From NCBI RefSeq assembly GCF_012395815.1, contig NZ_JAAZQQ010000001.1, positions 248,001-312,000 of the forward strand: a stretch of DNA of 64,000 bases, in the 5' to 3' direction. The position numbers were made by a program, and so were the translations under genes. This DNA is from Roseicyclus persicicus. GTDB lineage: Bacteria > Pseudomonadota > Alphaproteobacteria > Rhodobacterales > Rhodobacteraceae. Under the pieces are notes generated by a model, which was not told the DNA's origin, searched no databases, and saw nothing but the letters and a program-made list of their open reading frames with translations. Shown in pieces: positions 1 through 64,000 of this stretch; position 1 is the first letter of the stretch, and each line of letters opens with the position of its first letter.

Positions 1-1
1 C

Positions 2-576
<575 letters not shown>

Positions 577-580
<4 letters not shown>

Positions 581-1470
581 GCGACACCGCGCTCCATACG
601 CCCGAGACGCTCCGGTCCCGGTCCGAGACGGTCGCCGCGGCGCTGCCGGCCCTGATGGCCGACGCGCAGCACCTGTCGGCGACGGTGCTTCTGGGCGTGC
701 ACGGGCGCAAGCGGGCGGGCACGGGCGACGAGTTCTGGCAATACCGGCCTGCGCAGGCGGGCGACGCCTACCGCCAGATCGACTGGCGCCGCTCGGCGCG
801 GTCGGACGGGCATTTCATTCGCCAGACCGAATGGCAGGCCGCGCAGGCGGTGCTGATCGGGGTGGACGACGCGGCCTCGATGACCTTCACCGGGCACAAG
901 GGGCGGCCGTCCAAGCTCCGCCGCGCGCAGACGCTGGCGATGGCGCTCGCCATCATCGCGGTGCGGGGCGGCGAGCGGGTGGGCCTGACCCACCTGCCCG
1001 AACCGCCGCGGGGCGGCACGGCGCAGCTGATGCGGATGGCGCAGGCGCTGATGGACGGGCACGAGGCGGGCGACTACGGCGCGCCGCGGCCGCAGGTGAT
1101 GCCGATGGGCAGCCGGGCGGTGTTCCTGTCGGATTTCCTGGGCGACCCGGCCGCGATCGAGGCGGTGCTGGGCCGCGCCGCCGACCGCGACGTGCGCGGT
1201 GCGCTGGTGCAGATCCTCGACCCCGACGAGGAAGCCTTTCCCTTCGACGGGCGCACGGTGTTCGAGTCGATGACCGGCGCGATCCGCTTCGAGACGCTGA
1301 AGGCGAAGTCGCTGCGCGAGGCCTACCTGGAGCGGCTGGCCGAGCGGAAGGCACGGCTTCAGGAGATGTGCCGGCGGACCGGCTGGCGCTACCACCTGCA
1401 CCACACCGACCAGCCGGCGGAACCGGCGCTGCTGTGGCTCTACCGCGCGCTCGAGAAGGTGCGGGCGTGA
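577..1470 (+). CDS. DUF58 domain-containing protein
   Basis: 297-residue protein starting with TTG that overlaps the MoxR stop as TTGA. The DUF58 signature is visible around residues 43-77 ([21 protein letters not shown] followed by QIDWRRSAR). It is followed by a VWA-like fold with a D-D-A-S stretch in place of a full MIDAS. DUF58 proteins are regular partners of MoxR ATPases, consistent with this operon. No signal peptide or membrane segment is seen, so it is probably cytoplasmic. The biochemical role is not established. No ATG lies close by, and a GAGG about 7 nt upstream supports the TTG. Confidence 0.9.
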
Positions 1471-1477
1471 TGGCGGC

Positions 1478-1568
1478 GCAAGTTTCTTGCAAGAAACTTG
1501 CCAGAGCCTTGCAAGGCTCTGCCGCACGCCCTTGCAAGGGCGTGGCAAGACCCTTGCAAGGGTCTTGC
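1478..1568. repeat. Palindrome cluster 1: four adjacent palindromes on CTTGCAAG
   Basis: Four perfect palindromes lie almost end to end: 1478-1501 (24 bp), 1502-1521 (20 bp), 1525-1544 (20 bp) and 1545-1568 (24 bp). All share the central CTTGCAAG, but the arms differ (GCAAGTTT, CAGAGC, CACGCC, GCAAGACC). The run fills the gap between the DUF58 and DUF4159 genes inside one operon. It could fold as a series of RNA hairpins and so act as an attenuator or stabiliser, or as cruciforms in DNA. Clusters 2 and 3 have the same architecture with other cores. Confidence 0.9.
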
Positions 1569-1591
1569 GCGCCGGCTGAGGGGGCGCGCCG

Positions 1592-4360
1592 ATGATTGCT
1601 AGCCTCGCCTTCGCCACGCCGCTGCTGCTAACCGCCCTGATCGCGCTGCCGGTGCTGTGGTGGATCCTCCGCGCCGTCCCGCCCGCGCCGATCCGCCGCC
1701 GCTTCCCCGGCGTCGCCCTCCTCCTCGGGCTCAAGGACGACGACAGCCAGACCGACAAGACGCCCTGGTGGCTCCTGCTGCTGCGCATGACCGCGCTCAC
1801 CGCCGCCATCATCGGCTTCGCGGGCCCGGTCCTGAACCCGCAGGCCGAGCGCGCGGGCGAGGGGCCGCTCCTGATCCTGATGGACAGCTCCTGGGCCTCG
1901 GCCCGCGACTGGTCCGACCGGCTCGACCGCGCCGGGCTCCTGCTCGACGAGGCGTCCCGCGCCGGCCGCCCCGTTGCACTGGTGCAGCTGACCGCGCTGC
2001 CTCCCGGCGACCTGGCGCTGCAATCCGCGAACGCCTGGGCGGCGCGGCTGCCGTCGCTGGAGCCCGCGCCCTACGCCCCCGACCTCGCCGCCGCCACCGG
2101 CTGGGCCGCGGGGCTCGACGGCCCGCTCGAGACCTGGTGGATCGCCGACGGCCTCGACCACGCGGGCCGCGCCGACCTGACCGCCGCGCTGCAGGCGCTC
2201 GGGCCCCTGTCCGTGTTCCAGGGCAGCCGGGACGTGCTGGCGCTGGCGCCGCCGCGCTTCGAGGACGGCACCGTGCGCGCCGCCCTGACCCGGCTCGGCC
2301 AGCTTGCGCCCCTCAGCGTCGAGGTGATCGCCCACGGCCTCGACCCCGCCGGCATCCCCCGCGACCTTGCCCGCGCGACGGCCAGCTTCGACGCCGGCGC
2401 GGCGGAGGCCGAGGCCGAGTTCGACCTGCCGCCCGAGCTGCGCAACCGCATCACCCGCTTCGAGGTCGCGGGCCTGCGCGGCGCCGGCACCGTCGCGCTG
2501 ACCGACGACGCGCTGCAGCGCCGGCAGGTCGCCCTGATCTCGGCCGGGGCCGAGGACGAGCAGCAGGCGCTCCTGTCGCCGCTGCACTACCTGCGCCAGG
2601 CGCTCGACCCGACTGCCGACCTGATCGAGGGCGCGCTGTCGGACATGCTGCTGGCCAGCCCCGACGTGATCATCCTCGCCGACATCGCCACCCTCTCGCC
2701 CGAGGAGGAGGACGGCCTGGTCGCCTGGGTCGACAACGGCGGCCTTCTCGTGCGCTTCGCCGGCCCCCGCCTCGCCGCCTCCGACGTCGCCCGCGACGCG
2801 GCGGGGCCGCTGATGCCCGTGCGGCTGCGCGAGGGCGGGCGCAGCGTCGGCGGTGCCATGTCCTGGGGCGAGCCCAAGGCCCTCAGCCCCTTCCCCGACG
2901 GCTCGCCGTTCTTCGGCCTCGCCATCCCGGCCGACGTGCAGGTCAGCGCACAGGTCATGGCCCAGCCCGACCCCGAGCTGTCGGCGCGCACCATCGCGTC
3001 GCTGACCGACGGCACGCCGCTCGTCACCCGCGCCGCCCACGGCCAGGGCTCGGTGGTGCTGTTCCACGTCACCGCCAACGCCGAGTGGTCGAGCCTGCCG
3101 CTCTCGGGCCTCTTCGTGCAGATGCTGGAGCGGCTGGCCATATCCACCCGGCCCGTCGCCCCCGACGCCGAGGATCTCGCCGGCACTGTCTGGACGCCCG
3201 AGCAGGTGCTGGACGGCTTCGGCACGCTGCGCGACGCGGGCACCCGCCCCGGCATCGAGGGCGCCGTGCTGGCCGAGGCGCCGCTCTCCGCCGACCTCCT
3301 GCCCGGTCTCTACGCCGCCGAGGACCGGCGCATCGCCCGCAACGTCATCACCGCCGACACGGTGCTCGCCCCCGCCGACTGGCCCGCCTCCGTGCCGGTC
3401 GAGGGGATGGAGGTGATCGCGCCCACCGACCTGATGGCCGCCTTCCTGACCGGGGCGCTGGCGCTCCTGTTGCTCGATGCCATCGCATCGCTCTGGCTGG
3501 CCGGCCGGCTCTCGGGTCTGGCGCGGGGCGCGGCGATCCTTGCCGTCGTGCTGGCCTTGCCGCAGGGCGGCCAGGCGCAGGAGGCGACGGCCCTGACGCC
3601 GGAGGAGGAGCTGGCGGTGCTCGCCACCCGCGACGTGGTGCTGGCCTATGTGCTGACCGGCGACGCCGAGCTCGACGAGATGTCGCGCGCGGGGCTGCAG
3701 GGCCTGTCGAACGTGCTGTGGCAGCGCACCTCGGTCGAGCCCGGCCCGCCCCTCGGCGTCGACCTCGAGCGCGACGAGCTCAGCTTCTTCCCGATGCTCT
3801 ACTGGCCCGTCTCGCCCGACCAGTCGCTTCCTTCGGCCGCCGCCTACCGCCGGCTGAACGACTACCTCCGCTCGGGCGGGATGATCGTGTTCGACACGCG
3901 CGACGCCAACATCGGCGGCTTCGGCTCGGGCACGCCCGAGGGGCGGCGCCTGCGCCTGCTCGCCGCGCCGCTGGATATCCCGCCGCTGGAGCCGATCCCG
4001 CCGGACCACATCCTGACCCGCACCTTCTACCTCTTGCAGGATTTCCCCGGCCGCCACCTCGGCCGCGACGTCTGGGTCGAGGCGGCGCCGCCCGACGCCC
4101 AGCAGGTCGAGGGGATGCCCTTCCGCAACCTCAATGACGGGGTGACGCCGGTGCTGATCGGGGGCAACGACTGGGCCGCGGCCTGGGCGCAGGACGAGGC
4201 CGGGCGCGCGCTCTTCCCGGTCGGGCGCGGCGCGACCGGCGAACGCCAGCGCGAGATCGCGCTGCGCTTCGGGGTGAACCTCGTGATGCATGTGCTGTCG
4301 GGCAACTACAAGTCCGACCAGGTCCACGTGCCGGCCCTCCTCGAACGGCTGGGGCAATAG
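1592..4360 (+). CDS. BatA-like/DUF4159 membrane protein
   Basis: 922-residue protein. The N-terminus has the aerotolerance (BatA-type) layout: a hydrophobic helix at about 5-27, a short RRRFPG loop and a second helix at about 60-80. It is followed by a VWA-like region (ILMDSS near residue 92). A long periplasmic part follows, then helices near 614-635 and 643-660, and a C-terminal DUF4159 domain (about 670-920). DUF4159 is a glutamine-amidotransferase-like fold without known activity. MoxR, DUF58 and DUF4159 genes commonly occur together in alphaproteobacteria. The function is inferred only as envelope-associated. A 2-nt gap separates it from the next gene. Confidence 0.88.
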   Translation: MIASLAFATPLLLTALIALPVLWWILRAVPPAPIRRRFPGVALLLGLKDDDSQTDKTPWWLLLLRMTALTAAIIGFAGPVLNPQAERAGEGPLLILMDSSWASARDWSDRLDRAGLLLDEASRAGRPVALVQLTALPPGDLALQSANAWAARLPSLEPAPYAPDLAAATGWAAGLDGPLETWWIADGLDHAGRADLTAALQALGPLSVFQGSRDVLALAPPRFEDGTVRAALTRLGQLAPLSVEVIAHGLDPAGIPRDLARATASFDAGAAEAEAEFDLPPELRNRITRFEVAGLRGAGTVALTDDALQRRQVALISAGAEDEQQALLSPLHYLRQALDPTADLIEGALSDMLLASPDVIILADIATLSPEEEDGLVAWVDNGGLLVRFAGPRLAASDVARDAAGPLMPVRLREGGRSVGGAMSWGEPKALSPFPDGSPFFGLAIPADVQVSAQVMAQPDPELSARTIASLTDGTPLVTRAAHGQGSVVLFHVTANAEWSSLPLSGLFVQMLERLAISTRPVAPDAEDLAGTVWTPEQVLDGFGTLRDAGTRPGIEGAVLAEAPLSADLLPGLYAAEDRRIARNVITADTVLAPADWPASVPVEGMEVIAPTDLMAAFLTGALALLLLDAIASLWLAGRLSGLARGAAILAVVLALPQGGQAQEATALTPEEELAVLATRDVVLAYVLTGDAELDEMSRAGLQGLSNVLWQRTSVEPGPPLGVDLERDELSFFPMLYWPVSPDQSLPSAAAYRRLNDYLRSGGMIVFDTRDANIGGFGSGTPEGRRLRLLAAPLDIPPLEPIPPDHILTRTFYLLQDFPGRHLGRDVWVEAAPPDAQQVEGMPFRNLNDGVTPVLIGGNDWAAAWAQDEAGRALFPVGRGATGERQREIALRFGVNLVMHVLSGNYKSDQVHVPALLERLGQ

Positions 4361-4362
4361 CC

Positions 4363-6429
4363 ATGTCGCAGACGATCCTGTTCGATCCGCTCGTCCCCGT
4401 CTGGCTGATCTGGGTGCTCGGCGCCGCGACGCTGGCGGTGGTGGTTCTCGCGCTCTGGCGCGGGCTGTCGGGCTGGCCCTTCCGCCTGCTGGCCGCCGGC
4501 GCGCTGCTGGCCGCGCTCCTGAACCCGTCGCTGCAGTCCGAGGAGCGCGAGCCGCTGTCCGACATCGTGCTGGTGGTCGTCGACCAGTCCGCCAGCCAGC
4601 GCATCGCCGACCGCCCCGACCAGACCGCCGCCGCTGTGGCGGCGCTGGAGGCCGAGATCGCGGGCCTCGGCATGGAGATGCGGCTTGCCACCGTCGGCGA
4701 CGCGCCGGACAACGGCGGCACGCTCCTGATGGCGGAACTGAACCGGATGCTGGCCGAGGAACCGCGCGCGCGAGTCGCCGGCGCGATCCTCGTGACCGAC
4801 GGGCAGCTGCACGACGCGCAGCTGGTGCCTGACCTGCCCGCGCCGCTCCACGCGCTGATCACGGGGCGCGAGACCGACTGGGACCGGCGGCTGGTGATCG
4901 AGACCGCGCCGGCCTTCGGCATCATCGGCGAGGAGCTGACGATGACGCTCCGTATCGACGACCAGGGCGCGGTGCCGGGCGGCTTGTCGGGGCGCGCCGA
5001 GATCGCCATCGCCATCGACGGCGGGCAGAGCCAGACCTTCACCGTCCCCACCAACGAGACGCTGCAGCTGCCCCTCACGCTCCAGCACGCGGGCCAGAAC
5101 GTGGTGCAGTTCACGGTGCCCGACGCCGAGGGCGAGCTGACCGCCCGCAACAACGCCGCGGTGGTGCAGATCAACGGCATCCGCGACCGGCTGTCGGTGC
5201 TGCTGGTGTCGGGCGAGCCGCACCCGGGCCAGCGGACCTGGCGCAACCTGCTGAAATCCGACCCCTCGGTCGACCTCGTCCACTTTACCATCCTGCGGCC
5301 GCCGGACCGGCAGGACGGGGTGCCGGTGACCGAGCTGTCACTGATCGCCTTCCCGACGCGCGAGCTGTTCATGGAATCGGTCGACGATTTCGACCTGATC
5401 ATCTTCGACCGCTACCGCCGCCGCGGCATCCTGCCGATGACCTACATCGACAACATCCGCCGCTACGTCGAGGAGGGCGGTGCGCTCCTGCTTGCCGCCG
5501 GGCCCGACTATGCCTCGGCCGCCTCGCTCTACCGCTCGCCGCTGTCCGAGATCCTGCCGGGCCGGCCCACCGCGCGGGTGATCGAGGCCCCGTTCCTGCC
5601 CGAGATCTCGGCCCTGGGCCAGCGCCACCCCGTCACCGCGGGGCTGGAGGGGGCGCACGAGCCGCTGGCCGGCAGCGACCAGCCCTGGGGCCGCTGGATG
5701 CGGCAGATCGAGGTGACCGAACAGTCGGGCCAGACGGTGATGACGGGCAATGGCGGCGTGCCGCTCCTGGTGCTCGACCGGGTGGGCGAGGGGCGGGTGG
5801 CGCTGCTGGCGTCCGACCACGCCTGGCTGTGGGACCGGGGTTTCGAGGGCGGCGGGCCGCAGCTGGAGCTGTTGCGGCGGCTGGCGCACTGGATGATGGG
5901 CGAGCCCGACCTGGAGGAAGAGGCGCTGGTCGCCGAGGCCGACGGGCAGACGATCCGCGTGACGCGCCGCACGCTGGCCGACACGGTCGGCGCGCTGCGG
6001 GTGGTGGCCCCCGACGGGACCGAGACCGAGGTCGTGCTGCAGGAAACCGCGCCGGGCCGCTTCACCGCCGAGATCGACGGGGCGGAGCAGGGGCTCTACC
6101 GGCTGGCCGAGGGCGTGCACGAGACGGTGATCGCGCTTGGCCCCGCGGCCCCGCGGGAGTTCGAGGAAACCATCGCCTCGGGCGACCGGCTGGCGCCGCT
6201 GGCCGAACCGCTGACCGGGGGCGTGATGCGGCTGGAGGACGGGATGCCCGACCTGCGCCGCGTGTCCGAGGGGCGCAACGCGAGCGGGCGCGGCTGGATC
6301 GGGCTGACCACGCGCGAGGCCTATCTTACCACCGACGTGACGGTGACGCCGCTGGTGGCCGCGTGGCTGTTCCTGCTGCTGGCCGCCGCGCTGACGGTGG
6401 CGGGCTGGCTGCGCGAGGGCCGCCGCTGA
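4363..6429 (+). CDS. Membrane protein with MIDAS-like motif and GATase-like region
   Basis: 688-residue last gene of the MoxR operon. Two helices at the N-terminus (about 11-31 and 38-52) are followed by VVVDQSASQ, which fits the DxSxS metal-ion-dependent adhesion motif of VWA domains. A central region around residues 340-380 (FDLIIFDRY, then YVEEGGALLLAAGPD) looks like a class-I glutamine-amidotransferase fold. The C-terminus has one helix (about 662-683) and a basic tail. The topology suggests a large periplasmic domain tethered at both ends. The start follows the previous stop by 2 nt. The exact role is unknown. Confidence 0.85.
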   Translation: MSQTILFDPLVPVWLIWVLGAATLAVVVLALWRGLSGWPFRLLAAGALLAALLNPSLQSEEREPLSDIVLVVVDQSASQRIADRPDQTAAAVAALEAEIAGLGMEMRLATVGDAPDNGGTLLMAELNRMLAEEPRARVAGAILVTDGQLHDAQLVPDLPAPLHALITGRETDWDRRLVIETAPAFGIIGEELTMTLRIDDQGAVPGGLSGRAEIAIAIDGGQSQTFTVPTNETLQLPLTLQHAGQNVVQFTVPDAEGELTARNNAAVVQINGIRDRLSVLLVSGEPHPGQRTWRNLLKSDPSVDLVHFTILRPPDRQDGVPVTELSLIAFPTRELFMESVDDFDLIIFDRYRRRGILPMTYIDNIRRYVEEGGALLLAAGPDYASAASLYRSPLSEILPGRPTARVIEAPFLPEISALGQRHPVTAGLEGAHEPLAGSDQPWGRWMRQIEVTEQSGQTVMTGNGGVPLLVLDRVGEGRVALLASDHAWLWDRGFEGGGPQLELLRRLAHWMMGEPDLEEEALVAEADGQTIRVTRRTLADTVGALRVVAPDGTETEVVLQETAPGRFTAEIDGAEQGLYRLAEGVHETVIALGPAAPREFEETIASGDRLAPLAEPLTGGVMRLEDGMPDLRRVSEGRNASGRGWIGLTTREAYLTTDVTVTPLVAAWLFLLLAAALTVAGWLREGRR

Positions 6430-6541
6430 GGCAGGTGGGATGGTCCGCCCTGCGGGCCGGGTAGGCTTTGGGTGCACAGCGGATCGAGGCGGGCGGTATC
6501 GCCGGGGTCGTCGAAATGCCCGCGGTTGGGCTGTGGGGATG

Positions 6542-6565
6542 GCGGGCCGAGGCCCGCCCTACAGG
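6542..6565. repeat. GC-rich inverted repeat, copy 1 (GGGCCgaGGCCCGCCCTACAGG)
   Basis: A short imperfect palindrome ending in CCCGCCCTACAGG. A near-identical unit (gaGG versus gaCG in the centre) recurs 47 bp downstream. Similar hairpins ending in CCCTAC are common dispersed intergenic repeats in GC-rich proteobacteria. Confidence 0.6.
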
Positions 6566-6588
6566 TCGATTGGCTGGGGGCGGGAGGG

Positions 6589-6612
6589 CCGGGCCGACGC
6601 CCGCCCTACAGG
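6589..6612. repeat. GC-rich inverted repeat, copy 2, overlapping a gene end
   Basis: Second copy of the unit at 6542-6565. The TAG stop and last codon of the small zinc protein on the minus strand (6606-6611) lie inside this repeat, so the repeat appears to supply the gene's current terminus. Confidence 0.6.
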
Positions 6613-6830
6613 AACAGCTGGCCGTGGCAGGTGGGGCAGCGGGTGGTCTTGCGCCCGAGGCAGCCGTCGCAGCGCTGGAACTGGGGATGGCCGTTGCGGT
6701 CGGCGCCGCGGAGCAGCTTGCCCGACCCGCCGCAGACGCGGCAGGGCGCAAGGCCGGTGCCGTTGCAGCGGTGGCAGCGCCGGGGCGCCGTGTCGGCCTG
6801 GTGCTTGCGGAAGTTGCGCTGGATCTGCAT
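6606..6830 (-). CDS. Small DnaJ-type zinc-finger protein
   Basis: 74-residue protein built almost wholly of CxxCxGxG-type motifs: CHRCNGTG, CRVCGGSG, CDGCLGRK and CPTCHG. These are four zinc-ligand pairs, as in the central domain of DnaJ, but there is no J-domain. Such free-standing domains probably bind two zinc ions and could act in protein or RNA binding. The function is not known. The start at 6830 (MQIQRNF) is the only methionine close to the first motif. The stop lies in a repeat. Confidence 0.75.
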   Translation of the reverse strand: MQIQRNFRKHQADTAPRRCHRCNGTGLAPCRVCGGSGKLLRGADRNGHPQFQRCDGCLGRKTTRCPTCHGQLFL

Positions 6831-6943
6831 GGCGGGGCGCTTCGGACAAGGATGGGAGGCTACCCTGGGGGCGGACTCCGGCAATCCGACGGCGTTTTCG
6901 CGGCCATCCGGTGACGGGCGGCGTGAAACCGGGGCGTCTGCCC

Positions 6944-7354
6944 TCAGAACGGCTTGAACACCACCACGATCAGCACCGCGATGGCGCCCAGTACGCTGAT
7001 CTCGTTGAACACCCGCAGCCACAGGTCGCTTTCGGTGAAGACGCCCCGGCGGGCGCGCAGCACCAACCGCCCGGTCCAGCCGTAATGGGCGGCGAGCAGG
7101 CCGACGATCCCGAGCTTGGTCCAGACCCAGAGCGGGTAGCCCCAGAGCCAGCCGAGCCAGAGGCCGCTGAGGATGGCGATGACGCCGAGGCCGAGCGAGA
7201 AGCGGTAGATGCGGATCGTCAGGTCGCCGGTGGGCCCGAATTCGCCCAGCCGCGCGTACTCGCGCTTCCAGAAGATGATCGCGCGCGGCACCGCGAAGAT
7301 GCCGGTCATCCAGCCGAGGACGGCCAGCAGGTGGAGCACTTTGATCCATTCCAT
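6944..7354 (-). CDS. HemJ/CopD-like four-helix membrane protein
   Basis: 136 residues with four predicted helices. It begins MEWIKVLHLLAVLGWMTGIFAVPR, with the conserved His in helix 1 and the PR that follows it, as in the CopD/HemJ (UPF0093) superfamily. HemJ is the oxygen-independent protoporphyrinogen oxidase of many alphaproteobacteria; CopD-like members are linked to copper. This short form cannot be assigned firmly to either. An upstream ATG at 7366 is possible, but the family alignment favours 7354. It is transcribed divergently from glcD. Confidence 0.7.
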   Translation of the reverse strand: MEWIKVLHLLAVLGWMTGIFAVPRAIIFWKREYARLGEFGPTGDLTIRIYRFSLGLGVIAILSGLWLGWLWGYPLWVWTKLGIVGLLAAHYGWTGRLVLRARRGVFTESDLWLRVFNEISVLGAIAVLIVVVFKPF

Positions 7355-7435
7355 GCCGGCACACATGCGCCGTCATGCCGTCTTCCCGCAACGTGCTGAG
7401 ATGTCTCAGGCTGTTTTTCGTTGCCACATGGTCTG

Positions 7436-7458
7436 ATTGGTTATATTTCTTTACCAAT
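7436..7458. promoter_or_regulatory. Inverted repeat ATTGGT-N11-ACCAAT upstream of glcD
   Basis: Perfect 6-bp arms (ATTGGT at 7436-7441, ACCAAT at 7453-7458) flank an AT-rich spacer, in an island of low GC just before the glcD ribosome-binding site. ATTGGT/ACCAAT arms are typical of GntR/FadR-type operators (PdhR, LldR), although their usual spacer is shorter. A role as the operator of a glycolate- or lactate-responsive regulator is an inference. Confidence 0.45.
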
Positions 7459-7481
7459 TCAGCGCAGAGGAGGAGCGCACC

Positions 7482-8927
7482 ATGGAGATGCCAGCCCCCG
7501 ACGCCGGGATTTTGTCCCGCAAGAACAGGATCGTGGAACGCCTGCGCGCCGCGCTGCCGGCCGCCGCGGTGATTCACGACGAGGCCGAGGTGCGCGCCTA
7601 TGAATGCGACGCGCTGACCGCCTACCGCTGCCCGCCGCTGGCCGTGGTGCTGCCCGCCTCGACCGAGGAGGTGGCGACCGCGCTGAGGATCTGCCACGCC
7701 GAGGGCGTGCCGGTGGTGCCGCGCGGGTCGGGCACGTCGCTGGCAGGTGGCGCGCTGCCGACGGCGGACAGCGTGATCCTGGGCGTGTCGCGCCTGAACC
7801 GGGTGCTGGAGACGGATTACGACAACCGCTTCATCCGGGTGCAGTCGGGGCGCACGAACCTGAGCGTCACCGGCGCGGTGGAGCAGGAGGAATTCTTCTA
7901 CGCGCCCGACCCGTCGTCGCAGCTGGCCTGCGCCATCGCGGGCAACATCGCGATGAACTCGGGCGGGGCGCATTGCCTGAAATACGGCGTGACGACCAAC
8001 AACCTGCTGGGCGTGACCATGGTCACGATGGACGGCACGGTCATGGAGATCGGCGGCGCGCATCTGGACGCGGGCGGCTATGACCTGCTGGGCGTGATCT
8101 GCGGGTCCGAGGGGCAGCTGGGTGTCGTGACCGAGGCGACGCTGCGCATCCTGCGCAAGCCCGAGGGCGCGCGGCCGGTGCTGATCGGCTACGACAGCAA
8201 CGAGGTGGCGGGCGCCTGTGTGTCCGACATCATCAAGGCGGGCGTCCTGCCGGTGGCGATCGAGTTCATGGACCGGCCCTGCATCGAGGCGACCGAGGCC
8301 TTCGCCAAGGCCGGCTACCCGATGTGCGAGGCGCTGCTGATCGTCGAGGTCGAGGGCAGCCCCGCCGAGATCGACGAGCAGCTGGGCCTGATCATGCAGA
8401 TCGCGCGGCGCCACAACCCCGTCGAGCTGCGCGAGGCGCAGTCGGAGGACGAGGCCAAGCGCATCTGGCTGGGCCGGAAATCGGCCTTCGGCGCGATGGG
8501 GCAGATCAACGACTACATGTGCCTCGACGGGACCATCCCGGTGTCGGAGCTGCCCTACGTGCTGCGCAGGATCGGGGAGATGTCGAAGGAGTACGGGCTG
8601 GGCGTCGCCAACGTGTTCCACGCCGGCGACGGCAACATGCACCCGCTGATCCTGTTCGATGCCAACAAGCCCGGCGACCTGGAGCTGTGCGAGGCCTTCG
8701 GGGCCGACATCCTGAAGCTCTGCGTCGAGGTCGGCGGCTGCCTCACCGGCGAGCACGGGGTGGGGATCGAGAAGCGCGACCTGATGGTCACGCAGTTCGC
8801 GCCCGAGGACCTGGAGGCGCAGATGCGGGTGAAGGACGTGTTCGATCCCGACTGGCTGTTGAACCCCGCCAAGGTGTTCCCGCTGGCGGCGTCGCGTGCG
8901 CGGCGCGAGAGGGCTTTCGCCGCCTGA
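7482..8927 (+). CDS. glcD: Glycolate oxidase subunit GlcD (FAD-linked)
   Basis: 481 residues. The FAD_binding_4 domain is at the N-terminus (PRGSGTSLAGGAL around residue 78) and the FAD-oxidase C domain follows, with the VFHAGDGNMHPLILFD and TGEHGVGIEKR motifs near the end. With GlcE and GlcF it oxidises glycolate to glyoxylate and feeds electrons to the respiratory chain. The start at 7482 was chosen because GAGGAGG sits 6-12 nt upstream; an in-frame ATG at 7437 would lie in the regulatory repeat. First gene of the glc operon. Confidence 0.95.
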   Translation: MEMPAPDAGILSRKNRIVERLRAALPAAAVIHDEAEVRAYECDALTAYRCPPLAVVLPASTEEVATALRICHAEGVPVVPRGSGTSLAGGALPTADSVILGVSRLNRVLETDYDNRFIRVQSGRTNLSVTGAVEQEEFFYAPDPSSQLACAIAGNIAMNSGGAHCLKYGVTTNNLLGVTMVTMDGTVMEIGGAHLDAGGYDLLGVICGSEGQLGVVTEATLRILRKPEGARPVLIGYDSNEVAGACVSDIIKAGVLPVAIEFMDRPCIEATEAFAKAGYPMCEALLIVEVEGSPAEIDEQLGLIMQIARRHNPVELREAQSEDEAKRIWLGRKSAFGAMGQINDYMCLDGTIPVSELPYVLRRIGEMSKEYGLGVANVFHAGDGNMHPLILFDANKPGDLELCEAFGADILKLCVEVGGCLTGEHGVGIEKRDLMVTQFAPEDLEAQMRVKDVFDPDWLLNPAKVFPLAASRARRERAFAA

Positions 8928-8941
8928 CGGCGGCGACCCGT

Positions 8942-8997
8942 GCGAGGGGGCGCTGCCCCCTCGCGCTCCCCCGGAGTATTTGGAAAGCAAAGATGGG
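8942..8997 (+). repeat. Hairpin + GAGTATTT-tail dispersed element, copy A
   Basis: A 10-bp perfect stem with a GCT loop (8942-8964) is followed by CCCCCGGAGTATTT and then GGAAAGCAAAGATG, ending at 8997. It lies between glcD and glcE, and its tail runs up to the GlcE ribosome-binding site. It is the most complete of six copies in the window. Confidence 0.85.
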
Positions 8998-9012
8998 AAG
9001 GGAGGGGCGCCC

Positions 9013-10131
9013 GTGCTGCACCCTGCGAGCGAGACCGAGCTGAGCGAGATCGTGGCGGCGGCCAGGGGGCCCCTGCGCGTGGTGGGCGGCGGCACGCGGG
9101 CCGTGGGCCGGCCGGTGGCGGGCGAGGCGTTGTCGGTGGCCGGGTTGACGGGGGTGGAGCTCTACGAGCCCGGCGCGCTGACCATCGTGGCGCGGGCGGG
9201 GACGCCGCTGGCCGAGGTGGAGCGGGTGCTGGCGGCGGAGGGGCAACGGCTGCCCTTCGAGCCGATGGATCACCGGGGGCTGCTGGGCACCGCGGGCGAG
9301 CCGACCATCGGGGGCGTGGTGGCGGCGAATGTCTCGGGGCCGCGGCGCATCCAGGCGGGGGCGGCGCGCGACAGCCTGATCGGGGTGCGCTTCGTCGACG
9401 GGTCGGGGACCGTGGTGAAGAACGGCGGGCGGGTGATGAAGAACGTCACCGGCTACGACCTCGTGAAGCTGATGGCGGGGAGCTGGGGCACGCTGGGCGT
9501 GCTGACCGAGGTGGCCTTCAAGGTGCTGCCCGCGCCCGAGGCGGCGGCGTCGCTGGCGGTGGCGGGCCTGAGCGAGCTGCAGGCGGTGGAGGCGATGGCG
9601 ACCGCGCTGGGCTCGCCCTTCGAGGTGACCGGGGCGGCGCATCTGCCGGGGGAGGGGCGGACGCTGCTCAGGATCGAGGGGTTCTCGGCGAGCGTGGCCT
9701 ACCGCGCGGGGCGGCTGCGCGACCTGATGGCGCCCTTCGGCGCGGTGACTGTCGAGGCCGACGCGGGCCGCGTCGCGGCCACTTGGGCCGGCGTGCGGGA
9801 CGTGGCGGGGTTTGCCGGCCGGGCGGGCGACGTGTGGCGGATCTCGGTCAAGCCGTCGGACGGGCCGGGGATCGCGGCGCGCACGGGCGGCGAGGTGATC
9901 TACGACTGGGGCGGCGGGCTGATCTGGGTGCTGGTGCCCGAGGGCACCGACCTGCGGGCGCGGCTCGGGGCCTTTGCCGGCCACGCGACGCTGGTGCGCG
10001 CGTCGGAGGCCACGCGCGCCCGGATCGCCCCGTTCCAGCCCGAGCCCGCGCCCATCGCCGCGCTGTCGGCGGGGCTGCGCGCCAAGTTCGACCCGAGGGG
10101 CATCCTGAACCCCGGGCTGATGGCGTCGTGA
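9013..10131 (+). CDS. glcE: Glycolate oxidase subunit GlcE (FAD-binding)
   Basis: 372 residues. FAD_binding_4 domain only, with GGGTRAVGRP near the N-terminus, TIGGVVAANVSGP and NVTGYDLVKLMAGSWGTLG. The domain makeup and the place between glcD and glcF identify GlcE. The GTG at 9013 is chosen because GGAGGGG lies directly upstream (9001-9007). The open frame extends further upstream through the dispersed repeat, which is unlikely to be coding. The stop overlaps the next start (GTGA). Confidence 0.92.
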   Translation: MLHPASETELSEIVAAARGPLRVVGGGTRAVGRPVAGEALSVAGLTGVELYEPGALTIVARAGTPLAEVERVLAAEGQRLPFEPMDHRGLLGTAGEPTIGGVVAANVSGPRRIQAGAARDSLIGVRFVDGSGTVVKNGGRVMKNVTGYDLVKLMAGSWGTLGVLTEVAFKVLPAPEAAASLAVAGLSELQAVEAMATALGSPFEVTGAAHLPGEGRTLLRIEGFSASVAYRAGRLRDLMAPFGAVTVEADAGRVAATWAGVRDVAGFAGRAGDVWRISVKPSDGPGIAARTGGEVIYDWGGGLIWVLVPEGTDLRARLGAFAGHATLVRASEATRARIAPFQPEPAPIAALSAGLRAKFDPRGILNPGLMAS

Positions 10132-10484
10132 GGCGGGCCGTGCTGACCGACGCGCTGATCGTCGCGCTGCCGTCCGCCGCCCTGTTCGGGGGGCTGGCGT
10201 TGATGTCGGACCGCAAGCGCGGCGCGGCGCTGGCGCAGGGCGCGCTGGTGCTGGCGGTCATCGCCATGTTCGTCGCCATCACGGCGCGCGGGCCGCTGGC
10301 GGGCCTCGCCCCGATCCAGATCGCGGCCATCGCCACCGGGCTGATCGCGGCGGCGGTGGCGGGGATGCTGTATCACCTCTACCTCGGTCGCTTCGCGCAG
10401 GTCTGGTCCGCGCGGGGCGTGTTCACGGCGGTCTACCTGGGCCTGTCGGCCCTGTTCGGCCTTGTCTTCCTGAACCTTTTCTGA
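10128..10484 (+). CDS. Four-helix membrane protein within the glc operon
   Basis: 118 residues starting with GTG that overlaps the glcE stop (GTGA), so translation is coupled. Four hydrophobic helices are evident (about 9-24, 32-50, 58-78 and 95-117), with basic residues between them. No known domain is recognised. Its place between glcE and glcF suggests a membrane partner or anchor for the otherwise soluble GlcDEF complex; that is an inference from context. Confidence 0.75.
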   Translation: MRRAVLTDALIVALPSAALFGGLALMSDRKRGAALAQGALVLAVIAMFVAITARGPLAGLAPIQIAAIATGLIAAAVAGMLYHLYLGRFAQVWSARGVFTAVYLGLSALFGLVFLNLF

Positions 10485-10494
10485 AAGCGCGGAC

Positions 10495-11814
10495 ATGCAG
10501 ACCACATTCACGCCCGAGCAGTTGAAGGACCCCGCCATCGCGCGCTCGAACGAGGTGCTGCGGACCTGCGTCCATTGCGGCTTCTGCACGGCGACCTGCC
10601 CGACCTACCAGGTGCTGGGCGACGAGTTGGACAGCCCGCGGGGGCGGATCTATCTTATAAAAGATATGCTGGAGAAGGGCCGGCCGGCCGACGCCAAGAC
10701 GGTGCAGCACATCGACCGCTGCCTGTCCTGCCTCGCCTGCATGACGACCTGCCCCTCGGGCGTGCATTACATGCACCTCGTCGACCATGCGCGGGAATAC
10801 ATCGAGCAGACCTACCGCCGACCCCTGTTCGAGCGGGTGCTGCGCTGGACGCTGGCGAAGATCCTGCCCTACCCGACGCGGTTCCGGGTGGCGCTGCTGG
10901 GGGCCAAGATCGGGCGGCCCTTCGCCTTCCTGATGCCCGACGCGCGGCTGAAGGCGATGCTGGCGATGGCGCCGAAGACCATCCCGCCGGTCAGCCGCAA
11001 CGACGACCCGCAGGTGTTCCGGGCGCAGGGCGAGCGGAAGATGCGGGTGGCGCTGATGACGGGCTGCGCGCAGCGGGCGCTGAACACCGACATCAACGAC
11101 GCCACCATCCGGCTGCTGACGCGGCTGGGCTGCGACGTGGTGATCTCCGAGGGGCAGGGGTGCTGCGGGGCGCTGACGCACCACATGGGCAAGACGGAGG
11201 AAAGCCACGCGACGGCGGCGAAGAACATCCGCGCCTGGCACCGGGAGATGACCGGCGAGGGGCTGGACGCCATCGTGATCAACACGAGCGGTTGCGGCAC
11301 GACGGTCAAGGATTACGGGCACATGTTCCGCAACGAAGCACTCGCTCCGGAGGCGGCAGCCGTCAGCGCCATCGCCATGGACGTGTCCGAGGTGCTGATG
11401 AAGCTGGACCTGCCGGAGCAGGCGATGGGCCTCAAGGTCGCCTATCACGCCGCCTGTTCGCTGCAGCATGGCCAGCAGATCAAGACCTACCCCAAGGATC
11501 TGCTGAAGCGGGCCGGGTTCAAGGTGGTGGAGCCCGCCGACAGTCACCTGTGCTGCGGCTCGGCCGGGACCTACAACCTGATGCAGCCCGAAATTTCCGG
11601 GCAGCTCAAGGCGCGCAAGGTGCAGACGCTGGAGGCGACGCGGCCCGACGTGATCGCGGCGGGCAACATCGGCTGCATGATGCAGATCGGGTCGGGGACG
11701 GACATCCCCATCGTGCACACCGTGGAACTGCTCGACTGGGCCACCGGCGGGCCGCGGCCCGCCGCGCTGGACGCCGAGGGCAAGCGCGCGGTGCCGGTGC
11801 CGATCCTGCGCTGA
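10495..11814 (+). CDS. glcF: Glycolate oxidase iron-sulfur subunit GlcF
   Basis: 439 residues. Two 4Fe-4S ferredoxin motifs are at the N-terminus (CVHCGFCTATCP and CLSCLACMTTCP). Two cysteine-rich CCG domains follow, marked by QGCCGALTHH and LCCGSAGTYNL. GlcF carries electrons from the flavin subunits GlcD/GlcE to the quinone pool. It starts 10 nt after the small membrane gene. The GC-rich stem after the gene (about 11819-11842) lacks a T-run and is not a convincing terminator. Confidence 0.95.
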   Translation: MQTTFTPEQLKDPAIARSNEVLRTCVHCGFCTATCPTYQVLGDELDSPRGRIYLIKDMLEKGRPADAKTVQHIDRCLSCLACMTTCPSGVHYMHLVDHAREYIEQTYRRPLFERVLRWTLAKILPYPTRFRVALLGAKIGRPFAFLMPDARLKAMLAMAPKTIPPVSRNDDPQVFRAQGERKMRVALMTGCAQRALNTDINDATIRLLTRLGCDVVISEGQGCCGALTHHMGKTEESHATAAKNIRAWHREMTGEGLDAIVINTSGCGTTVKDYGHMFRNEALAPEAAAVSAIAMDVSEVLMKLDLPEQAMGLKVAYHAACSLQHGQQIKTYPKDLLKRAGFKVVEPADSHLCCGSAGTYNLMQPEISGQLKARKVQTLEATRPDVIAAGNIGCMMQIGSGTDIPIVHTVELLDWATGGPRPAALDAEGKRAVPVPILR

Positions 11815-11896
11815 GGGCGCGCGGCCCCGGGTCGCGCGCGTCGGCGCCACAATTCCGCCGGGTTGCGGCGGCAGCGTCGCCCGAGGTCCCGACAGG

Positions 11897-12760
11897 ATGT
11901 CCGGTCGTATGCGTCGCCTTGTTCTCGCCCTTGGTGCGGCCACTTTGCTGGCCCACGCCGTGCCCCTCGCCGGGCAGGAAACCCTGCCCGACCCCGTGCC
12001 CGAGCCCGCCTTGCGGGCGCTGCTGACCGCCGATGCGGCCAGCCCATGGGAGGCCGTGGGGCGGCTCGATTCGGGCGTGTCCTTCTGCACCGCGACGCTG
12101 ATCGCCCCCGACCTCGTGCTGACCGCGGCGCATTGCCTGTTCGACGCCGAGGGGCGGCGCCTGCCCGACAGCGCGCTGACCTTTTCGGCAAGCCTGCGGC
12201 TGGGCCGGGCCGAGGCGGTGCGCGGCGTCGCCCGCGCCCATCTGCCCGAGGGTTACGAGCACCCGCCGCTGGGCCGGGCCGAGTTCTCGGCCGTGGCGCA
12301 GGACGTCGCGCTGCTGGAGCTGGACCTCGCCATTCCGGCGGCGCAGGTCGCGCCGATGCCGGCCAGCCGGTCTGCGGCGGGGGCGGGGCCGGTGACGCTG
12401 GTGTCCTACGGGGCCGAGCGCGCGGCCTTCCCCTCGATCGAGGAGGAGTGCCGCGTGCTGTCGCGGGCCGAGGCGGTGCAGATCCTCAGTTGCCGCGCGG
12501 TCGAGGGCAGTTCCGGCGCGCCGGTGATGCGCATGGGGCCGTCGGGGCCCGAGATCGTGGCGGTGGTGTCGGGCCTGACCCGCATCTACGGCACCGAGGC
12601 GACGGTGGCGGTGGCGACGGCCGGCCTTCTGGCCGAGCTGGAGGCCGCCCGCGCCGCGGCGGGGGCGGGGGTGATGAGCCGCACCCCCGCGGGCATCCGC
12701 ACGCTGGGCGGGGCCGACACCGGGCGCGACAGCATCGGGGCGCGGTTCCTGAGGCCCTGA
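11897..12760 (+). CDS. Secreted trypsin-like serine protease
   Basis: 287 residues with an N-terminal signal peptide (hydrophobic core about 7-22, then AGQ). The chymotrypsin-fold triad is visible: His79 in LTAAHC, Asp136 in AQDVALLEL and Ser206 in EGSSGAPV. The usual GDSGGP is relaxed to GSSGAP. Cysteines near His79 and the active-site serine could form the usual disulfides. It is likely periplasmic or secreted; the substrate is unknown. The ATG at 11897 gives the signal peptide its basic start; MRRLVL at 11909 is an alternative. Confidence 0.85.
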   Translation: MSGRMRRLVLALGAATLLAHAVPLAGQETLPDPVPEPALRALLTADAASPWEAVGRLDSGVSFCTATLIAPDLVLTAAHCLFDAEGRRLPDSALTFSASLRLGRAEAVRGVARAHLPEGYEHPPLGRAEFSAVAQDVALLELDLAIPAAQVAPMPASRSAAGAGPVTLVSYGAERAAFPSIEEECRVLSRAEAVQILSCRAVEGSSGAPVMRMGPSGPEIVAVVSGLTRIYGTEATVAVATAGLLAELEAARAAAGAGVMSRTPAGIRTLGGADTGRDSIGARFLRP

Positions 12761-12771
12761 GCGCGGGCAGG

Positions 12772-12800
12772 CTTGAAAGGCCGGGGCGTGCTGCCCACAT
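12772..12800 (+). promoter_or_regulatory. Sigma32 (RpoH)-type promoter of hsp20
   Basis: CTTGAAA (12772-12778), 15 nt, then CCCACAT (12794-12800). This closely matches the heat-shock sigma consensus CTTGAAA / CCCATnT. Transcription would start near 12807 and give a leader of about 97 nt before the Hsp20 start. Confidence 0.65.
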
Positions 12801-12806
12801 CGGGGT

Positions 12807-12903
12807 CGTGGCGGTGCCAGTGAACCGGGCCGCCGCACGAACCCGTGGCCGTGCCCGAGATGGGGCGGCCCAGACACAGTTGTCGCTCACTGGAGGATGA
12901 CAG
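12807..12903 (+). ncRNA. ROSE-like RNA thermometer in hsp20 leader (candidate)
   Basis: The leader between the inferred start and the Hsp20 ATG is GC-rich and hairpin-prone. It ends with TCGCT (12883-12887) followed by CACTGGAGGAT, in which GGAGGA (12892-12897) is the Shine-Dalgarno. The UYGCU box pairing with the ribosome-binding site, just ahead of the start codon of a small heat-shock gene, is the hallmark of ROSE elements in alphaproteobacteria. The fold was not computed. Confidence 0.5.
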
Positions 12904-13350
12904 ATGCGGACCTACGACCTTTCGCCCCTTTACCGTGCCACCGTCGGCTTCGACCGGATGGCAGACCTTCTGGACCGTGTCCTGACGCAGGACAGCACCG
13001 TCCCGACCTACCCGCCCTACAACATCGAGAAGACCGCCGAGGGCGCCTATCGCATCTCGCTCGCGGTCGCCGGCTTCACCGAGGCCGAGCTGAGCGTCGA
13101 GCAGCGCGAGCAGGAGCTTGTGGTCGCCGCCCGCAAGGCCAAGGACGACACCCAGCGCACGTACCTGCACCGCGGCATCGCCACCCGCGCCTTCGAGAAG
13201 CGGTTCCAGCTGGCCGACCACGTGCGCGTGACCGGTGCGGTACACGAGAACGGGATGCTGCACATCGACCTCGTGCGCGAGGTGCCCGAGGCGCTGAAGC
13301 CGCGGCAGATCGAGATCAGCCGCGCCGCGCCGCAGGTGATCGAGGCCTGA
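12904..13350 (+). CDS. Hsp20-family small heat-shock protein
   Basis: 148 residues. Alpha-crystallin domain at about 35-130, with PYNIEKTAEGAYRISLAVAG at its start and the conserved RGIATRAFEKRFQLAD segment. It is similar in length and layout to IbpA/HspA. As an ATP-independent holdase it binds unfolding proteins in the cytoplasm. It stands alone behind a sigma32-like promoter and a ROSE-like leader, so control at both transcription and translation by temperature is likely. A hairpin terminator follows. Confidence 0.93.
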   Translation: MRTYDLSPLYRATVGFDRMADLLDRVLTQDSTVPTYPPYNIEKTAEGAYRISLAVAGFTEAELSVEQREQELVVAARKAKDDTQRTYLHRGIATRAFEKRFQLADHVRVTGAVHENGMLHIDLVREVPEALKPRQIEISRAAPQVIEA

Positions 13351-13377
13351 GCCTCACCCCTCCGATACAGACACGCG

Positions 13378-13400
13378 GGGCGGCCTTCGGGCCGCCCTTT
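13378..13400. terminator. Terminator between hsp20 and the MFS gene
   Basis: GGGCGGCC-TTCG-GGCCGCCC followed by TTT: an 8-bp perfect stem with a stable UUCG loop. It lies between convergent genes, 27 nt after the hsp20 stop, and can serve at least hsp20. Confidence 0.75.
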
Positions 13401-13402
13401 GC

Positions 13403-14584
13403 TCATGCGGGCAGCCGTTTCAGGAGCGCCGCGCCGAGGAGCGGGGCGGCGATGCACAAGGCGATCACCGCGCCGTAGCCCGCGAGGTCGGCCAGCACCG
13501 CGCCGAGGCCCGGCGCCGCGGCGAAGGCAAAGAGCGACAGCCGCGCGACCGCGCCCGCGCTTTCGCCGAAGCCGGCCTCGCCCATCACCTCGCGCGTCAC
13601 CACGGGCCTGAGGATCGAGATAACCCCGTTGCCGAGCCCCTGCGCCACCGCGAACACCAGCACCAGCGCCGGCAGCGCCGTGGCCGCCCCCATCGCGACC
13701 GAGGCCGCGGCCAGCGTCAGGAAGGCCCCGAGCGCCACCCGCCGCGCCGCGACCTGCGCGCCCGCCAGCGTCAGGACGATGCGGCCGGCCACCTGCGCCG
13801 GACCGATGGTGGAGGCGGCCAGCACGGCCAGCCCGTCGGGCACGCCCAGCCCCTGCATCAGCGCCAGCATGTGCGACAGGAGGATCGCCGAGCCGAAGGC
13901 CGTCAGCGCGAAGCCCCCCGCCAGCGGCCAGAACCCCGGCCGCCGCGTGACCGACAGGGCGACGGCGCCGGGCGCGACCTCGACAGGGGTGCGCGCCTGC
14001 GCCTCGGCCTCGAGCCGGGCGGCGGCGAAGCGCACCAGCGGCAGGACCAGCACCAGCACGAGGCCGGCCAGCACCCAGATCGCCGCGCGCCAGCCCGCCG
14101 CGGCGGTGACGGCCGCCGTCAGCGGGTAGGCCAGCGTCGAGGCGAAGCCGGCGGCCAGCGTGATCGCGGTGATCGCCCGCCGGGCCCCGGCGCCGCGGGC
14201 GCGGGTGACGGTGGAAAAGGTCGCGTCATACAGGGTGAAGCCCATCATCAGCCCGAGCCAGGCCCAGACCGCGTAGAACTGCCAGAGCGCGCTGACCTGC
14301 GTCAGCGCGGCCAACCCCGCCAGCGCGCCCAGCGTGCCCAGCGGAAAGCCCGTGGCCGCGCGGCCACGGTCGATCAGCCGGCCCACATGGGGCGCGGCCA
14401 GCCCCTGCACCGCCAGCGCGAGGCTGAAGGCGCCCATCGCGCCCGTGGTGGACCAGCCGAATTCGCCCTGCCAGTGCAGCACCAGCGCCGGAAAGCTGTA
14501 GAAGATCGCGGCCCAGATCACCGTCTCGGCGACCATGAAGGCCAGCACGGGCGGGTCGCGCCAGGCGGGTGGCGCGGGCGTCAT
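13403..14584 (-). CDS. MFS transporter
   Basis: 393 residues with about twelve hydrophobic helices and the major-facilitator layout of two six-helix halves. A loop motif HVGRLIDRGRAATGF after helix 2 corresponds to the family motif G-x3-D-R/K-x-G. The middle loop is charged (about 190-205). The substrate cannot be deduced. It is convergent with hsp20 and followed closely on the same strand upstream by a glycosyltransferase-like gene, whose stop is only 4 nt before this start. Confidence 0.88.
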   Translation of the reverse strand: MTPAPPAWRDPPVLAFMVAETVIWAAIFYSFPALVLHWQGEFGWSTTGAMGAFSLALAVQGLAAPHVGRLIDRGRAATGFPLGTLGALAGLAALTQVSALWQFYAVWAWLGLMMGFTLYDATFSTVTRARGAGARRAITAITLAAGFASTLAYPLTAAVTAAAGWRAAIWVLAGLVLVLVLPLVRFAAARLEAEAQARTPVEVAPGAVALSVTRRPGFWPLAGGFALTAFGSAILLSHMLALMQGLGVPDGLAVLAASTIGPAQVAGRIVLTLAGAQVAARRVALGAFLTLAAASVAMGAATALPALVLVFAVAQGLGNGVISILRPVVTREVMGEAGFGESAGAVARLSLFAFAAAPGLGAVLADLAGYGAVIALCIAAPLLGAALLKRLPA

Positions 14585-14588
14585 GGGG

Positions 14589-15461
14589 TCAGAACCACTG
14601 CCCCGGCTCCATCAGCCCCAGCTCCATCAGCTGCAGCGAGGACCAGTGGAACTGCGTCGAGCGGTGCCAGCGGTAGTCGTTGATGTCGTGGCGCGACCCG
14701 GGGTTGGTGCGCAGCGCCTTGGCGACGCGGAAGGAACAGATCGCCGCCGTCAGCGAATGGTGCCACGGGCAGGCGTAGGTATTCATTTCCTCGTCCGACA
14801 GGGTGTGGTCCTCGCGGAGCTGCAGCCCCGGCCTGGCCTGGAACAGGCCGACGCGGTCGATCTTGCGCTTGGGCTTGGCGACGTGTTCCTCGAAGCGCCA
14901 GCGCAGGCCGCCGTAGAAGTTCAGCTGCCGCTCCCGGGGGCGGCCGGTCTCGTCCGGGCGGGCCTCAGCGTAGTAGCCGGAGCTGTCCAGCAGCGCGGTG
15001 TCGAGCGACACGGCGTCGGGGTAGACGCGCAGGTCTGGGGCGTAGAGGTCGACGACATAGGTCAGGATCGCGCTGCGGCGTTCCTCCATCACCCAGGTCA
15101 CCATCTCGCCGACGCTGCGATCCTCGCAGAACGGGTAGAACAGGTATTCGGCGTTGTAGCAGTAGTGCAGCCATTCGCCCGGCATCTTGTCGATCAGCGC
15201 GTTCACGGCGGCCTGCGTCGCGCCCGGCGCGCGGCTGCGGCCGCGGATCACGTGCAGCTTGGCCTTTGCCTCGGCGGGCAGGGGCGGCACCGTCACGTCG
15301 GGGGCGGCCACCACGAAGATCTGCCGGAACCCGAGCGAGCGGAGATGGTCCAGCGTCGAGCCGATCTCGACCCGGTCCTCGGCGATCAGCATCGCCGCGG
15401 GCCCCTTGCCGAAGCTGCCCGGCTGGGCCGCGGCGAACTGGTCGAGGTTGTCGAAATCCAT
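14589..15461 (-). CDS. Glycosyltransferase family 2-like protein
   Basis: 290 residues without membrane helices. The N-terminal half ([34 protein letters not shown]) has the Rossmann-like start of nucleotide-sugar glycosyltransferases, and [16 protein letters not shown] may occupy the DxD region. Proteins of this type are widespread single genes in Rhodobacteraceae. Neither the acceptor nor the donor is known. It is likely co-transcribed with the MFS gene downstream (4-nt gap) and is divergent from miaB. Confidence 0.6.
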
Positions 15462-15618
15462 GGCGGTCAGGTCGGGCCGGTCTGCTCTGTCGTGCCTCGG
15501 GCGCGAGTGTGGCGCGTCGCCGGGGCGAATTCAATCGCGGGATCGGTTGAAGCACGCGGTCCCCCCGTGTACATCCCGCGCGTCACCCTTTCCTTACCGC
15601 GGCAACCGGGCAGGCGCC

Positions 15619-16941
15619 ATGACCGAGGCCAAGAAGCTCTTCGTCAAGACCTATGGCTGTCAGATGAACGTCTACGACAGCGAACGCATGGCCGAGGCGC
15701 TGGGCGCGCAGGGCTACGAGCAGGTCGACACCGCCGAGGCGGCCGACATGATCCTGCTCAACACCTGCCACATCCGCGAGAAGGCGGCGGAAAAGCTCTA
15801 TTCCGACCTCGGCCGGCTGCGCCCGCTGCGCGAGGCCCGGCCCGACCTCAAGATCGGCGTGGCCGGCTGCGTCGCGCAGGCCGAGGGCGAGGAGATCATG
15901 CGCCGCATGCCCATCGTCGACCTCGTGGTTGGCCCCCAGACCTACCACCGGCTGCCGAAGATGATGGAGGCCGTGGCGCGCGGGGAAAAGGCGCTCGACA
16001 CCGATTTCCCCGAGGAGGACAAGTTCGCCCACCTGCCCAAGGACCGGCGGGCGAAGCGCGGGCCGACCGCCTTCCTGACGGTGCAGGAGGGCTGCGACAA
16101 GTTCTGTTCCTTCTGCGTGGTGCCCTACACCCGCGGCGCCGAGGTGTCGCGCCCGGTGGAGCGGCTGTTGCGCGAGGCGCGCGACCTGGTGGAGCGGGGC
16201 GTGCGCGAGATCACGCTGCTGGGCCAGAACGTCAACGCCTACCACGGCCCCGGCCCCGAGGGCGGCGAATGGGGGCTGGCGCGGCTGGTGCGGGCGCTGG
16301 CCGGGATCGAGGGGCTCGACCGCATCCGCTACACCACCTCGCACCCCAACGACATGGAGGACGACCTGATCGCCGCCCATGGCGATTGCGGGAAGCTGAT
16401 GCCCTACCTGCACCTGCCCGTGCAGTCGGGTTCGGACCGTATCCTGAAGGCGATGAACCGCAAGCACACCGCCGAGGCCTATGTCCGGCTGATCGAGCGC
16501 ATCCGCGCGGCGCGGCCCGACCTCGTGCTGTCGGGCGATTTCATCGTCGGTTTCCCCGGCGAGACAGAAGCGGATTTCGAGGCGACCCTCGCGCTGGTGC
16601 GCGAGGTGGGCTATGGCAGCGCCTTCACCTTCAAGTATTCCGCCCGCCCGGGCACCCCCGCGGCCGAGCGCGCGCCGGTCGACCCGGCCGAGGCCGACGA
16701 CCGGCTGCAGCGGCTGCAGGCGCTGATCGCCGAGCAGCAGCGCGCGACGCAGGCCGGCATGGTCGGCCGCACCGTGCAGGTGCTGTTCGAGAAGGCCGGC
16801 CGCGAGCCGGGCCAGATCGCGGGCAAGTCGGAATACCTGCACGCGGTCCACGTCGACGGCCCCGAGGCCCTGATCGGGCAGGTCGCCGCCGTCGAGGTGG
16901 TGGAAAGCCGCCCGAACTCGCTGGCCGGGCGGCTGGTCTGA
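15619..16941 (+). CDS. miaB: tRNA-2-methylthio-N6-dimethylallyladenosine synthase MiaB
   Basis: 440 residues, the usual family length. UPF0004 domain with Cys14, Cys50 and Cys84 binding the auxiliary 4Fe-4S cluster. Radical-SAM CxxxCxxC at Cys159, Cys163 and Cys166 ([10 protein letters not shown]). C-terminal TRAM domain from about 375. It adds the methylthio group to i6A37 of tRNAs reading UNN codons. In many alphaproteobacteria miaB is directly followed by phoH; here three unrelated small genes intervene. The ATG at 15619 gives the canonical [13 protein letters not shown] start. Confidence 0.97.
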
Positions 16942-16947
16942 CCCGCG

Positions 16948-17295
16948 TCAGCCGCGCGGCGGGTTTTCCGCGAAGATCCGGTACATGGTGGCCTCGGCGT
17001 TCTCGGGCCGGTTGACCGAGGCGGCGTCGCGGCAGACCCGCTCGGCGATGGCGTGAGCCTCCGGGAAGCTGTAGCCGGCGGCGACGAGGCTGTCGACGAA
17101 CTGCGGGTTCGGCCGATCCCAGATCACCTCGCTCGAGGGGCCGCGGAAGCAGCTGACGTTGATGACGACCGTGGTGGTCTGCTGCACGTGCGGGTGGTGC
17201 CCGCGGACCTGGTGGTCGGCGCTGGCCGGGCCGGCCATGGCGAGGAATCCGCCGCCGAGAACGGCAGCCGCAGAGAGAGCCTTGAACGCTGTCAT
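16948..17295 (-). CDS. Small secreted protein, unknown function
   Basis: 115 residues with a clear signal peptide (MTAFKALSAAAVLGGGFLAM, cleavage likely after ASA). The mature part starts with a His-rich stretch (DHQVRGHHPHVQQ) and has two cysteines (VSCFRGPSS and ERVCRDAAS) that may form a disulfide. No family is recognised. The start at 17295 was chosen because GGGGGAAGGA lies just upstream. It is convergent with miaB, only 6 nt away. Confidence 0.7.
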   Translation of the reverse strand: MTAFKALSAAAVLGGGFLAMAGPASADHQVRGHHPHVQQTTTVVINVSCFRGPSSEVIWDRPNPQFVDSLVAAGYSFPEAHAIAERVCRDAASVNRPENAEATMYRIFAENPPRG

Positions 17296-17717
17296 GGTAA
17301 AGTCCTTCCCCCAAAGGATCTGTGGTCTGGCGGGTGGCAGCCCGCGCAGGATGCGGCAGCCTACCACAGCCGCCGCCGGCGGCGCGGTCACATTTCCGCC
17401 GTAATTCGCCGGAACCGTTTCATCATCGGAAACGGTCATGGCCCGCTGACCGGATTGGTTCGGCCACCCGGGGCATGAGGCGCCCGGGCGCGCCGGGAAT
17501 GCCGGGCGCTGGGTCGCCGGATTGGCCGGGGACGGGCGAAAATGGCCGAATCGCCCCCTGCTTGTTTCCGATCCGGCGACATGTTCTCGAAGAAATCGCT
17601 TCCCTTGAATCCTGTTGCTGCTATCCTGCCGTAATCAAAGGTGTTTTCGCAGGGGTCCTGCCAGGCCGCGAAACCGGACTGTGACAGCGCCTGGAACAAG
17701 TGGGGGATGTTGATGTG
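17296..17717. other. 422-bp non-coding gap between divergent genes
   Basis: The sequence between the small secreted protein (minus) and the OmpA gene (plus) shows no credible coding frame. The part from about 17575 to 17660 is distinctly less GC-rich than its surroundings (TGCTATCCTGCCGTAATCAA) and probably holds the ompA promoter. The GGCGC-rich stretch near 17480-17520 can form hairpins. No defined motif is claimed. Confidence 0.5.
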
Positions 17718-18290
17718 ATGGCCGCATTGTCACGCATGTTTGCGCGCGCGCTGGGCGGGGCCGCCCTGGTCGCAAGCGCCGTTCTGCTCGCGCCGCAGGC
17801 GGCCGAAGCCCAAAGCAGCACGACGATCACCGGGCGCGTGGAGCCCGGGATCTGGATCGACCCGGACGGCTGCATGCACTGGGTCGCCGACGGCGGCGTC
17901 GAGGGCTACATGGAAGGCCGGGTCAACCCGCACAACGGGATGCCGGTGTGCCTCGAGGTGAACACCTGCGCGGTGGCCAACACCGACGTGCTGTTCGCCA
18001 CCGACAGCGCCCGCATGACGGCGAACGGCCGCGCCCAGCTGGAGCAGTTCTTCCGCTCGGCCGGCGCCTATGCCTACGCCATCTACGGCCACACCGACAG
18101 CCGCGCCTCGGACGAGTACAACATGAGCCTCAGCCAGCGCCGCGCCGCGTCGGTCGCGAACCTCGCCCGCTCGGTGGGCGCACGGGTCGCGCGCGAGATC
18201 GGCTATGGCGAGCGTCGCCCGGTCGCGCCGAACGACAGCGCCGCGAACATGCAGCGCAACCGCCGCGTCGAAATCGTGTGCTACCGCTGA
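17718..18290 (+). CDS. OmpA-family protein with N-terminal PDGC module
   Basis: 190 residues. Signal peptide (VLLAPQAAEAQ, cleavage after AEA), then a Cys-rich module of about 36 residues (PGIWIDPDGCMHWVADGG to GMPVC), then an OmpA C-terminal peptidoglycan-binding domain (VLFATDSARMTANG, GHTDSRASDEYNMSLSQRRA, RNRRVEI). There is no beta-barrel, so it is a periplasmic peptidoglycan-associated protein. The module recurs in the next gene. The ATG at 17718 is preferred; a GTG at 17700 is possible. Confidence 0.85.
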   Translation: MAALSRMFARALGGAALVASAVLLAPQAAEAQSSTTITGRVEPGIWIDPDGCMHWVADGGVEGYMEGRVNPHNGMPVCLEVNTCAVANTDVLFATDSARMTANGRAQLEQFFRSAGAYAYAIYGHTDSRASDEYNMSLSQRRAASVANLARSVGARVAREIGYGERRPVAPNDSAANMQRNRRVEIVCYR

Positions 18291-18304
18291 TCGGGGGAAT
18301 GACC

Positions 18305-18661
18305 ATGACCGGAACACTGAAACTGGCCACCCTGTTCGGCACCGCGCTGCTGGTCTCGGGCTGCGTCGAGAGCTTCGAGGGCGTGCGCCCCTCCACCGGC
18401 GACCCGAACGAGGTGCGCGCCATCGGCGAGGACCGCGGCCGCGACGCCGGCTCGCTGTCGCAGCTGGAGGCGGGCATCTACATCGACCCTGACGGATGCC
18501 ACATCTGGATGATCGACGACGGCCTCGAGGGCTACTGGTCGCGCCGCCGCGACCCGGTCTCGGGCCTGCCGGTCTGCACCGACGTGGCGCCGCCGAACTC
18601 GATCGTCGGCAACATCAGCTCGAACCCCGGCATTCCCGACCGGGTGCCGCGCACGCGCTGA
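18305..18661 (+). CDS. Lipoprotein with the same PDGC module
   Basis: 118 residues. Lipoprotein signal with lipobox LVSGC (Cys at about 20). A module AGIYIDPDGC..W...DGLEGY......P.SGLPVC matches the module of the upstream OmpA protein almost position for position. It begins 14 nt after the OmpA stop, in one operon. The ATG at 18305 is preferred over 18299 because GGGGG is then about 7 nt upstream. Together the two probably form an outer-membrane/peptidoglycan pair; the role is unknown. Confidence 0.78.
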   Translation: MTGTLKLATLFGTALLVSGCVESFEGVRPSTGDPNEVRAIGEDRGRDAGSLSQLEAGIYIDPDGCHIWMIDDGLEGYWSRRRDPVSGLPVCTDVAPPNSIVGNISSNPGIPDRVPRTR

Positions 18662-18688
18662 CCCGCGGGCGCAGGGGCCATGCACCAG

Positions 18689-18718
18689 ACGGGCGGTCCG
18701 CCGGGCCGCCCGTTTTTT
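18689..18718 (+). terminator. Strong intrinsic terminator after the ompA-lipoprotein operon
   Basis: An 11-bp stem (ACGGGCGGTCC / GGGCCGCCCGT with one G-T pair), loop GCC, then a run of six to seven T (18713-18718). It separates this operon from phoH. Confidence 0.85.
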
Positions 18719-18834
18719 CGTCCGCCCGCGCTACCGCATGAAGAAACTTCGGTGACACGCGCCACAATCTGTTGCGTTGCGTCCGGCGGGTTGCCACACT
18801 CGGACCCAGGCGCAACCCCAAACCGGAGCGTGAT

Positions 18835-19845
<1,011 letters not shown>

Positions 19846-19855
19846 GCCCCGCGCC

Positions 19856-21154
19856 ATGCGTGGCCGCCGCCGGTTCCTCGGCCTGACGGGGGCGGCGCTT
19901 GCAGCGCCGGCCCTTCTGCGCGCCGAGGGTCATGTCGACGCCGAGGTCGTGGTGATCGGCGCGGGGGCCGCGGGCATCGCCGCGGCCCGGCAGCTGCTGG
20001 AGTGGGAATACGAGGTCGTCGTGCTGGAGGCGCGCGCCCGCGTCGGCGGGCGGGCCTGGACCGACGGCGGCGCCCTGGGGCTGGCGTGGGACCGCGGCGC
20101 GCAGTGGCTCCACAACGGCGGCGCCAACCCGCTCCGGGCCGAGGCGCGGGCGCTGGACCTGACCCTGACCGACAGCGTGTTCGAGGACATGCAGGTCACC
20201 CGCGGCGCAGAGGGCGAGGTGGACGAGGACGCGGCCGAGGCGCTGCTGGCCGCGCTGGGGCGGCTCGATGCCCGCACCGACGCCGCGGAGGCCGCGGCGG
20301 GCCCCGGCGCGACGCTGGCCGCGCTGGCCACCGGCGCGCCGTTCGAGGACGCCGCGCTGGCGCTGTCGGCGCTGTCGATGGGGGGCGACCCGGCGCGGGT
20401 GTCGCTGATCGACGCCGCCACGCTCGCCTCGGGCGAGGACGCGCTGGTCGAGGGGGGCACCGGCGGGCTGTTGCAGGCGCTGGCCCGGGACCTGCCCGTC
20501 CGCACCGGCCACGCGGTGACGCGGATCGACCTGCGCCCCGCCGATCACGTCGCGGTCTCGGGCGGGTTCGGCACGCTGCGGGCCGGCGTGGTGCTGGTGA
20601 CGGTGCCGCCGATGGTGCTCGCGCGGGGCGGGCTGCGCGTCACGCCCGAGCTGCCCGACTGGAAGCAGGCGGCGCTGTCGGCGCTGGGTCCGGCCGAGTT
20701 CCTCAAGGTGGGCCTGCGGCTGGAAGCGCCCGCGCCGGAGGAGGCCGAGTTCGCGGTCGACCTCGACGCCGTGCTGGCCGGGCGGGGGGCGCTGTTGCAC
20801 CTCGACCCGCGGGCGCCGCTGGCCTCGGTGCTGTTCGCGGGCGCCCATGCCAGTGCCCTCTCGGCCGAGGGCCCGCGTGCCGTCGCGGCGGCGGCGCGCG
20901 CGGTGCTGGACCACCACACCGGCCTTGCGGCGGTGGCGGTCGACCATCACGACTGGGCCGCCGACGCGCTCAGCCTCGGGCCCTGGGCGCGGGTCCGCCC
21001 CGGCGCCGACAGCGCGCGCGAGGACTACGCCGCGGCGGTGGACGGGCGGCTGTTCTTCGCGGGCGAGGCCGCACCAGGGCGGCTGGCGACCACGCTGGGC
21101 GGCGCCTGGGCGGCGGGGATCGCGGCCGCCGGCGAGATCTGGGAGGCCACCTGA
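19856..21154 (+). CDS. Tat-exported flavin amine-oxidase-like protein
   Basis: 432 residues. It begins with a twin-arginine signal (RGRRRFLGLTGAALAAPALL), so the folded flavoprotein is exported. FAD dinucleotide motif VVVIGAGAAGIAAARQLLEWEYEVVVLEAR, then VGGRAWTD. C-terminal FAD motif LFFAGEAA followed by ATTLGGAWAAG. These are the hallmarks of the monoamine oxidase/phytoene desaturase superfamily. The substrate is unknown, probably a periplasmic amine. It sits between phoH and ybeY, which are usually adjacent, with a 10-nt gap to phoH. Confidence 0.82.
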   Translation: MRGRRRFLGLTGAALAAPALLRAEGHVDAEVVVIGAGAAGIAAARQLLEWEYEVVVLEARARVGGRAWTDGGALGLAWDRGAQWLHNGGANPLRAEARALDLTLTDSVFEDMQVTRGAEGEVDEDAAEALLAALGRLDARTDAAEAAAGPGATLAALATGAPFEDAALALSALSMGGDPARVSLIDAATLASGEDALVEGGTGGLLQALARDLPVRTGHAVTRIDLRPADHVAVSGGFGTLRAGVVLVTVPPMVLARGGLRVTPELPDWKQAALSALGPAEFLKVGLRLEAPAPEEAEFAVDLDAVLAGRGALLHLDPRAPLASVLFAGAHASALSAEGPRAVAAAARAVLDHHTGLAAVAVDHHDWAADALSLGPWARVRPGADSAREDYAAAVDGRLFFAGEAAPGRLATTLGGAWAAGIAAAGEIWEAT

Positions 21155-21204
21155 CGCGCGCGGGCCATTGACCGCCGCCGCGGGGCAGGGCAGGAGCCGG
21201 GGCC

Positions 21205-21702
21205 ATGGAGATCGACATCCTGTTCGAGGACGACGGCTGGGACGAGGCCGGGGTCACGGCGCTGGCCGAGGCCGCCTGCACGGCCGCGCTGGCCGAGCTG
21301 GGGCTCGACCCGGCGCGCTTTGCCGTGTCGATCCTCGCCGCGGGCGACGACCGGATCGCGGGCCTGAACGCCGAGTTCCGCGGCAAGCCCGTGCCCACCA
21401 ACGTCCTGTCCTGGCCCGCCGAGGAGCGCGGCGCCGAGACCCCCGGCGCGATGCCCGACCTGCCCGACCCCGACGCGGACGGCCCGCCCGAGGAGCTGGG
21501 CGACATCGCGCTGGCGCAGGGCGTGCTGGCGCGCGAGGCGGCCGAGGCGGGCAAGCCATTTGACCACCACCTGGCGCACCTGATGGTGCACGGGCTCCTG
21601 CACCTGTTGGGTTTCGACCACATCGACGATGCGGATGCGGCCCTGATGGAAGGTCTGGAAACCCGCATCCTTGCCAGACTGGGGGTCCCTGACCCATATT
21701 GA
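21205..21702 (+). CDS. ybeY: Endoribonuclease YbeY (rRNA maturation factor)
   Basis: 165 residues. The metal-binding motif HGLLHLLGFDH (H-x3-H-x5-H) is near residue 135, as in all YbeY proteins. PTNVLSWPAEE is the conserved substrate-side segment. YbeY acts in 16S rRNA 3'-end maturation and ribosome quality control. An insert of about 15 acidic and proline residues (GAMPDLPDPDADGPPEE) precedes LGDIALA. GGAGCCGGGGCC before the ATG supplies a weak ribosome-binding site. Confidence 0.95.
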   Translation: MEIDILFEDDGWDEAGVTALAEAACTAALAELGLDPARFAVSILAAGDDRIAGLNAEFRGKPVPTNVLSWPAEERGAETPGAMPDLPDPDADGPPEELGDIALAQGVLAREAAEAGKPFDHHLAHLMVHGLLHLLGFDHIDDADAALMEGLETRILARLGVPDPY

Positions 21703-21745
21703 TCCCACGGGCCGGTCAGGGCCCGGTTGTTTCTGGAAAGGAGCC

Positions 21746-22645
21746 ATGAGCTCGAACCCCGATCCCTCGTCTCCTGCGGCGCGTGGCGCGCAGGGCGAGG
21801 ATGACGACCCGCAGCCGCAGAGGCCGGGTTTTTTCGCACGATTGTTCGGCACAGGCGAGGACGCCGAGGCCGAGGAATCCCATGTAGACCATCATCCCGC
21901 TTCGGGGGGCGCGAACGGCACCGCGCTGCCCCAGTTCGGCATGTCCAACCTGCGCCGGATGCGCGTCGAGGACGTGATGATCCCGCGGGCCGAGATCGTC
22001 TCGATCTCCTGCGACGACGACCTGCCGGCGCTGGTGCGGGTGTTCCGCGACAGCGGCATGACGCGGCTGCCGGTCTACGAAGGCACGCTCGACAGCCCGA
22101 TGGGCCTTGTGCACCTCAAGGACGTGGCGCTGCGCTACGGCTTCAACGGGTCCCATGACGGGTTCTCGCTGCGCACGATGCTGCGGCCGCTCCTGTACGT
22201 GCCGCCGTCGATGCCGATCGGGGTGCTCTTGCAGAAGATGCAGACCGAGCGCACCCACATGGCCCTCGTGATCGACGAGTATGGCGGGGTCGACGGGCTC
22301 CTGACCATCGAGGACCTGATCGAACAGGTCATCGGCGAGATCGAGGACGAGCACGACATCGAGGAGGCGCAGCCCTGGAGCCGCGAGGGCGAGGGGCGCT
22401 GGCTGGCGCTGGCGCGCGCGCCGCTCGACGAGTTCGAGGCCGAGCTGGGCCTGAGCCTGTCGGACGTCGACGACGAGGAGGAGGTCGACACGCTGGGCGG
22501 CCTCGTCTTCCTGTTGTCGGGCCGGGTGCCCGCGCGCGGCGAGGTGGTGCCGCACCCCTCGGGGGTGGAGTTCGAGGTCATCGACGCCGACCCGCGGCGG
22601 ATCAAGCGGTTGCGCGTGCGGATGCCGAAAGGGGCGGCCGGTTGA
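21746..22645 (+). CDS. CorC/HlyC-family CBS-domain protein
   Basis: 299 residues. Two CBS domains (about 65-190, with RVEDVMIPRAEIVSI, DEYGGVDGLLTIEDLIEQVIGEI) and a CorC_HlyC domain (about 210-290). This short form lacks the membrane DUF21 part, as usual next to ybeY and lnt. The family is linked to magnesium and cobalt efflux (CorC/YbeX). AAAGGAGCC before 21746 fixes the start. The stop overlaps the lnt start as TTGA. Confidence 0.92.
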   Translation: MSSNPDPSSPAARGAQGEDDDPQPQRPGFFARLFGTGEDAEAEESHVDHHPASGGANGTALPQFGMSNLRRMRVEDVMIPRAEIVSISCDDDLPALVRVFRDSGMTRLPVYEGTLDSPMGLVHLKDVALRYGFNGSHDGFSLRTMLRPLLYVPPSMPIGVLLQKMQTERTHMALVIDEYGGVDGLLTIEDLIEQVIGEIEDEHDIEEAQPWSREGEGRWLALARAPLDEFEAELGLSLSDVDDEEEVDTLGGLVFLLSGRVPARGEVVPHPSGVEFEVIDADPRRIKRLRVRMPKGAAG

Positions 22646-24192
22646 CCCATCCGACGGCGGCGCCGGGCCGCATCGGGAGCCTGTCGCCGCGCGCGCGGCT
22701 GGCGCTGGCCGCCGTCGCCGGGGCGGCGGCGGCGCTGGGGCTTGCCCCCTTCGACCTGTGGCCCCTGGGCCTTGCCGGGTTCGCCGGCGTGCTCCTGCTC
22801 GCCGGGGTCGCGCCGACGCCGCGCCGGGCGGCGCTGACGGCCTGGGTCGGGGCGACGGCCTATTTCGGCGTCGCGCTGCACTGGATCGTCGAGCCTTTCC
22901 TGGTCGATGTGGCGCGGCATGGCTGGATGGCGCCCTTCGCGCTGGTGTTCATGGCGGGCGGGCTGGCGCTGTTCTGGCTGGGGCCGGGCTGGATCGCGGC
23001 GCGCGCGGTGCCGGATCGGCCGGGGCTCCGGGTGGCGCTGCTGGCCGGGCTTGTCGTGCTGGCCGAGGCCGCGCGCGGCGTGGTGCTGACGGGGTTTCCC
23101 TGGGCGCAGCCGGGCCATGTGTTGATCGGGTCGCCGCTGCTGGCGCTGTCGGCTTTGGCGGGGCCGCAGGGGTTGACCCTGATCGTGATGGGCGTGGCGG
23201 CGGGGATCGCCGCGGCGCTCCTCGCCGGGCGGAGGGTGCTGGCGGGCGGGCTCCTCGCCGCGCCGATCCTCGCCGCGCTCCTCGCCCTTGCCGTGGTGCC
23301 CGAGGCGCCCGCGCCCGGCCCCGATGCGCCGGTCGTCCGGCTGGTGCAGCCCAACGCGCCGCAGCACCTGAAGTGGCGCGAGGACCTGATCCCCGTCTTC
23401 TTCCAGCGCGCGCTCGACCTGACCGCCGCCGCGCCCGATGGCCCCGCGCCTGCCCTGGTCCTTTGGCCCGAGACCACGCTGCCGGTGCTCCTGGAACGAT
23501 CCGACGCCGCCCGCGCCCGCATCGCCGAGGCCGCGCAGGGCGCGCAGGTGCTGCTCGGCGGCCAGCGCTTCGAAGGCTTCCGTGCGCGCAACACCTCGGC
23601 GCTGCTGGCCCCCGACGGCCGCATCGCGCAGGTCTACGACAAGCACCACCTGGTGCCCTTCGGCGAATACATGCCCGGCGGCACCGCGGCCGAGGCGCTG
23701 GGCCTGCGCGGCGTGGCCGAGGTGCTGGCGGGCGGCTATTCGCCGGGCGACGGGCCCGCGCTGATCGCGCTGGGCGGCGGGCTGGGCACCGCCTTCCCGA
23801 TGATCTGCTACGAGGCGATCTTTCCGGGCTACATCCGGCAGGTCGATCGCCCCGACTGGATGGCGCACCTGACCAACGACGCGTGGTTCGGCAGTTTCTC
23901 GGGGCCGTTCCAGCACCTCGCGCTGGCCCGGCTGCGCGCCGCCGAGCAGGGGCTGCCGGTGCTGCGCGCGGCCAACACCGGCGTCTCGGCGGTGATCGAC
24001 GCGCGCGGCCGCGTGGTCGCGGCGCTGCCCCTGAACACGGCGGGCCAGCTCGACGCGCGCCTGCCGCCGCCGCTGCCGCCCACGGTCTATGCGCGCACGG
24101 GCGACTGGCCGGTTCTTCTGCTGGCTTTTCTTGCAACAGGCGCCGCCCTGCTGGCCGGCCGATGGAGACGGCCATTGCGCCCGAAGGCGTAA
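22642..24192 (+). CDS. lnt: Apolipoprotein N-acyltransferase Lnt
   Basis: 516 residues. Six to seven N-terminal helices, then a nitrilase domain with the triad Glu277 (WPET), Lys334 (YDKHHLVPFGEY) and Cys389 (MICYE), and a last helix at the C-terminus. It transfers an acyl chain to the amino terminus of lipoproteins in the inner membrane. The TTG start overlaps the corC stop. Several lipoproteins in this window (18305, 55466) would be its substrates. Confidence 0.96.
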   Translation: MTHPTAAPGRIGSLSPRARLALAAVAGAAAALGLAPFDLWPLGLAGFAGVLLLAGVAPTPRRAALTAWVGATAYFGVALHWIVEPFLVDVARHGWMAPFALVFMAGGLALFWLGPGWIAARAVPDRPGLRVALLAGLVVLAEAARGVVLTGFPWAQPGHVLIGSPLLALSALAGPQGLTLIVMGVAAGIAAALLAGRRVLAGGLLAAPILAALLALAVVPEAPAPGPDAPVVRLVQPNAPQHLKWREDLIPVFFQRALDLTAAAPDGPAPALVLWPETTLPVLLERSDAARARIAEAAQGAQVLLGGQRFEGFRARNTSALLAPDGRIAQVYDKHHLVPFGEYMPGGTAAEALGLRGVAEVLAGGYSPGDGPALIALGGGLGTAFPMICYEAIFPGYIRQVDRPDWMAHLTNDAWFGSFSGPFQHLALARLRAAEQGLPVLRAANTGVSAVIDARGRVVAALPLNTAGQLDARLPPPLPPTVYARTGDWPVLLLAFLATGAALLAGRWRRPLRPKA

Positions 24193-24210
24193 CCGCGTAG
24201 AGCGCGGAAT

Positions 24211-24257
24211 GCCCCACAACGGCTTCCTGGCGTGGGGTGATATTTTCCAATGGAGCA
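24211..24257 (+). promoter_or_regulatory. SAM/SAH riboswitch upstream of metK
   Basis: A stem CCCCAC/GTGGGG (24212-24217 with 24232-24237) encloses the loop AACGGCTTCCTGGC. It is followed by a spacer and AATGGAGCA (24249-24257). CACAACGGCTTCCTGGCGTG and the downstream TGGAGCA are the conserved core of the SAM/SAH riboswitch class known from Rhodobacterales metK leaders. The GGAG is the ribosome-binding site, drawn into the pseudoknot when ligand binds. The spacer here (TGATATTTTCC) is longer than in the structure I recall. Confidence 0.85.
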
Positions 24258-24267
24258 CTTCCCCGAC

Positions 24268-25434
24268 ATGGCCCGCGACAACTACCTCTTCACCTCCGAA
24301 TCCGTTTCGGAGGGGCATCCCGACAAGGTGTGCGACCGTATTTCCGACGCCGTTCTCGACGCCTTCCTCGCCGAGGAGCCCGAGGCGCGGGTCGCCTGCG
24401 AAACCTTCGCCACGACCGGCATGGTCGTCATCGGCGGCGAGGTCGGCCTCAGCGACAAGAACCGCCTCAAGACCTTCATGGGCATGATCGGCGAGATCGC
24501 GCGGGACTGCATCAAGGACATCGGCTACGAGCAGGAGAAGTTCCACTGGAACACCTGCCACGTGCTGAACTTCCTGCACGAGCAGTCGGCCCACATCGCG
24601 CAGGGCGTGGACAAGGACGGCGCCGGCGACCAGGGCATCATGTTCGGCTATGCCGTCGACGAGACGCCCGAGCTGATGCCGGCCCCGATCCAGTACGCCC
24701 ACGCGATCCTGCGGCGCCTGGCCGAGGCCCGGAAATCGGGGCGTGAGCCGGTGCTCGGCCCCGATGCCAAGAGCCAGCTGACGCTGCGCTACGAGGGCGG
24801 CAAGCCGGTCGAGGCGACCTCGATCGTGCTGTCGACCCAGCACCTCGACGCGGACATGACGTCCGACGACGTGCGCGCCGTGGTCGAGCCCTACATCCGC
24901 GAGGTGCTGCCCTCGGGCTGGATCACCGAGAAGACCCAGTGGTGGGTGAACCCGACCGGCAAGTTCGTGATCGGCGGCCCCGATGGCGACGCGGGCCTGA
25001 CGGGCCGCAAGATCATCGTCGACACCTATGGTGGTGCTGCCCCGCATGGCGGCGGTGCCTTCTCGGGCAAGGACCCGACCAAGGTGGACCGCTCGGCGGC
25101 CTATGCAGCGCGCTACCTGGCCAAGAACGTGGTGGCGGCGGGGCTGGCCAAGCGCTGCACGCTGCAGGTTTCCTACGCGATCGGCGTGGCCGAGCCCCTG
25201 TCGATCTACGTCGACACCCACGGCACCGGCGAGGTCGAGGAGGCCGCGATCGAGCGGGCGGTGCGCAAGGTCATGGACCTGACGCCGCGGGGCATCCGGC
25301 TGCACCTTGGGCTCAACCGCCCGATCTACCAGCGCACGGCGGCCTACGGGCACTTCGGCCGCGCGCCGGAGGCCGATGGCGGCTTCAGCTGGGAAAAGAC
25401 CGACCTCACCGACGCGCTCCGCGCCGCGGTGTGA
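24268..25434 (+). CDS. metK: S-adenosylmethionine synthetase MetK
   Basis: 388 residues, with [27 protein letters not shown] at the start, the ATP-binding [12 protein letters not shown] and the P-loop-like [19 protein letters not shown]. It makes SAM from methionine and ATP. The start is set at 24268: an in-frame ATG at 24250 lies inside the conserved AATGGAGCA of the riboswitch, which supplies the ribosome-binding site, so it cannot be the true start. Likely feedback-regulated by SAM/SAH. Confidence 0.97.
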
Positions 25435-25435
25435 C

Positions 25436-26143
25436 CTAGCCGCGCCGGTCCTCGGGGGCCGGCGCGAACTCCGCCCAGACCGGCAGGTGGTCGGACGCGT
25501 GCCGCGCCGCACCTTGCCGGATCACCCCCGCGCCCTTCACCGTCAGCCCCGCGCCATGGGCGAAGCGGTCGAGCGGCGCGACGGGGTAGGCGGCGTGGTA
25601 GCTGCGCCCCGGTGTCACCAGCGCAAAGCCGGGGCCCAGCGGCTCGAACCCGCCCTCGGGCGCCCATTCGTTGAAATCGCCGGCGATGATGGTGCGCGCG
25701 CGCGTCTCGGGCGCGATGTGCTCGCGGATCGCGTGCATCTGCAGCCGGCGCCAGCGCCGGATCAGCCCCAGATGCGCGCCGACCAGCGTGACGGCGCCGA
25801 TCCCGGCGGCCTCGACCTCGACCTGCACTGCGCCCCGCGGCTCCAGCCCGGGCAGCGGCAGGCGGCGGACGCTGCGCACCGCGATGCCGGGCTTCACCAG
25901 GATCGCGTTGCCGTGCCAGCCGAGGCTGACGCCGGTCGCCCCGAGGTCGACGGCGTCGTAGTCGCTTTCGAGGTCGATCAGGTGTTTCGGGATCGCGGCG
26001 GGCCGGGCGCCGAGGCGCTTGTCGGCCTCCTGCAGGATGACGATGTCGGCGCCGCTGTCGGCGATCACGCCCATCACCCGTTCGGGGTTGCGCCGCCCGT
26101 CCAGCCCCACCGCCTTGCGGATGTTGTAGCTCAGGACCCGCAT
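25436..26143 (-). CDS. Endonuclease/exonuclease/phosphatase-family protein
   Basis: 235 residues. EEP-fold motifs: LSYNIRKAVG at the start, ILQEAD (metal-binding Glu), GAHLGL, IIAGDFNEW and ASDHLPVWAEF (catalytic His). There is no signal peptide. Members act on nucleic acids or phospholipid headgroups. It follows the cardiolipin synthase gene by 10 nt on the same strand, which points to a phospholipid-related role, a common pairing. Its stop is 1 nt from the convergent metK stop. Confidence 0.85.
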   Translation of the reverse strand: MRVLSYNIRKAVGLDGRRNPERVMGVIADSGADIVILQEADKRLGARPAAIPKHLIDLESDYDAVDLGATGVSLGWHGNAILVKPGIAVRSVRRLPLPGLEPRGAVQVEVEAAGIGAVTLVGAHLGLIRRWRRLQMHAIREHIAPETRARTIIAGDFNEWAPEGGFEPLGPGFALVTPGRSYHAAYPVAPLDRFAHGAGLTVKGAGVIRQGAARHASDHLPVWAEFAPAPEDRRG

Positions 26144-26153
26144 CGCCCGCCCC

Positions 26154-27569
26154 TCACAGGATCGGCGCGAAGAGCCGCGCGAGCGGTGCGCCCACGCGGA
26201 TGCCCAGCGGCTGGCCCGACAGGGGTGTCGTCAGCCGTTCGGCCCGCGCGAAATCGCCCTCCAGCATCTCCGCCATCTCCCCGGCCAGCGCGGGGTCGAG
26301 GAAAAGCGCCATCGTCTCGAAATTCAAGCGGAACGAGCGGTTGTCGAAATTCGTGCTGCCCAGCCCCGAGAGCCGATCGTCGATCACGAGCGCCTTCTGG
26401 TGCAGGAACCCGTCGTGGTAGCGCCAGATGCCGACACCGGCCTCGACCAGCTCGTCGAAATAGGCGAAGGCCGCCAGCCACGGCAGGTGGTGGTCGATGC
26501 GGTCGGGCACGAGGATGCGCACGTCGCGCCCCTGCGCCGCGGCGTGTTTCAGCGCCGCGATCAGGGCGAGGTCGGGCACGAAATAGGGGGTCGAGATCCA
26601 GACCCGCGACCGCGCCGCGGCGATGGCGGCGAAGAACATCGCCGCCGCGCCGTCCTCGCCGTCGGTCGGGCCGGTGGCGACGATCAGCGCCTCGGTCGGG
26701 CCCGAGGGGGCGGGCGGCGACCAGTCGAGCTCGCGGCGGAGCGAGGTGCCGGTCAGCCAGTGCCAGTCCTCGGCGAAGATCAGCTGGAGCTGCTTGACCA
26801 CCGGGCCGGTGACATGGGCGAAGGTGTCGCGCCAGGGGCCGAAGCGCGGGTCGCCGCCCATGTATTCGTCGCCCACGTTCAGCCCGCCGACGAACGCCTC
26901 GCGCCCGTCCACGATCACCGCCTTGCGATGGTTGCGGAAATTCACCTGCAGGTAGCGCGCCAGCGGCACGCGGCGGCCGCGCGCGATGCCCGCGATGCCG
27001 GCCGCCTGCATCTCCCGGATCGTGGCGCGCCCCAGCCGCGCGGACCCCACCGCGTCGACGTAGAGCCGCACCGCCACCCCGCGCCGGGCGGCGGCGATCA
27101 TCCGGTCGATCAGGGCCCGGCCGGTGGCGTCGTCGCGCAGCGTGTAGAACTGCACCAGCAGGTCGTGCTCGGCCCGGTCGATGGCGTCGTGCAGCGCGGC
27201 ATACGTCGCGGCCCCGTCGACCAGCAGGCTGACCGCGTTGCCGCCGACGAAGGGCATTCCCGCGATCCGCTCGAGGGGGTGGCGGTCGAAGCCGTCGGCG
27301 TCGGGGGCCGGGTGCGCGTCGGGGTCGGGGCGCTTGTCCTGGAACAGGAGGCGGCTCGCCCGGCGCTCGCGGGTGCGGCGGCGGTAGCGATGCGGGCCGA
27401 ACAGCGCGTAGAGGAAGATGGCGATGTAGGGCGTGGTCAGCAGGAACACGACCCAGCCGACCGCCCCCTGCGGCGTGCGCGCGGCCCGGGCGGCGCGCCA
27501 CGCGAGCAGGGCCGCGACCGCCACGACCAGCGCGGACAGGAGCGCGACAAGGGGGGCGGAGAGGACCAT
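26154..27569 (-). CDS. cls: Cardiolipin synthase (phospholipase D family)
   Basis: 471 residues. Two N-terminal helices (about 5-25 and 37-58), then two phospholipase D repeats with HKD-type motifs: NHRKAVIVDG near residue 215 and LHQKALVIDD near residue 390. GGLNVGDEYMG after the first motif is typical of bacterial Cls. It condenses two phosphatidylglycerols, or equivalent lipids, into cardiolipin in the inner membrane. It is co-oriented with the EEP gene downstream and the site-2 protease gene upstream (12-nt gap). Confidence 0.92.
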   Translation of the reverse strand: MVLSAPLVALLSALVVAVAALLAWRAARAARTPQGAVGWVVFLLTTPYIAIFLYALFGPHRYRRRTRERRASRLLFQDKRPDPDAHPAPDADGFDRHPLERIAGMPFVGGNAVSLLVDGAATYAALHDAIDRAEHDLLVQFYTLRDDATGRALIDRMIAAARRGVAVRLYVDAVGSARLGRATIREMQAAGIAGIARGRRVPLARYLQVNFRNHRKAVIVDGREAFVGGLNVGDEYMGGDPRFGPWRDTFAHVTGPVVKQLQLIFAEDWHWLTGTSLRRELDWSPPAPSGPTEALIVATGPTDGEDGAAAMFFAAIAAARSRVWISTPYFVPDLALIAALKHAAAQGRDVRILVPDRIDHHLPWLAAFAYFDELVEAGVGIWRYHDGFLHQKALVIDDRLSGLGSTNFDNRSFRLNFETMALFLDPALAGEMAEMLEGDFARAERLTTPLSGQPLGIRVGAPLARLFAPIL

Positions 27570-27581
27570 CGGCGCCCGCCG

Positions 27582-28715
27582 TCAGCGCGGTGCCGGGCCG
27601 CGCCCGAGCGCCTGCACCACGGCGATGTGGCCCATCAGGTCGCGCAGGCTGAGGATGCCGCGGAGCTGGCGGCCCTCGGCCACGATCAGCTTGCGGTGCG
27701 GGCCCTCGGCCAGCCGCGCCAGCGCCGCCTCGGCGGTCATGCGCGGCGGCACGATGCAGGCCTCGTCGAGCGGCGCCATCACCTCGGCGGCGGTGCGGGT
27801 GGCCCAGTCCGCGCGCGGGACGGCGCGCAGGATCTGCGCGTCGACGTAGCCCACGACCACGCCGCGTTCGACCAGCGGCACGAAGCTGACGGCGTGGGGC
27901 ACCATCACCCCGTCGGCGATCTGGGCCAGCGTCATGTCGGGCGAGGCGGTCCAAGGATCGGCGGTCATCAGCTCGGCCACGCGGCGGCCGCGCAGGCTGT
28001 CCTGCATCAGCAGGCGCTGGTAGGTGCCGCGGCTGGCGTTCAGCACGAAGAAGCCGATCAGCACCAGCCAGACCCCGCCGATGCCGCCCCCCGACAGGGC
28101 CGAGAACAGCCCCAGCCCCATCAGCCCCAGCGCAAAGGCCGCGCCGGCGTTGCTGGCCTTGCGCGTGGCCTCCAGCATGTCGCCCGACCGGCTCCAGAGC
28201 CAGGCGCGCAGCACGCGGCCCCCGTCGAGCGGGAAGGCCGGCACCAGGTTGAACAGCGCGAGGATGAGGTTGATCGAGGCGAGATAGGCGAACAGCACGG
28301 CCAGCAGCCCCTCGGCCCCCACGACCAGCGCCGCCAGCGCGAAGAGCGCGGCCAGCGCGACGCTCATCGCCGGGCCGGCGACCGCGATCCAGAATTCCGA
28401 CGCCGCGCTTTTCGGCTCGTCCACCAGTTCCGCCACGCCGCCGAACAGGAACAGCGTGATCCCCCCGATGCCGAGCCCGTAGCGGCGCGCCACCAGCGAA
28501 TGGGCCAGCTCGTGCAGGATCAGGCTGGCGAAGAGGCCCAGCATCGCCACCAGCGCGAGGCCGAGGTAGGCGCCGTCGCCCAGGCCCGGCAGCACGTCGG
28601 GGAAGTAGCCCGAGGACAGGCTCCAGACGATCAGCGCCGCGATCAGGAGCCAGCTGGCGTCGATCTTGATCTCGAAGCCGAAGAGGTCGAACAGCTTCAC
28701 GGAATGGCCGAACAT
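27582..28715 (-). CDS. Site-2 protease-type metalloprotease with CBS domains
   Basis: 377 residues. Multi-helix M50 domain with the zinc motif HELAH near residue 68 and the second ligand motif FPLDGGR near 160. A CBS pair follows at about 245-370 (VAELMTADPWTASPDM, LRGILSLRDLMGHIA). It is an intramembrane protease of the SpoIVFB-like class with regulatory CBS domains that may sense adenine nucleotides. The substrate is unknown. First gene of a minus-strand run with cls and the EEP gene, divergent from trmB. Confidence 0.9.
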   Translation of the reverse strand: MFGHSVKLFDLFGFEIKIDASWLLIAALIVWSLSSGYFPDVLPGLGDGAYLGLALVAMLGLFASLILHELAHSLVARRYGLGIGGITLFLFGGVAELVDEPKSAASEFWIAVAGPAMSVALAALFALAALVVGAEGLLAVLFAYLASINLILALFNLVPAFPLDGGRVLRAWLWSRSGDMLEATRKASNAGAAFALGLMGLGLFSALSGGGIGGVWLVLIGFFVLNASRGTYQRLLMQDSLRGRRVAELMTADPWTASPDMTLAQIADGVMVPHAVSFVPLVERGVVVGYVDAQILRAVPRADWATRTAAEVMAPLDEACIVPPRMTAEAALARLAEGPHRKLIVAEGRQLRGILSLRDLMGHIAVVQALGRGPAPR

Positions 28716-28853
28716 CGGGCGCGCCTTTCGTCTCGTTCCTTGGCGAAGGTAAGCATTCCCGCGCGGAATAGAAGCGGGGCCGGGGATTGAGGCCCGCGCC
28801 CCGACCCGCTAGACCCGGCCGCCGAACCCACCCGCGCCGCGAGACCCCCGCCG

Positions 28854-29561
28854 ATGACCGACGCCGCCCAGCGCCCCCACCGCAACTTCTACGGCCGCCG
28901 CCGCGGCAAGCACCTGCGCGAGAGCCAGGAGGGGTACCTGGCCGAGGACCTCGCCGCCCTGTCGCCGGGGCCGGTGGACTGGGACGCGAACCCCGACCGC
29001 AGGGCGCTGGACCTGGCCGCGCTGTTCGGCGGGCGCGAGGTCTGGGTCGAGGTGGGCTTCGGCGGCGGCGAGCACATGGTGCACCAGGCCGGGCTGAACC
29101 CGCAGGTCGGGATCATCGGCTGCGAGCCCTACATCAACGGCGTCGCCATGCTGCTCGGAAAGATCCGGCGGGCGGGCGTGACGAACCTGCGGGTGCATCC
29201 GGGCGACGTGCGCGACCTGTTCGACGTGCTGCCGGACGCATCGGTCGGCAAGGCGTTCCTGCTCTACCCCGACCCCTGGCCGAAGAAGAAGCATCATCGC
29301 CGCCGCTTCGTCACGCCCGAGCACCTGGAGCCGCTGGCCCGCGTGCTGAAGCCGGGTGCCGAGTTCCGGGTGGCGACCGACATCCCCGACTACGTGCGCC
29401 AGACGCTGGAGGAGGTGCCGCGCGCGGGCTTCGACTGGCTGGCCGAGGGGCCGGAGGACTGGCGCCGGCCCTGGGGCGACTGGATCCCGACGCGCTACGA
29501 ACAGAAGGCGCTGCGCGAGGGGCGGGTGCCGCATTACCTGACCTTCCGCCGTCAGGGCTGA
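28854..29561 (+). CDS. trmB: tRNA (guanine-N7-)-methyltransferase TrmB
   Basis: 235 residues. SAM-binding motif VWVEVGFGGGEHM, then GCEPYINGVA and the signature YPDPWPKKKHHRRRF, which carries the catalytic Asp. It methylates G46 of tRNAs. The N-terminus NFYGRRRGK is typical of the alphaproteobacterial form. It is a single gene; palindrome cluster 2 follows directly after the stop. Confidence 0.96.
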   Translation: MTDAAQRPHRNFYGRRRGKHLRESQEGYLAEDLAALSPGPVDWDANPDRRALDLAALFGGREVWVEVGFGGGEHMVHQAGLNPQVGIIGCEPYINGVAMLLGKIRRAGVTNLRVHPGDVRDLFDVLPDASVGKAFLLYPDPWPKKKHHRRRFVTPEHLEPLARVLKPGAEFRVATDIPDYVRQTLEEVPRAGFDWLAEGPEDWRRPWGDWIPTRYEQKALREGRVPHYLTFRRQG

Positions 29562-29566
29562 GGCGG

Positions 29567-29634
29567 GCGTTTTCCTCGAGGAAAACGCAAGGGAAACCTC
29601 GAGGTTTCCCGCGCGAAAAACTCGAGTTTTTCGC
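29567..29634. repeat. Palindrome cluster 2: three palindromes on CTCGAG
   Basis: Three perfect palindromes in a row: 29567-29588 (22 bp, arms GCGTTTTC), 29591-29610 (20 bp, arms GGGAAAC) and 29613-29634 (22 bp, arms GCGAAAAA). All are centred on CTCGAG. They start 5 nt after the trmB stop, ahead of the aminotransferase gene. The A/T-tract arms stand out against the GC-rich background. Same design as clusters 1 and 3. Confidence 0.9.
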
Positions 29635-29745
29635 CCTCCGAACCGGCGTTTCGCCAATCCGCCCGGGCGCTCTGCCTGCCCACCCTTGCAGCCTGCCCGC
29701 GCGCGCCGCAGTCTCGCGCCCACGCCCGCCAGACAGGAGACGGCC

Positions 29746-31116
29746 ATGCTGACCAACGACCAGCTTGCGAAATGGGACCGGGACCATTTCCTGCACCCCT
29801 CGACCCATCTCGCCCAGCACGCCCGCGGCGAGGCGCCCGGCCGGATCATCCAGACCGCCGAGGGCTGCTACATCACCGACCGCGACGGCAACCGCCTGCT
29901 CGACGCCTTCGCCGGGCTCTACTGCGTCAACATCGGCTACGGCCGGAAGGAGGTGGCCGAGGCCATCGCCGCGCAGGCGCATGAGCTGGCCTATTACCAC
30001 GCCTACATGGGCCACGGCACCGAGGCCTCGATCACGCTGGCCCGCATGGTGATGGAGCGGGCGCCTTCACACATGTCCCGCGTGTTCTTCGGGCAGGGCG
30101 GGTCGGACGCGAACGAGACCAACGTCAAGCTCGTGTGGTACTACAACAACATCCTCGGCCGACCGCAGAAGAAGAAGATCATCTCGCGCTGGCGGGCCTA
30201 TCACGGCTCGGGGCTGATGTCGGGGTCGCTGACGGGGCTGTCGCTGTTCCACAAGAAGTTCGACCTGCCGCTCGACACCGTGCGGCACACGACCTCGCCC
30301 TACTACTACCGCCGCGCAGACGCGTCCCAGACCGAGGAGCAGTTCAGCGCCCAGTGCGCCGCCGACCTCGAGGCGCTGATCGAGGCCGAGGGCGCCGACA
30401 CCATCGCCGCCTTCATCGCCGAGCCGATGCTGGGCACCGGCGGCATCGTGCCGCCGCCCAAGGGCTACTGGGCGGCGATCACGCCGATCCTGGAAAAGCA
30501 CGATATCCTGCTGATCGCGGACGAGGTCATCACCGGCTTCGGGCGGTTGGGCGAGATGTTCGCCTCGCCCTCCTACGGGCTGAAGCCCGACGTGATGACC
30601 ATCGCCAAGGGCCTGACCTCGGCCTACGCGCCGCTGTCGGGGTCCATCGTGTCCGACAAGGTGTGGCGCGTGCTGGAGCAGGGCACCGACGAGAACGGGC
30701 CGCTCGGCCATGGCTGGACCTACTCGGCCCACCCGATCGGGGCCGCAGCGGGGGTGGCGAACCTCAGGCTTCTCGACAGCCTCGGGCTGGTGCGGAACGC
30801 GGGCGAGGTCGGGGCCTACCTGACGCGGACCATGGCCGAGGCCGTCGCGGCCCACCCGCACGTGGGCGAGGTGCGCGGCGCCGGCATGTTGACGGCGGTC
30901 GAACTGGTGGCCGACCGCGACACCCGCGCGGGCTTCGACCCGGCCGACAAGGTGGTGCCGCGCATCGTCGCCGCCATGGGCCGGCGCGGCGTGATCGCGC
31001 GGGCGATGCCGCAGGGCGACATCCTGGGCTATGCGCCGCCGCTGTGCCTGACGCGCGCCGAGGCCGACACCGTCGTCGCCGCCACCGCCGACAGCCTCGC
31101 CGAGATCCTCGGCTGA
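29746..31116 (+). CDS. Class III (omega) aminotransferase
   Basis: 456 residues, PLP-dependent fold type I. GQGGSDANETNVKLVWYY near the N-terminal third, IADEVITGFGR with the PLP-ring Asp, and the Schiff-base lysine in TIAKGLTSAYAPL. It is close to the putrescine/beta-alanine:pyruvate transaminase group (SpuC-like). It may be involved in amine catabolism; the substrate is not certain. The start at 29746 is supported by CAGGAGACGGCC upstream. The polyamine-type cluster lies just downstream. Confidence 0.9.
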   Translation: MLTNDQLAKWDRDHFLHPSTHLAQHARGEAPGRIIQTAEGCYITDRDGNRLLDAFAGLYCVNIGYGRKEVAEAIAAQAHELAYYHAYMGHGTEASITLARMVMERAPSHMSRVFFGQGGSDANETNVKLVWYYNNILGRPQKKKIISRWRAYHGSGLMSGSLTGLSLFHKKFDLPLDTVRHTTSPYYYRRADASQTEEQFSAQCAADLEALIEAEGADTIAAFIAEPMLGTGGIVPPPKGYWAAITPILEKHDILLIADEVITGFGRLGEMFASPSYGLKPDVMTIAKGLTSAYAPLSGSIVSDKVWRVLEQGTDENGPLGHGWTYSAHPIGAAAGVANLRLLDSLGLVRNAGEVGAYLTRTMAEAVAAHPHVGEVRGAGMLTAVELVADRDTRAGFDPADKVVPRIVAAMGRRGVIARAMPQGDILGYAPPLCLTRAEADTVVAATADSLAEILG

Positions 31117-31241
31117 GCCCTGTCAAGGGGGGAGGTCCCGTGGCCCTCCCCCGCGACAAGCCCCTTGTCGCAAGGCCGGACAGGCCGCTAGGGTCGGCCG
31201 CAAGCTTGCGTGCCCGGTCCTTCTTCCGCGTGGAGACCTAC

Positions 31242-31859
31242 GTGTCCCTGTCCTGCCCGAATTGCGGTTACGGCTTCGAGGACCTGCGGAAATCCACCCG
31301 CATGTTCGACTGCCCGTCCTGCGAGACGACGCTGTTCCGGCAGGCCGACGCGCTGGCGCCGATGGGCAACCACGGCGAGATGCACGAAACCCCCATGCTG
31401 GTCGGCATCGGCGACACCGTCGAGGCCGCGGGCAGCCGCTGGAGCGTGCTCGGCCATGTCCGCTACGACTACGGCCGCGGCACCTGGGACGAGCTGTGGG
31501 CCGAAACCTCCGACGGCGCCGGGGCCTGGATCTCGATCGACGAGGGCGACGTGGTGATCCAGCTGCCGGTGCCCCGCAGCAGCGTGCGGGCGGGCCTGGC
31601 GGACGAGCTGCGGCTGGGGGCGGGCGTGCGCGTCGACGGCGAGGTCTATACCGTCACCGAGATGGACAGCGCGAAGGCCGCCGCCTTCCGCGGCCAGCTG
31701 CCCGAGCAGATCGTGCTGGGCGAGACGCACCGCTTCGTCAACGCCACGAGCGACCAGGGCGAGCTCCTGTCGGGCGAGGTCTGGGACGGCGGCGAGGCGT
31801 GGTTCCTGGGCGACTGGCTCGATCCCTTCACCCTCAAGGTGCGGAGGGCCACCGGATGA
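31242..31859 (+). CDS. DUF4178 protein with N-terminal zinc ribbon
   Basis: 205 residues. It starts with GTG (GGAG 7-10 nt upstream) and runs straight into a zinc ribbon CPNCGYGF...FDCPSCETTLF, then a DUF4178 domain (about 55-195). The domain is beta-rich with conserved WSVLGHVRYDYGRGTWDELW. The function is unknown. The stop overlaps the next start (ATGA). First gene of a five-gene run ending in an aminopropyltransferase. Confidence 0.82.
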   Translation: MSLSCPNCGYGFEDLRKSTRMFDCPSCETTLFRQADALAPMGNHGEMHETPMLVGIGDTVEAAGSRWSVLGHVRYDYGRGTWDELWAETSDGAGAWISIDEGDVVIQLPVPRSSVRAGLADELRLGAGVRVDGEVYTVTEMDSAKAAAFRGQLPEQIVLGETHRFVNATSDQGELLSGEVWDGGEAWFLGDWLDPFTLKVRRATG

Positions 31860-33142
31860 CGCGCGCGGCGGGCCTGAGTTCGATCAACTGCACGCAATGC
31901 GGCGCCGGCCTGTCGGTGCTGGGCGGCGGCCGGGTGATGACGCAGGTCTGCGGCTATTGCGGCTCGGTGCTGGACGCGCAGGACAACTACAGGATCCTCG
32001 ACTCGATCGGGAAACGCGACCACCCCGACAGCCCGGTCCACATCGGCATGACCCTGCCGGTGCAGGGCGTGGACTTCGTGGTGATCGGGACGCTGGGCAA
32101 GGTGGAGCGCTGGCAGGGGCGGTCGTGGCGCTGGGTCGAGCACCAGCTGTTCTCGCCCACCCATGGCTATGCCTGGCTGACCTGGGAGGGCGAGAGCTTT
32201 ACCTTCACCCGCAAGATCCGCGACTACGGGATCGGCAACGGCGTCACGCCCGCGGGCGTCGAGGTGTCCGAGACGCCGCCGGTCCGCGTCTACCGGGGCG
32301 AGCGCTACAAGTATTACGAGACCTCCACCGCCGAGATCGACTTCATGGAGGGGGAGTTCAACTGGCTGCCCCGGATCGGCGAGACGACGACCACGGTGGT
32401 GCTGCTCGGGCCCAAGGCCATGCTGGGCTTCCGCGCCGGCGAGAGCGAGGCCGAGGTGGAGCTGACCACGCTCCTCCCGCGGGAGGAGACGGCGCGGGCG
32501 CTGGGCGCGACGCTGCCCCCCGGCCGCCCGCCGCGCCACCCGCTGACGCCCTACCGCCCGCTGCGCGAGGAGGCGTTCATGCGGCTGGCCTTCGCCGCCT
32601 CGGCGGTGGTGGCGCTGGTGATGGCGCTGGTCCTGGCCCTGTCGGGCGCGCAGGTGTTCAACCAGTCGGGCATCCCGATCACGCAGCTGCCGGCGCGCTA
32701 CGCCGTTCCGATCACGAACACGGCCCAGTTGGCCCAGCTGCGCGTGCGCGCCGATCTCGACAATGCCTGGGCCGTGTTCGGGGCCGAGGTGCGCGGGCCC
32801 GACGGGGCGGTGATCTTCGCGGGCGAGGGGGTCGCCGAACGCTACAGCGGCGTCGATGGCGGCGAGTCCTGGAGCGAGGGCAACAGCACCGCCGCCCTGA
32901 CCTTCCGGCCGCGCGCGGCGGGGATGCACGAGGTCACGGTGATGCGCGGGCAGGAACAGACGGTGGGCCCGTTCGGCTACGGCCCGCAGCGCGTCGCCAT
33001 CAGCGTGCACGAGGGCCGGTCCGCGGTGGCCTGGCTGATCGGGGCGGCGATCCTGTTCGGGATCGGCTGGATCGGCCTGACCGGGCGGCGCGCGATCCAC
33101 GAGAAGCTGCGCTTCGCCGGCGGCGACTGGCACGAGGAGTGA
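31856..33142 (+). CDS. DUF4178 membrane protein with zinc ribbon
   Basis: 428 residues. N-terminal zinc ribbon (CTQCGAGL...VCGYCGSVL), DUF4178 (about 50-215), then a basic linker and a helix at about 245-265, a beta-rich periplasmic domain and a C-terminal helix at about 385-405. It is a membrane-anchored relative of the upstream gene, coupled to it by ATGA overlap. The zinc ribbon faces the cytoplasm by the positive-inside rule. No function is established. Confidence 0.82.
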   Translation: MTRAAGLSSINCTQCGAGLSVLGGGRVMTQVCGYCGSVLDAQDNYRILDSIGKRDHPDSPVHIGMTLPVQGVDFVVIGTLGKVERWQGRSWRWVEHQLFSPTHGYAWLTWEGESFTFTRKIRDYGIGNGVTPAGVEVSETPPVRVYRGERYKYYETSTAEIDFMEGEFNWLPRIGETTTTVVLLGPKAMLGFRAGESEAEVELTTLLPREETARALGATLPPGRPPRHPLTPYRPLREEAFMRLAFAASAVVALVMALVLALSGAQVFNQSGIPITQLPARYAVPITNTAQLAQLRVRADLDNAWAVFGAEVRGPDGAVIFAGEGVAERYSGVDGGESWSEGNSTAALTFRPRAAGMHEVTVMRGQEQTVGPFGYGPQRVAISVHEGRSAVAWLIGAAILFGIGWIGLTGRRAIHEKLRFAGGDWHEE

Positions 33143-33146
33143 GGCG

Positions 33147-33332
33147 ATGACCCCCTTCCGCATCGTGATCGCCGCGGGCTGCCTGCTGCTCCTGTCCGGC
33201 GCGGGCTACCTGTCCTGGAGCGGGGCGGGGGCCGGCGGGGGCGGCGACGGCGTGCAGGCGGCCTCGGTGCGCACGGGCTCGCCCGGGACCGGCTCGACCG
33301 GCGGCTACGGGTTTTTCGGACGCGTCAAATGA
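33147..33332 (+). CDS. Small Gly-rich exported or membrane peptide
   Basis: 61 residues. One hydrophobic helix (about 5-25), then a Gly/Ser/Thr-rich tail ending GYGFFGRVK. It starts 4 nt after the DUF4178 gene with GAGTGAGGCG upstream. No family is recognised. Its conserved-looking place between DUF4178 and DUF350 suggests a small component of the same complex. Confidence 0.6.
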   Translation: MTPFRIVIAAGCLLLLSGAGYLSWSGAGAGGGGDGVQAASVRTGSPGTGSTGGYGFFGRVK

Positions 33333-33348
33333 CCAGAAAGGAAAGCTG

Positions 33349-33567
33349 ATGTTCCAGGGGATCCTCCTCTACGAAGTCGTCTCGATGCTGTTCTACACCG
33401 GCCTCGGCATGGGGCTGATGTGGATCTGCTGGAAGGTGGTCGACCTCGTGACGCCCTTCCCGATCATCAAGGAGATCGAGGAGGACCAGAACGTCGCGCT
33501 GGCGATCCTGATCGCGTCGATCTTCATCGCGATGGCGATCATCATCGCGGCCGTCATCCTGTCTTGA
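33349..33567 (+). CDS. DUF350 membrane protein
   Basis: 72 residues with two helices (about 7-30 and 48-71), joined by a loop with the DUF350-like PFPIIKEIEEDQNVALAI. This is one repeat of DUF350 (YjfL-like proteins of E. coli have more). AAAGGAAAGCTG upstream is a good ribosome-binding site. Its stop overlaps the next start as TTGA. The acidic IEEDQN is characteristic of the family. Confidence 0.82.
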   Translation: MFQGILLYEVVSMLFYTGLGMGLMWICWKVVDLVTPFPIIKEIEEDQNVALAILIASIFIAMAIIIAAVILS

Positions 33568-35126
33568 CCGCCGCCAAGGGCCCGCCCCGCGGGCCGGACG
33601 TGACGCCCAAGGTCGCGTGGCTGCTGGCCGCGACCTTCGTCGTCGCCGTCGCCGGCCTGATCTACGAGTTGATCGCGGCCACGATCTCGAGCTATCTGCT
33701 GGGCGATTCCGTGCGGCAGTTCAGTTTCGTCATCGGGGTGTTCCTGACCGCGATGGGGGTCGGCGCCTATGTCTCGCGCTACGTGGGCGACGCGCTGTCG
33801 GGCTTCGTGCGGGCGCAGATGGCGCTGGGGGTGGTGGGCGGCGCGCTCGGGCCGGTCCTGTTCTTTTCCTACGCCTGGTACGGGGCGGTGGGGCTGCCGC
33901 TCTATGGCGGGTTGGTGGTGATCGGCATCCTGTCGGGGATGGAGATCCCGCTGATCACGCGGGTGATGAAGGAGATCGGGGCGGCCGAGTTCCGCTTCGA
34001 GAACGTGCTGACGGCGGATTACGTCGGCGCGCTGGCGGCGTCGCTGGCCTTTCCGCTGCTGATCATTCCCAACCTGTCGCTGATGGCGGCGTCGCTCGCC
34101 TTCGGCACGCTGAACCTGCTGGTGGCGGGGTTCTCGCTGTGGCTGTTCCGCGACCGGCTGCCGGCTGTCTACTGGGCGCCCTGGGGGGTGTTCCTGGCGG
34201 CGGGCCTCCTCGCGCTCGGCGGGGCCGAGCGGCTCGTCGGCGTGGTCGATGCGCGGCTGTTCGAGGACGAGGTGATCCTGTCCGAGACGACGCCCTACCA
34301 GTCGATCGTGCTGACCCGCTTCGACGACCGCTACCGGCTGTTCCTCGACCATTCGATCCAGTTCGACAGCCTCGACGAGCATCGCTACCACGAGGCGCTG
34401 GTGCACCCGGCGATGGGGCTGGCGCCGCGGGTCGCGGATGTGCTGGTGCTGGGCGGCGGCGACGGGATGGCGGTGCGCGAGGTGCTGCGGCATCCGGGCG
34501 TGGAGCGGGTGCGGCTGGTGGACCTCGACCCGCGGGTGACGGAGCTGTTCTCGCAAAACCCCGACCTCGTGGCGCTGAACGCGGGCGCGCTGACCGATCC
34601 GCGGGTGGAGATCGTGAACGCCGACGCCTGGGCCTTCCTGGCCGGGGACGACGGCATCTACGACGTCATCATCGCCGACCTGCCCGACCCCAAATCCATC
34701 GCCCTGTCCAAGCTCTATTCCATCGAGTTCTACGCGATGATGGCCGAGCGCCTGTCGGGCGCCGGGATCTTCGTGACCCAGGCGGGCTCGCCCACCTTCG
34801 CACCCGGCGCGTTCTGGACCGTCGAGGCGACGCTGGCGGCCACGCGCAATCCGCTTGCGCCCGGCGAGGGGCTGGGGACGCTGCCCTACCACGTCTACGT
34901 CCCGAGCTTCGGGGACTGGGGTTTCGTGCTGGCCGCGCCGATGCTGCCGGCCGAGGGGCGGGTGCCGGCGCTGCCCGAGGGCCTCAGGCACCTGACGCCG
35001 GAGGTCTGGGCGGCGAGCCGGGCCTTCGGGCCGGACCAGGGGCCGCGGGAGGTGGAGGTGAACTCGATCCAGGGGCACCCGCTGGTGGCGGAATACGAGC
35101 GCGGGTGGGGGTTCTGGTTCCGCTGA
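33564..35126 (+). CDS. Membrane-anchored aminopropyltransferase (spermidine synthase-like)
   Basis: 520 residues starting with TTG (TTGA overlap; a GTG at 33600 is the alternative). About seven N-terminal helices (to ~225), then a PABS domain: LDHSIQFDSLDEHRYHEALVHP, LVLGGGDGMAVREVL, RLVDLDPRV, IIADLPDP. The YHE and the two aspartates of the DLPDP motif are kept, so transferase activity is plausible. Membrane-fused PABS proteins occur with DUF4178 and DUF350, as here. The acceptor amine is unknown. Confidence 0.85.
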   Translation: MTAAKGPPRGPDVTPKVAWLLAATFVVAVAGLIYELIAATISSYLLGDSVRQFSFVIGVFLTAMGVGAYVSRYVGDALSGFVRAQMALGVVGGALGPVLFFSYAWYGAVGLPLYGGLVVIGILSGMEIPLITRVMKEIGAAEFRFENVLTADYVGALAASLAFPLLIIPNLSLMAASLAFGTLNLLVAGFSLWLFRDRLPAVYWAPWGVFLAAGLLALGGAERLVGVVDARLFEDEVILSETTPYQSIVLTRFDDRYRLFLDHSIQFDSLDEHRYHEALVHPAMGLAPRVADVLVLGGGDGMAVREVLRHPGVERVRLVDLDPRVTELFSQNPDLVALNAGALTDPRVEIVNADAWAFLAGDDGIYDVIIADLPDPKSIALSKLYSIEFYAMMAERLSGAGIFVTQAGSPTFAPGAFWTVEATLAATRNPLAPGEGLGTLPYHVYVPSFGDWGFVLAAPMLPAEGRVPALPEGLRHLTPEVWAASRAFGPDQGPREVEVNSIQGHPLVAEYERGWGFWFR

Positions 35127-35199
35127 CCCGGCCTTGCGCGGGTTGAGGGTGCGGGAGCCTCCCCTTTCGGCAGCGAAGTCGCCAGTCGGGCAGCGGGCG

Positions 35200-35225
35200 G
35201 GAGTATTTGGAAAGCAAAGATGGGG
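35200..35225 (+). repeat. GAGTATTT-tail dispersed element, copy B
   Basis: The conserved tail GGAGTATTTGGAAAG + CAAAGATGGGG is present without a clear upstream G/C hairpin. It lies between the convergent 3' ends of the aminopropyltransferase (plus) and hydrolase (minus) genes. Confidence 0.8.
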
Positions 35226-35256
35226 CAGGAGCGGTGTGCCGTCCCTGCCCGGTCTT

Positions 35257-35907
35257 TCAGTGGTTGAGGGTGGCGCGCATCGCGGTGAGCCCGGCGTCGG
35301 TCAGGCCGTGGCCGGGGCCGGGCTCGACGTGCAGGGCGGCATTCGCGCCGAGGGCGGCGAAGGCGGCGCGGCTGTCCTCGGCGCGCTTGAGCGGGATGTG
35401 GGGGTCCTGCTCGTGGACCGTGATCGTCACCGGCAGGCCGGTGAGGTCGGTCGCGTAGTCGAAGCGCTTGGGCGCATGGCCGTAGAGGGCGGGGTCGGGC
35501 GTGGGGCCGGCATCCCCGGTACCGACGAGGCCGGCGGAGAGGCCGAAGACGGCCGCCAGCCCACCCCGGCGCGCGGCGTATTCCAGCGCGAGGCAGCCGC
35601 CCTGGCTGAAGCCCGCCAGCGCGATGCGGCCGCAGTCGAGGCCCTCGGCCGTCAGGGCGGCGATGGCCGCGTCGACGGCGGCGAGGCCCTGGGCGACGTG
35701 GCGCTCCATCTGCGCCGAAGGGGCGAGGAAGGAGGTCGGCCACCAGCTGTGCCCCGGCGCCTGCGGGGCGGCAAGCGCCAGGTCGGGCAGGCCGAGCGCC
35801 GCGCCGAGGCGCAGGATGTCGTCGGCCGACCCGCCCCGGCCGTGCAGCAGGACGAGACCCATTCGTGCCGTCCCCCCGCCGGTGCCCGCGCGCGCGACCC
35901 CGGTCAT
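35257..35907 (-). CDS. Phospholipase/carboxylesterase-family hydrolase (MhqD-like)
   Basis: 216 residues if started at the ATG that overlaps the upstream stop (ATGA); MGLVLLHGRGG at 35862 is an alternative, giving 201 residues. Alpha/beta hydrolase with HGRGGSADD, nucleophile Ser in GFSQGG, and Asp/His in EQDPHIPL and PGHGL. The pairing with a VOC dioxygenase mirrors MhqD/MhqO of Bacillus, which act in quinone and hydroquinone detoxification. The substrate here is inferred only. Confidence 0.82.
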   Translation of the reverse strand: MTGVARAGTGGGTARMGLVLLHGRGGSADDILRLGAALGLPDLALAAPQAPGHSWWPTSFLAPSAQMERHVAQGLAAVDAAIAALTAEGLDCGRIALAGFSQGGCLALEYAARRGGLAAVFGLSAGLVGTGDAGPTPDPALYGHAPKRFDYATDLTGLPVTITVHEQDPHIPLKRAEDSRAAFAALGANAALHVEPGPGHGLTDAGLTAMRATLNH

Positions 35908-36824
35908 CCGGCCACCCGCAGGGGCGGCAGGACGCGCTCGATCCGGGCGCGGTAGGGCTCGTATTGCGGCGGCAGCTTCAGCGCCTCGCCCAGATGCGCG
36001 GCGTCCTCGTCCACGGCGAAGCCCGGCGGGTCGGTGGCGATCTCGAACAGCACGCCGCCCGGTTCGCGGAAGTAGATCGCGTTGAAATACTGCCGGTCGC
36101 GCACCTCGGTCACGGCGTGGCCGGCGCTGCGCAGGCGCTCCTGCCACTCGGCCTGCACGGCGTCGTCCTCGGCGCGGAAGGCGACGTGGTGGATGGTGCC
36201 CGCGCCCTGCCGCCCGATCGACGGGGCATCGGAGCGGATCAGGTCGACCACCGTGCCGCGCGCGTCGCCCGGCGTGACGAGGCGCAGGCGTTCGATCCCG
36301 CCCGCGGTTTCGTGGCCGGCCTCGGCATAGCCGAAGTGGTCCGTCAGGAGGCGGGCGGTGGGGGCGAGGTCGGCCTCCCACAGCGTGACGGAGTGGAACC
36401 CGTCGAGCGGCTCGTCCGACACGCGGTTGGTCTCCACGAGGTCCACCGGCGCGCCGTCGGGGTCGCGCAGCGTGATGACGCGCTGGCCGAAGCGGTCAAA
36501 GGGGCCGTCGAAGTCAACGGCGTCGGCGGCCAGCCGTTCCATCCAGCCGTCGAACTGGCCGGCGGGCACGGCGTAGGCGTAGCCCGCGGCCATGCCGGGG
36601 CCGGCGCGGCCGGGGCCGGCGTCGACGAAGGGGAAGAAGGTCAGGATCGTGCCCGGCTCGGCGCCGGTGTTGCCGTAGTAGAGGTGGTAGACGTCGGGCG
36701 CGTCGAAGTTGACGGTCTTCTTGACCAGCCGCTGGCGCAGCGTGCCGGTGTAGAAATCGACGTTGGCCTGCGGCGGGCCGGAGATGGCGGTGACATGGTG
36801 GATGCCGGGGATGCGGCGGGGCAT
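35904..36824 (-). CDS. VOC-family ring-cleaving dioxygenase (MhqO-like)
   Basis: 306 residues. Two glyoxalase/VOC halves: IPGIHHVTAISGPPQANVDFYTGTLRQRLVKKTVNFD at the start and TIHHVAFRAEDD in the second half. The metal ligands are likely His9/His10 region, His in the IHHVAF motif and Glu in GGVLFEIATD. The closest known type is hydroquinone-specific ring-cleaving dioxygenase. Coupled to the hydrolase gene downstream by ATGA. Confidence 0.85.
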   Translation of the reverse strand: MPRRIPGIHHVTAISGPPQANVDFYTGTLRQRLVKKTVNFDAPDVYHLYYGNTGAEPGTILTFFPFVDAGPGRAGPGMAAGYAYAVPAGQFDGWMERLAADAVDFDGPFDRFGQRVITLRDPDGAPVDLVETNRVSDEPLDGFHSVTLWEADLAPTARLLTDHFGYAEAGHETAGGIERLRLVTPGDARGTVVDLIRSDAPSIGRQGAGTIHHVAFRAEDDAVQAEWQERLRSAGHAVTEVRDRQYFNAIYFREPGGVLFEIATDPPGFAVDEDAAHLGEALKLPPQYEPYRARIERVLPPLRVAG

Positions 36825-36946
36825 GGCTGTGGCCTCCTCAGGGATGCATGGGCGGGGCGGGGCCCCGGTTGCGGCTTGAGATGGCGCAGGGCGGGCCGCG
36901 CATCAATGCACATGGGCACAGGGTGACTGTGCAGGCCCGCGCAGGC

Positions 36947-37387
36947 TCAGGCGCTGGGGGCGGCGGTGCAGGCCTCGAAGGCGGCGACCTCGGGGGCGGC
37001 GCCCGCAAGCGAGAAGGGCACCGCGACATCGCCCGCCAGCATCGCGGCGACGAGGTTCCCGGACAGGCCGTTCAGGACATTGCCGAAGCCGCGGTCGGTG
37101 ACGGTCAGCGACAGGCCGTCGTCGGACAGGCTGTGGCGGTCGGTGCCGATGGTCAGCTCGGCCCCGCCGAGGAAGGCGATCTCGAAGCGGGGGACGGCGG
37201 GCCAGGGCTCGGGCCGGGTGACGGTGATGGAATAGACCGGCAGGGACGGGTCGTAGGTCAGGCGCACCTCGCCCGCGGCGGGATCGCTGTGGGTGAGGGT
37301 GCAGAGCGCGCCCTCGACCCCGGCCTGCCAGGCGGCGGCGGGGCCCGCGGCGGCGACAAGGGCGGCGAGGAGGGCGAGGCGGCGCAT
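36947..37387 (-). CDS. Secreted protein of unknown function
   Basis: 146 residues. Signal peptide MRRLALLAALVAAAGPAAA (cleavage before WQAG). The mature part is beta-rich with two cysteines (GALCTLTHS and FEACTAAPSA) at its ends, likely a disulfide. The sequence around TLTHSDPAAGEVRLTYDPSLP is not recognised. The start at 37387 was set by the signal peptide. Divergent from the rhodanese gene. Confidence 0.65.
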   Translation of the reverse strand: MRRLALLAALVAAAGPAAAWQAGVEGALCTLTHSDPAAGEVRLTYDPSLPVYSITVTRPEPWPAVPRFEIAFLGGAELTIGTDRHSLSDDGLSLTVTDRGFGNVLNGLSGNLVAAMLAGDVAVPFSLAGAAPEVAAFEACTAAPSA

Positions 37388-37498
37388 GGCGCAAGGGTAG
37401 TGCGGCGGGCGGGGCCGGCCAGGGGTGCGACGACAGGCGGGTTGACCCAAGGGCCCGGCAGGCGGACCCTTGCGGGAGTGGAGACAAGGGAGGATCCC

Positions 37499-38101
37499 AT
37501 GCGGAAGATGACCCTGACACTGGCGCTGCTGGCCCTGCCGGCGGCGGCGCTCGCCGACCCGGTCGGCATCACCCCCGACATGATGTCGGTCAGCGTGCCG
37601 ACGGCGACCGGCATGGTCGAGATCATGCGCAACCAGGACAATGACAACCGCCTGTCGGGCGACTGGACGCTGACCTCGCGGCCCTGCCCCAATTTCTGCA
37701 TCCAGCCGATGGTTCCCGCACCCGGCGTGACGCCGGTGGGCGAGCTGGAGGTGATCGCGGCGCTGCAGGACGAGGACACCGTGGTGATCGACGGGCGCGT
37801 CCGGCCCGAATTCGAGGCCGGCACCATTCCGGGCGCGGTGTCGGTGCCCTATACCGAGGCCGCCGACCGGCTGGGCGAGCTGGGCTGCGAGCCCGACTTC
37901 GACGGCTGGATCTGCGACGGCGAGGGCGTGGCCCGTGTCGTGCTGTTCTGCAACGGGCCGTGGTGCGGCCAGTCGCCCACCGCGGCGCGGCGGATGATCG
38001 AGGCGGGGTTCCCGGCCGAGAACATCAGCTACTACCGCGGCGGAATGCAGAGCTGGCAGATGCTGGGCCTGACCGTGGTGCCCGGCGGCGCGGGCGGCTG
38101 A
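37499..38101 (+). CDS. Periplasmic rhodanese-like protein
   Basis: 200 residues. Signal peptide (MRKMTLTLALLALPAAALA), then a short N-terminal region with CPNFC, then a rhodanese domain (about 85-195). The persulfide-forming Cys is in VVLFCNGPWCGQS. Such proteins carry sulfur or act on thiosulfate or cyanide in the periplasm. AAGGGAGG lies 6 nt before the ATG. It lies less than 1 kb from the soe sulfite-oxidation genes, which may or may not be related. Confidence 0.8.
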   Translation: MRKMTLTLALLALPAAALADPVGITPDMMSVSVPTATGMVEIMRNQDNDNRLSGDWTLTSRPCPNFCIQPMVPAPGVTPVGELEVIAALQDEDTVVIDGRVRPEFEAGTIPGAVSVPYTEAADRLGELGCEPDFDGWICDGEGVARVVLFCNGPWCGQSPTAARRMIEAGFPAENISYYRGGMQSWQMLGLTVVPGGAGG

Positions 38102-38165
38102 GGCCGCCCCGCGGGGGCGACGGCCGCGGCCGGACGGGCGCAGGGGCGCGGCCGCCTGCGCCCGG

Positions 38166-38504
38166 TCATTCGACCCGTGTCATCAGCAGCATGGCGGCCA
38201 GCGCGCAGCCGATCCCGGCGCATTCGCGCAGGCCCAGCCGTTCGCCGAACACCGCCGCGCCGATCAGGGCGAGCGCCACCAGCGTCAGCATGGAATAGGC
38301 GACGCCGGCCTGGCCGAGGCTCAGGTGGCGCATCGCGCCGAACCACAGCAGCGCCGAGATGCCGTAGAGCACGATGCCGACCACCACGAGCAGCGACAGG
38401 GCGGCAAGGCCGCGGTCGGCGGCGAGCTTGAGAAGGAAATCGCCGGCGATCACCACCAGTGCCGTGACGGTGATGAAGCCGAACCCGAGTGTGATGCTTT
38501 GCAT
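38166..38504 (-). CDS. Small multidrug-resistance (EmrE-like) membrane protein
   Basis: 112 residues with four helices. The pattern FITVTALVVIAGDFLLKLA, LWFGAMRHLSLGQAGVAYSMLTLVALALIGAAVFGERLG matches the DMT/SMR fold. The helix-1 Glu of EmrE is not evident (an Asp, GDF, sits nearby), so export of cations is not assured. A GC hairpin (CCCGCGC/GCGCGGG) sits just before the start and no clear ribosome-binding site is seen. The start is uncertain. Confidence 0.65.
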   Translation of the reverse strand: MQSITLGFGFITVTALVVIAGDFLLKLAADRGLAALSLLVVVGIVLYGISALLWFGAMRHLSLGQAGVAYSMLTLVALALIGAAVFGERLGLRECAGIGCALAAMLLMTRVE

Positions 38505-38641
38505 GATACGATCCCGCGCGCTTGCGCGGGCCTCCCGCTTAAAGGGCCAGCCTGCGGGCAGGGCGGCGACGGGACAATGGCGGATGTCCCTACCCTGGGC
38601 GGCGGTCGCGGGTCCGGCGGTGCGACCGGGCGTGCGGGCCG

Positions 38642-39520
38642 TCAGCCCCGCGCGCCGTAGTAGAGGCCGACGACGTGCTCGGCCTCGGCGAAGAACAGCC
38701 AGCGCGAGGCGAGCATCCCCGCGACGTGGCTCAGCACCGCGAGCCCGCCCAGCAGGTGCCCCGCGCCTGGCACCAGGATCAGCCCGAGCGGCAGGGCATA
38801 GCCGAAGGTCAGCGCGAGCGCCCGCAGCTTGCGCGCATGTTTGCGGCCGACGCGGTGCACCATTTCCCGCAGCAGGTAGTTCGTGCCCGTGTGCGGCGGC
38901 GCGAAGGCCCGGATGCGCCCCGGCGCCCCGAGCCCCGTGGCCGAGGCGAGGCTCTGCCCGACCTCGGCGAAGCGCGCGTCGCCGACCTTCCAGTGCCCGA
39001 CCTGGATCAGCCCCGCCACCAGCAGGAGCACCGAGGCGGGCGTGATCTGCCCGGCGAGCAGCGCGCCCCCGGCGAGGCTGGCCGACACCAGGTGCAGCGG
39101 CGTCAGCACCTGGTTCCAGCGGGGGACGGCGCGGATCTGGGTGTAGATCATCGCGGTGGCCAGCACGGTGGCGAGCGACAGCGCCGCGCCGAGCCAGCCG
39201 AGGGGGGTGAAGGTGACGCCGAGAAACACCGCGGCGGCGGCATGGAGGCCCATCACGACAAGGGCCGCGACGGCGGCCCAGGCCTCGCGGCTGAGCCAGC
39301 TGGAGCGCCATTGGCTGAAGGCCTTGAGCGCGCGTTCGGGATGGCCGAGGTGGAAGGTCGAGGCGACGAGCCCACCGACGGCCAGCGCGTAGGCGATCAG
39401 GAAGAACCAGAACGCCGTCCAGCCGGTGACCTCGGGCTCGCCGATGCCGAGAAAGACGAGGAGGCCGAAGCCGAGCCCCGAGAGCACCGTGAACAGGATG
39501 ACGGAAGGCGCCGGGTGCAT
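38642..39520 (-). CDS. soeC: Membrane anchor subunit SoeC (DmsC type)
   Basis: 292 residues with eight predicted helices in the DmsC pattern, including FHLGHPERALKAFSQWRSSWLSREAW, a conserved loop of DMSO-reductase anchor subunits. It passes electrons between the iron-sulfur subunit and quinone. Its ATG overlaps the soeB stop. It is assigned as SoeC because of the accompanying SoeA-like catalytic subunit; a different DMSO-reductase-family enzyme cannot be excluded. Confidence 0.75.
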   Translation of the reverse strand: MHPAPSVILFTVLSGLGFGLLVFLGIGEPEVTGWTAFWFFLIAYALAVGGLVASTFHLGHPERALKAFSQWRSSWLSREAWAAVAALVVMGLHAAAAVFLGVTFTPLGWLGAALSLATVLATAMIYTQIRAVPRWNQVLTPLHLVSASLAGGALLAGQITPASVLLLVAGLIQVGHWKVGDARFAEVGQSLASATGLGAPGRIRAFAPPHTGTNYLLREMVHRVGRKHARKLRALALTFGYALPLGLILVPGAGHLLGGLAVLSHVAGMLASRWLFFAEAEHVVGLYYGARG

Positions 39521-40266
39521 CAGAGCCGCTCGAGCGCGCGGTCGAGCCAGCCGAGGAAGCCCTGCGGGCTGTCGGCGACAGGTTCGAGGAAGGGGGCGAG
39601 GACCGAGGCGTCCTCCCAGCGGTCCCTGGGGCGCGGGGGGAGGTACTTGTTGACGGGCTTCGTGCCGAGGTCGGGCATCAGGTCAAGGCCGGCGCGGTCG
39701 GCGACCAGCCGGCTGACCGCGCTGTCGGGGTCGGCGAGGTCGCCGAAGTGCCGCGCGCCGGTGGGGCAGGTGCGGACGCAGGCGGGCTCGCGGTCTTCTT
39801 CTGCAAGATTTTCGTTGTAGATGCGGTCGACGCAGAGCGTGCATTTCTTCATGACGCGCGCCGTGGCGTCCATTTCGCGGGCGCCGTAGGGGCAGGCCCA
39901 GGCGCAGAGGCCGCAGCCGATGCAGTCGGATTCATTTACAAGAACGATGCCATCCTCGGCGCGCTTGTAGCTGGCGCCGGTGGGGCAGACGGTGACGCAG
40001 GGCGCGTCGTCGCAATGCAGGCAGGATTTCGGGAAGTGGACGATCTGCGCCGGGGCGTTTTCCGGCGTGATTTCATAGGTATGGACCCGGTTCAGGAAGG
40101 TGCCCGAGGGGTCTGGGCCGTAGGGGTCCTGGTCGCTGAGGGGGGCGCCGTAATTCTCGGTGTTCCAGCCCTTGCAGGCGACGACGCAGGCCTGGCAGCC
40201 GACGCAGGTGTCGAGGTCGATGACGAGGCCGAGCTTGCGGTCGGTGCGGGCGGGCAGGCAGGTCAT
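39520..40266 (-). CDS. soeB: Iron-sulfur subunit SoeB (four 4Fe-4S)
   Basis: 248 residues. Four ferredoxin-type cysteine groups are visible: CVGCQACVVACKGW, CLHCDDAPCVTVCPTGA, CIGCGLCAWACPYGA and CTLCVDR with CVRTCPTGA. This is the electron-transfer subunit of a membrane-bound molybdenum enzyme. It overlaps soeC by one base at stop/start. The alpha/beta hydrolase gene separates it from the catalytic subunit gene. Confidence 0.82.
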   Translation of the reverse strand: MTCLPARTDRKLGLVIDLDTCVGCQACVVACKGWNTENYGAPLSDQDPYGPDPSGTFLNRVHTYEITPENAPAQIVHFPKSCLHCDDAPCVTVCPTGASYKRAEDGIVLVNESDCIGCGLCAWACPYGAREMDATARVMKKCTLCVDRIYNENLAEEDREPACVRTCPTGARHFGDLADPDSAVSRLVADRAGLDLMPDLGTKPVNKYLPPRPRDRWEDASVLAPFLEPVADSPQGFLGWLDRALERL

Positions 40267-40314
40267 GGCGCGTCACATCCCGTACAAGGGGCGTACACAG
40301 CCTGTGCATACGGC

Positions 40315-41157
40315 TCAGCCATCGGCGCCCCCTGTGCCCTGCGCGGCCACGAAGCCCGCGAGATCGTCGGCGAAGCGGTCGGGCGCCTCGAGGAAGGGGG
40401 CGTGGCCGACGCCTGCGTAGCCGAGGAAGCGGCCGTTGGGCATGAGGCGGGCGGCGGCCTCGCCGGTGGCGGGGGTGACGACGCTGTCGGACAGGCCGTG
40501 GATGACGAGGCCCGGGCAGGCCATCGCGGCGTAGACCGGGCGGACGTCGACATCGGCGCCGAACAGCGCGCGGCGGACATGGGCGGGGCAGAGCATGTTG
40601 GCGCCGACGAGGCTGGCGTAGGTGAGGCGGTCCAGGGGCTGTTCGGTGCAGGCGTCCACGAAGCGGGCGGTGGCGGCCAGCCGGCGCGGCACGTCGTCGG
40701 TGTAGAGGTCGCGGTCGCGGCCGGGGGAGGCGGCGCCCACCATCCAGTCCTCGCGCGCGGCGCCGATGGCGAGGATGCCGCCCGCCAGCACGATGCCGGC
40801 GAGGTGGGCGTCGCCATGGGTGGCGATGTGGGCGGCGATGACGCGGGAGCCGTAGGACCAGCCGGCGAGGGTGGGGCGGTGGAGGCGTTCGGCGTCGATC
40901 ACCGCCTGCACGTCGTCGCCCCAGAGCGCGGTGTCGGTGTAGGCGGCGGGGTCGGCGGGCTGGTCGGAGGCGCCATGGCCGCGCAGGTCCATCGCGACGA
41001 GGTGGAAGCGGTCGGCCAGCCGGTCGAGCGTGGGTTGCCAGCAGGTGAACTGCTGCGCCCAGCCGTGGATCAGGAGGATCGCCGGCGCGCCGGGGTCGCC
41101 CGCGGTGGTGTAGGCGATGCGGGTGCCGTCGGAGGATGTCGCGTGGCGGGTGGTCAT
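40315..41157 (-). CDS. Alpha/beta hydrolase inside the soe locus
   Basis: 280 residues. Oxyanion motif LLIHGWAQQ, nucleophile elbow GWSYGS (Ser), Asp in VIHGLSDSVV and the catalytic His in GVGHAPFLE. It resembles the BioH/haloperoxidase group. All genes here run on the minus strand in the order catalytic subunit, hydrolase, soeB, soeC, so it may be co-transcribed with the oxidoreductase. The role in sulfite metabolism is unclear. A dispersed repeat sits between it and soeA. Confidence 0.85.
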   Translation of the reverse strand: MTTRHATSSDGTRIAYTTAGDPGAPAILLIHGWAQQFTCWQPTLDRLADRFHLVAMDLRGHGASDQPADPAAYTDTALWGDDVQAVIDAERLHRPTLAGWSYGSRVIAAHIATHGDAHLAGIVLAGGILAIGAAREDWMVGAASPGRDRDLYTDDVPRRLAATARFVDACTEQPLDRLTYASLVGANMLCPAHVRRALFGADVDVRPVYAAMACPGLVIHGLSDSVVTPATGEAAARLMPNGRFLGYAGVGHAPFLEAPDRFADDLAGFVAAQGTGGADG

Positions 41158-41212
41158 GCGCTGCGTCTCGTGGAAGCGGAGGGGTTTCGCCCGCTTGTGC
41201 GGGCGACCGAAG

Positions 41213-41268
41213 CGAGGGGGGCTGTCTGCCCCCCTCGACCCCCCGAGAGTATTTGGAAAGCAAAGATG
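41213..41268 (+). repeat. Hairpin + GAGTATTT-tail dispersed element, copy C
   Basis: A 10-bp stem CGAGGGGGGC/GCCCCCCTCG with loop TGTCT (41213-41237) is followed by the tail GAGTATTTGGAAAGCAAAG + ATG (41247-41268). It lies between soeA and the hydrolase gene but reads on the opposite strand to both, unlike the other copies. Confidence 0.85.
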
Positions 41269-41275
41269 CGGGGGG

Positions 41276-44101
41276 TCATGGGCCGATCTTCCAGGCGAGG
41301 GTGGCGGGGCCCTGCCCGACGGGCGAGGCGAGCGGGGGGAAGGCGGGTTGCGATTCCTGCGGGGCGGGGGCCTTTTCGACGCGGACGCGGAGGTCGAACC
41401 AGGCGGCTTGTCCCGTCACCGGGTCGGAGTTGGCCCAGCGGTGGCCGTCGCCCCTGGGCGGCAGAAGTTCATGTATAAGATGATTGAGAAGGAAGCCGCG
41501 GGTCGCCTCGGGCGCCCTGGGGTCGAGCGCCCAGGCGCCCTTGCGCTTGCCGATGGCGTTCCAGGTCCAGACCGTGTGCGGGTTCAGGGCGGCCATGTGG
41601 GCGACGGGCACCACGATCTCGCCATGGGGGGAGGTGACGCGGGCCCAGTCGCCCTCGGCGAAGCCCTGCGCCTCCCAGACGGCGGTGGGCAGGTAGAGGG
41701 GGTTTTCCCCGTGGATCTGCCGGAGCCAGGCGTTCTGGCTGCCCCAGCTGTGATACATCGCCATCGGGCGCTGGGTGAGGGCGTGGAGCGGGTAGTCGGA
41801 CTGGTCGATCGCGGCCTGTTCCAGCGGTTCGGACCAGTGCGGGAGCGGGTCCATCGCGGCGACGAGGCGGGCGCGGAGGTGGTCGGGCGGCTGGTGGTCG
41901 CCCTGGCCTTCGGCGGCGCGCTGGAAGCGGCGCAGCGGTTCGAGCCAGAGGTTGAAGAGGTAGGGCTGTCGCCTGTCCTGCAGGCCGAGCGCGATGGCCC
42001 AGTCCTGGTAGGCCGCGTTCCACGGCTTCATGAAGCGGGCGCCGGTGGGGATATGGTGGGTGAAGACGCCGCCGTTGTCGATGTAGCGCGCGATCTGGTC
42101 CCCGTTGGGCGCGCCGCGACCCGTGTCGGTGCCGTCGCCGCGGAAGCCCATCAGGGGGCCGATGCCGGGGCGGCGTTCGTGGCGCTGGATGTAGTCGGCG
42201 TAGTCGGCGTAGGCGGGGCGGCCGTCGTCGGTGACGAAGCCCGGCAGGCCCAGCCGCGCGCCGAGGTCGATCAGGACGGACTGGAAGCCGCGCACGTCGC
42301 GGTCGGGCTCCACCACCGGCCAGCGGATCGCGTCGCCCGCGGCGTCGGCCTCGGAGATCGGGCGGTCGAGCAGGCTGATGCAGTCGTGGCGTTCGAGGTA
42401 GGTGGTGTCGGGCAGGATCAGGTCGGCATAGGCGACCATCTCGGAGGAATAGGCGTCGGAGTAGATGATGCGGGGGATGACATACTCGCCCGTGTCCGGG
42501 TCGATGTCGGTGAGCATCCGGGTGACGCGTTCCGTGCCCATCGAGGAGTTCCACGCCATGTTCGCCATGTAGAGGAACAGGGTGTCGATCCTGTAGGGGT
42601 CGCCGGCATGGGCATTGGCGATGACCATGTGCATCAGGCCATGGGCGGACAGCGGGTTTTCCCAGCTGAACGCCTTGTCGATGCGCAGCGGCCGGCCCGC
42701 GGCGTCGACGGCGAGATCCTCGGGGCCGAGGGGGAAGCCGAGGTGCGGCCCTTTCAGCGGCTGGCCGGGGGTGGCGCGGGCGTTCGGGCGCGGCTGGGCC
42801 TCCATCGGTTTGGGGCAGGGCGGCTTGAAGCGGAAGCCGCCGGGGGTTTCCACGGTGCCGAGCAGGATCTGCAGCAGGTGCAGCGCGCGGGCGGTCTGGA
42901 AGCCGTTGGAATGGGCCGAGATGCCGCGCATGGCGTGCATGGCGACGGGGCGGCCGGTGACGGTTTCGTGGCGTTCGCCGCGGAAATCGGTCCAGGGCTC
43001 GGCGATCTCGATCGCCTGATCGAAGGCGACATGGGCGAGCTCGGCTGCCAGCGCCCGGATGCGGGGCGCGGGGACGCCGCAGCGGTCGGCGACCGTCTCG
43101 GGGGCGTAGTCGGGCGACAGGTAGCGGTCGGCTAGGATCTGGAACACCGGGCGGTGGGTGATGCCGGCGCGGCGGTAGCCATGGGCGAGGCCGGGTTTCA
43201 CCCCGGGCGCGTCGAAGGCCACGGGCAGGCCGGTGCGGCGGTCGAGGACCAGCGGCTTGCCGGCGGCGTCGCGCAGGAACAGGCCGCGGTCGGGGCTTTT
43301 GGGGTCCTCGTTCACCAGCAGGGGCGCGTTGGTCCAGCGCGCGAGGTAGTCGAGGTCGACCTTGCCGGCCTGCAGGAGGCAATGAACCAGCGACAGGATC
43401 AGGAGGCCGTCGGTGCCGGGTGTGATGCCGATCCAGTCGTCTGCGACGGCGTTGTAGCCGGTGCGGATCGGGTTGATCCCGATGATCCGCGCGCCGCGGT
43501 CCTTGAGCTGGCCGATGCCGATCTTGATCGGGTTCGAATCATGGTCCTCGGCCACGCCGAAGAGGAGGAGGAGCCTGGCCCGCTCCCAATCCGGCTGGCC
43601 GAATTCCCAGAAGGCGCCGCCCATCGTGGCGATGCCCGCGGCGGCCATGTTGACCGAGCAGAAGCCGCCATGGGCCGCGTAGTTCGGCGTGCCGAACATC
43701 TGCGCCCACCAGCCGGTCAGCGACTGCGACTGGTCGCGGCCGGTGAAGAAGGCGAGTTTCTCGGGCGCGGTGGCGCGGAGCGGGGCCATCCAGTCGACGG
43801 CGGTCTGCAGCGCCTCGTCCCAGCTGATCTCCTCGAACTGGCCGGAGCCGCGCGGGCCGACCCGGCGCAGCGGCGCGCGCAGGCGGGAGGGCGCGTTGAC
43901 CTGCATGATCCCCGCGCTGCCCTTGGCGCAGAGCACGCCCTTGTTCACCGGGTGGTCGCGGTTGCCCTCGATGTAGGCGACGCGGCCGCCCTTGAGGTGC
44001 ACGTCGATCCCGCAGCGGCAGGCGCACATGTAGCAGGTGGTCTTGTGCGTCGCGTCGCCGATCGGCGGCGACAGGTCGAGCGTCGGTTGCTGGTGCGCCA
44101 T
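41276..44101 (-). CDS. soeA: Molybdopterin catalytic subunit SoeA (sulfite dehydrogenase)
   Basis: 941 residues, DMSO-reductase superfamily. The N-terminal 4Fe-4S site is Cys23, Cys26, Cys30 and Cys58 (TTCYMCACRC ... GVLCAKG). FTGRDQSQSLTGWW and DLILPDTTYLERHD are in the Mo-bis-MGD domains, and a molydopterin dinucleotide-binding domain is at the C-terminus. There is no Tat signal, so it is cytoplasmic, as known for SoeA of Allochromatium and roseobacters, which oxidises sulfite and reduces quinone. The start at 44101 lies just ahead of the cysteine motif. Confidence 0.78.
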   Translation of the reverse strand: MAHQQPTLDLSPPIGDATHKTTCYMCACRCGIDVHLKGGRVAYIEGNRDHPVNKGVLCAKGSAGIMQVNAPSRLRAPLRRVGPRGSGQFEEISWDEALQTAVDWMAPLRATAPEKLAFFTGRDQSQSLTGWWAQMFGTPNYAAHGGFCSVNMAAAGIATMGGAFWEFGQPDWERARLLLLFGVAEDHDSNPIKIGIGQLKDRGARIIGINPIRTGYNAVADDWIGITPGTDGLLILSLVHCLLQAGKVDLDYLARWTNAPLLVNEDPKSPDRGLFLRDAAGKPLVLDRRTGLPVAFDAPGVKPGLAHGYRRAGITHRPVFQILADRYLSPDYAPETVADRCGVPAPRIRALAAELAHVAFDQAIEIAEPWTDFRGERHETVTGRPVAMHAMRGISAHSNGFQTARALHLLQILLGTVETPGGFRFKPPCPKPMEAQPRPNARATPGQPLKGPHLGFPLGPEDLAVDAAGRPLRIDKAFSWENPLSAHGLMHMVIANAHAGDPYRIDTLFLYMANMAWNSSMGTERVTRMLTDIDPDTGEYVIPRIIYSDAYSSEMVAYADLILPDTTYLERHDCISLLDRPISEADAAGDAIRWPVVEPDRDVRGFQSVLIDLGARLGLPGFVTDDGRPAYADYADYIQRHERRPGIGPLMGFRGDGTDTGRGAPNGDQIARYIDNGGVFTHHIPTGARFMKPWNAAYQDWAIALGLQDRRQPYLFNLWLEPLRRFQRAAEGQGDHQPPDHLRARLVAAMDPLPHWSEPLEQAAIDQSDYPLHALTQRPMAMYHSWGSQNAWLRQIHGENPLYLPTAVWEAQGFAEGDWARVTSPHGEIVVPVAHMAALNPHTVWTWNAIGKRKGAWALDPRAPEATRGFLLNHLIHELLPPRGDGHRWANSDPVTGQAAWFDLRVRVEKAPAPQESQPAFPPLASPVGQGPATLAWKIGP

Positions 44102-44202
44102 CCGCCCTCCCCGCGGTCTGGGTGCCTTGGGGCCAAGGTTTGGCCGGGTCGGGGGGCGGATGCAAGGCACCAGCGGGGGTCCGTGCAGTGTCAGACCGGA
44201 TG

Positions 44203-44243
44203 TGTAAACTCAAGTTGACACTTTCGGTCGCGGGGCGGATAGT
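44203..44243 (+). promoter_or_regulatory. bciB promoter with PpsR-like dyad
   Basis: TGTAAACTCAAGTTGACA (44203-44220) is a near-perfect dyad fitting TGT-N12-ACA, the PpsR/CrtJ site of purple bacteria. Its right half contains TTGACA (44215-44220), a consensus -35, followed 17 nt later by GATAGT (44238-44243) as -10. A repressor bound to the dyad would block this promoter. It also lies 102 bp from the divergent soeA start. Confidence 0.55.
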
Positions 44244-44273
44244 GGGGGCCTGCCCTGTGACCGGACCTGCCCC

Positions 44274-45509
44274 ATGCCCAAGGATCTCTCGACGCCCGGA
44301 CTTGCCGTCCCCGTGCTGCCCGGCGCGGCGCGGCCCGGCCTCTGCACCGACTGCGGGGTCAGCCGGATGGGCGACGGGCGCGCCTGCGGGCGGGCCTGCC
44401 AGTTCATCCAGCCCGACTACGAGGGGACGGAGCACCGCGTCCATGGCCGGGTGGCCGACCCCGAGCTGGGCGAGGAGGCGTTTTTCGGCGTGACGCAGGC
44501 GATGCTGCGGGCGCGGCTGGCCCCGCCCGCGCCGGGGGCGCAGTGGACCGGGATCACCACGGCGCTGGCCGCGGCGCTGCTGGAGGCCGGCAAGGTCGAC
44601 GCGGTGCTGGCCGTGCGCCCGCACCCCGAGGACAAGTGGCGCCCCGAGCCGGTGATCGTGACCGACCCGGCGGAGCTCGCGCAGTGCCGCGGGATGCGGA
44701 TGGGCTACGCGCCGACGCTGGCCGCGCTGGCACCCGCGGCGGCGGCCGGCCACAGGCGCATCGCGGTGATCGGCATTCCCTGCCAGGTCTACGCGCTGCG
44801 CCAGATCGAGGCGGAGCTGGGGTTCCGCCGGATCTACGTCATCGGCACGCCCTGTTCGGACAACACCACGACCGAGAATTTCCACGAGTTCCTCGCGCTG
44901 CTGGACACGCGGCCCGACACGATCTCCTACCTCGAGTTCCGCGCCGATTACCGGGTCGAGCTGCGCTTCGACGACGGGCGGCCGACACGGACGGTGCCCT
45001 TCCTGAAGCTGCCGATTTCCAAGCTCAGGCCCGATTTCTTCCCGATGACCTGCAAGACCTGCGTCGACTACACCAACCGGCTGGCCGACATCACGGTGGG
45101 CTACATGGGCGGCGACGGCGACCAGTGGCTGATCGTGCGCAACCACCGCGGCGCGGAGATGCTGGAGGCGATCCGGGGTCGGCTGGAGGAACGCCGGCTG
45201 ACCGACAAGGGCAAGCGCGGGGGCGCGGTGAAGGGCTTTCTCGCCAATACCGAGCGCGCGGCGGGGGGGCTGCCGCTGCGGGCGATGCCCGACTGGGCGC
45301 GACCCATCGTGGCCTTCCTGCAGCCGCGGATCGGGCCGCGGGGGCTGGAATTCGCCCGGGCGAGGGTCGAGATGAAGGCGATCGAGACGATCCTGCACCT
45401 GCGCCGCGCCTACCCGGCGCGGGTCAAGAACATGGTCCCGCCGCATGTCTGGCGGGTGGCGGCGCGCTACGGCCTTGTCCCCGCCGCGGGCGAAACGCGG
45501 GACGAGTGA
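44274..45509 (+). CDS. bciB: BciB-like 3,8-divinyl (proto)chlorophyllide 8-vinyl reductase
   Basis: 411 residues, FrhB/FdhB family (coenzyme F420 hydrogenase beta-subunit-like). N-terminal cysteines CTDCG...ACGRACQF; then GAQWTGI, LEAGKVDAVLAV, IGIPCQVYALRQIE, YVIGTPCSDNTTTENF and CKTCVDYTNRLADITVGYMGG. This order closely resembles the cyanobacterial BciB, which reduces the 8-vinyl group in (bacterio)chlorophyll synthesis with ferredoxin. The upstream PpsR-like dyad agrees. A related F420-dehydrogenase paralogue remains possible. Confidence 0.7.
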   Translation: MPKDLSTPGLAVPVLPGAARPGLCTDCGVSRMGDGRACGRACQFIQPDYEGTEHRVHGRVADPELGEEAFFGVTQAMLRARLAPPAPGAQWTGITTALAAALLEAGKVDAVLAVRPHPEDKWRPEPVIVTDPAELAQCRGMRMGYAPTLAALAPAAAAGHRRIAVIGIPCQVYALRQIEAELGFRRIYVIGTPCSDNTTTENFHEFLALLDTRPDTISYLEFRADYRVELRFDDGRPTRTVPFLKLPISKLRPDFFPMTCKTCVDYTNRLADITVGYMGGDGDQWLIVRNHRGAEMLEAIRGRLEERRLTDKGKRGGAVKGFLANTERAAGGLPLRAMPDWARPIVAFLQPRIGPRGLEFARARVEMKAIETILHLRRAYPARVKNMVPPHVWRVAARYGLVPAAGETRDE

Positions 45510-45647
45510 CCGCGCACCCCTGATCCAAAGGCGCGCGTTCCGCGCAAGTCCTTTGCCTCGCCGCCCCCCAAGGGGGTCGGCTCAGGCGGCGCGTGCTGCG
45601 AGGGTCTGCCCCTGGTCAGGCGGCGCACGCACGGCGAGGTTGGGCTT

Positions 45648-45672
45648 GAGTATTTGGAAAGCAAAGATGGGG
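45648..45672 (+). repeat. GAGTATTT-tail dispersed element, copy D
   Basis: Tail GAGTATTTGGAAAGCAAAG + ATGGGG, 139 bp after the bciB stop. No perfect G/C hairpin precedes it. It faces copy E. Confidence 0.8.
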
Positions 45673-45805
45673 CAGGGTCGTCCCCCGCCCGGGCGCCGGA
45701 CGCAGCGGGTGGGGGACGCCTCATCTTCGCTTGCGGTCATCGGCTCTCCAGCCTGTACCGCGGGGCCATCCTGCGGCCCGAGTCGTCAAGAAACCCCTAA
45801 CGGCT

Positions 45806-45867
45806 CATCTTTGCTTCGGAAATACTCCAGGGGGAGGCGCCAGGGGCGCCGGGGGGCTGGCCCCCCG
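45806..45867 (-). repeat. Hairpin + GAGTATTT-tail dispersed element, copy E
   Basis: Read on the minus strand: a hairpin CGGGGGGC-CAG-CCCCCCG (45850-45867), then a linker and GGAGTATTTCCGAAGCAAAG + ATG ending at 45806. It lies downstream of the cupin_4 gene in that gene's own orientation. Confidence 0.82.
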
Positions 45868-45968
45868 AGGCGACGTTCCCCCCCAGCCACGGCGTCCGAC
45901 AGGGGCCCCGCGCCGCGCAAGCGGCGCGCCCCCGGCGACGGCGCAGCCGGCGCAACCCCTGCCCGGGG

Positions 45969-47156
45969 TCAGTGCACCAGCATCAGCCCTTCGCGCACCA
46001 GCCGCCGCACCAGCACCAGCTTGCCCGCGTCGTCGAGGTCGCCGGGCAGGTCGCCGACGCGGAAATCCCGCGTCGCGATCGCGTATTCCAGCGGTTCCTT
46101 CGCGAATTCCGGCAGCTCGATCTCGGCGCCGTGGCACACCAGCCGCACCAGCCCCTCGTCGGCCAGGTGCCGCAGGTCGTGGATCAGGTGCGGCCGGGCG
46201 CCCACCCGGCTGTCCACGGTCAGCGCCTTGAGCCTGGCCACCTGCGCCATCTGCCCTTCGACCCGCGGCACCCGGCCGGTCAGGAATTCCTGGCGGAAGC
46301 TTTCCATCAGCTTGCCCAGCGGCGCCTCGTGCGCGACCAGCCCCAGCATCTCCTCGAAGGCGGCCTGGTGCTGCGCGTAGTCGTAGCCCGGGTTGGCGTA
46401 GCCCGGCGGCAGGGCATGGCGCAGCGACGGCTCCTTGTGGGCCATGACGTTGACCGCCTCGACCAGCACGTCGGCCCAGGTGCGGAACATCAGCCCGGTG
46501 GTGATGTGCAGCGACGGCTCGCCGGTGGCCACCGCGTCATGGGCCAGCCCGCGCGGCACGTAGAGCATGTCGCCCGGCTGCAGCAGGAAGCGTTCGGTTT
46601 CCTCCCCCACCTGCACGTCGTCGGGGTTGAAGGCCTGCGTGGTCAGCGGAAGCGGGACCGGCGTGTCGTAGAAGCGCCATTCCTTGGTGCCCGCGATCTG
46701 CATCACGATCACGTCGTGGTCGTCGTAGTGCGCGCGGAAGCCCTGGCTCTGGGCCTGGGTCATGTAGATGTTGGTCTGCACCCGGCAGGACATCACCGCC
46801 TCGAGCGCCCGGCAGAACCGCGCCAGTTCCGGCAGCCGCTCGTGCAGGCCCGACAGGATCACGGTCGCGCCCTCGTCGAACAGCCGCGTCACCCGCACCG
46901 GGTCGACGAAGCCGCTTTCGTAGGCGAAGTCCGCGGGCGTGATGCTGCCGCCGGCCTTGGTCACGTTGATCTCGGGCACCGACAGGCCCATGGTCGCCAC
47001 CACCCGGTCGATGTCGTCGAAGGACAGGAGGCCGGCGTAGTAGCCGGGATCGTTCCGCGCGATGCGCAGCGGCTTCTTCTCGAAGTACTCGGTGAAGAAG
47101 GTGTCCTGGGTGACCGGGGCGAGGGTCCAGTCGAAGCTGTAGTCCTTGGAGGTCAT
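45969..47156 (-). CDS. Cupin_4/JmjC-type 2-oxoglutarate oxygenase (RoxA-like)
   Basis: 395 residues. Double-stranded beta-helix with the iron motif HxD in AHYDDHDVIVMQ and the distal His in PRGLAHDAVATG. GTKEWRFYD and LLQPGDMLYVPRG are typical of ribosomal-oxygenase-like cupin_4 proteins. RoxA/YcfD hydroxylates an arginine of ribosomal protein L16; whether this protein does so is not known. A C-terminal helical/winged part (about 250-395) follows. Divergent from the small Tat peptide gene. Confidence 0.85.
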   Translation of the reverse strand: MTSKDYSFDWTLAPVTQDTFFTEYFEKKPLRIARNDPGYYAGLLSFDDIDRVVATMGLSVPEINVTKAGGSITPADFAYESGFVDPVRVTRLFDEGATVILSGLHERLPELARFCRALEAVMSCRVQTNIYMTQAQSQGFRAHYDDHDVIVMQIAGTKEWRFYDTPVPLPLTTQAFNPDDVQVGEETERFLLQPGDMLYVPRGLAHDAVATGEPSLHITTGLMFRTWADVLVEAVNVMAHKEPSLRHALPPGYANPGYDYAQHQAAFEEMLGLVAHEAPLGKLMESFRQEFLTGRVPRVEGQMAQVARLKALTVDSRVGARPHLIHDLRHLADEGLVRLVCHGAEIELPEFAKEPLEYAIATRDFRVGDLPGDLDDAGKLVLVRRLVREGLMLVH

Positions 47157-47329
47157 GGTCGCTCACGTTTGGGCTGTCGGATCGGGTGCCGTGACACTCA
47201 GAGCACGCCCCGCCCCGGGTCTCAATCCCTTTCCGACCTCGGGGAAACCCGAAGTTGACCGGATGGTTAAGCTCTGCGATGGTGCCGCAGGGACCGACAG
47301 CAAGACAGCGGCTAAAGGAGACACGTGCC

Positions 47330-47629
47330 ATGTCCAGCGACGACAAGAAGACCCCCAAGACGCTGTCCGACAGCGACATCAAGACCGAACACCATGCCGG
47401 CCGGCGCGGCTTTCTGGGCCTCGTGGCCGTCGGCGGCGCCGCCGGTGCCGCGGCGGCCCTGACGGGCGGCTCGGCCCAGGCCCAGGCGACCGACATCGAC
47501 AACGGCAACTGGACCGACCGCGGCGGCTGCGGCCGGGGCGGCGGCGGCCTGTACACCGGCCGGACCGATGCCGACAACGGCAACATCACCGATGCGGCCG
47601 GCTACGGCCGCGGCGCGCCCTATTGCTGA
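47330..47629 (+). CDS. Small Tat-exported peptide with internal repeat
   Basis: 99 residues. A charged N-terminus, then a twin-arginine signal (GRRGFLGLVAVGGAAGAAAALTGG, cleavage after AQA). The mature part of about 45 residues is a tandem repeat: TDIDNGNWTDRGGCGRGGGG and TDADNGNITDAAGYGRGAPYC. One Cys lies in each unit region. The function is unknown. AAAGGAG lies about 10 nt before the ATG and a strong terminator follows, so it is a single-gene unit. Confidence 0.75.
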   Translation: MSSDDKKTPKTLSDSDIKTEHHAGRRGFLGLVAVGGAAGAAAALTGGSAQAQATDIDNGNWTDRGGCGRGGGGLYTGRTDADNGNITDAAGYGRGAPYC

Positions 47630-47652
47630 GGCGCCTGAGCACCCAGATGCGG

Positions 47653-47680
47653 AAAACGCGGCCCCCGGGGCCGCGTTTTT
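47653..47680 (+). terminator. Strong terminator after the Tat-peptide gene
   Basis: AAAACGCGGCCCC / GGGGCCGCGTTTTT: a 13-bp stem with a one- or two-base centre, ending in five T. The symmetrical A/T arms allow it to work for the convergent gene at 47706 as well. Confidence 0.85.
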
Positions 47681-47705
47681 CGTTTCAGGGCCCGGCGGCG
47701 CCGGG

Positions 47706-48407
47706 TCAGATCATGCGGATCACGTCCTTGTCGATCGCCAGCACGTAGCCGCGCCGGGCGATGTTCTTGACCAGGAGCTCGCTGACGATCTGGTTGCCCA
47801 GCGTGTCGCGCAGCCGCTTGATCCGGGTCGCGCCGGCGGCCTCGTCGGCGTCGCTCTCGTGCTTGCCGGACACCATCGCCTCGATCTGCGCGCCGGTCAG
47901 CACCTCGTCGTCGAGCCGCGCCTCGGCCAGCACGCTGAGCGTTTCCATCGCCGCGTCGGTCAGCTTGAACTCGAGGTTGTTGATCAGCACCACCCGTTCC
48001 TCCCGGCTGAGGATCAGGGACGACACCTGGATGCCCTGCCGCTCGATCTGGCCGATGCGGCGGTTCAGGGTCACGATGGTGACGAGGAACACGAGGCACG
48101 CCACCAGCAGTGCGGTGGCGAAGACCATCAGCACGAAGATCACCGCCCGGTAGCTGGCCAGCACCTTGGCGAAGGAGGTGCCGGTCTGCGCCATCACCTC
48201 CAGCACCCGCGTCGCGTCGGGGTTACGCACGTCGTTCAGGACGAACACCTCCTCGACCGCCGCGTTGAAGGCGTCGGCGTCGGGCAGGTTCAGGAACAGG
48301 AGCACCGCCGAGGTCACCAGGACGGCGACCACCGCGAGAATGCCCAGCTGCACGATCCGCGCCGAGGCGGCGCGCGTCTCAGAAACGGAGGTAATACTCT
48401 CCGGCAT
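47706..48407 (-). CDS. Membrane-anchored winged-helix protein (inverted ToxR-like)
   Basis: 233 residues. Two helices (about 18-40 and 88-112) enclose a short periplasmic loop. A coiled stretch (LNRRIGQIERQG) leads to a C-terminal domain (about 140-230) ending LGNQIVSELLVKNIARRGYVLAID. This matches the wing and recognition-helix end of OmpR/PhoB-type DNA-binding domains (NxxxxRGxGY). It is likely a membrane-bound regulator whose loop senses the periplasm. AAGGAGG before the start is strong. Confidence 0.75.
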   Translation of the reverse strand: MPESITSVSETRAASARIVQLGILAVVAVLVTSAVLLFLNLPDADAFNAAVEEVFVLNDVRNPDATRVLEVMAQTGTSFAKVLASYRAVIFVLMVFATALLVACLVFLVTIVTLNRRIGQIERQGIQVSSLILSREERVVLINNLEFKLTDAAMETLSVLAEARLDDEVLTGAQIEAMVSGKHESDADEAAGATRIKRLRDTLGNQIVSELLVKNIARRGYVLAIDKDVIRMI

Positions 48408-48663
48408 CCGCCCTCCTTGCGGCGAGGCCGGTCTCGTCGAAGACCGACACCACCTGCAACAACTGCCATCCCCCCGCCGCCAGCCGCTGCGCGATCAGCG
48501 GCGTGGCGGCCGGGATCGAACAGGCGTCGTCGGGCAGGTCGATCACACCGTAGTGCAGTCTGAGGGGGTTATCCATCTTTGCGCGATAGTCGGCGTAACA
48601 GGCCTGGGCGGGGCCGGCGGCGACGAGCGCGAGGAGGGCTGGGATCAGGAGGCGGGTCATCAT
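48379..48663 (-). CDS. Small secreted protein upstream of the winged-helix gene
   Basis: 94 residues. Signal peptide MMTRLLIPALLALVAAGPAQA, then CYADYRAKMDNPLRLHYGVIDLPDDAC with two cysteines, ending in GEYYLRF. No family is recognised. Its 3' end overlaps the start of the membrane winged-helix gene by 29 nt, so the pair is translated from one transcript. It could be the periplasmic partner of that regulator. Confidence 0.65.
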   Translation of the reverse strand: MMTRLLIPALLALVAAGPAQACYADYRAKMDNPLRLHYGVIDLPDDACSIPAATPLIAQRLAAGGWQLLQVVSVFDETGLAARRADAGEYYLRF

Positions 48664-48882
48664 GGGTCTGCTCTGGTCTCGGGCGGGGACCCGTTGCGTC
48701 GGGCCGTCCTGACCCGATGTGCGGCATGGGGGGGCGTCATGCAATGACGGTCGTCCGCGGTGCCGCCGTTATCCAATAACACGGCCCCGATATTGAGCGG
48801 CACGGGCGCAGGGGGGAACAGTGCGGGCAGGGCGTGCGGCACCTGGCGCACGCCGACCCATGCACCCGACCGGAGACCTGCC

Positions 48883-49317
48883 ATGTTCCGCTCCCTACGC
48901 TCTTCCCTCTCCGCCTTCGCGCTGGCCGCGGCCGTCGCGCTGGGTGGCCTTGGCGCCACCGCTGCGCCCGCCCGTGCCGATGCCGACGATGCCGCGCGCA
49001 TCCTCGGCGGGATCATCGCGCTCTATGCCATCGGCCGCGCCATCGAGATGTCGAACGACCGCAACCACCCGACGCGGCAATACCACGTGCCCGCCCCCCA
49101 CGGCCGGATCGCCCCGGCGCATTGTTACGTCGAGTTCCCGGCCCGGGACGGCTATTTCCGCGGCTATTCCGGCCCCTGCCTGCAGCATTCGGTCCGCCAC
49201 GGCCTGCCCGATGCCTGCGCCCGCGACTACCACACCCAGCACGGGCGGCAGACCTTCTACGGCGCCCGCTGCATGAGCCAGCACGGCTGGCAGCACGAGA
49301 TCGGCTACGGCCACTGA
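48883..49317 (+). CDS. Secreted protein of unknown function
   Basis: 144 residues. Signal peptide of about 32 residues (cleavage after ARA). The mature part has a short hydrophobic stretch (ILGGIIALYAIGRAIEMSNDRN), then a His- and Cys-rich domain (PAHCYVEF, SGPCLQHSV, DACARDYH, GARCMSQHGW) with four cysteines suited to two disulfides. This pattern is common in small Rhodobacterales secreted proteins; the function is unknown. CGGAGACCTGCC precedes the ATG. Confidence 0.7.
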   Translation: MFRSLRSSLSAFALAAAVALGGLGATAAPARADADDAARILGGIIALYAIGRAIEMSNDRNHPTRQYHVPAPHGRIAPAHCYVEFPARDGYFRGYSGPCLQHSVRHGLPDACARDYHTQHGRQTFYGARCMSQHGWQHEIGYGH

Positions 49318-49362
49318 GCCGCCCGGCTTGTGCCGGCGCGCGCGGCGTGGGATGACGCCCCC

Positions 49363-49986
49363 ATGCCGCGCAGCCAGCCCGAACTGACCCACGAGATCGC
49401 CCTCGGCGGCCGCGTCGCCGGCGTGGACGAGGCGGGGCGCGGGCCGCTGGCCGGGCCCGTGGCGGCGGCCGCCGTCGTGCTCGACCCCGCGCGCCTGCCG
49501 CCGGGGCTGAACGATTCCAAGGCGCTGACCGCCCGCCGCCGCGCCGCGTTGTTCGACCTGATCCACGAGACCGCCGAGGTCAGCCTGGCCTGGGCCAGCG
49601 TCGAGGAGATCGACCGGCTGAACATCCGCGCGGCGTCGCTGCTGGCCATGCGCCGGGCGGTCGAGGGCCTGGCACGGGTGCCCGACGCGGCGCTGATCGA
49701 CGGCAACGCCTGCCCCGAGGGGCTGCCCTGCCGGGGGGTGACGCTGGTGAAGGGCGACGCCCTCAGCCTGTCGGTCGCCGCGGCCTCGATCGTGGCCAAG
49801 GTCGCGCGCGACCGGGTCATGGCGGAGCTGGCGCGGGCCTTTCCCGGCTATGGCTGGGAGGTCAACCAGGGCTACCCCACGGCGGAACACCGCGCCGCCC
49901 TACAAGATATGGGGGTGACGCCTCACCATAGGCGGTCGTTCCGGCCGGTGCACAACATCTTGCTGTCGGGTGCCGCCCAACACATT

Positions 49987-50001
<15 letters not shown>
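49363..50001 (+). CDS. rnhB: Ribonuclease HII
   Basis: 212 residues. Catalytic acidic residues in [16 protein letters not shown] (Asp, Glu) and ALIDGNACP (Asp). [12 protein letters not shown] and HRRSFRPV are also family hallmarks. It removes RNA from RNA-DNA hybrids and misincorporated ribonucleotides. The start at 49363 ([11 protein letters not shown]) gives the usual length. It lies immediately upstream of ccrM, a frequent arrangement in alphaproteobacteria. The ccrM promoter begins within its last codons. Confidence 0.95.
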
Positions 50002-51185
<1,184 letters not shown>

Positions 51186-51291
51186 GCCACCCCTGATCCC
51201 GGGTCCGCGCGCCGCCCGCGCGGGTCCCCCCTTGCCCCCGCCGCCCGCCCGGGACCGGCGGGGGTTTTTCGTCGCCTTCGGCGCCGACCCG

Positions 51292-51345
51292 CCGGGGGGC
51301 GCTGCCCCCCGGACCCCCCGGAGTATTTCGGAAGCAAAGATGAGG
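51292..51345 (+). repeat. Hairpin + GAGTATTT-tail dispersed element, copy F
   Basis: CCGGGGGGC-GCT-GCCCCCCGG (51292-51312), then CCCCCGGAGTATTTCGGAAG + CAAAGATG to 51345. It has the same GCT loop as copy A. It lies 107 bp after ccrM, between convergent genes. A decayed second tail (GTATTTGGGGAAAGATG) lies at 51404-51420. Confidence 0.85.
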
Positions 51346-51401
51346 TGGGGTCTGGCGCCGTGGACAGGTGGTGCGCCTGAGGGCGGGGTCGCGCCGGAAG
51401 G

Positions 51402-51420
51402 GCGTATTTGGGGAAAGATG
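51402..51420 (+). repeat. Degenerate GAGTATTT-tail remnant
   Basis: GCGTATTTGGGGAAAGATG resembles the element's tail with a 4-base deletion around the AGCA segment. It sits 6 nt before the stop of the Sua5-type gene and about 60 bp after copy F. Confidence 0.45.
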
Positions 51421-51426
51421 AAGGGG

Positions 51427-52383
51427 TCAGCCGCGCGGGGCGGCGGCGCGGCGGAGGCGGTCGTTGATGGCGCGGCCGAGGCCGGTTTCGGGGATCTCGG
51501 CGACGCGGATCGCGGGGGCGTGGCGGGCCTCGGCCAGCGCGTCGGCGGTGTGGAGGGTGGCGAAGAGCCTGGCCGCGGCCTCGGCGAGGTCGCCGGTGGC
51601 GGAGAGGGTGAGCTCGCCCCCGGTGGGGCCGAAGCCGATGGTGATCTCGCCGGGCTGCGGCTGGCCGCCGAGGTGGAGGGGCGCGCGGGGGGCGTAGTGG
51701 CTGGAGAGCTGGCCGGGGGCCTCGACCGCGGCGCCGGGCGTGGTGTCGAGAAGGAGGGGGCCGGTGAGGGGTTCGATCGCCTCGCGCGGGAGGCCGCCTT
51801 CGCGCAGGAGGCGGGTGCCGCCCTCGGCGGGGGCGAGGATGGTGGATTCGACGCCGACCGAGGTGGGGCCGGCATCGAGCACGGCGGCGATGCGGTCGCC
51901 GAGGCCGGCGGTGACATGGGCCGCGGTGGTGGCGCTGATCCGGCCGGAGGGGTTGGCGGAGGGGGCGGCGACGGGGCCGCCGAAGGCGCGCAGCACCGCC
52001 TGCATGGCGGGGTGGGCGGGGACGCGGATCGCCACGGTGGGCAGGCCGGCGGTGACGCGGGGCGGGAGGCCGTGGCCGGGTTTCAGCGGCAGGACCAGCG
52101 TGAGGGGGCCGGGCCAGAAGGCGCGGGCCAGCGCCAGCGCGGGGCCGGGGAAGGACGCCAGCGCCTCGGCCGCGGCGAGGTCGGGCAGGTGGACGATCAG
52201 CGGGTTGAAGCTGGGCCGGCCCTTGGCCGCGTAGATCGCGGCGACGGCGGTGTCGGAGCGCGCGTCGGCGGCCAGGCCGTAGACCGTTTCCGTCGGCAGG
52301 GCGACCAGCGCGCCGCCCCGGAGGAGCGCCGCGGCGCGGGCGTGGCCGTCGCGCGTGTCGGGGAGGATCTCGGGCGCGGGCAT
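51427..52383 (-). CDS. Threonylcarbamoyl-AMP synthase (Sua5/TsaC family)
   Basis: 318 residues. YrdC domain with LPTETVYGLAADA, KGRPSFNPLIVH and PVAAPSANPSGRISATT; C-terminal Sua5 domain (about 220-315). It makes threonylcarbamoyl-AMP for t6A37 of ANN-decoding tRNAs. The long form with the Sua5 domain corresponds to YwlC/Sua5 rather than the short E. coli TsaC. Convergent with ccrM and divergent from the acyl-CoA dehydrogenase gene. Confidence 0.93.
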   Translation of the reverse strand: MPAPEILPDTRDGHARAAALLRGGALVALPTETVYGLAADARSDTAVAAIYAAKGRPSFNPLIVHLPDLAAAEALASFPGPALALARAFWPGPLTLVLPLKPGHGLPPRVTAGLPTVAIRVPAHPAMQAVLRAFGGPVAAPSANPSGRISATTAAHVTAGLGDRIAAVLDAGPTSVGVESTILAPAEGGTRLLREGGLPREAIEPLTGPLLLDTTPGAAVEAPGQLSSHYAPRAPLHLGGQPQPGEITIGFGPTGGELTLSATGDLAEAAARLFATLHTADALAEARHAPAIRVAEIPETGLGRAINDRLRRAAAPRG

Positions 52384-52514
52384 CGCTCTGACGTGACGTT
52401 CCGGTTGATCGGGGCGGGCGGGCGACCCTAGGTCAGGGACGACCGGGCCGAGGGGGTAGCGCGTTTGCCACGCCCGTGCAATGACAAGGCCCGCACCGAC
52501 CAGGGAGACCCGCC

Positions 52515-54209
52515 ATGCCCTACCGTGCCCCGACCGCGGAGTTCGAGTTCCTGCTGACCCATGTCGTCGGCTTCGACCGCGTGACCGCGACCGAGCGCCA
52601 TGCCGAGGCGACGCCCGAGACCGTCCGCGCCCTGCTGGGCGAGGCGGGGCGGATCTGCGAGGAGGTGATCGCGCCGCTGAACCGCGCCGGCGACCTGCAG
52701 CCCTCGCGGCTGGAGAACGGGGTGGTGCGCACGCCGCCCGGCTATGCCGAGGGCTACCGGGCGATGGCCGAGGCCGGGATGACGGCGATCTCGGCCGATC
52801 CCGAGCACGGCGGGCTGGGCCTGCCGCAGACGGTGGCGACCTGCGTGAACGACATGGCCGGGGCGGCCTGCCTTGCGCTGCAGATGAACCCGCTGATGAC
52901 GCAGGGCCAGATCGAGGCGCTGGAGCATCACGGGTCGGACGACCTTAAGGCGCTGTACCTGCCGAAGCTGACCAGCGGGGAGTGGTGCGGCACCATGAAC
53001 CTGACCGAGCCGCAGGCGGGCTCGGACGTGGGCGCCCTGACGACCAAGGCCGAGCCCGCGGGCGACGGCACCTACCGGATCACCGGGCAGAAGATCTACA
53101 TCTCCTGGGGCGACAACGACTTTACCGGGAACGTGGTGCACCTGGTGCTGGCGCGGCTGCCCGACGCGCCGCGGGGCACCAAGGGGATTTCCCTGTTCCT
53201 GGTGCCCAAGCTGATCCCGGACGCGGCCGGCAACCCGGGCGTCGCCAACGCGCTCAAGGTGGTCAGCCTCGAGCACAAGCTGGGCCTGCACGGCAGCCCG
53301 ACCTGCGTGATGCAGTACGAGGGTGCGACCGGCTGGCTGGTCGGGGCCGAGAACGACGGCATGGCGGCGATGTTCACCATGATGAACAATGCGCGGCTGG
53401 GCGTGGCGGTGCATGGCGTGTCGGTCGCCGACGCCGCGACGCAGGCGGCGGTGGCCTATGCGGCCGGGCGCCGGCAGGGGCGGCCGCTGATCGAGGGCGG
53501 CACGGGCACGATCCTGGACCATGCCGACGTGCGGCGGATGCTGATGGAGATGAAGGCCGAGACCTTCGCGGCCCGCGCCATGGCGCTGGACCTCGCGGTG
53601 TCGATCGACCTCGGCCATGCGGGCGACGCGGCGCAGGCCGCGCGCGCGGCGGTGCTGACGCCGATCGCCAAGGCCTATGGCACCGAGACGGGGATCAAGG
53701 TCGCCAACATGGGCATCCAGGTGCATGGCGGCATGGGCTTCATCGAGGAGACGGGCGTGGCGCAGTACCTGCGCGACGTGCGGGTGTCGGCGATCTACGA
53801 GGGCACCAACGGGATCCAGGCCATGGACCTTGCGGGGCGCAAGATGTCGGACGGCGGCGCGGCCATCGGCGCGCTGGTCGACGCGGTCGAGGCCGAGGCC
53901 CTGGACGCGGGCGGCGACCTCGGCGCCGAGGTGGCCGCGATGGCGGCGGCGCTGCGGGCGGCCACCGGCGACATGCTGGGCCGCGAGCTGAACGACCGGT
54001 TCGGCGGCGCGGTGCCCTACATGATGGGCTTTGCCCGGGTGATGGGCGCGCTCTACCACCTGCGGGCGGCGCGCGCGGGCAGCGCGCGGGCGGCGCTGGC
54101 GCGGTTCTACATCACGCGGCTCCTGCCCGAGGCGCATGGCCTGTTCGCGCAGGCGCGGCAGGGGGCGGCGGACCTTTACGACCTGTCGCCCGACGACCTC
54201 GCGGCATGA
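52515..54209 (+). CDS. Acyl-CoA dehydrogenase (DmdC-like long form)
   Basis: 564 residues. Three-domain acyl-CoA dehydrogenase with MNLTEPQAGSDVG, ISWGDND, GLHGSPTCVMQYE, the FAD-side QVHGGMGF and catalytic Glu in AIYEGTNGIQAMDL, plus an extra C-terminal domain (about 460-560). This long type includes FadE-like enzymes and DmdC (methylmercaptopropionyl-CoA dehydrogenase of DMSP degradation) in roseobacters; the substrate cannot be told from sequence alone. Coupled to the MBL gene by ATGA overlap. Confidence 0.9.
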   Translation: MPYRAPTAEFEFLLTHVVGFDRVTATERHAEATPETVRALLGEAGRICEEVIAPLNRAGDLQPSRLENGVVRTPPGYAEGYRAMAEAGMTAISADPEHGGLGLPQTVATCVNDMAGAACLALQMNPLMTQGQIEALEHHGSDDLKALYLPKLTSGEWCGTMNLTEPQAGSDVGALTTKAEPAGDGTYRITGQKIYISWGDNDFTGNVVHLVLARLPDAPRGTKGISLFLVPKLIPDAAGNPGVANALKVVSLEHKLGLHGSPTCVMQYEGATGWLVGAENDGMAAMFTMMNNARLGVAVHGVSVADAATQAAVAYAAGRRQGRPLIEGGTGTILDHADVRRMLMEMKAETFAARAMALDLAVSIDLGHAGDAAQAARAAVLTPIAKAYGTETGIKVANMGIQVHGGMGFIEETGVAQYLRDVRVSAIYEGTNGIQAMDLAGRKMSDGGAAIGALVDAVEAEALDAGGDLGAEVAAMAAALRAATGDMLGRELNDRFGGAVPYMMGFARVMGALYHLRAARAGSARAALARFYITRLLPEAHGLFAQARQGAADLYDLSPDDLAA

Positions 54210-55231
54210 TCCAGACGCCCATCGACGCGGCCCCGGACCCCGGCGAGGCCATCGAGGTCGCGGACGGCGTGCTGTGGCTGCGGATCCCGCTGCCGATGGT
54301 GCTGGACCACGTCAACGCCTACGCGCTGCGCGACGGGGACGGCTGGACGCTGGTCGACACCGGCCTCGACACCCGCCGCATCCGCGCGACCTGGGAGGCG
54401 GCGCTGGCCGGGCCGCTGGCGGGCCTGCCGGTGCGGCGCGTCGTCGTGACCCATCACCACCCCGACCACGTGGGCCTGGCCGGCTGGTTCCAGGCGCGGG
54501 GTGCCGAGCTCCTGATGCCGCGGACCGGGTGGCTGTTCGCGCGGATGCTGACGCTGGACGAGCAGGCGGTGCCGGGGTCCGAGACCGTCGCCTTCTGGCA
54601 GGCCGCGGGGATGGAGGCGGCGCTGCTGGACAAGCGGCGGCAGGAACGGCCGTTCAACTTCGCCGACGTGGTCCACCCCATGCCGCTGGGCTTCACCCGG
54701 CTGTCGGACGGCGGGACGCTGACCATGGGCGGCCGCAGCTGGGACATCCGCTTTGGCCAGGGCCACGCGCCGGACCACGCGACGTTCTGGAGCCGCGACG
54801 ACGCGCTGGTGATCGGCGGCGACCAGCTGCTGGCCACCATCTCGCCGAACCTCGGCGTCTACGCGACCGAGCCGGGCGCCGACCCGGTGGGCGAATGGCT
54901 GGCCAGCTGCGCCGGGTTCCAGCCGCTGGCGCGGCCCGACCACCTGGTCCTGCCGGGCCACAAGCTGCCATTCACCGGGCTGCCTGACCGGCTGCGCCAG
55001 CTGGTCGACAACCACCACGGCGCGCTGGCCCGCCTGGTGGACCACCTTGCCACGGGGCCGAAGACCGCCGTCGAATGCTTTCCACCGCTCTACAAGCGGC
55101 AGATCGACGAGGGCACCTACGGGCTTGCGCTGGTCGAGGCGGTGGCGCATCTCAACCACCTTCTGGCCATCGGCGCGGTCAGCCGCGAGCGGCGCGCCAA
55201 CGGGGCGTGGCTGTGGCGGCGCGCGGGCTGA
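54206..55231 (+). CDS. MBL-fold metallo-hydrolase
   Basis: 341 residues. Metallo-beta-lactamase motif THHHPDHVG (metal ligands HxHxDH), later His in GHAPDHATFW and Asp in VIGGDQLL, plus LPGHKLPF. The C-terminal winged-helix-like extension (about 270-341, with AVSRERRANGAWLW) is typical of the LACTB2-like branch. The overlap with the acyl-CoA dehydrogenase suggests a thioesterase-like step in the same pathway, an inference from context. Confidence 0.85.
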   Translation: MIQTPIDAAPDPGEAIEVADGVLWLRIPLPMVLDHVNAYALRDGDGWTLVDTGLDTRRIRATWEAALAGPLAGLPVRRVVVTHHHPDHVGLAGWFQARGAELLMPRTGWLFARMLTLDEQAVPGSETVAFWQAAGMEAALLDKRRQERPFNFADVVHPMPLGFTRLSDGGTLTMGGRSWDIRFGQGHAPDHATFWSRDDALVIGGDQLLATISPNLGVYATEPGADPVGEWLASCAGFQPLARPDHLVLPGHKLPFTGLPDRLRQLVDNHHGALARLVDHLATGPKTAVECFPPLYKRQIDEGTYGLALVEAVAHLNHLLAIGAVSRERRANGAWLWRRAG

Positions 55232-55328
55232 CCTGCGGCGCCGTGCCCGAGGCTTGAGGGCTGACAGCCGCCGCGGAATGCGCTATCCGGGCCGCAGCGA
55301 AACAGGACCCGACGATAGGGGGAATACC

Positions 55329-55469
55329 ATGGGCGATCACTCCCACAAGCAAGGCGAGATGGACATCACCGAGCAGGAGAAGACCTTCGCGGGCTTCATG
55401 CGCATGAGCGTGAATGTCGCCATCGTCTGCCTGCTGATCCTCGTCTTCCTGGCCATCTTCGCACGATGA
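55329..55469 (+). CDS. aa3-type cytochrome c oxidase subunit IV
   Basis: 46 residues. A short polar N-terminus (MGDHSHKQGEMDITEQEKTFAGFMR), then a single helix to the C-terminus. This is the typical alphaproteobacterial COX aa3 subunit IV peptide. It is a small accessory subunit of the terminal oxidase in the inner membrane and is usually encoded away from the main subunits, as here. GGGGGAATACC precedes the ATG, and the stop overlaps the lipoprotein start (ATGA). Confidence 0.88.
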   Translation: MGDHSHKQGEMDITEQEKTFAGFMRMSVNVAIVCLLILVFLAIFAR

Positions 55470-56113
55470 TCCGAGCCGGCCGGCTGCTTGCCGCCCTGGT
55501 GGTGGTGGCCGCGCTTGCGGGGTGCGCGGCCGAGGAGGTCGTGGCGCCCGAGGCGGTCGTCAGCGCCTCGGCCTACCGGCCCGGCGGCACGCCCACGCTG
55601 TCGCTGATCACGATGATCTCGAACCGCAGCGGGTCGGGCGGCCATTCCGCGCTGCTGATCGACGGCGAACAGCGCATCCTGTTCGACCCGGCGGGCAGCT
55701 GGCACCACCCGATGATCCCCGAGCGCAACGACGTGCTCTACGGGATGAGCCCGCAGTTCATGGGCTTCTACATGGACTACCATGCGCGCGAGACCTACCA
55801 CGTGGTCGTGCAGGAGCTGGAGATCAGCCCCGCCACCGCCGCCAGCCTGATCGCGGCGGTGCAGGCCGCGGGCCCGGTGCCGCAGGCGCAGTGCTCGCTG
55901 TCGATCAGCCGCGTGCTGAGCCAGACGCCCGGCTTCGAATCGATCGGCACCAGCTGGTTCCCCGCCCGCACGATGGAGCGGTTCGCCCGGCTGCCGGGCG
56001 TGCAGGAAAGCCGGATCTACGACGATGATTCCGACGACAACCTGGAGCTGTTGCAGGCGCAGGCTCGCGCCGCGCTGAGCCAGCAGCAGGCCGCCGCCGC
56101 CGCCCAGAACTGA
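55466..56113 (+). CDS. Lipoprotein with possible permuted papain-like fold
   Basis: 215 residues. Lipobox LAGC near residue 20. The mature part has GGHSALLIDGEQRILFDPAG and, about 80 residues later, AQCSLSISRVLSQTPG. A His in a beta-strand followed by a Cys at a helix start is the order of circularly permuted NlpC/P60 (LRAT-like) enzymes. The C-terminus is an acidic then Gln/Ala-rich tail. It is coupled to the oxidase subunit IV gene. The enzymatic role is unproven. Confidence 0.65.
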   Translation: MIRAGRLLAALVVVAALAGCAAEEVVAPEAVVSASAYRPGGTPTLSLITMISNRSGSGGHSALLIDGEQRILFDPAGSWHHPMIPERNDVLYGMSPQFMGFYMDYHARETYHVVVQELEISPATAASLIAAVQAAGPVPQAQCSLSISRVLSQTPGFESIGTSWFPARTMERFARLPGVQESRIYDDDSDDNLELLQAQARAALSQQQAAAAAQN

Positions 56114-56142
56114 ACCGCGCCGCGCCGTGGCCGGAAAAACGA

Positions 56143-56169
56143 AACCCCCGGGCCGGAGGCGCGGGGGTT
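56143..56169. terminator. Bidirectional terminator between the lipoprotein gene and rpsU
   Basis: AACCCCCG / CGGGGGTT with an 11-base loop. It is followed by TTCTTTTCTT on the plus strand and TCGTTTTT on the minus strand, so it can end both convergent transcripts. Confidence 0.8.
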
Positions 56170-56207
56170 CTTTTCTTGTGCGGCTCGCAAAAGCCGATCT
56201 CTGGCGT

Positions 56208-56414
56208 TCAGAGAAGCCCTTCGCGCTGGGCCTTCTTGCGCGCCAGCTTGCGGGCGCGGCGGATGGCCTCGGCCTTCTCGCGCGCTTTCTTCTCCGAGGG
56301 TTTCTCGTAATGCTGCTTGAGCTTCATCTCACGGAAAACCCCCTCGCGCTGAAGCTTCTTCTTCAGGGCGCGGAGTGCCTGATCGACGTTGTTGTCGCGA
56401 ACACTGACCTGCAT
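56208..56414 (-). CDS. rpsU: 30S ribosomal protein S21
   Basis: 68 residues, strongly basic: [43 protein letters not shown] and a Lys/Arg-rich tail. This is the classical alphaproteobacterial S21. It sits alone between a sigma70-type promoter and a bidirectional terminator. AGGAAGGTGGTGACACCAGA ahead of the ATG provides the ribosome-binding site. Confidence 0.97.
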
Positions 56415-56468
56415 TCTGGTGTCACCACCTTCCTAAGTTAGAGTTGCAGATAAAACGCAGGAGGTGGC

Positions 56469-56497
56469 CGTATAGCAAAGGCCCCCTAACTTGTCTA
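56469..56497 (-). promoter_or_regulatory. rpsU: rpsU promoter (sigma70 type)
   Basis: On the minus strand: TAGACA (56492-56497) as -35, 17 nt, TATACG (56469-56474) as -10. The leader to the S21 start is about 50 nt. It lies in a small AT-rich island facing the divergent COQ9 gene. Confidence 0.6.
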
Positions 56498-56531
56498 CTG
56501 TCCCCGGACCGACGCAAGGATGACCGCCGCG

Positions 56532-57221
56532 ATGACCGAAACCACCGATCCGAAGGCCCGCCTGATCGAGGCCGCGCTGATGCATGTGCCCTTCGACGGC
56601 TGGTCCGAGGCCAGTTTCCGCGCCGCCGCCGCCGATGCCGGGATGACCCCCGCCGAGGCCCGCGCGCTGTGCCCGCGGGGCGCGGTGGACCTGGCGCTGG
56701 CCTTCCACGCGCAGGGCGATGCGGCGATGGTCGAGAAGCTGCGCGCGACCGATCTGACCGCGCTGCGCTACAGCGACCGGGTCGCCTTCGCCATCCGCAC
56801 CCGGCTGGAGCTGGTTGAGCACGACAAGGAGGCGGTGCGCCGGGGCGTGACCCTGTTCGCGCTGCCGATCCATGCCGCGGACGGGGCCCGCGCGCTGTGG
56901 CAGACCGCCGACGCGATCTGGACAGCGCTGGGCGACACGTCGGACGACCTGAACTGGTACACCAAGCGCGCGACCCTCTCCGGTGTCTATTCCGCGACGG
57001 TCCTCTACTGGCTCGGCGACCAGTCGATGGACCACGCCGCGACCTGGGCCTTTCTCGACCGCCGGATCGACGATGTCATGCGGATCGAGCGCGCCAAGAA
57101 GGCGGTGCGCGAGAACAGGCTCCTCAAGCCGCTGATGGCCGGGCCCGAGTGGCTGGCCAGCCGCATCCGGGCGCCGTCCTCGGCGGCGCCGGCCGACCTG
57201 CCCGGCCGCTGGCGGGGCTGA
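56532..57221 (+). CDS. COQ9-family protein (ubiquinone biosynthesis)
   Basis: 229 residues. TetR-like N-terminal helical part (KARLIEAALMHVPFDGWSEASFRAAAADAGM), then the COQ9 lipid-binding region with DDLNWYTKRATLSGVYSATVLYWLGDQS, the family signature. COQ9 binds lipid and supports the hydroxylation steps of ubiquinone synthesis. The start at 56532 (MTETTD) is preferred; the ATG at 56520 abuts the AAGGA and would leave no spacing. Divergent from rpsU. Confidence 0.9.
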   Translation: MTETTDPKARLIEAALMHVPFDGWSEASFRAAAADAGMTPAEARALCPRGAVDLALAFHAQGDAAMVEKLRATDLTALRYSDRVAFAIRTRLELVEHDKEAVRRGVTLFALPIHAADGARALWQTADAIWTALGDTSDDLNWYTKRATLSGVYSATVLYWLGDQSMDHAATWAFLDRRIDDVMRIERAKKAVRENRLLKPLMAGPEWLASRIRAPSSAAPADLPGRWRG

Positions 57222-57301
57222 GGCGCGGCATCGCCGCCCTTGCCCCCCGACGCATCCCCCGTCATCCCTAGTCCCCGGACGGAGGAGACGGAGGCCACCC
57301 C

Positions 57302-58282
57302 ATGCCCGACACCATGCGCGCGATCGAGATTTCCCGCCCCGGCGGCCCCGAGGTGCTGGTGCCCTGCACGCGGCCGGTGCCGGTGCCCGGGTCCGGCCAG
57401 ATCCTGATCGCGGTCGATCATGCCGGGGTGAACCGCCCCGACGCGCTGCAGCGCGCGGGCGCCTACGACCCGCCCCCCGGCGCGTCGGACCTGCCGGGGC
57501 TGGAGGCCGCGGGCACGGTGGCCGCCGTGGGCCCCGACGTGACGCGCTGGCGCGTGGGTGATGCGGTCTGCGCGCTGCTGCCCGGCGGGGGCTATGCCGA
57601 ATTCGTGCTCACCCACCAGGACCACGCCCTGCCGGTGCCCGAGGGCCTGACAATGGCCGAGGCCGCGGCGCTCTGCGAGACGGCCTATACCGTCTGGTCC
57701 AACGTGGTGATGCGGGGCGGCCTGCGCGGCGGCGAGCGGTTCCTCGTCCACGGCGGATCCTCGGGCATCGGGACGACGGCGATCCAGATCGCGGCACAGC
57801 TGGGCGCGCGGGTCTTTGCCACCGCCGGCTCGGCCGAGAAATGCGCGGCCTGCGAGCGGCTCGGCGCCGAGCGCGCGATCAACTACCGTGAGGAGGATTT
57901 CGTCGAGGTGCTGCGCCGCGAGGGCGGGGCCGACCTGATCCTCGACATGGTCGGCGGCAGCTACCTGCCCCGCAACGTGCGGGCGCTGGCCGATGACGGG
58001 CGGCTGGTGCAGATCGCGTTTCTGGAGGGGCCGAAGGTGGAGCTGAACTTCGCCCAGGTCATGGTGCGGCGGCTGACGATCACGGGCTCGACCCTGCGCC
58101 CGCAGTCGGACGCCGCCAAGGCCCGGATCGCGGCGGAGCTGGCCGCCCATGTCTGGCCGCTGGTCGCCGCCGGGCGGGTGCGGCCGGTGATGGACCGGGT
58201 GTTCCCGCTGGCGGAGGCCGCGGCAGCCCATGCGCGCATGGAATCGAGCGCGCATATCGGGAAGATCGTGCTGAAGGTCTGA
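57302..58282 (+). CDS. NAD(P)H-quinone oxidoreductase (zeta-crystallin/PIG3-like)
   Basis: 326 residues, zinc-free medium-chain dehydrogenase. GroES-like N-terminus with NRPDALQRAGAYDPPPGASDLPGLEAAG; nucleotide motif LVHGGSSGIGTTAIQIAAQLGARVFATAGS; REEDFVEVL and LIGTLDMVGG-type centre (LILDMVGGSYL). It reduces quinones with NADPH and may protect from oxidative stress. Palindrome cluster 3 follows the stop. Confidence 0.9.
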   Translation: MPDTMRAIEISRPGGPEVLVPCTRPVPVPGSGQILIAVDHAGVNRPDALQRAGAYDPPPGASDLPGLEAAGTVAAVGPDVTRWRVGDAVCALLPGGGYAEFVLTHQDHALPVPEGLTMAEAAALCETAYTVWSNVVMRGGLRGGERFLVHGGSSGIGTTAIQIAAQLGARVFATAGSAEKCAACERLGAERAINYREEDFVEVLRREGGADLILDMVGGSYLPRNVRALADDGRLVQIAFLEGPKVELNFAQVMVRRLTITGSTLRPQSDAAKARIAAELAAHVWPLVAAGRVRPVMDRVFPLAEAAAAHARMESSAHIGKIVLKV

Positions 58283-58287
58283 GGGCG

Positions 58288-58380
58288 GCGCGAACCTGCA
58301 GTTTCGCGCACCGGAAAACTCGAGTTTTCCGTCTGGGAAAACTGCAGTTTTCCCAGACGTTTTGCTGCAGCAAGACGTCT
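58288..58380. repeat. Palindrome cluster 3: four palindromes on CTGCAG/CTCGAG
   Basis: 58288-58309 (22 bp, one mismatched pair, core CTGCAG), 58312-58331 (20 bp, core CTCGAG), 58330-58359 (30 bp perfect, core CTGCAG) and 58355-58380 (26 bp, one mismatched pair, core CTGCAG), the last three slightly overlapping. The cluster fills the gap between two convergent genes and runs into the stop codon of the CDP-alcohol gene. Same design as clusters 1 and 2, with mixed cores. Confidence 0.9.
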
Positions 58381-58987
58381 AGCCCGAGAACGCCCGCCAG
58401 CCCGCCGCGAAGCGCGTGATGCCCGTCACCGCGCAGGCCGCGGCAAAGACCAGCGCGATCTCGGCGAAGGCGCCGGGAAACACGCAGAACGCGGCAAAGA
58501 CCGCGATGGTCTCGGCCCCCTCGGTCAGCCCGCCGAGGTAGAAGATGCCCTTCTGCGGGTAGTCCGCCGCGCTCATTCCCCGCTTCGCCGCCACCGCCGC
58601 GAAGGCAAGGAAGGACGTCCCCGACAGCACGAAGCTCGCCACCAGCACGGCGCCGGCCACGGCGTTCGCGCCAGGATCGGCCAGCACGAAGCCCAGCGGA
58701 AACGCCGCGTAGAACACGAAGTCGAGCGCGATGTCGAGGAACGCCCCCCGGTCCGTCGGCCCCGTGACCCGCGCCACCGCGCCGTCCAGCCCATCGGCCA
58801 GCCGGTTCAGCGCGAGGCCGAGGAGGGCGAGGCCGTACATCCCCAGCGCGGCAGCCCCGGCGGCCCCCAGCCCGACGAGGCAGCCCGCCACCGTCAGCTG
58901 GTCGGCCCGGACCCCGCGCGCGGCCAGCCACTGGCCGGGCGGGGCCAGCAGGCGGCGTTGCAGGGGCAGGAGGGCGGCGTCGATCAT
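58379..58987 (-). CDS. CDP-alcohol phosphatidyltransferase
   Basis: 202 residues with about six helices. The catalytic motif [25 protein letters not shown] fits DGx2ARx8Gx3Dx3D exactly. It makes a phospholipid from CDP-activated lipid and an alcohol; the alcohol cannot be deduced. The stop codon lies in palindrome cluster 3. It is separated from the HAD hydrolase gene upstream on the same strand by about 57 nt. Confidence 0.92.
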
Positions 58988-59044
58988 GGCGCAGACTTGG
59001 CTGCCGCGCGCCGCCCGGTCAATCGCCCGCCGGTCACGCTGCCG

Positions 59045-59749
59045 TCATCGCGCCAGCTCGGCCACCAGCGCCGGCAGCGGCCCGAGGTCGGGCAGTTCCC
59101 GGAACCGCGCATGGCCGTCGGGGGGCGCGGCATGTTCCACCACCCAGGTCAGCCCGTGCGGCACGAACACGCCCCAGGCCCCGGCCTCGAGCGCGGGGCG
59201 CACGTCCGACTTCATCGAGTTGCCCACCATCATCGCGCGGTCGGCCCCGTCGCCGTGGCGGGCAAAGGCGCCCTCGTAGGTGGCGCGCGATTTGTCCGAC
59301 ACGATCTCGACCGCGTCGAACAGATCACCCAGCCCCGACTGCGCCAGCTTGCGCTCCTGGTCCAGCAGGTCGCCCTTGGTGATGAGGACCAGCCGGTAGG
59401 ACCCGGCGAGTTCCGCCACCACCTCGGCGGCATGGGGCAACAGTTCGATCGGGTGGCGCAGCATCTCCTGCCCGGCGCTCAGGATCTCGCCGATGACCGG
59501 GGCGGGCACGCGGCCCTCGGTCACCTCGATCGCGGTCTCGATCATCGACAGCATGAAGCCCTTGATGCCGAAGCCGTAGTGGCCGAGGTTGCGCCGCTCG
59601 GCCGCCAGCAGCCGCGCCTCGAGCGTGTCGCGGTCGGCGTAGTCCCGCAGCAGCCCGGCAAAGCGCTCCTGCGTCAGCCGGTAGAAGCTTTCGTTCTGCC
59701 ACAGCGTGTCGTCGGCGTCGAAGCCGATGGTGGTGAGCCGGGAAACCAT
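59045..59749 (-). CDS. HAD-family hydrolase
   Basis: 234 residues. Nucleophile motif GFDADDTLW, motif II LITKGD, motif III Lys in SDKSRATYE, motif [19 protein letters not shown] helical cap lies at about 20-95. It resembles the YjjG/GmhB-like phosphatases; the substrate is unknown. Divergent from clpS; likely followed by the CDP-alcohol gene on the same strand. Confidence 0.9.
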
Positions 59750-59842
59750 TGCGGAAGGCCCCTCTTTTCTGAATCGCCCGCTGCCTTATATAGTGCGACC
59801 ATGCACGGCACGACCGGCAAGCCCAGCCCGACTGGAGACGCG

Positions 59843-60187
59843 ATGCAGACCGACCGCTTGCGGATGATGGCGGACAAGCCCAAGACCGAGGGCGAGACCA
59901 ACGTCATCACCAAGACCAAGCCGAAGACGCAGCGCCCGCCCCTGTACAAGGTGCTGCTGCTGAACGACGACTACACGCCGATGGAATTCGTCGTGCACGT
60001 CCTCGAGCGGTTCTTCGGCGTGAGCCATGCCCACGCGGTCGAGATCATGCTGACCGTGCACAAGAAGGGCGTTGCCGTGGTCGGCGTCTTCTCCTACGAG
60101 ATCGCGGAAACCAAGGTCGCGCAGGTGATGGACTTCGCCCGGCGCAACCAGCACCCGCTGCAATGCACGATGGAGAAAGAGGACTGA
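59843..60187 (+). CDS. clpS: ATP-dependent Clp protease adaptor ClpS
   Basis: 114 residues. [23 protein letters not shown] and [34 protein letters not shown] are the ClpS core that binds N-degron residues and hands them to ClpA. The start at 59843 is chosen because TGGAG lies about 7 nt upstream; ATGs at 59864/59867 lack such a site, and 59802 lies close to the TATATA (59787-59792) -10-like box. Confidence 0.93.
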
Positions 60188-60206
60188 CGCGTCCTCTGCG
60201 ACCCGC

Positions 60207-61199
60207 ATGACCCCTGACAGATGGACCCTCGCGCTGGAGGCGGGCGAGCTTGCGCTTCCGCCCGGCCCGGTGCTGGTGCTGCGCGCGCGCGGCGACGGCG
60301 ACTATGCCGCGCTGGGGCAGGTGCAGTGCGTGCAGGGATTCGCGCCCGACCATGATCGGCTGGCCGCGCGCGGGCTGGCGGTGTCGGTCGAGGTGCCCGA
60401 GGGCGAGACCTACGCCGCCGCGCTGGTGCAGATCGTCAAGGCGCGCGCCGGCACGCTGGCCAGCCTCGCCGAGGCGCTGATGGCGCTGCAGCCGGGCGGC
60501 CTCCTGATGGTGGACGGCCCCAAGGACGAGGGGATCGAGGCGATCCTGAAGCTCCTGAAATCCGAGTTCGAGATCGACGGCACCTATGCCAAGGCCCACG
60601 GCAAGCTGGTCTGGCTGACCCGCCCCGAGGTGTTGCCCGAGGCGGTGATGGGCTGGATGCCCGAGCCGGTCGAGACCGAGGAGGGCTACCTGACCGTGCC
60701 CGGCGGCTTTTCCGCCGAGGGGCCCGACCGGGGCTCGGAGATCCTCGTGGCGCTGGTGCCGCCGCTGACGGGGCGCGTGGCCGACCTCGGCGCGGGCTGG
60801 GGCTACATCGCGGGCGAGATCCTGTCCGAGCAGGACGGCATCGAGACCCTCGACCTGATCGAGGCCGACCACGCCATGCTGGAGGCCGCCGCCGCCAACA
60901 TCGACGACCCGCGCGCGCGGTTCCACTGGGCCGACGTGACGCGGTTCCAGCCCGAGGCGGCCTACGACGCCATCCTGGCCAATCCGCCCTTCCACACCGG
61001 CCGCCATGCCGACCCGTCGCTTGGCCGTGCGTTCATCGCGGCGGCGGCGCGGATGCTGTCGCCGCGGGGGCGATTTTTCATGGTGGCGAACCGGCATCTG
61101 CCCTATGAAGACGCCCTGAAGTCGGCCTTCGGGACGGGGCGGCTTCTGGGGGAACTCGAAGGCTACAAGATCTACGAGGCGGCCAAGCCGAAACGCTGA
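60207..61199 (+). CDS. RsmC-like class I methyltransferase
   Basis: 330 residues. Two-domain layout of RsmC/RlmG: a degenerate N-terminal MTase domain (about 1-150) and an active C-terminal one with VADLGAGWGYIAGEIL, DLIEADHAMLEAA and the NPPFH catalytic motif. Such enzymes methylate guanine N2 of rRNA (G1207 of 16S for RsmC). Starts 19 nt after clpS, so probably co-transcribed with it; the SDR gene follows. Confidence 0.88.
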   Translation: MTPDRWTLALEAGELALPPGPVLVLRARGDGDYAALGQVQCVQGFAPDHDRLAARGLAVSVEVPEGETYAAALVQIVKARAGTLASLAEALMALQPGGLLMVDGPKDEGIEAILKLLKSEFEIDGTYAKAHGKLVWLTRPEVLPEAVMGWMPEPVETEEGYLTVPGGFSAEGPDRGSEILVALVPPLTGRVADLGAGWGYIAGEILSEQDGIETLDLIEADHAMLEAAAANIDDPRARFHWADVTRFQPEAAYDAILANPPFHTGRHADPSLGRAFIAAAARMLSPRGRFFMVANRHLPYEDALKSAFGTGRLLGELEGYKIYEAAKPKR

Positions 61200-61229
61200 C
61201 CGCCGCCAGCCAGGGACCGCATCCGGGAC

Positions 61230-62042
61230 ATGACACTTTCCATCCAGGGCAAGACCGCCATCGTGACCGGGGCCGCGAACGGCGTCGGCCTCGCCATCGC
61301 GCGGCATTTCGTGGACCGCGGCGCGCGCGTCATGTTCGCCGACCGCGACAAGGTGCGGCTGGCCGACGAATGCGGCGAGATCACCGACGACGCGTCGCAG
61401 GTGCAGTATTTCGCGGGCGACCTGCGCGAGAAGCTGACCATCGAGAACCTCGTCTCGGCCACCATCGACGCCTTCGACGGCATCGACATCCTGGTGAACG
61501 CGAGCCGCCAGATCCTGCGGACCGATCCGCTGGATCCGGCCGACACCACGGTCGAGGGGCTGCTGGAACAGAACATGTTCACCGCGCTGCGCCTGAGCCA
61601 GGCGGTCGCCCGGCGCATGATCGCGCGCGCCGAGGCCGACCCGCGCGACGGCGACGGGGCCATCGGCTCGATCATCAACGTGTCCTCCATCGCCGCGCGG
61701 CGCACGCACCCGGACCTGCTGGCCTATTCGGTCGCCGCCGCGGCGCTGGACCAGACCACGCGGTCGCTGGCGCTGGCGCTGGCGCCGCACCGCATCCGGG
61801 TGAACGGGGTCGCCTTCGGGTCGATCATGTCCGCGAGCCTGAAGGCGTCGCTGGGTGAGACCTCGGGCCTGCGCGAGGAAATCAAGCAGAACACTCCGCT
61901 GGGCCGCATCGCCAGCGCCCGCGAGGTGGCCGGCGCGGTGCAGTTCCTCGCCTCGGAGGGCGCGGGCTTCATCACCGGCGAGGTCATCACCGTGGACGGC
62001 GGCCGCACGCTGCTCGACAACGTGACCTTCGCCGCGCACTGA
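61230..62042 (+). CDS. SDR-family protein lacking the catalytic lysine
   Basis: 270 residues. Rossmann start TAIVTGAANGVGLAIARHF, NVSS with the catalytic Ser in IINVSSIAARR, and the C-terminal ITVDGGRTL are normal for a classical SDR. The active-site YxxxK reads YSVAA: Tyr is kept but Lys is replaced by Ala. NNAG is altered to VNAS. It may be a binding or scaffold protein, or use another proton relay. Follows the RsmC-like gene by 30 nt. Confidence 0.88.
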   Translation: MTLSIQGKTAIVTGAANGVGLAIARHFVDRGARVMFADRDKVRLADECGEITDDASQVQYFAGDLREKLTIENLVSATIDAFDGIDILVNASRQILRTDPLDPADTTVEGLLEQNMFTALRLSQAVARRMIARAEADPRDGDGAIGSIINVSSIAARRTHPDLLAYSVAAAALDQTTRSLALALAPHRIRVNGVAFGSIMSASLKASLGETSGLREEIKQNTPLGRIASAREVAGAVQFLASEGAGFITGEVITVDGGRTLLDNVTFAAH

Positions 62043-62050
62043 GGCCCGGC

Positions 62051-62632
62051 TCAGCCCGCCTGCACGTCGCAGGGCAGGGGGCCGGGCGGGAAGTCGGCCC
62101 AGCCCCAGAACGCGCCCTTCAGGCTGTCGGGGTCCGGCAGCACCACGATGTAGTCCGACGCGCCGCGCGGGACGTGGCCGAACCCGATGGAGGCGCCGGC
62201 CGCGATCGTCCCCGCGACGGGCGCGTCGGGGCGAAGCCCGGTCCGCACCGCCACCGGGGCGCCGCGGTAGCCGATGCAGCCGCTCTCGAAGGGCTCGCGG
62301 ACGGGGATGTCCTCCATCAGCCGGTAGGGTTCGACCGCGCCGGGGTCCGACAGGGCCGTGCGGGCGGTGTCGACGGCGCAGCCCTCCTCGGTCTCGCGCG
62401 CGCGGATCTCGGCGACCAGCGCGGCGAGGTCGGGCCGCAGGTCGGGCGCCCGGGTCGTGCAGTCGGCGTTGTCGAACAGGGCCTGCCCCAGCGGCGAGGT
62501 GAAGCAGTAGCCGGCGCGGTCGAAGATCAGGTTGCGGGCGAACCACCAGTCCTCGCAGAGCAGGTCCTGCGCGGCGGCGGGCGCGGCGACCCACAGGGCG
62601 GCGAGGCATCCGAGGGCGGCGTGGCGGCGCAT
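62051..62632 (-). CDS. DUF4453/YARHG secreted protein
   Basis: 193 residues. Signal peptide (MRRHAALGCLAALWVAAPAAA), then a YARHG-type domain CEDWWFARNLIFDRAGYCFTS with surrounding cysteines, and a C-terminal SH3-like part (about 110-190, with GFGHVPRGASDYIVVLPD). DUF4453 proteins are common in Rhodobacteraceae; the function is unknown, probably cell-wall associated. Convergent with the SDR gene, 8 nt apart. Confidence 0.82.
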   Translation of the reverse strand: MRRHAALGCLAALWVAAPAAAQDLLCEDWWFARNLIFDRAGYCFTSPLGQALFDNADCTTRAPDLRPDLAALVAEIRARETEEGCAVDTARTALSDPGAVEPYRLMEDIPVREPFESGCIGYRGAPVAVRTGLRPDAPVAGTIAAGASIGFGHVPRGASDYIVVLPDPDSLKGAFWGWADFPPGPLPCDVQAG

Positions 62633-62708
62633 GGCGGGATCTCCGGCGGGGCTGCGCCCAGCTTACGGCACGCCGGCGGCTGCTGTCGATCCGGTCCCGT
62701 CAAACGCG

Positions 62709-62734
62709 AACCCCCGGCCGTTGCGGGCCGGGGG
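62709..62734 (-). terminator. Hairpin terminator candidate after trcR
   Basis: CCCCCGGCC / GGCCGGGGG with a 6-base loop (62711-62734). Read on the minus strand it is followed by TTCGCGTTTG, a weak T-rich tail. It lies 30 nt after the trcR stop. Confidence 0.6.
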
Positions 62735-62763
62735 CTGCGGGGGGATTGCGCGGCGCGGGACGT

Positions 62764-63537
62764 TCAGCGGCGGCGGCGATCGTCCTCGTCGTCCTCGTCC
62801 TCGTCGTCGGTGTTCGGCAGGTTGAACAGGCTGTCGGCGTCCAGCGCGGCGGCGCGGCGGGTGGTCTCGTCCTCTTCATCGTCCTGCGACAGCGAGAAGG
62901 TCTCGAGCCCCGCGATGGCCGAGGGGATGCGCGGCTCGGGCGCCATGCCGAGGCTGGTTTCGGTCGACACCAGCTTCATCCGCTCGTCGTCGGTCATCAC
63001 GCCGCCCTCGCGGGCCTTCTTGGCGTTGGCCTTCTGCACGGCGGCGTCCAGTTCCGACTGCTTGCACAGCCCCAGCGCGACCGGGTCGATGGGCTGGATG
63101 TTGCCGATGTTCCAGTGCGTGCGCTCGCGGATGGTCTGGATCGTCGGCTTGGTGGTGCCCACCAGCTTGGAGACCTGTCCGTCCGACAGCTCGGGGTGGA
63201 ACTTGACCAGCCACAGGATCGCGGCGGGGCGGTCCTGCCGCTTGGACAGGGGGGTGTAGCGCGGGCCGCGGCGCTTTTCCTCGCCGACGGCGGCGGGGTT
63301 GTGCTTGAGACGGAGCTTGTAGGCCGGGTCGGCCTCGCCCTTGGTGATCTCGTCCTGCGTCAGCTGGTTGTTGACGATGGGATCGAAGCCCTTGACGCCC
63401 TGGGCCACGTCGCCGTCGGCGATGCCCTGCACCTCCAGCTCGTGCAGCCCGCAGAAATCGCCGATCTGCTTGAAGCTCAGCGTGGTGTTGTCCACGAGCC
63501 AGACGGCGGTGGCCTTGGCCATGATCGGTTTGTTCAT
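62764..63537 (-). CDS. trcR: Cell-cycle transcriptional regulator TrcR (DUF1013)
   Basis: 257 residues. KATAVWLVDNTTLSFKQIGDFCGLHELEVQGIADGDVAQG at the N-terminus is the DUF1013 helix-turn-helix signature. LSDGQVSKLVGTTKPTIQTIRERTHWN is a second HTH-like segment. The C-terminus is acidic (DDEDEDDEDDRRRR). TrcR is an RNA-polymerase-associated regulator found across alphaproteobacteria. The start at 63537 is the usual MNKPIMAKATAVWL. Divergent from the RNase T2 gene. Confidence 0.9.
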   Translation of the reverse strand: MNKPIMAKATAVWLVDNTTLSFKQIGDFCGLHELEVQGIADGDVAQGVKGFDPIVNNQLTQDEITKGEADPAYKLRLKHNPAAVGEEKRRGPRYTPLSKRQDRPAAILWLVKFHPELSDGQVSKLVGTTKPTIQTIRERTHWNIGNIQPIDPVALGLCKQSELDAAVQKANAKKAREGGVMTDDERMKLVSTETSLGMAPEPRIPSAIAGLETFSLSQDDEEDETTRRAAALDADSLFNLPNTDDEDEDDEDDRRRR

Positions 63538-63665
63538 CGTGATCCGTCCTTCAGAAATGCCTTCTCCCCTGCCGGGCGGGCCGGCGGCGGAGCCTGTCCG
63601 CCATTCCTCGATTTCGGGGAAATCCCCGCGTATATAGGCCCCGGCCGTCACGGAGGGAAGAGGAA

Positions 63666-64000
63666 ATGCGGGCACTGGCTTGGGCGCTGATCTGGCTGGG
63701 CGGCGCGGCGCTGGCCGAGGGTGAACGCGCGGGGGCGTTCGATTACTACGTCCTGTCGCTCAGCTGGACGCCGTCGTGGTGCGCGCTCGAGGGCGACGAC
63801 CGCGGCTCGCCGCAATGCGACCAGGGGCAGGGCTACGGCTTCACCCTGCACGGGCTCTGGCCGCAGTACGAGGACGGCTGGCCGAGCTTCTGCCCCACGT
63901 CCGAGCGCCCGCCGTCGCGCGCGCAGACCGGGGCGATGGTGGACATCATGGGGTCGTCGGGGCTGGCCTGGCACCAGTGGCGCAAGCACGGGTCCTGCAC
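63666..64000 (+). CDS. Ribonuclease T2-family protein (3' truncated by window)
   Basis: The first 111 residues are visible; the frame stays open to the window end. Signal peptide (MRALAWALIWLGGAALA), then FDYYVLSLSWTPSWC, the CAS-I motif TLHGLWPQY and the CAS-II motif WRKHGSC, with the catalytic histidines in HGLWP and KHG. It is a periplasmic or secreted RNA-degrading enzyme giving 2',3'-cyclic ends. GGAGGGAAGAGGAA precedes the ATG. Confidence 0.9.
   Translation, partial: MRALAWALIWLGGAALAEGERAGAFDYYVLSLSWTPSWCALEGDDRGSPQCDQGQGYGFTLHGLWPQYEDGWPSFCPTSERPPSRAQTGAMVDIMGSSGLAWHQWRKHGSC

Follow-up and report, generated by a model that had tools for sequence, protein, structure and literature searches.

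REP elements and BIMEs, including the repeats tagged GTAG or CGTC, are described in the parts of the literature used here as extragenic palindromes of many copies, which are found chiefly after genes, where the gap is convergent or co-directional (PMC3733652, PMC12306157). According to the same portion of the first source, CGTC repeats are common in alphaproteobacteria and come without a dedicated transposase (PMC3733652); that paper contains none of the words Rhodobacter, Roseobacter, Ruegeria and Dinoroseobacter. Hairpin-cluster terminators, in the sections of Gupta and Pal (2021, PMC8355165) on which we draw, consist of several short hairpins less than 15 nt apart that follow soon after the stop codon, and poly-U is dispensable. 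For intrinsic terminators, an excerpted account reports that stem pairs evolve through disruptive and compensatory mutations with short-lived intermediates, G-U being the commonest intermediate in Bacillus cereus terminators (PMC5381666).

The window analysed here is a stretch of 64,000 nucleotides from Roseicyclus persicicus (contig NZ_JAAZQQ010000001.1, positions 248,001 to 312,000). It contains a tandem array of palindromes (Table 1), with centre spacings of 22, 23 and 22 and a sole break at 1522-1524. The preliminary description had reported four perfect palindromes of 20-24 bp with one 3-nt break, a shared core and different arms, located between two co-directional genes; the coordinates confirm all of this, both genes being on the + strand. 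We provisionally take the upstream gene to be of the DUF58 type and the downstream gene to be of the DUF4159 type. Folding into consecutive hairpins, also suggested before, is what the predictions return: the RNA fold of 1468-1594 gives four successive hairpins (-76.3 kcal/mol, z -5.2), as does the DNA fold of 1478-1568 (z -7.1), and the predicted loop is UGCA, inside UUGCAA. By sequence inspection the array has no U-tract, as no TTTT run follows the last hairpin on either strand, and it does not have the classical intrinsic terminator combination of a GC-rich hairpin and a U-tract. A known RNA family was rejected because an Rfam scan found nothing above threshold at the array; the only above-threshold Rfam match of the window is a SAM-SAH riboswitch (RF01727) at 24208-24257 (+) with 61 bits. 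A plasmid- or phage-borne origin was likewise rejected, since the 123-bp stretch is unmatched in plasmid and phage collections.

Table 1. Coordinates of the palindromes, hairpins and neighbouring genes in the window and in other stretches of the survey (L numbers).
Feature	Sequence	Position	Strand	Length	Remarks
Unit 1, perfect palindrome	window	1478..1501		24 bp	arms GTTTC/GAAAC, core CTTGCAAG
Unit 2, perfect palindrome	window	1502..1521		20 bp	arms AGAGC/GCTCT, core CTTGCAAG
Unit 3, perfect palindrome	window	1525..1544		20 bp	arms ACGCC/GGCGT, core CTTGCAAG
Unit 4, perfect palindrome	window	1545..1568		24 bp	arms AGACC/GGTCT, core CTTGCAAG
Upstream gene	window	577..1470	+		stop 7 nt before the array
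Downstream gene	window	1592..4360	+		start 23 nt after the array
Class B array	window	29567..29634			three CTCGAG-core palindromes, 23-bp spacing; 5 nt after stop codon, co-directional junction
Class B array	window	58312..58359			two perfect palindromes (CTCGAG, CTGCAG cores), 23-bp spacing; convergent junction
Class B hairpins	L029	12889-12983			variable loops
Class B hairpins	L023	5524-5590			variable loops
Class B hairpins	L118	4993-5084			variable loops
GC-rich hairpin pair	window	8917-8964			
GC-rich hairpin pair	window	41187-41237			
GC-rich hairpin pair	L018	2580-2625			
GC-rich hairpin pair	L115	16077-16126			

No published description of these arrays was found among the open-access papers searched. 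With REP elements and BIMEs, so far as the cited parts characterise them, they share that short palindromic repeats in many copies lie outside genes at 3' ends, where RNA hairpins are possible. In contrast to the REP sequences so described, the arrays are perfectly symmetric to the centre, their stem sequence is free while the loop is fixed, and the units keep a tandem register of 22-23 bp. A shared stem consensus is lacking too, only the core being shared by the units, and by eye no 4-nt GTAG or CGTC tag was seen between units, where linkers of about 0-3 nt leave no room for one. The RAYT/Y1 transposase that characterises the GTAG type (PF01797) had no match in any of 18 genomes, although the same family was found in 5 of 14 control genomes, and mobilisation by such an enzyme was rejected. 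Like the hairpin clusters of PMC8355165, in the form given in the sections used, the arrays place at least two hairpins, separated by less than 15 nt, no farther than 80 nt from a stop codon. That study, in the same sections, is a prediction over all hairpins, whereas the arrays form one repeat family with fixed loop and register and covarying arms, and could act from both sides, with termination being putative. Compensatory changes of stem pairs connect the arrays with intrinsic terminators as portrayed in the excerpt of PMC5381666; in contrast to these, G-U is almost absent and the window array has no U-tract.

The family is found throughout the genome. In the 3.71-Mb sequence CTTGCAAG occurs in 117 copies against 9 for the reversed pattern, and TTGCAA pairs 21-23 bp apart number 84, whereas the reversed pattern gives 0; most of the 84 belong to arrays of 3-5 palindromes. 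Arrays, defined as perfect palindromes 14 bp or longer whose centres lie 20-25 bp apart, were surveyed in the window and 35 further stretches (744 kb in total), most of which had been picked for holding CTTGCAAG. This sample contains 32 arrays of two to five units with 115 palindromes in total, while five first-order Markov copies of the same 744 kb gave one two-unit array altogether. Chance origin was rejected on these numbers, and the excess of such runs over a composition-matched null, which the preliminary description had proposed as a check, is large. The 11 stretches picked regardless of matches (L016, L122-L131; 203 kb) hold one array. TTGCAA is the core of 27 of the 32 arrays (class A) and CTCGAG or CTGCAG that of the other five (class B). 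Since 76 of the 84 adjacent unit pairs genome-wide lie in the 27 class A arrays, roughly 30 class A arrays are expected in the genome. At one convergent junction (L114 9662-9816) there are two separate class A arrays, of two and three units, where the related genomes G003 and G004 have one array.

Class B has features of its own. In the window an imperfect hairpin at 58288-58309 adjoins one class B array, and a tandem-hairpin scan found neighbouring hairpins with non-palindromic loops at class B arrays. Class B hairpins (arms e.g. GGAAAAC/GTTTTCC) carry the loops TGCA, TCGA, TGCG, CGCA or CCGA, so that class B, unlike class A, tolerates non-palindromic loops. The same scan also returned a recurring GC-rich hairpin pair with non-palindromic loops and one arm type, GCGAGGGGGC/GCCCCCTCGC, which is a possible third gene-end element.

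The symmetry of the arms was assessed on units chosen solely by TTGCAA cores 21-24 bp apart in this genome (G000), in G011 and in Roseibacterium sp. SDUM158016 (G332), with the arms ignored. Symmetry at positions 4-9 was found in 170 of 175 units, with 50 different 5-nt arms, compared with an arm match of about 30% per position at 44 solitary TTGCAA sites. Position 4 is mostly G, position 8 mostly C and position 9 mostly T; the stem otherwise varies. In a formal covariation analysis of 65 distinct units from this genome, pairing was present in 98.5% of cells, 176 cells were changed on both sides, and the covariation score was 0.99 against 0.22 for shuffled units and at most 0.19 with the partner slid. 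Viral contigs provide a control for the symmetry test: TTGCAA triples at array spacing occur there in at least 120 stretches, and palindromic arms were seen at 0 of the 80 loci listed. Asymmetric units are rare (10 of 314, none in this genome), and changed pairs accordingly offer few cases for using G-U as a test of RNA. On the transcribed strand of co-directional arrays, Watson-Crick pairs account for 720 of 726 stem pairs and G-U for 2 of 726; in this genome all 240 of 240 are Watson-Crick and none is G-U. The scarcity of G-U implies either that both strands matter, or that DNA acts, or that some process favours exact symmetry.

Random arms had been proposed at the outset; the arms do vary, but GGCTC, GGGTC, GGGCG and others recur in many arrays. 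The right-arm order GGGTC-GGGCG-GGCTC-GAAAC moreover recurs, whole or in part, at several unrelated loci of this genome, and arrays have thus been copied between sites. The accompanying view, that symmetry is kept rather than one unit duplicated, holds in so far as arms change on two sides and so many different arms are symmetric, but copying of arrays took place as well. An apparent avoidance of equal arms within arrays (in this genome 1 of 151 unit pairs, where 6.1 would be expected; P 0.009) was rejected, as it was lost after deduplication: with arrays sharing at least two arms counted once, equal-arm pairs number 0-1 against 1.0-1.7 expected, which is not significant. The pooled value for three genomes (1 of 236 against 10.2 expected) suffers from the same flaw of arm-sharing arrays.

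Comparison between species adds a second line of evidence. Altogether 26 groups of orthologous arrays link this genome with G003, G004, G011 and G332, and among the arrays fetched at least 12 of 18 in G003, at least 9 of 19 in G004 and at least 9 of 18 in G011 correspond to one of this genome's 27. To the earlier question whether positions or only architecture are conserved, the answer is that both are. Two-sided and one-sided stem changes stand at 46:3, 34:0 and 20:5 between this genome and G003, G004 and G011, respectively; among the three closer species they stand at 8:3, 3:6 and 6:4, so that one-sided intermediates become visible at short distance. An asymmetric unit in G011 (L175), read against L030 of this genome, resembles a deletion between two cores.

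A comparison by position covered G003, G004 and G011 in 28 ungapped comparisons of arrays with equal unit number and equal spacing only. Divergence is 0% in the loop, a value favoured by ascertainment, since the search for arrays relied on their core, 0.7-2.7% at stem positions 4-9, 8.7% at position 10, 24-25% in the linkers and 22.5% outside, so that the conservation of loop and stem exceeds that of linkers at least tenfold. Fourfold sites of the neighbouring genes differ by 13-28% among the same genomes. A scan of the array surroundings for paired arms, whatever their core, returned 309 TTGCAA units and 6 in-register units with other cores, and array spacing stays constant at 22-23 bp though palindrome lengths differ. 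A fixed loop, a free but paired stem and near-neutral linkers together make the pattern of a selected hairpin; judged by these sequence comparisons, the pairing of the arms is under selection.

The arrays are located at the 3' ends of genes. With genes called by a simple codon-model gene finder, 20 of the 32 arrays are convergent, 12 co-directional and none divergent, while adjacent gene pairs in the same stretches comprise 108 convergent, 496 co-directional and 110 divergent ones. As two arrays share one junction, the 20 convergent arrays represent 19 junctions; arrays thus occur at 19 of 108 convergent and 0 of 110 divergent junctions (P 7e-7). Stop codons facing arrays lie 2-12 nt from the array edge in 42 of 52 cases, and across five genomes the first unit centre of class A arrays lies a median of 19 nt from the stop codon (97 of 132 within 13-25). 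The median convergent gap is 15 nt without arrays and 100 with arrays; since array-free gaps are so short, the proximity of arrays to stop codons may be no more than what is left of a short old gap. In G011, the 17 arrays divide into 10 convergent, 6 co-directional and 1 typed divergent. In other genera, 24 rows, with one array counted twice and a weakly trained gene finder, comprise 13 convergent, 9 co-directional and 2 divergent ones. In a crude scan for terminators, 8 of 19 array-bearing convergent junctions scored positive, compared with 16 of 89 array-free ones; for co-directional gaps the figures were 4 of 12 with and 28 of 231 without arrays. This says little, as hairpins are supplied by the arrays themselves.

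Junctions orthologous to that of the window array differ among relatives. Among 80 relatives of the downstream gene, a TTGCAA array in the gap was found only in the Roseicyclus MAG McBI.24 (L032); in the close relatives L033 and L034 the two genes overlap and leave no gap. The upstream gene was placed in 51 of the 80, and 41 of these 51 have gaps of at most 18 nt, as an upper bound. Nioella ostreopsis (L048) has four TTCGAA units in two pairs at the same junction. In G261 (L133), located independently by pattern, the same four TTCGAA units are present, one with a changed core; G261 is probably close to Nioella, given the similarity between its TTGCAA pairs and those in the L048 genome. With TTGCAA in this genome and TTCGAA in Nioella, one junction thus carries tandem palindromes with genus-dependent cores. 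Other hairpins also occur at the junction, just before position 4001 in both cases: a perfect palindrome centred on CATATG in L039 and two AT-rich hairpins in L050. Two genera share a second junction, at which a TTGCAA array adjoins a homologous gene of some 50 residues (L019 13384-13471 in this genome, L161 1494-1536 in G261). At another locus an array is simply missing, in L168 of G011 compared with L029 of this genome, while the flanks are alignable.

Within the genus, this genome, G003, G004 and G011 have 58-84 TTGCAA pairs and nine other genomes 1-4, so that carriers and non-carriers coexist in one genus. Roseibacterium sp. SDUM158016 has 21 pairs. Across 292 genomes of the order, at least 10 TTGCAA pairs were found in nine (G000, G057, G115, G178, G204, G258, G261, G276, G281), with 0-1 in controls. 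Perfect-palindrome arrays were seen at 4 of 4 TTGCAA loci in G281 and in G057, at 3 of 4 in G261 and at 0 of 4 in G115. The TTGCAA pairs of G115 (genus g52) were rejected as arrays, the arms being unpaired in the 18 pairs listed; this genome has TTTGCAAA-like boxes at 21-22 bp spacing in unpaired surroundings, which is a different motif. At least 10 TTCGAA pairs were likewise found in nine of the 292 genomes (G057, G122, G192, G208, G212, G253, G261, G291, G326), again with 0-1 in controls, and the fetched TTCGAA loci held perfect-palindrome arrays in 4 of 4 cases each in G192, G261 and G326 and in 1 of 4 in G253.

We thus deal with a genome-wide family at gene 3' ends, with covarying stems, a conserved loop, conserved spacing and conserved orthologous junctions. 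Our preferred reading, to which we assign a probability of about 0.5, is a dispersed, selected family of hairpin arrays that would act as an RNA barrier and/or terminator. Each unit would form a stem of about 8-10 bp with the fixed self-complementary loop UUGCAA (or UGCA, should the inner U-A pairs form), with 2-5 such units in succession at 22-23 nt. In the transcript, these hairpins may block 3'-5' exonucleases and/or terminate transcription without a U-tract. Since palindrome and loop are identical on both strands, one array could serve both mRNAs of a convergent pair. In the operon of the window, the array would set or shield the 3' end of the upstream part, and it would separate that part from the downstream one. 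Paired arms of varying sequence point to an extruded hairpin rather than to reading of the double strand, and hairpins should form most easily in RNA. Against the preferred reading stand the near-absence of G-U, the one-sided changes in the closest species, the window array without a U-tract, and the few arrays of relatives typed divergent (1 of 17 in G011, 2 of 24 rows in other genera).

The missing G-U pairs make action at the DNA level the main rival, which we consider improbable rather than negligible. Here DNA hairpins, cruciforms or a tandem binding array would work where transcription units end; they might take up supercoils between convergent genes, for instance, or bind a nucleoid protein or a topoisomerase. 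Some REP arrays at convergent ends are bound by gyrase. Near-complete Watson-Crick symmetry, co-directional arrays included, would be expected from such an element, the spacing of 22-23 bp (about two helical turns) is held despite differing palindrome lengths, and the predicted DNA fold is stable. However, a double-strand-binding protein needs no arms that are free yet complementary, extrusion of cruciforms as short as 20-24 bp is generally considered difficult, and the 3'-end location fits RNA at least equally well. Clearly less probable is a REP-like repeat without host function, which would spread by copying, survive where it is harmless (at 3' ends) and owe its symmetry to template switching in replication. 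Hairpins can be created and maintained by template switching, as stated in the part of PMC8794818 consulted, and the identical arm order at unrelated loci, the mixture of carriers and non-carriers in one genus and the clean presence or absence of an array between G011 and this genome all suit such a repeat. Yet stems and loops evolve far more slowly than linkers and fourfold sites, while selection-free symmetric repair should allow almost neutral change of stem pairs; between G003 and G004, 11 of 264 stem pair positions changed, compared with 25.6% at fourfold sites. The result of the Y1 transposase search also speaks against it. Least likely of all, and in our view very improbable, is an attenuator specific to this operon, by which the array would lower or regulate the downstream relative to the upstream gene. 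The array does part genes that overlap in L033 and L034, and TTCGAA palindromes recur at the same junction in L048 and L133; but about 30 array loci exist in this genome, mostly convergent, with nothing downstream to attenuate. The tuning of the DUF4159 half of the operon, which the preliminary description had put forward as a possible role, therefore finds no support in that form: with 20 of 32 arrays at convergent gene pairs it would be at most a local consequence.

More tentatively, and with rather less confidence than in the preferred reading, the arrays may represent a so far undescribed class of two-strand gene-end elements, with a 22-23 nt register, pairing required on both strands, even where a gene lies on one strand only, and a self-complementary loop that would be read by some factor and differs between genera. 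TTGCAA and TTCGAA by genus, once at one and the same junction, together with CTCGAG/CTGCAG in the second class, look as if loop and reader had changed together. If the preferred reading is true, certain Rhodobacteraceae label a subset of their gene ends, for the most part convergent, with a repeat that bears the signature of a selected structure. This repeat combines a fixed loop, covarying stems and fixed spacing, yet has neither an Rfam family nor a Y1 transposase. The near-absence of G-U poses a sharp question of RNA or DNA. With about 30 loci, carriers and non-carriers, and junctions with, without or with another core, the arrays would constitute a natural experiment on how convergent transcripts are ended or protected in GC-rich bacteria.
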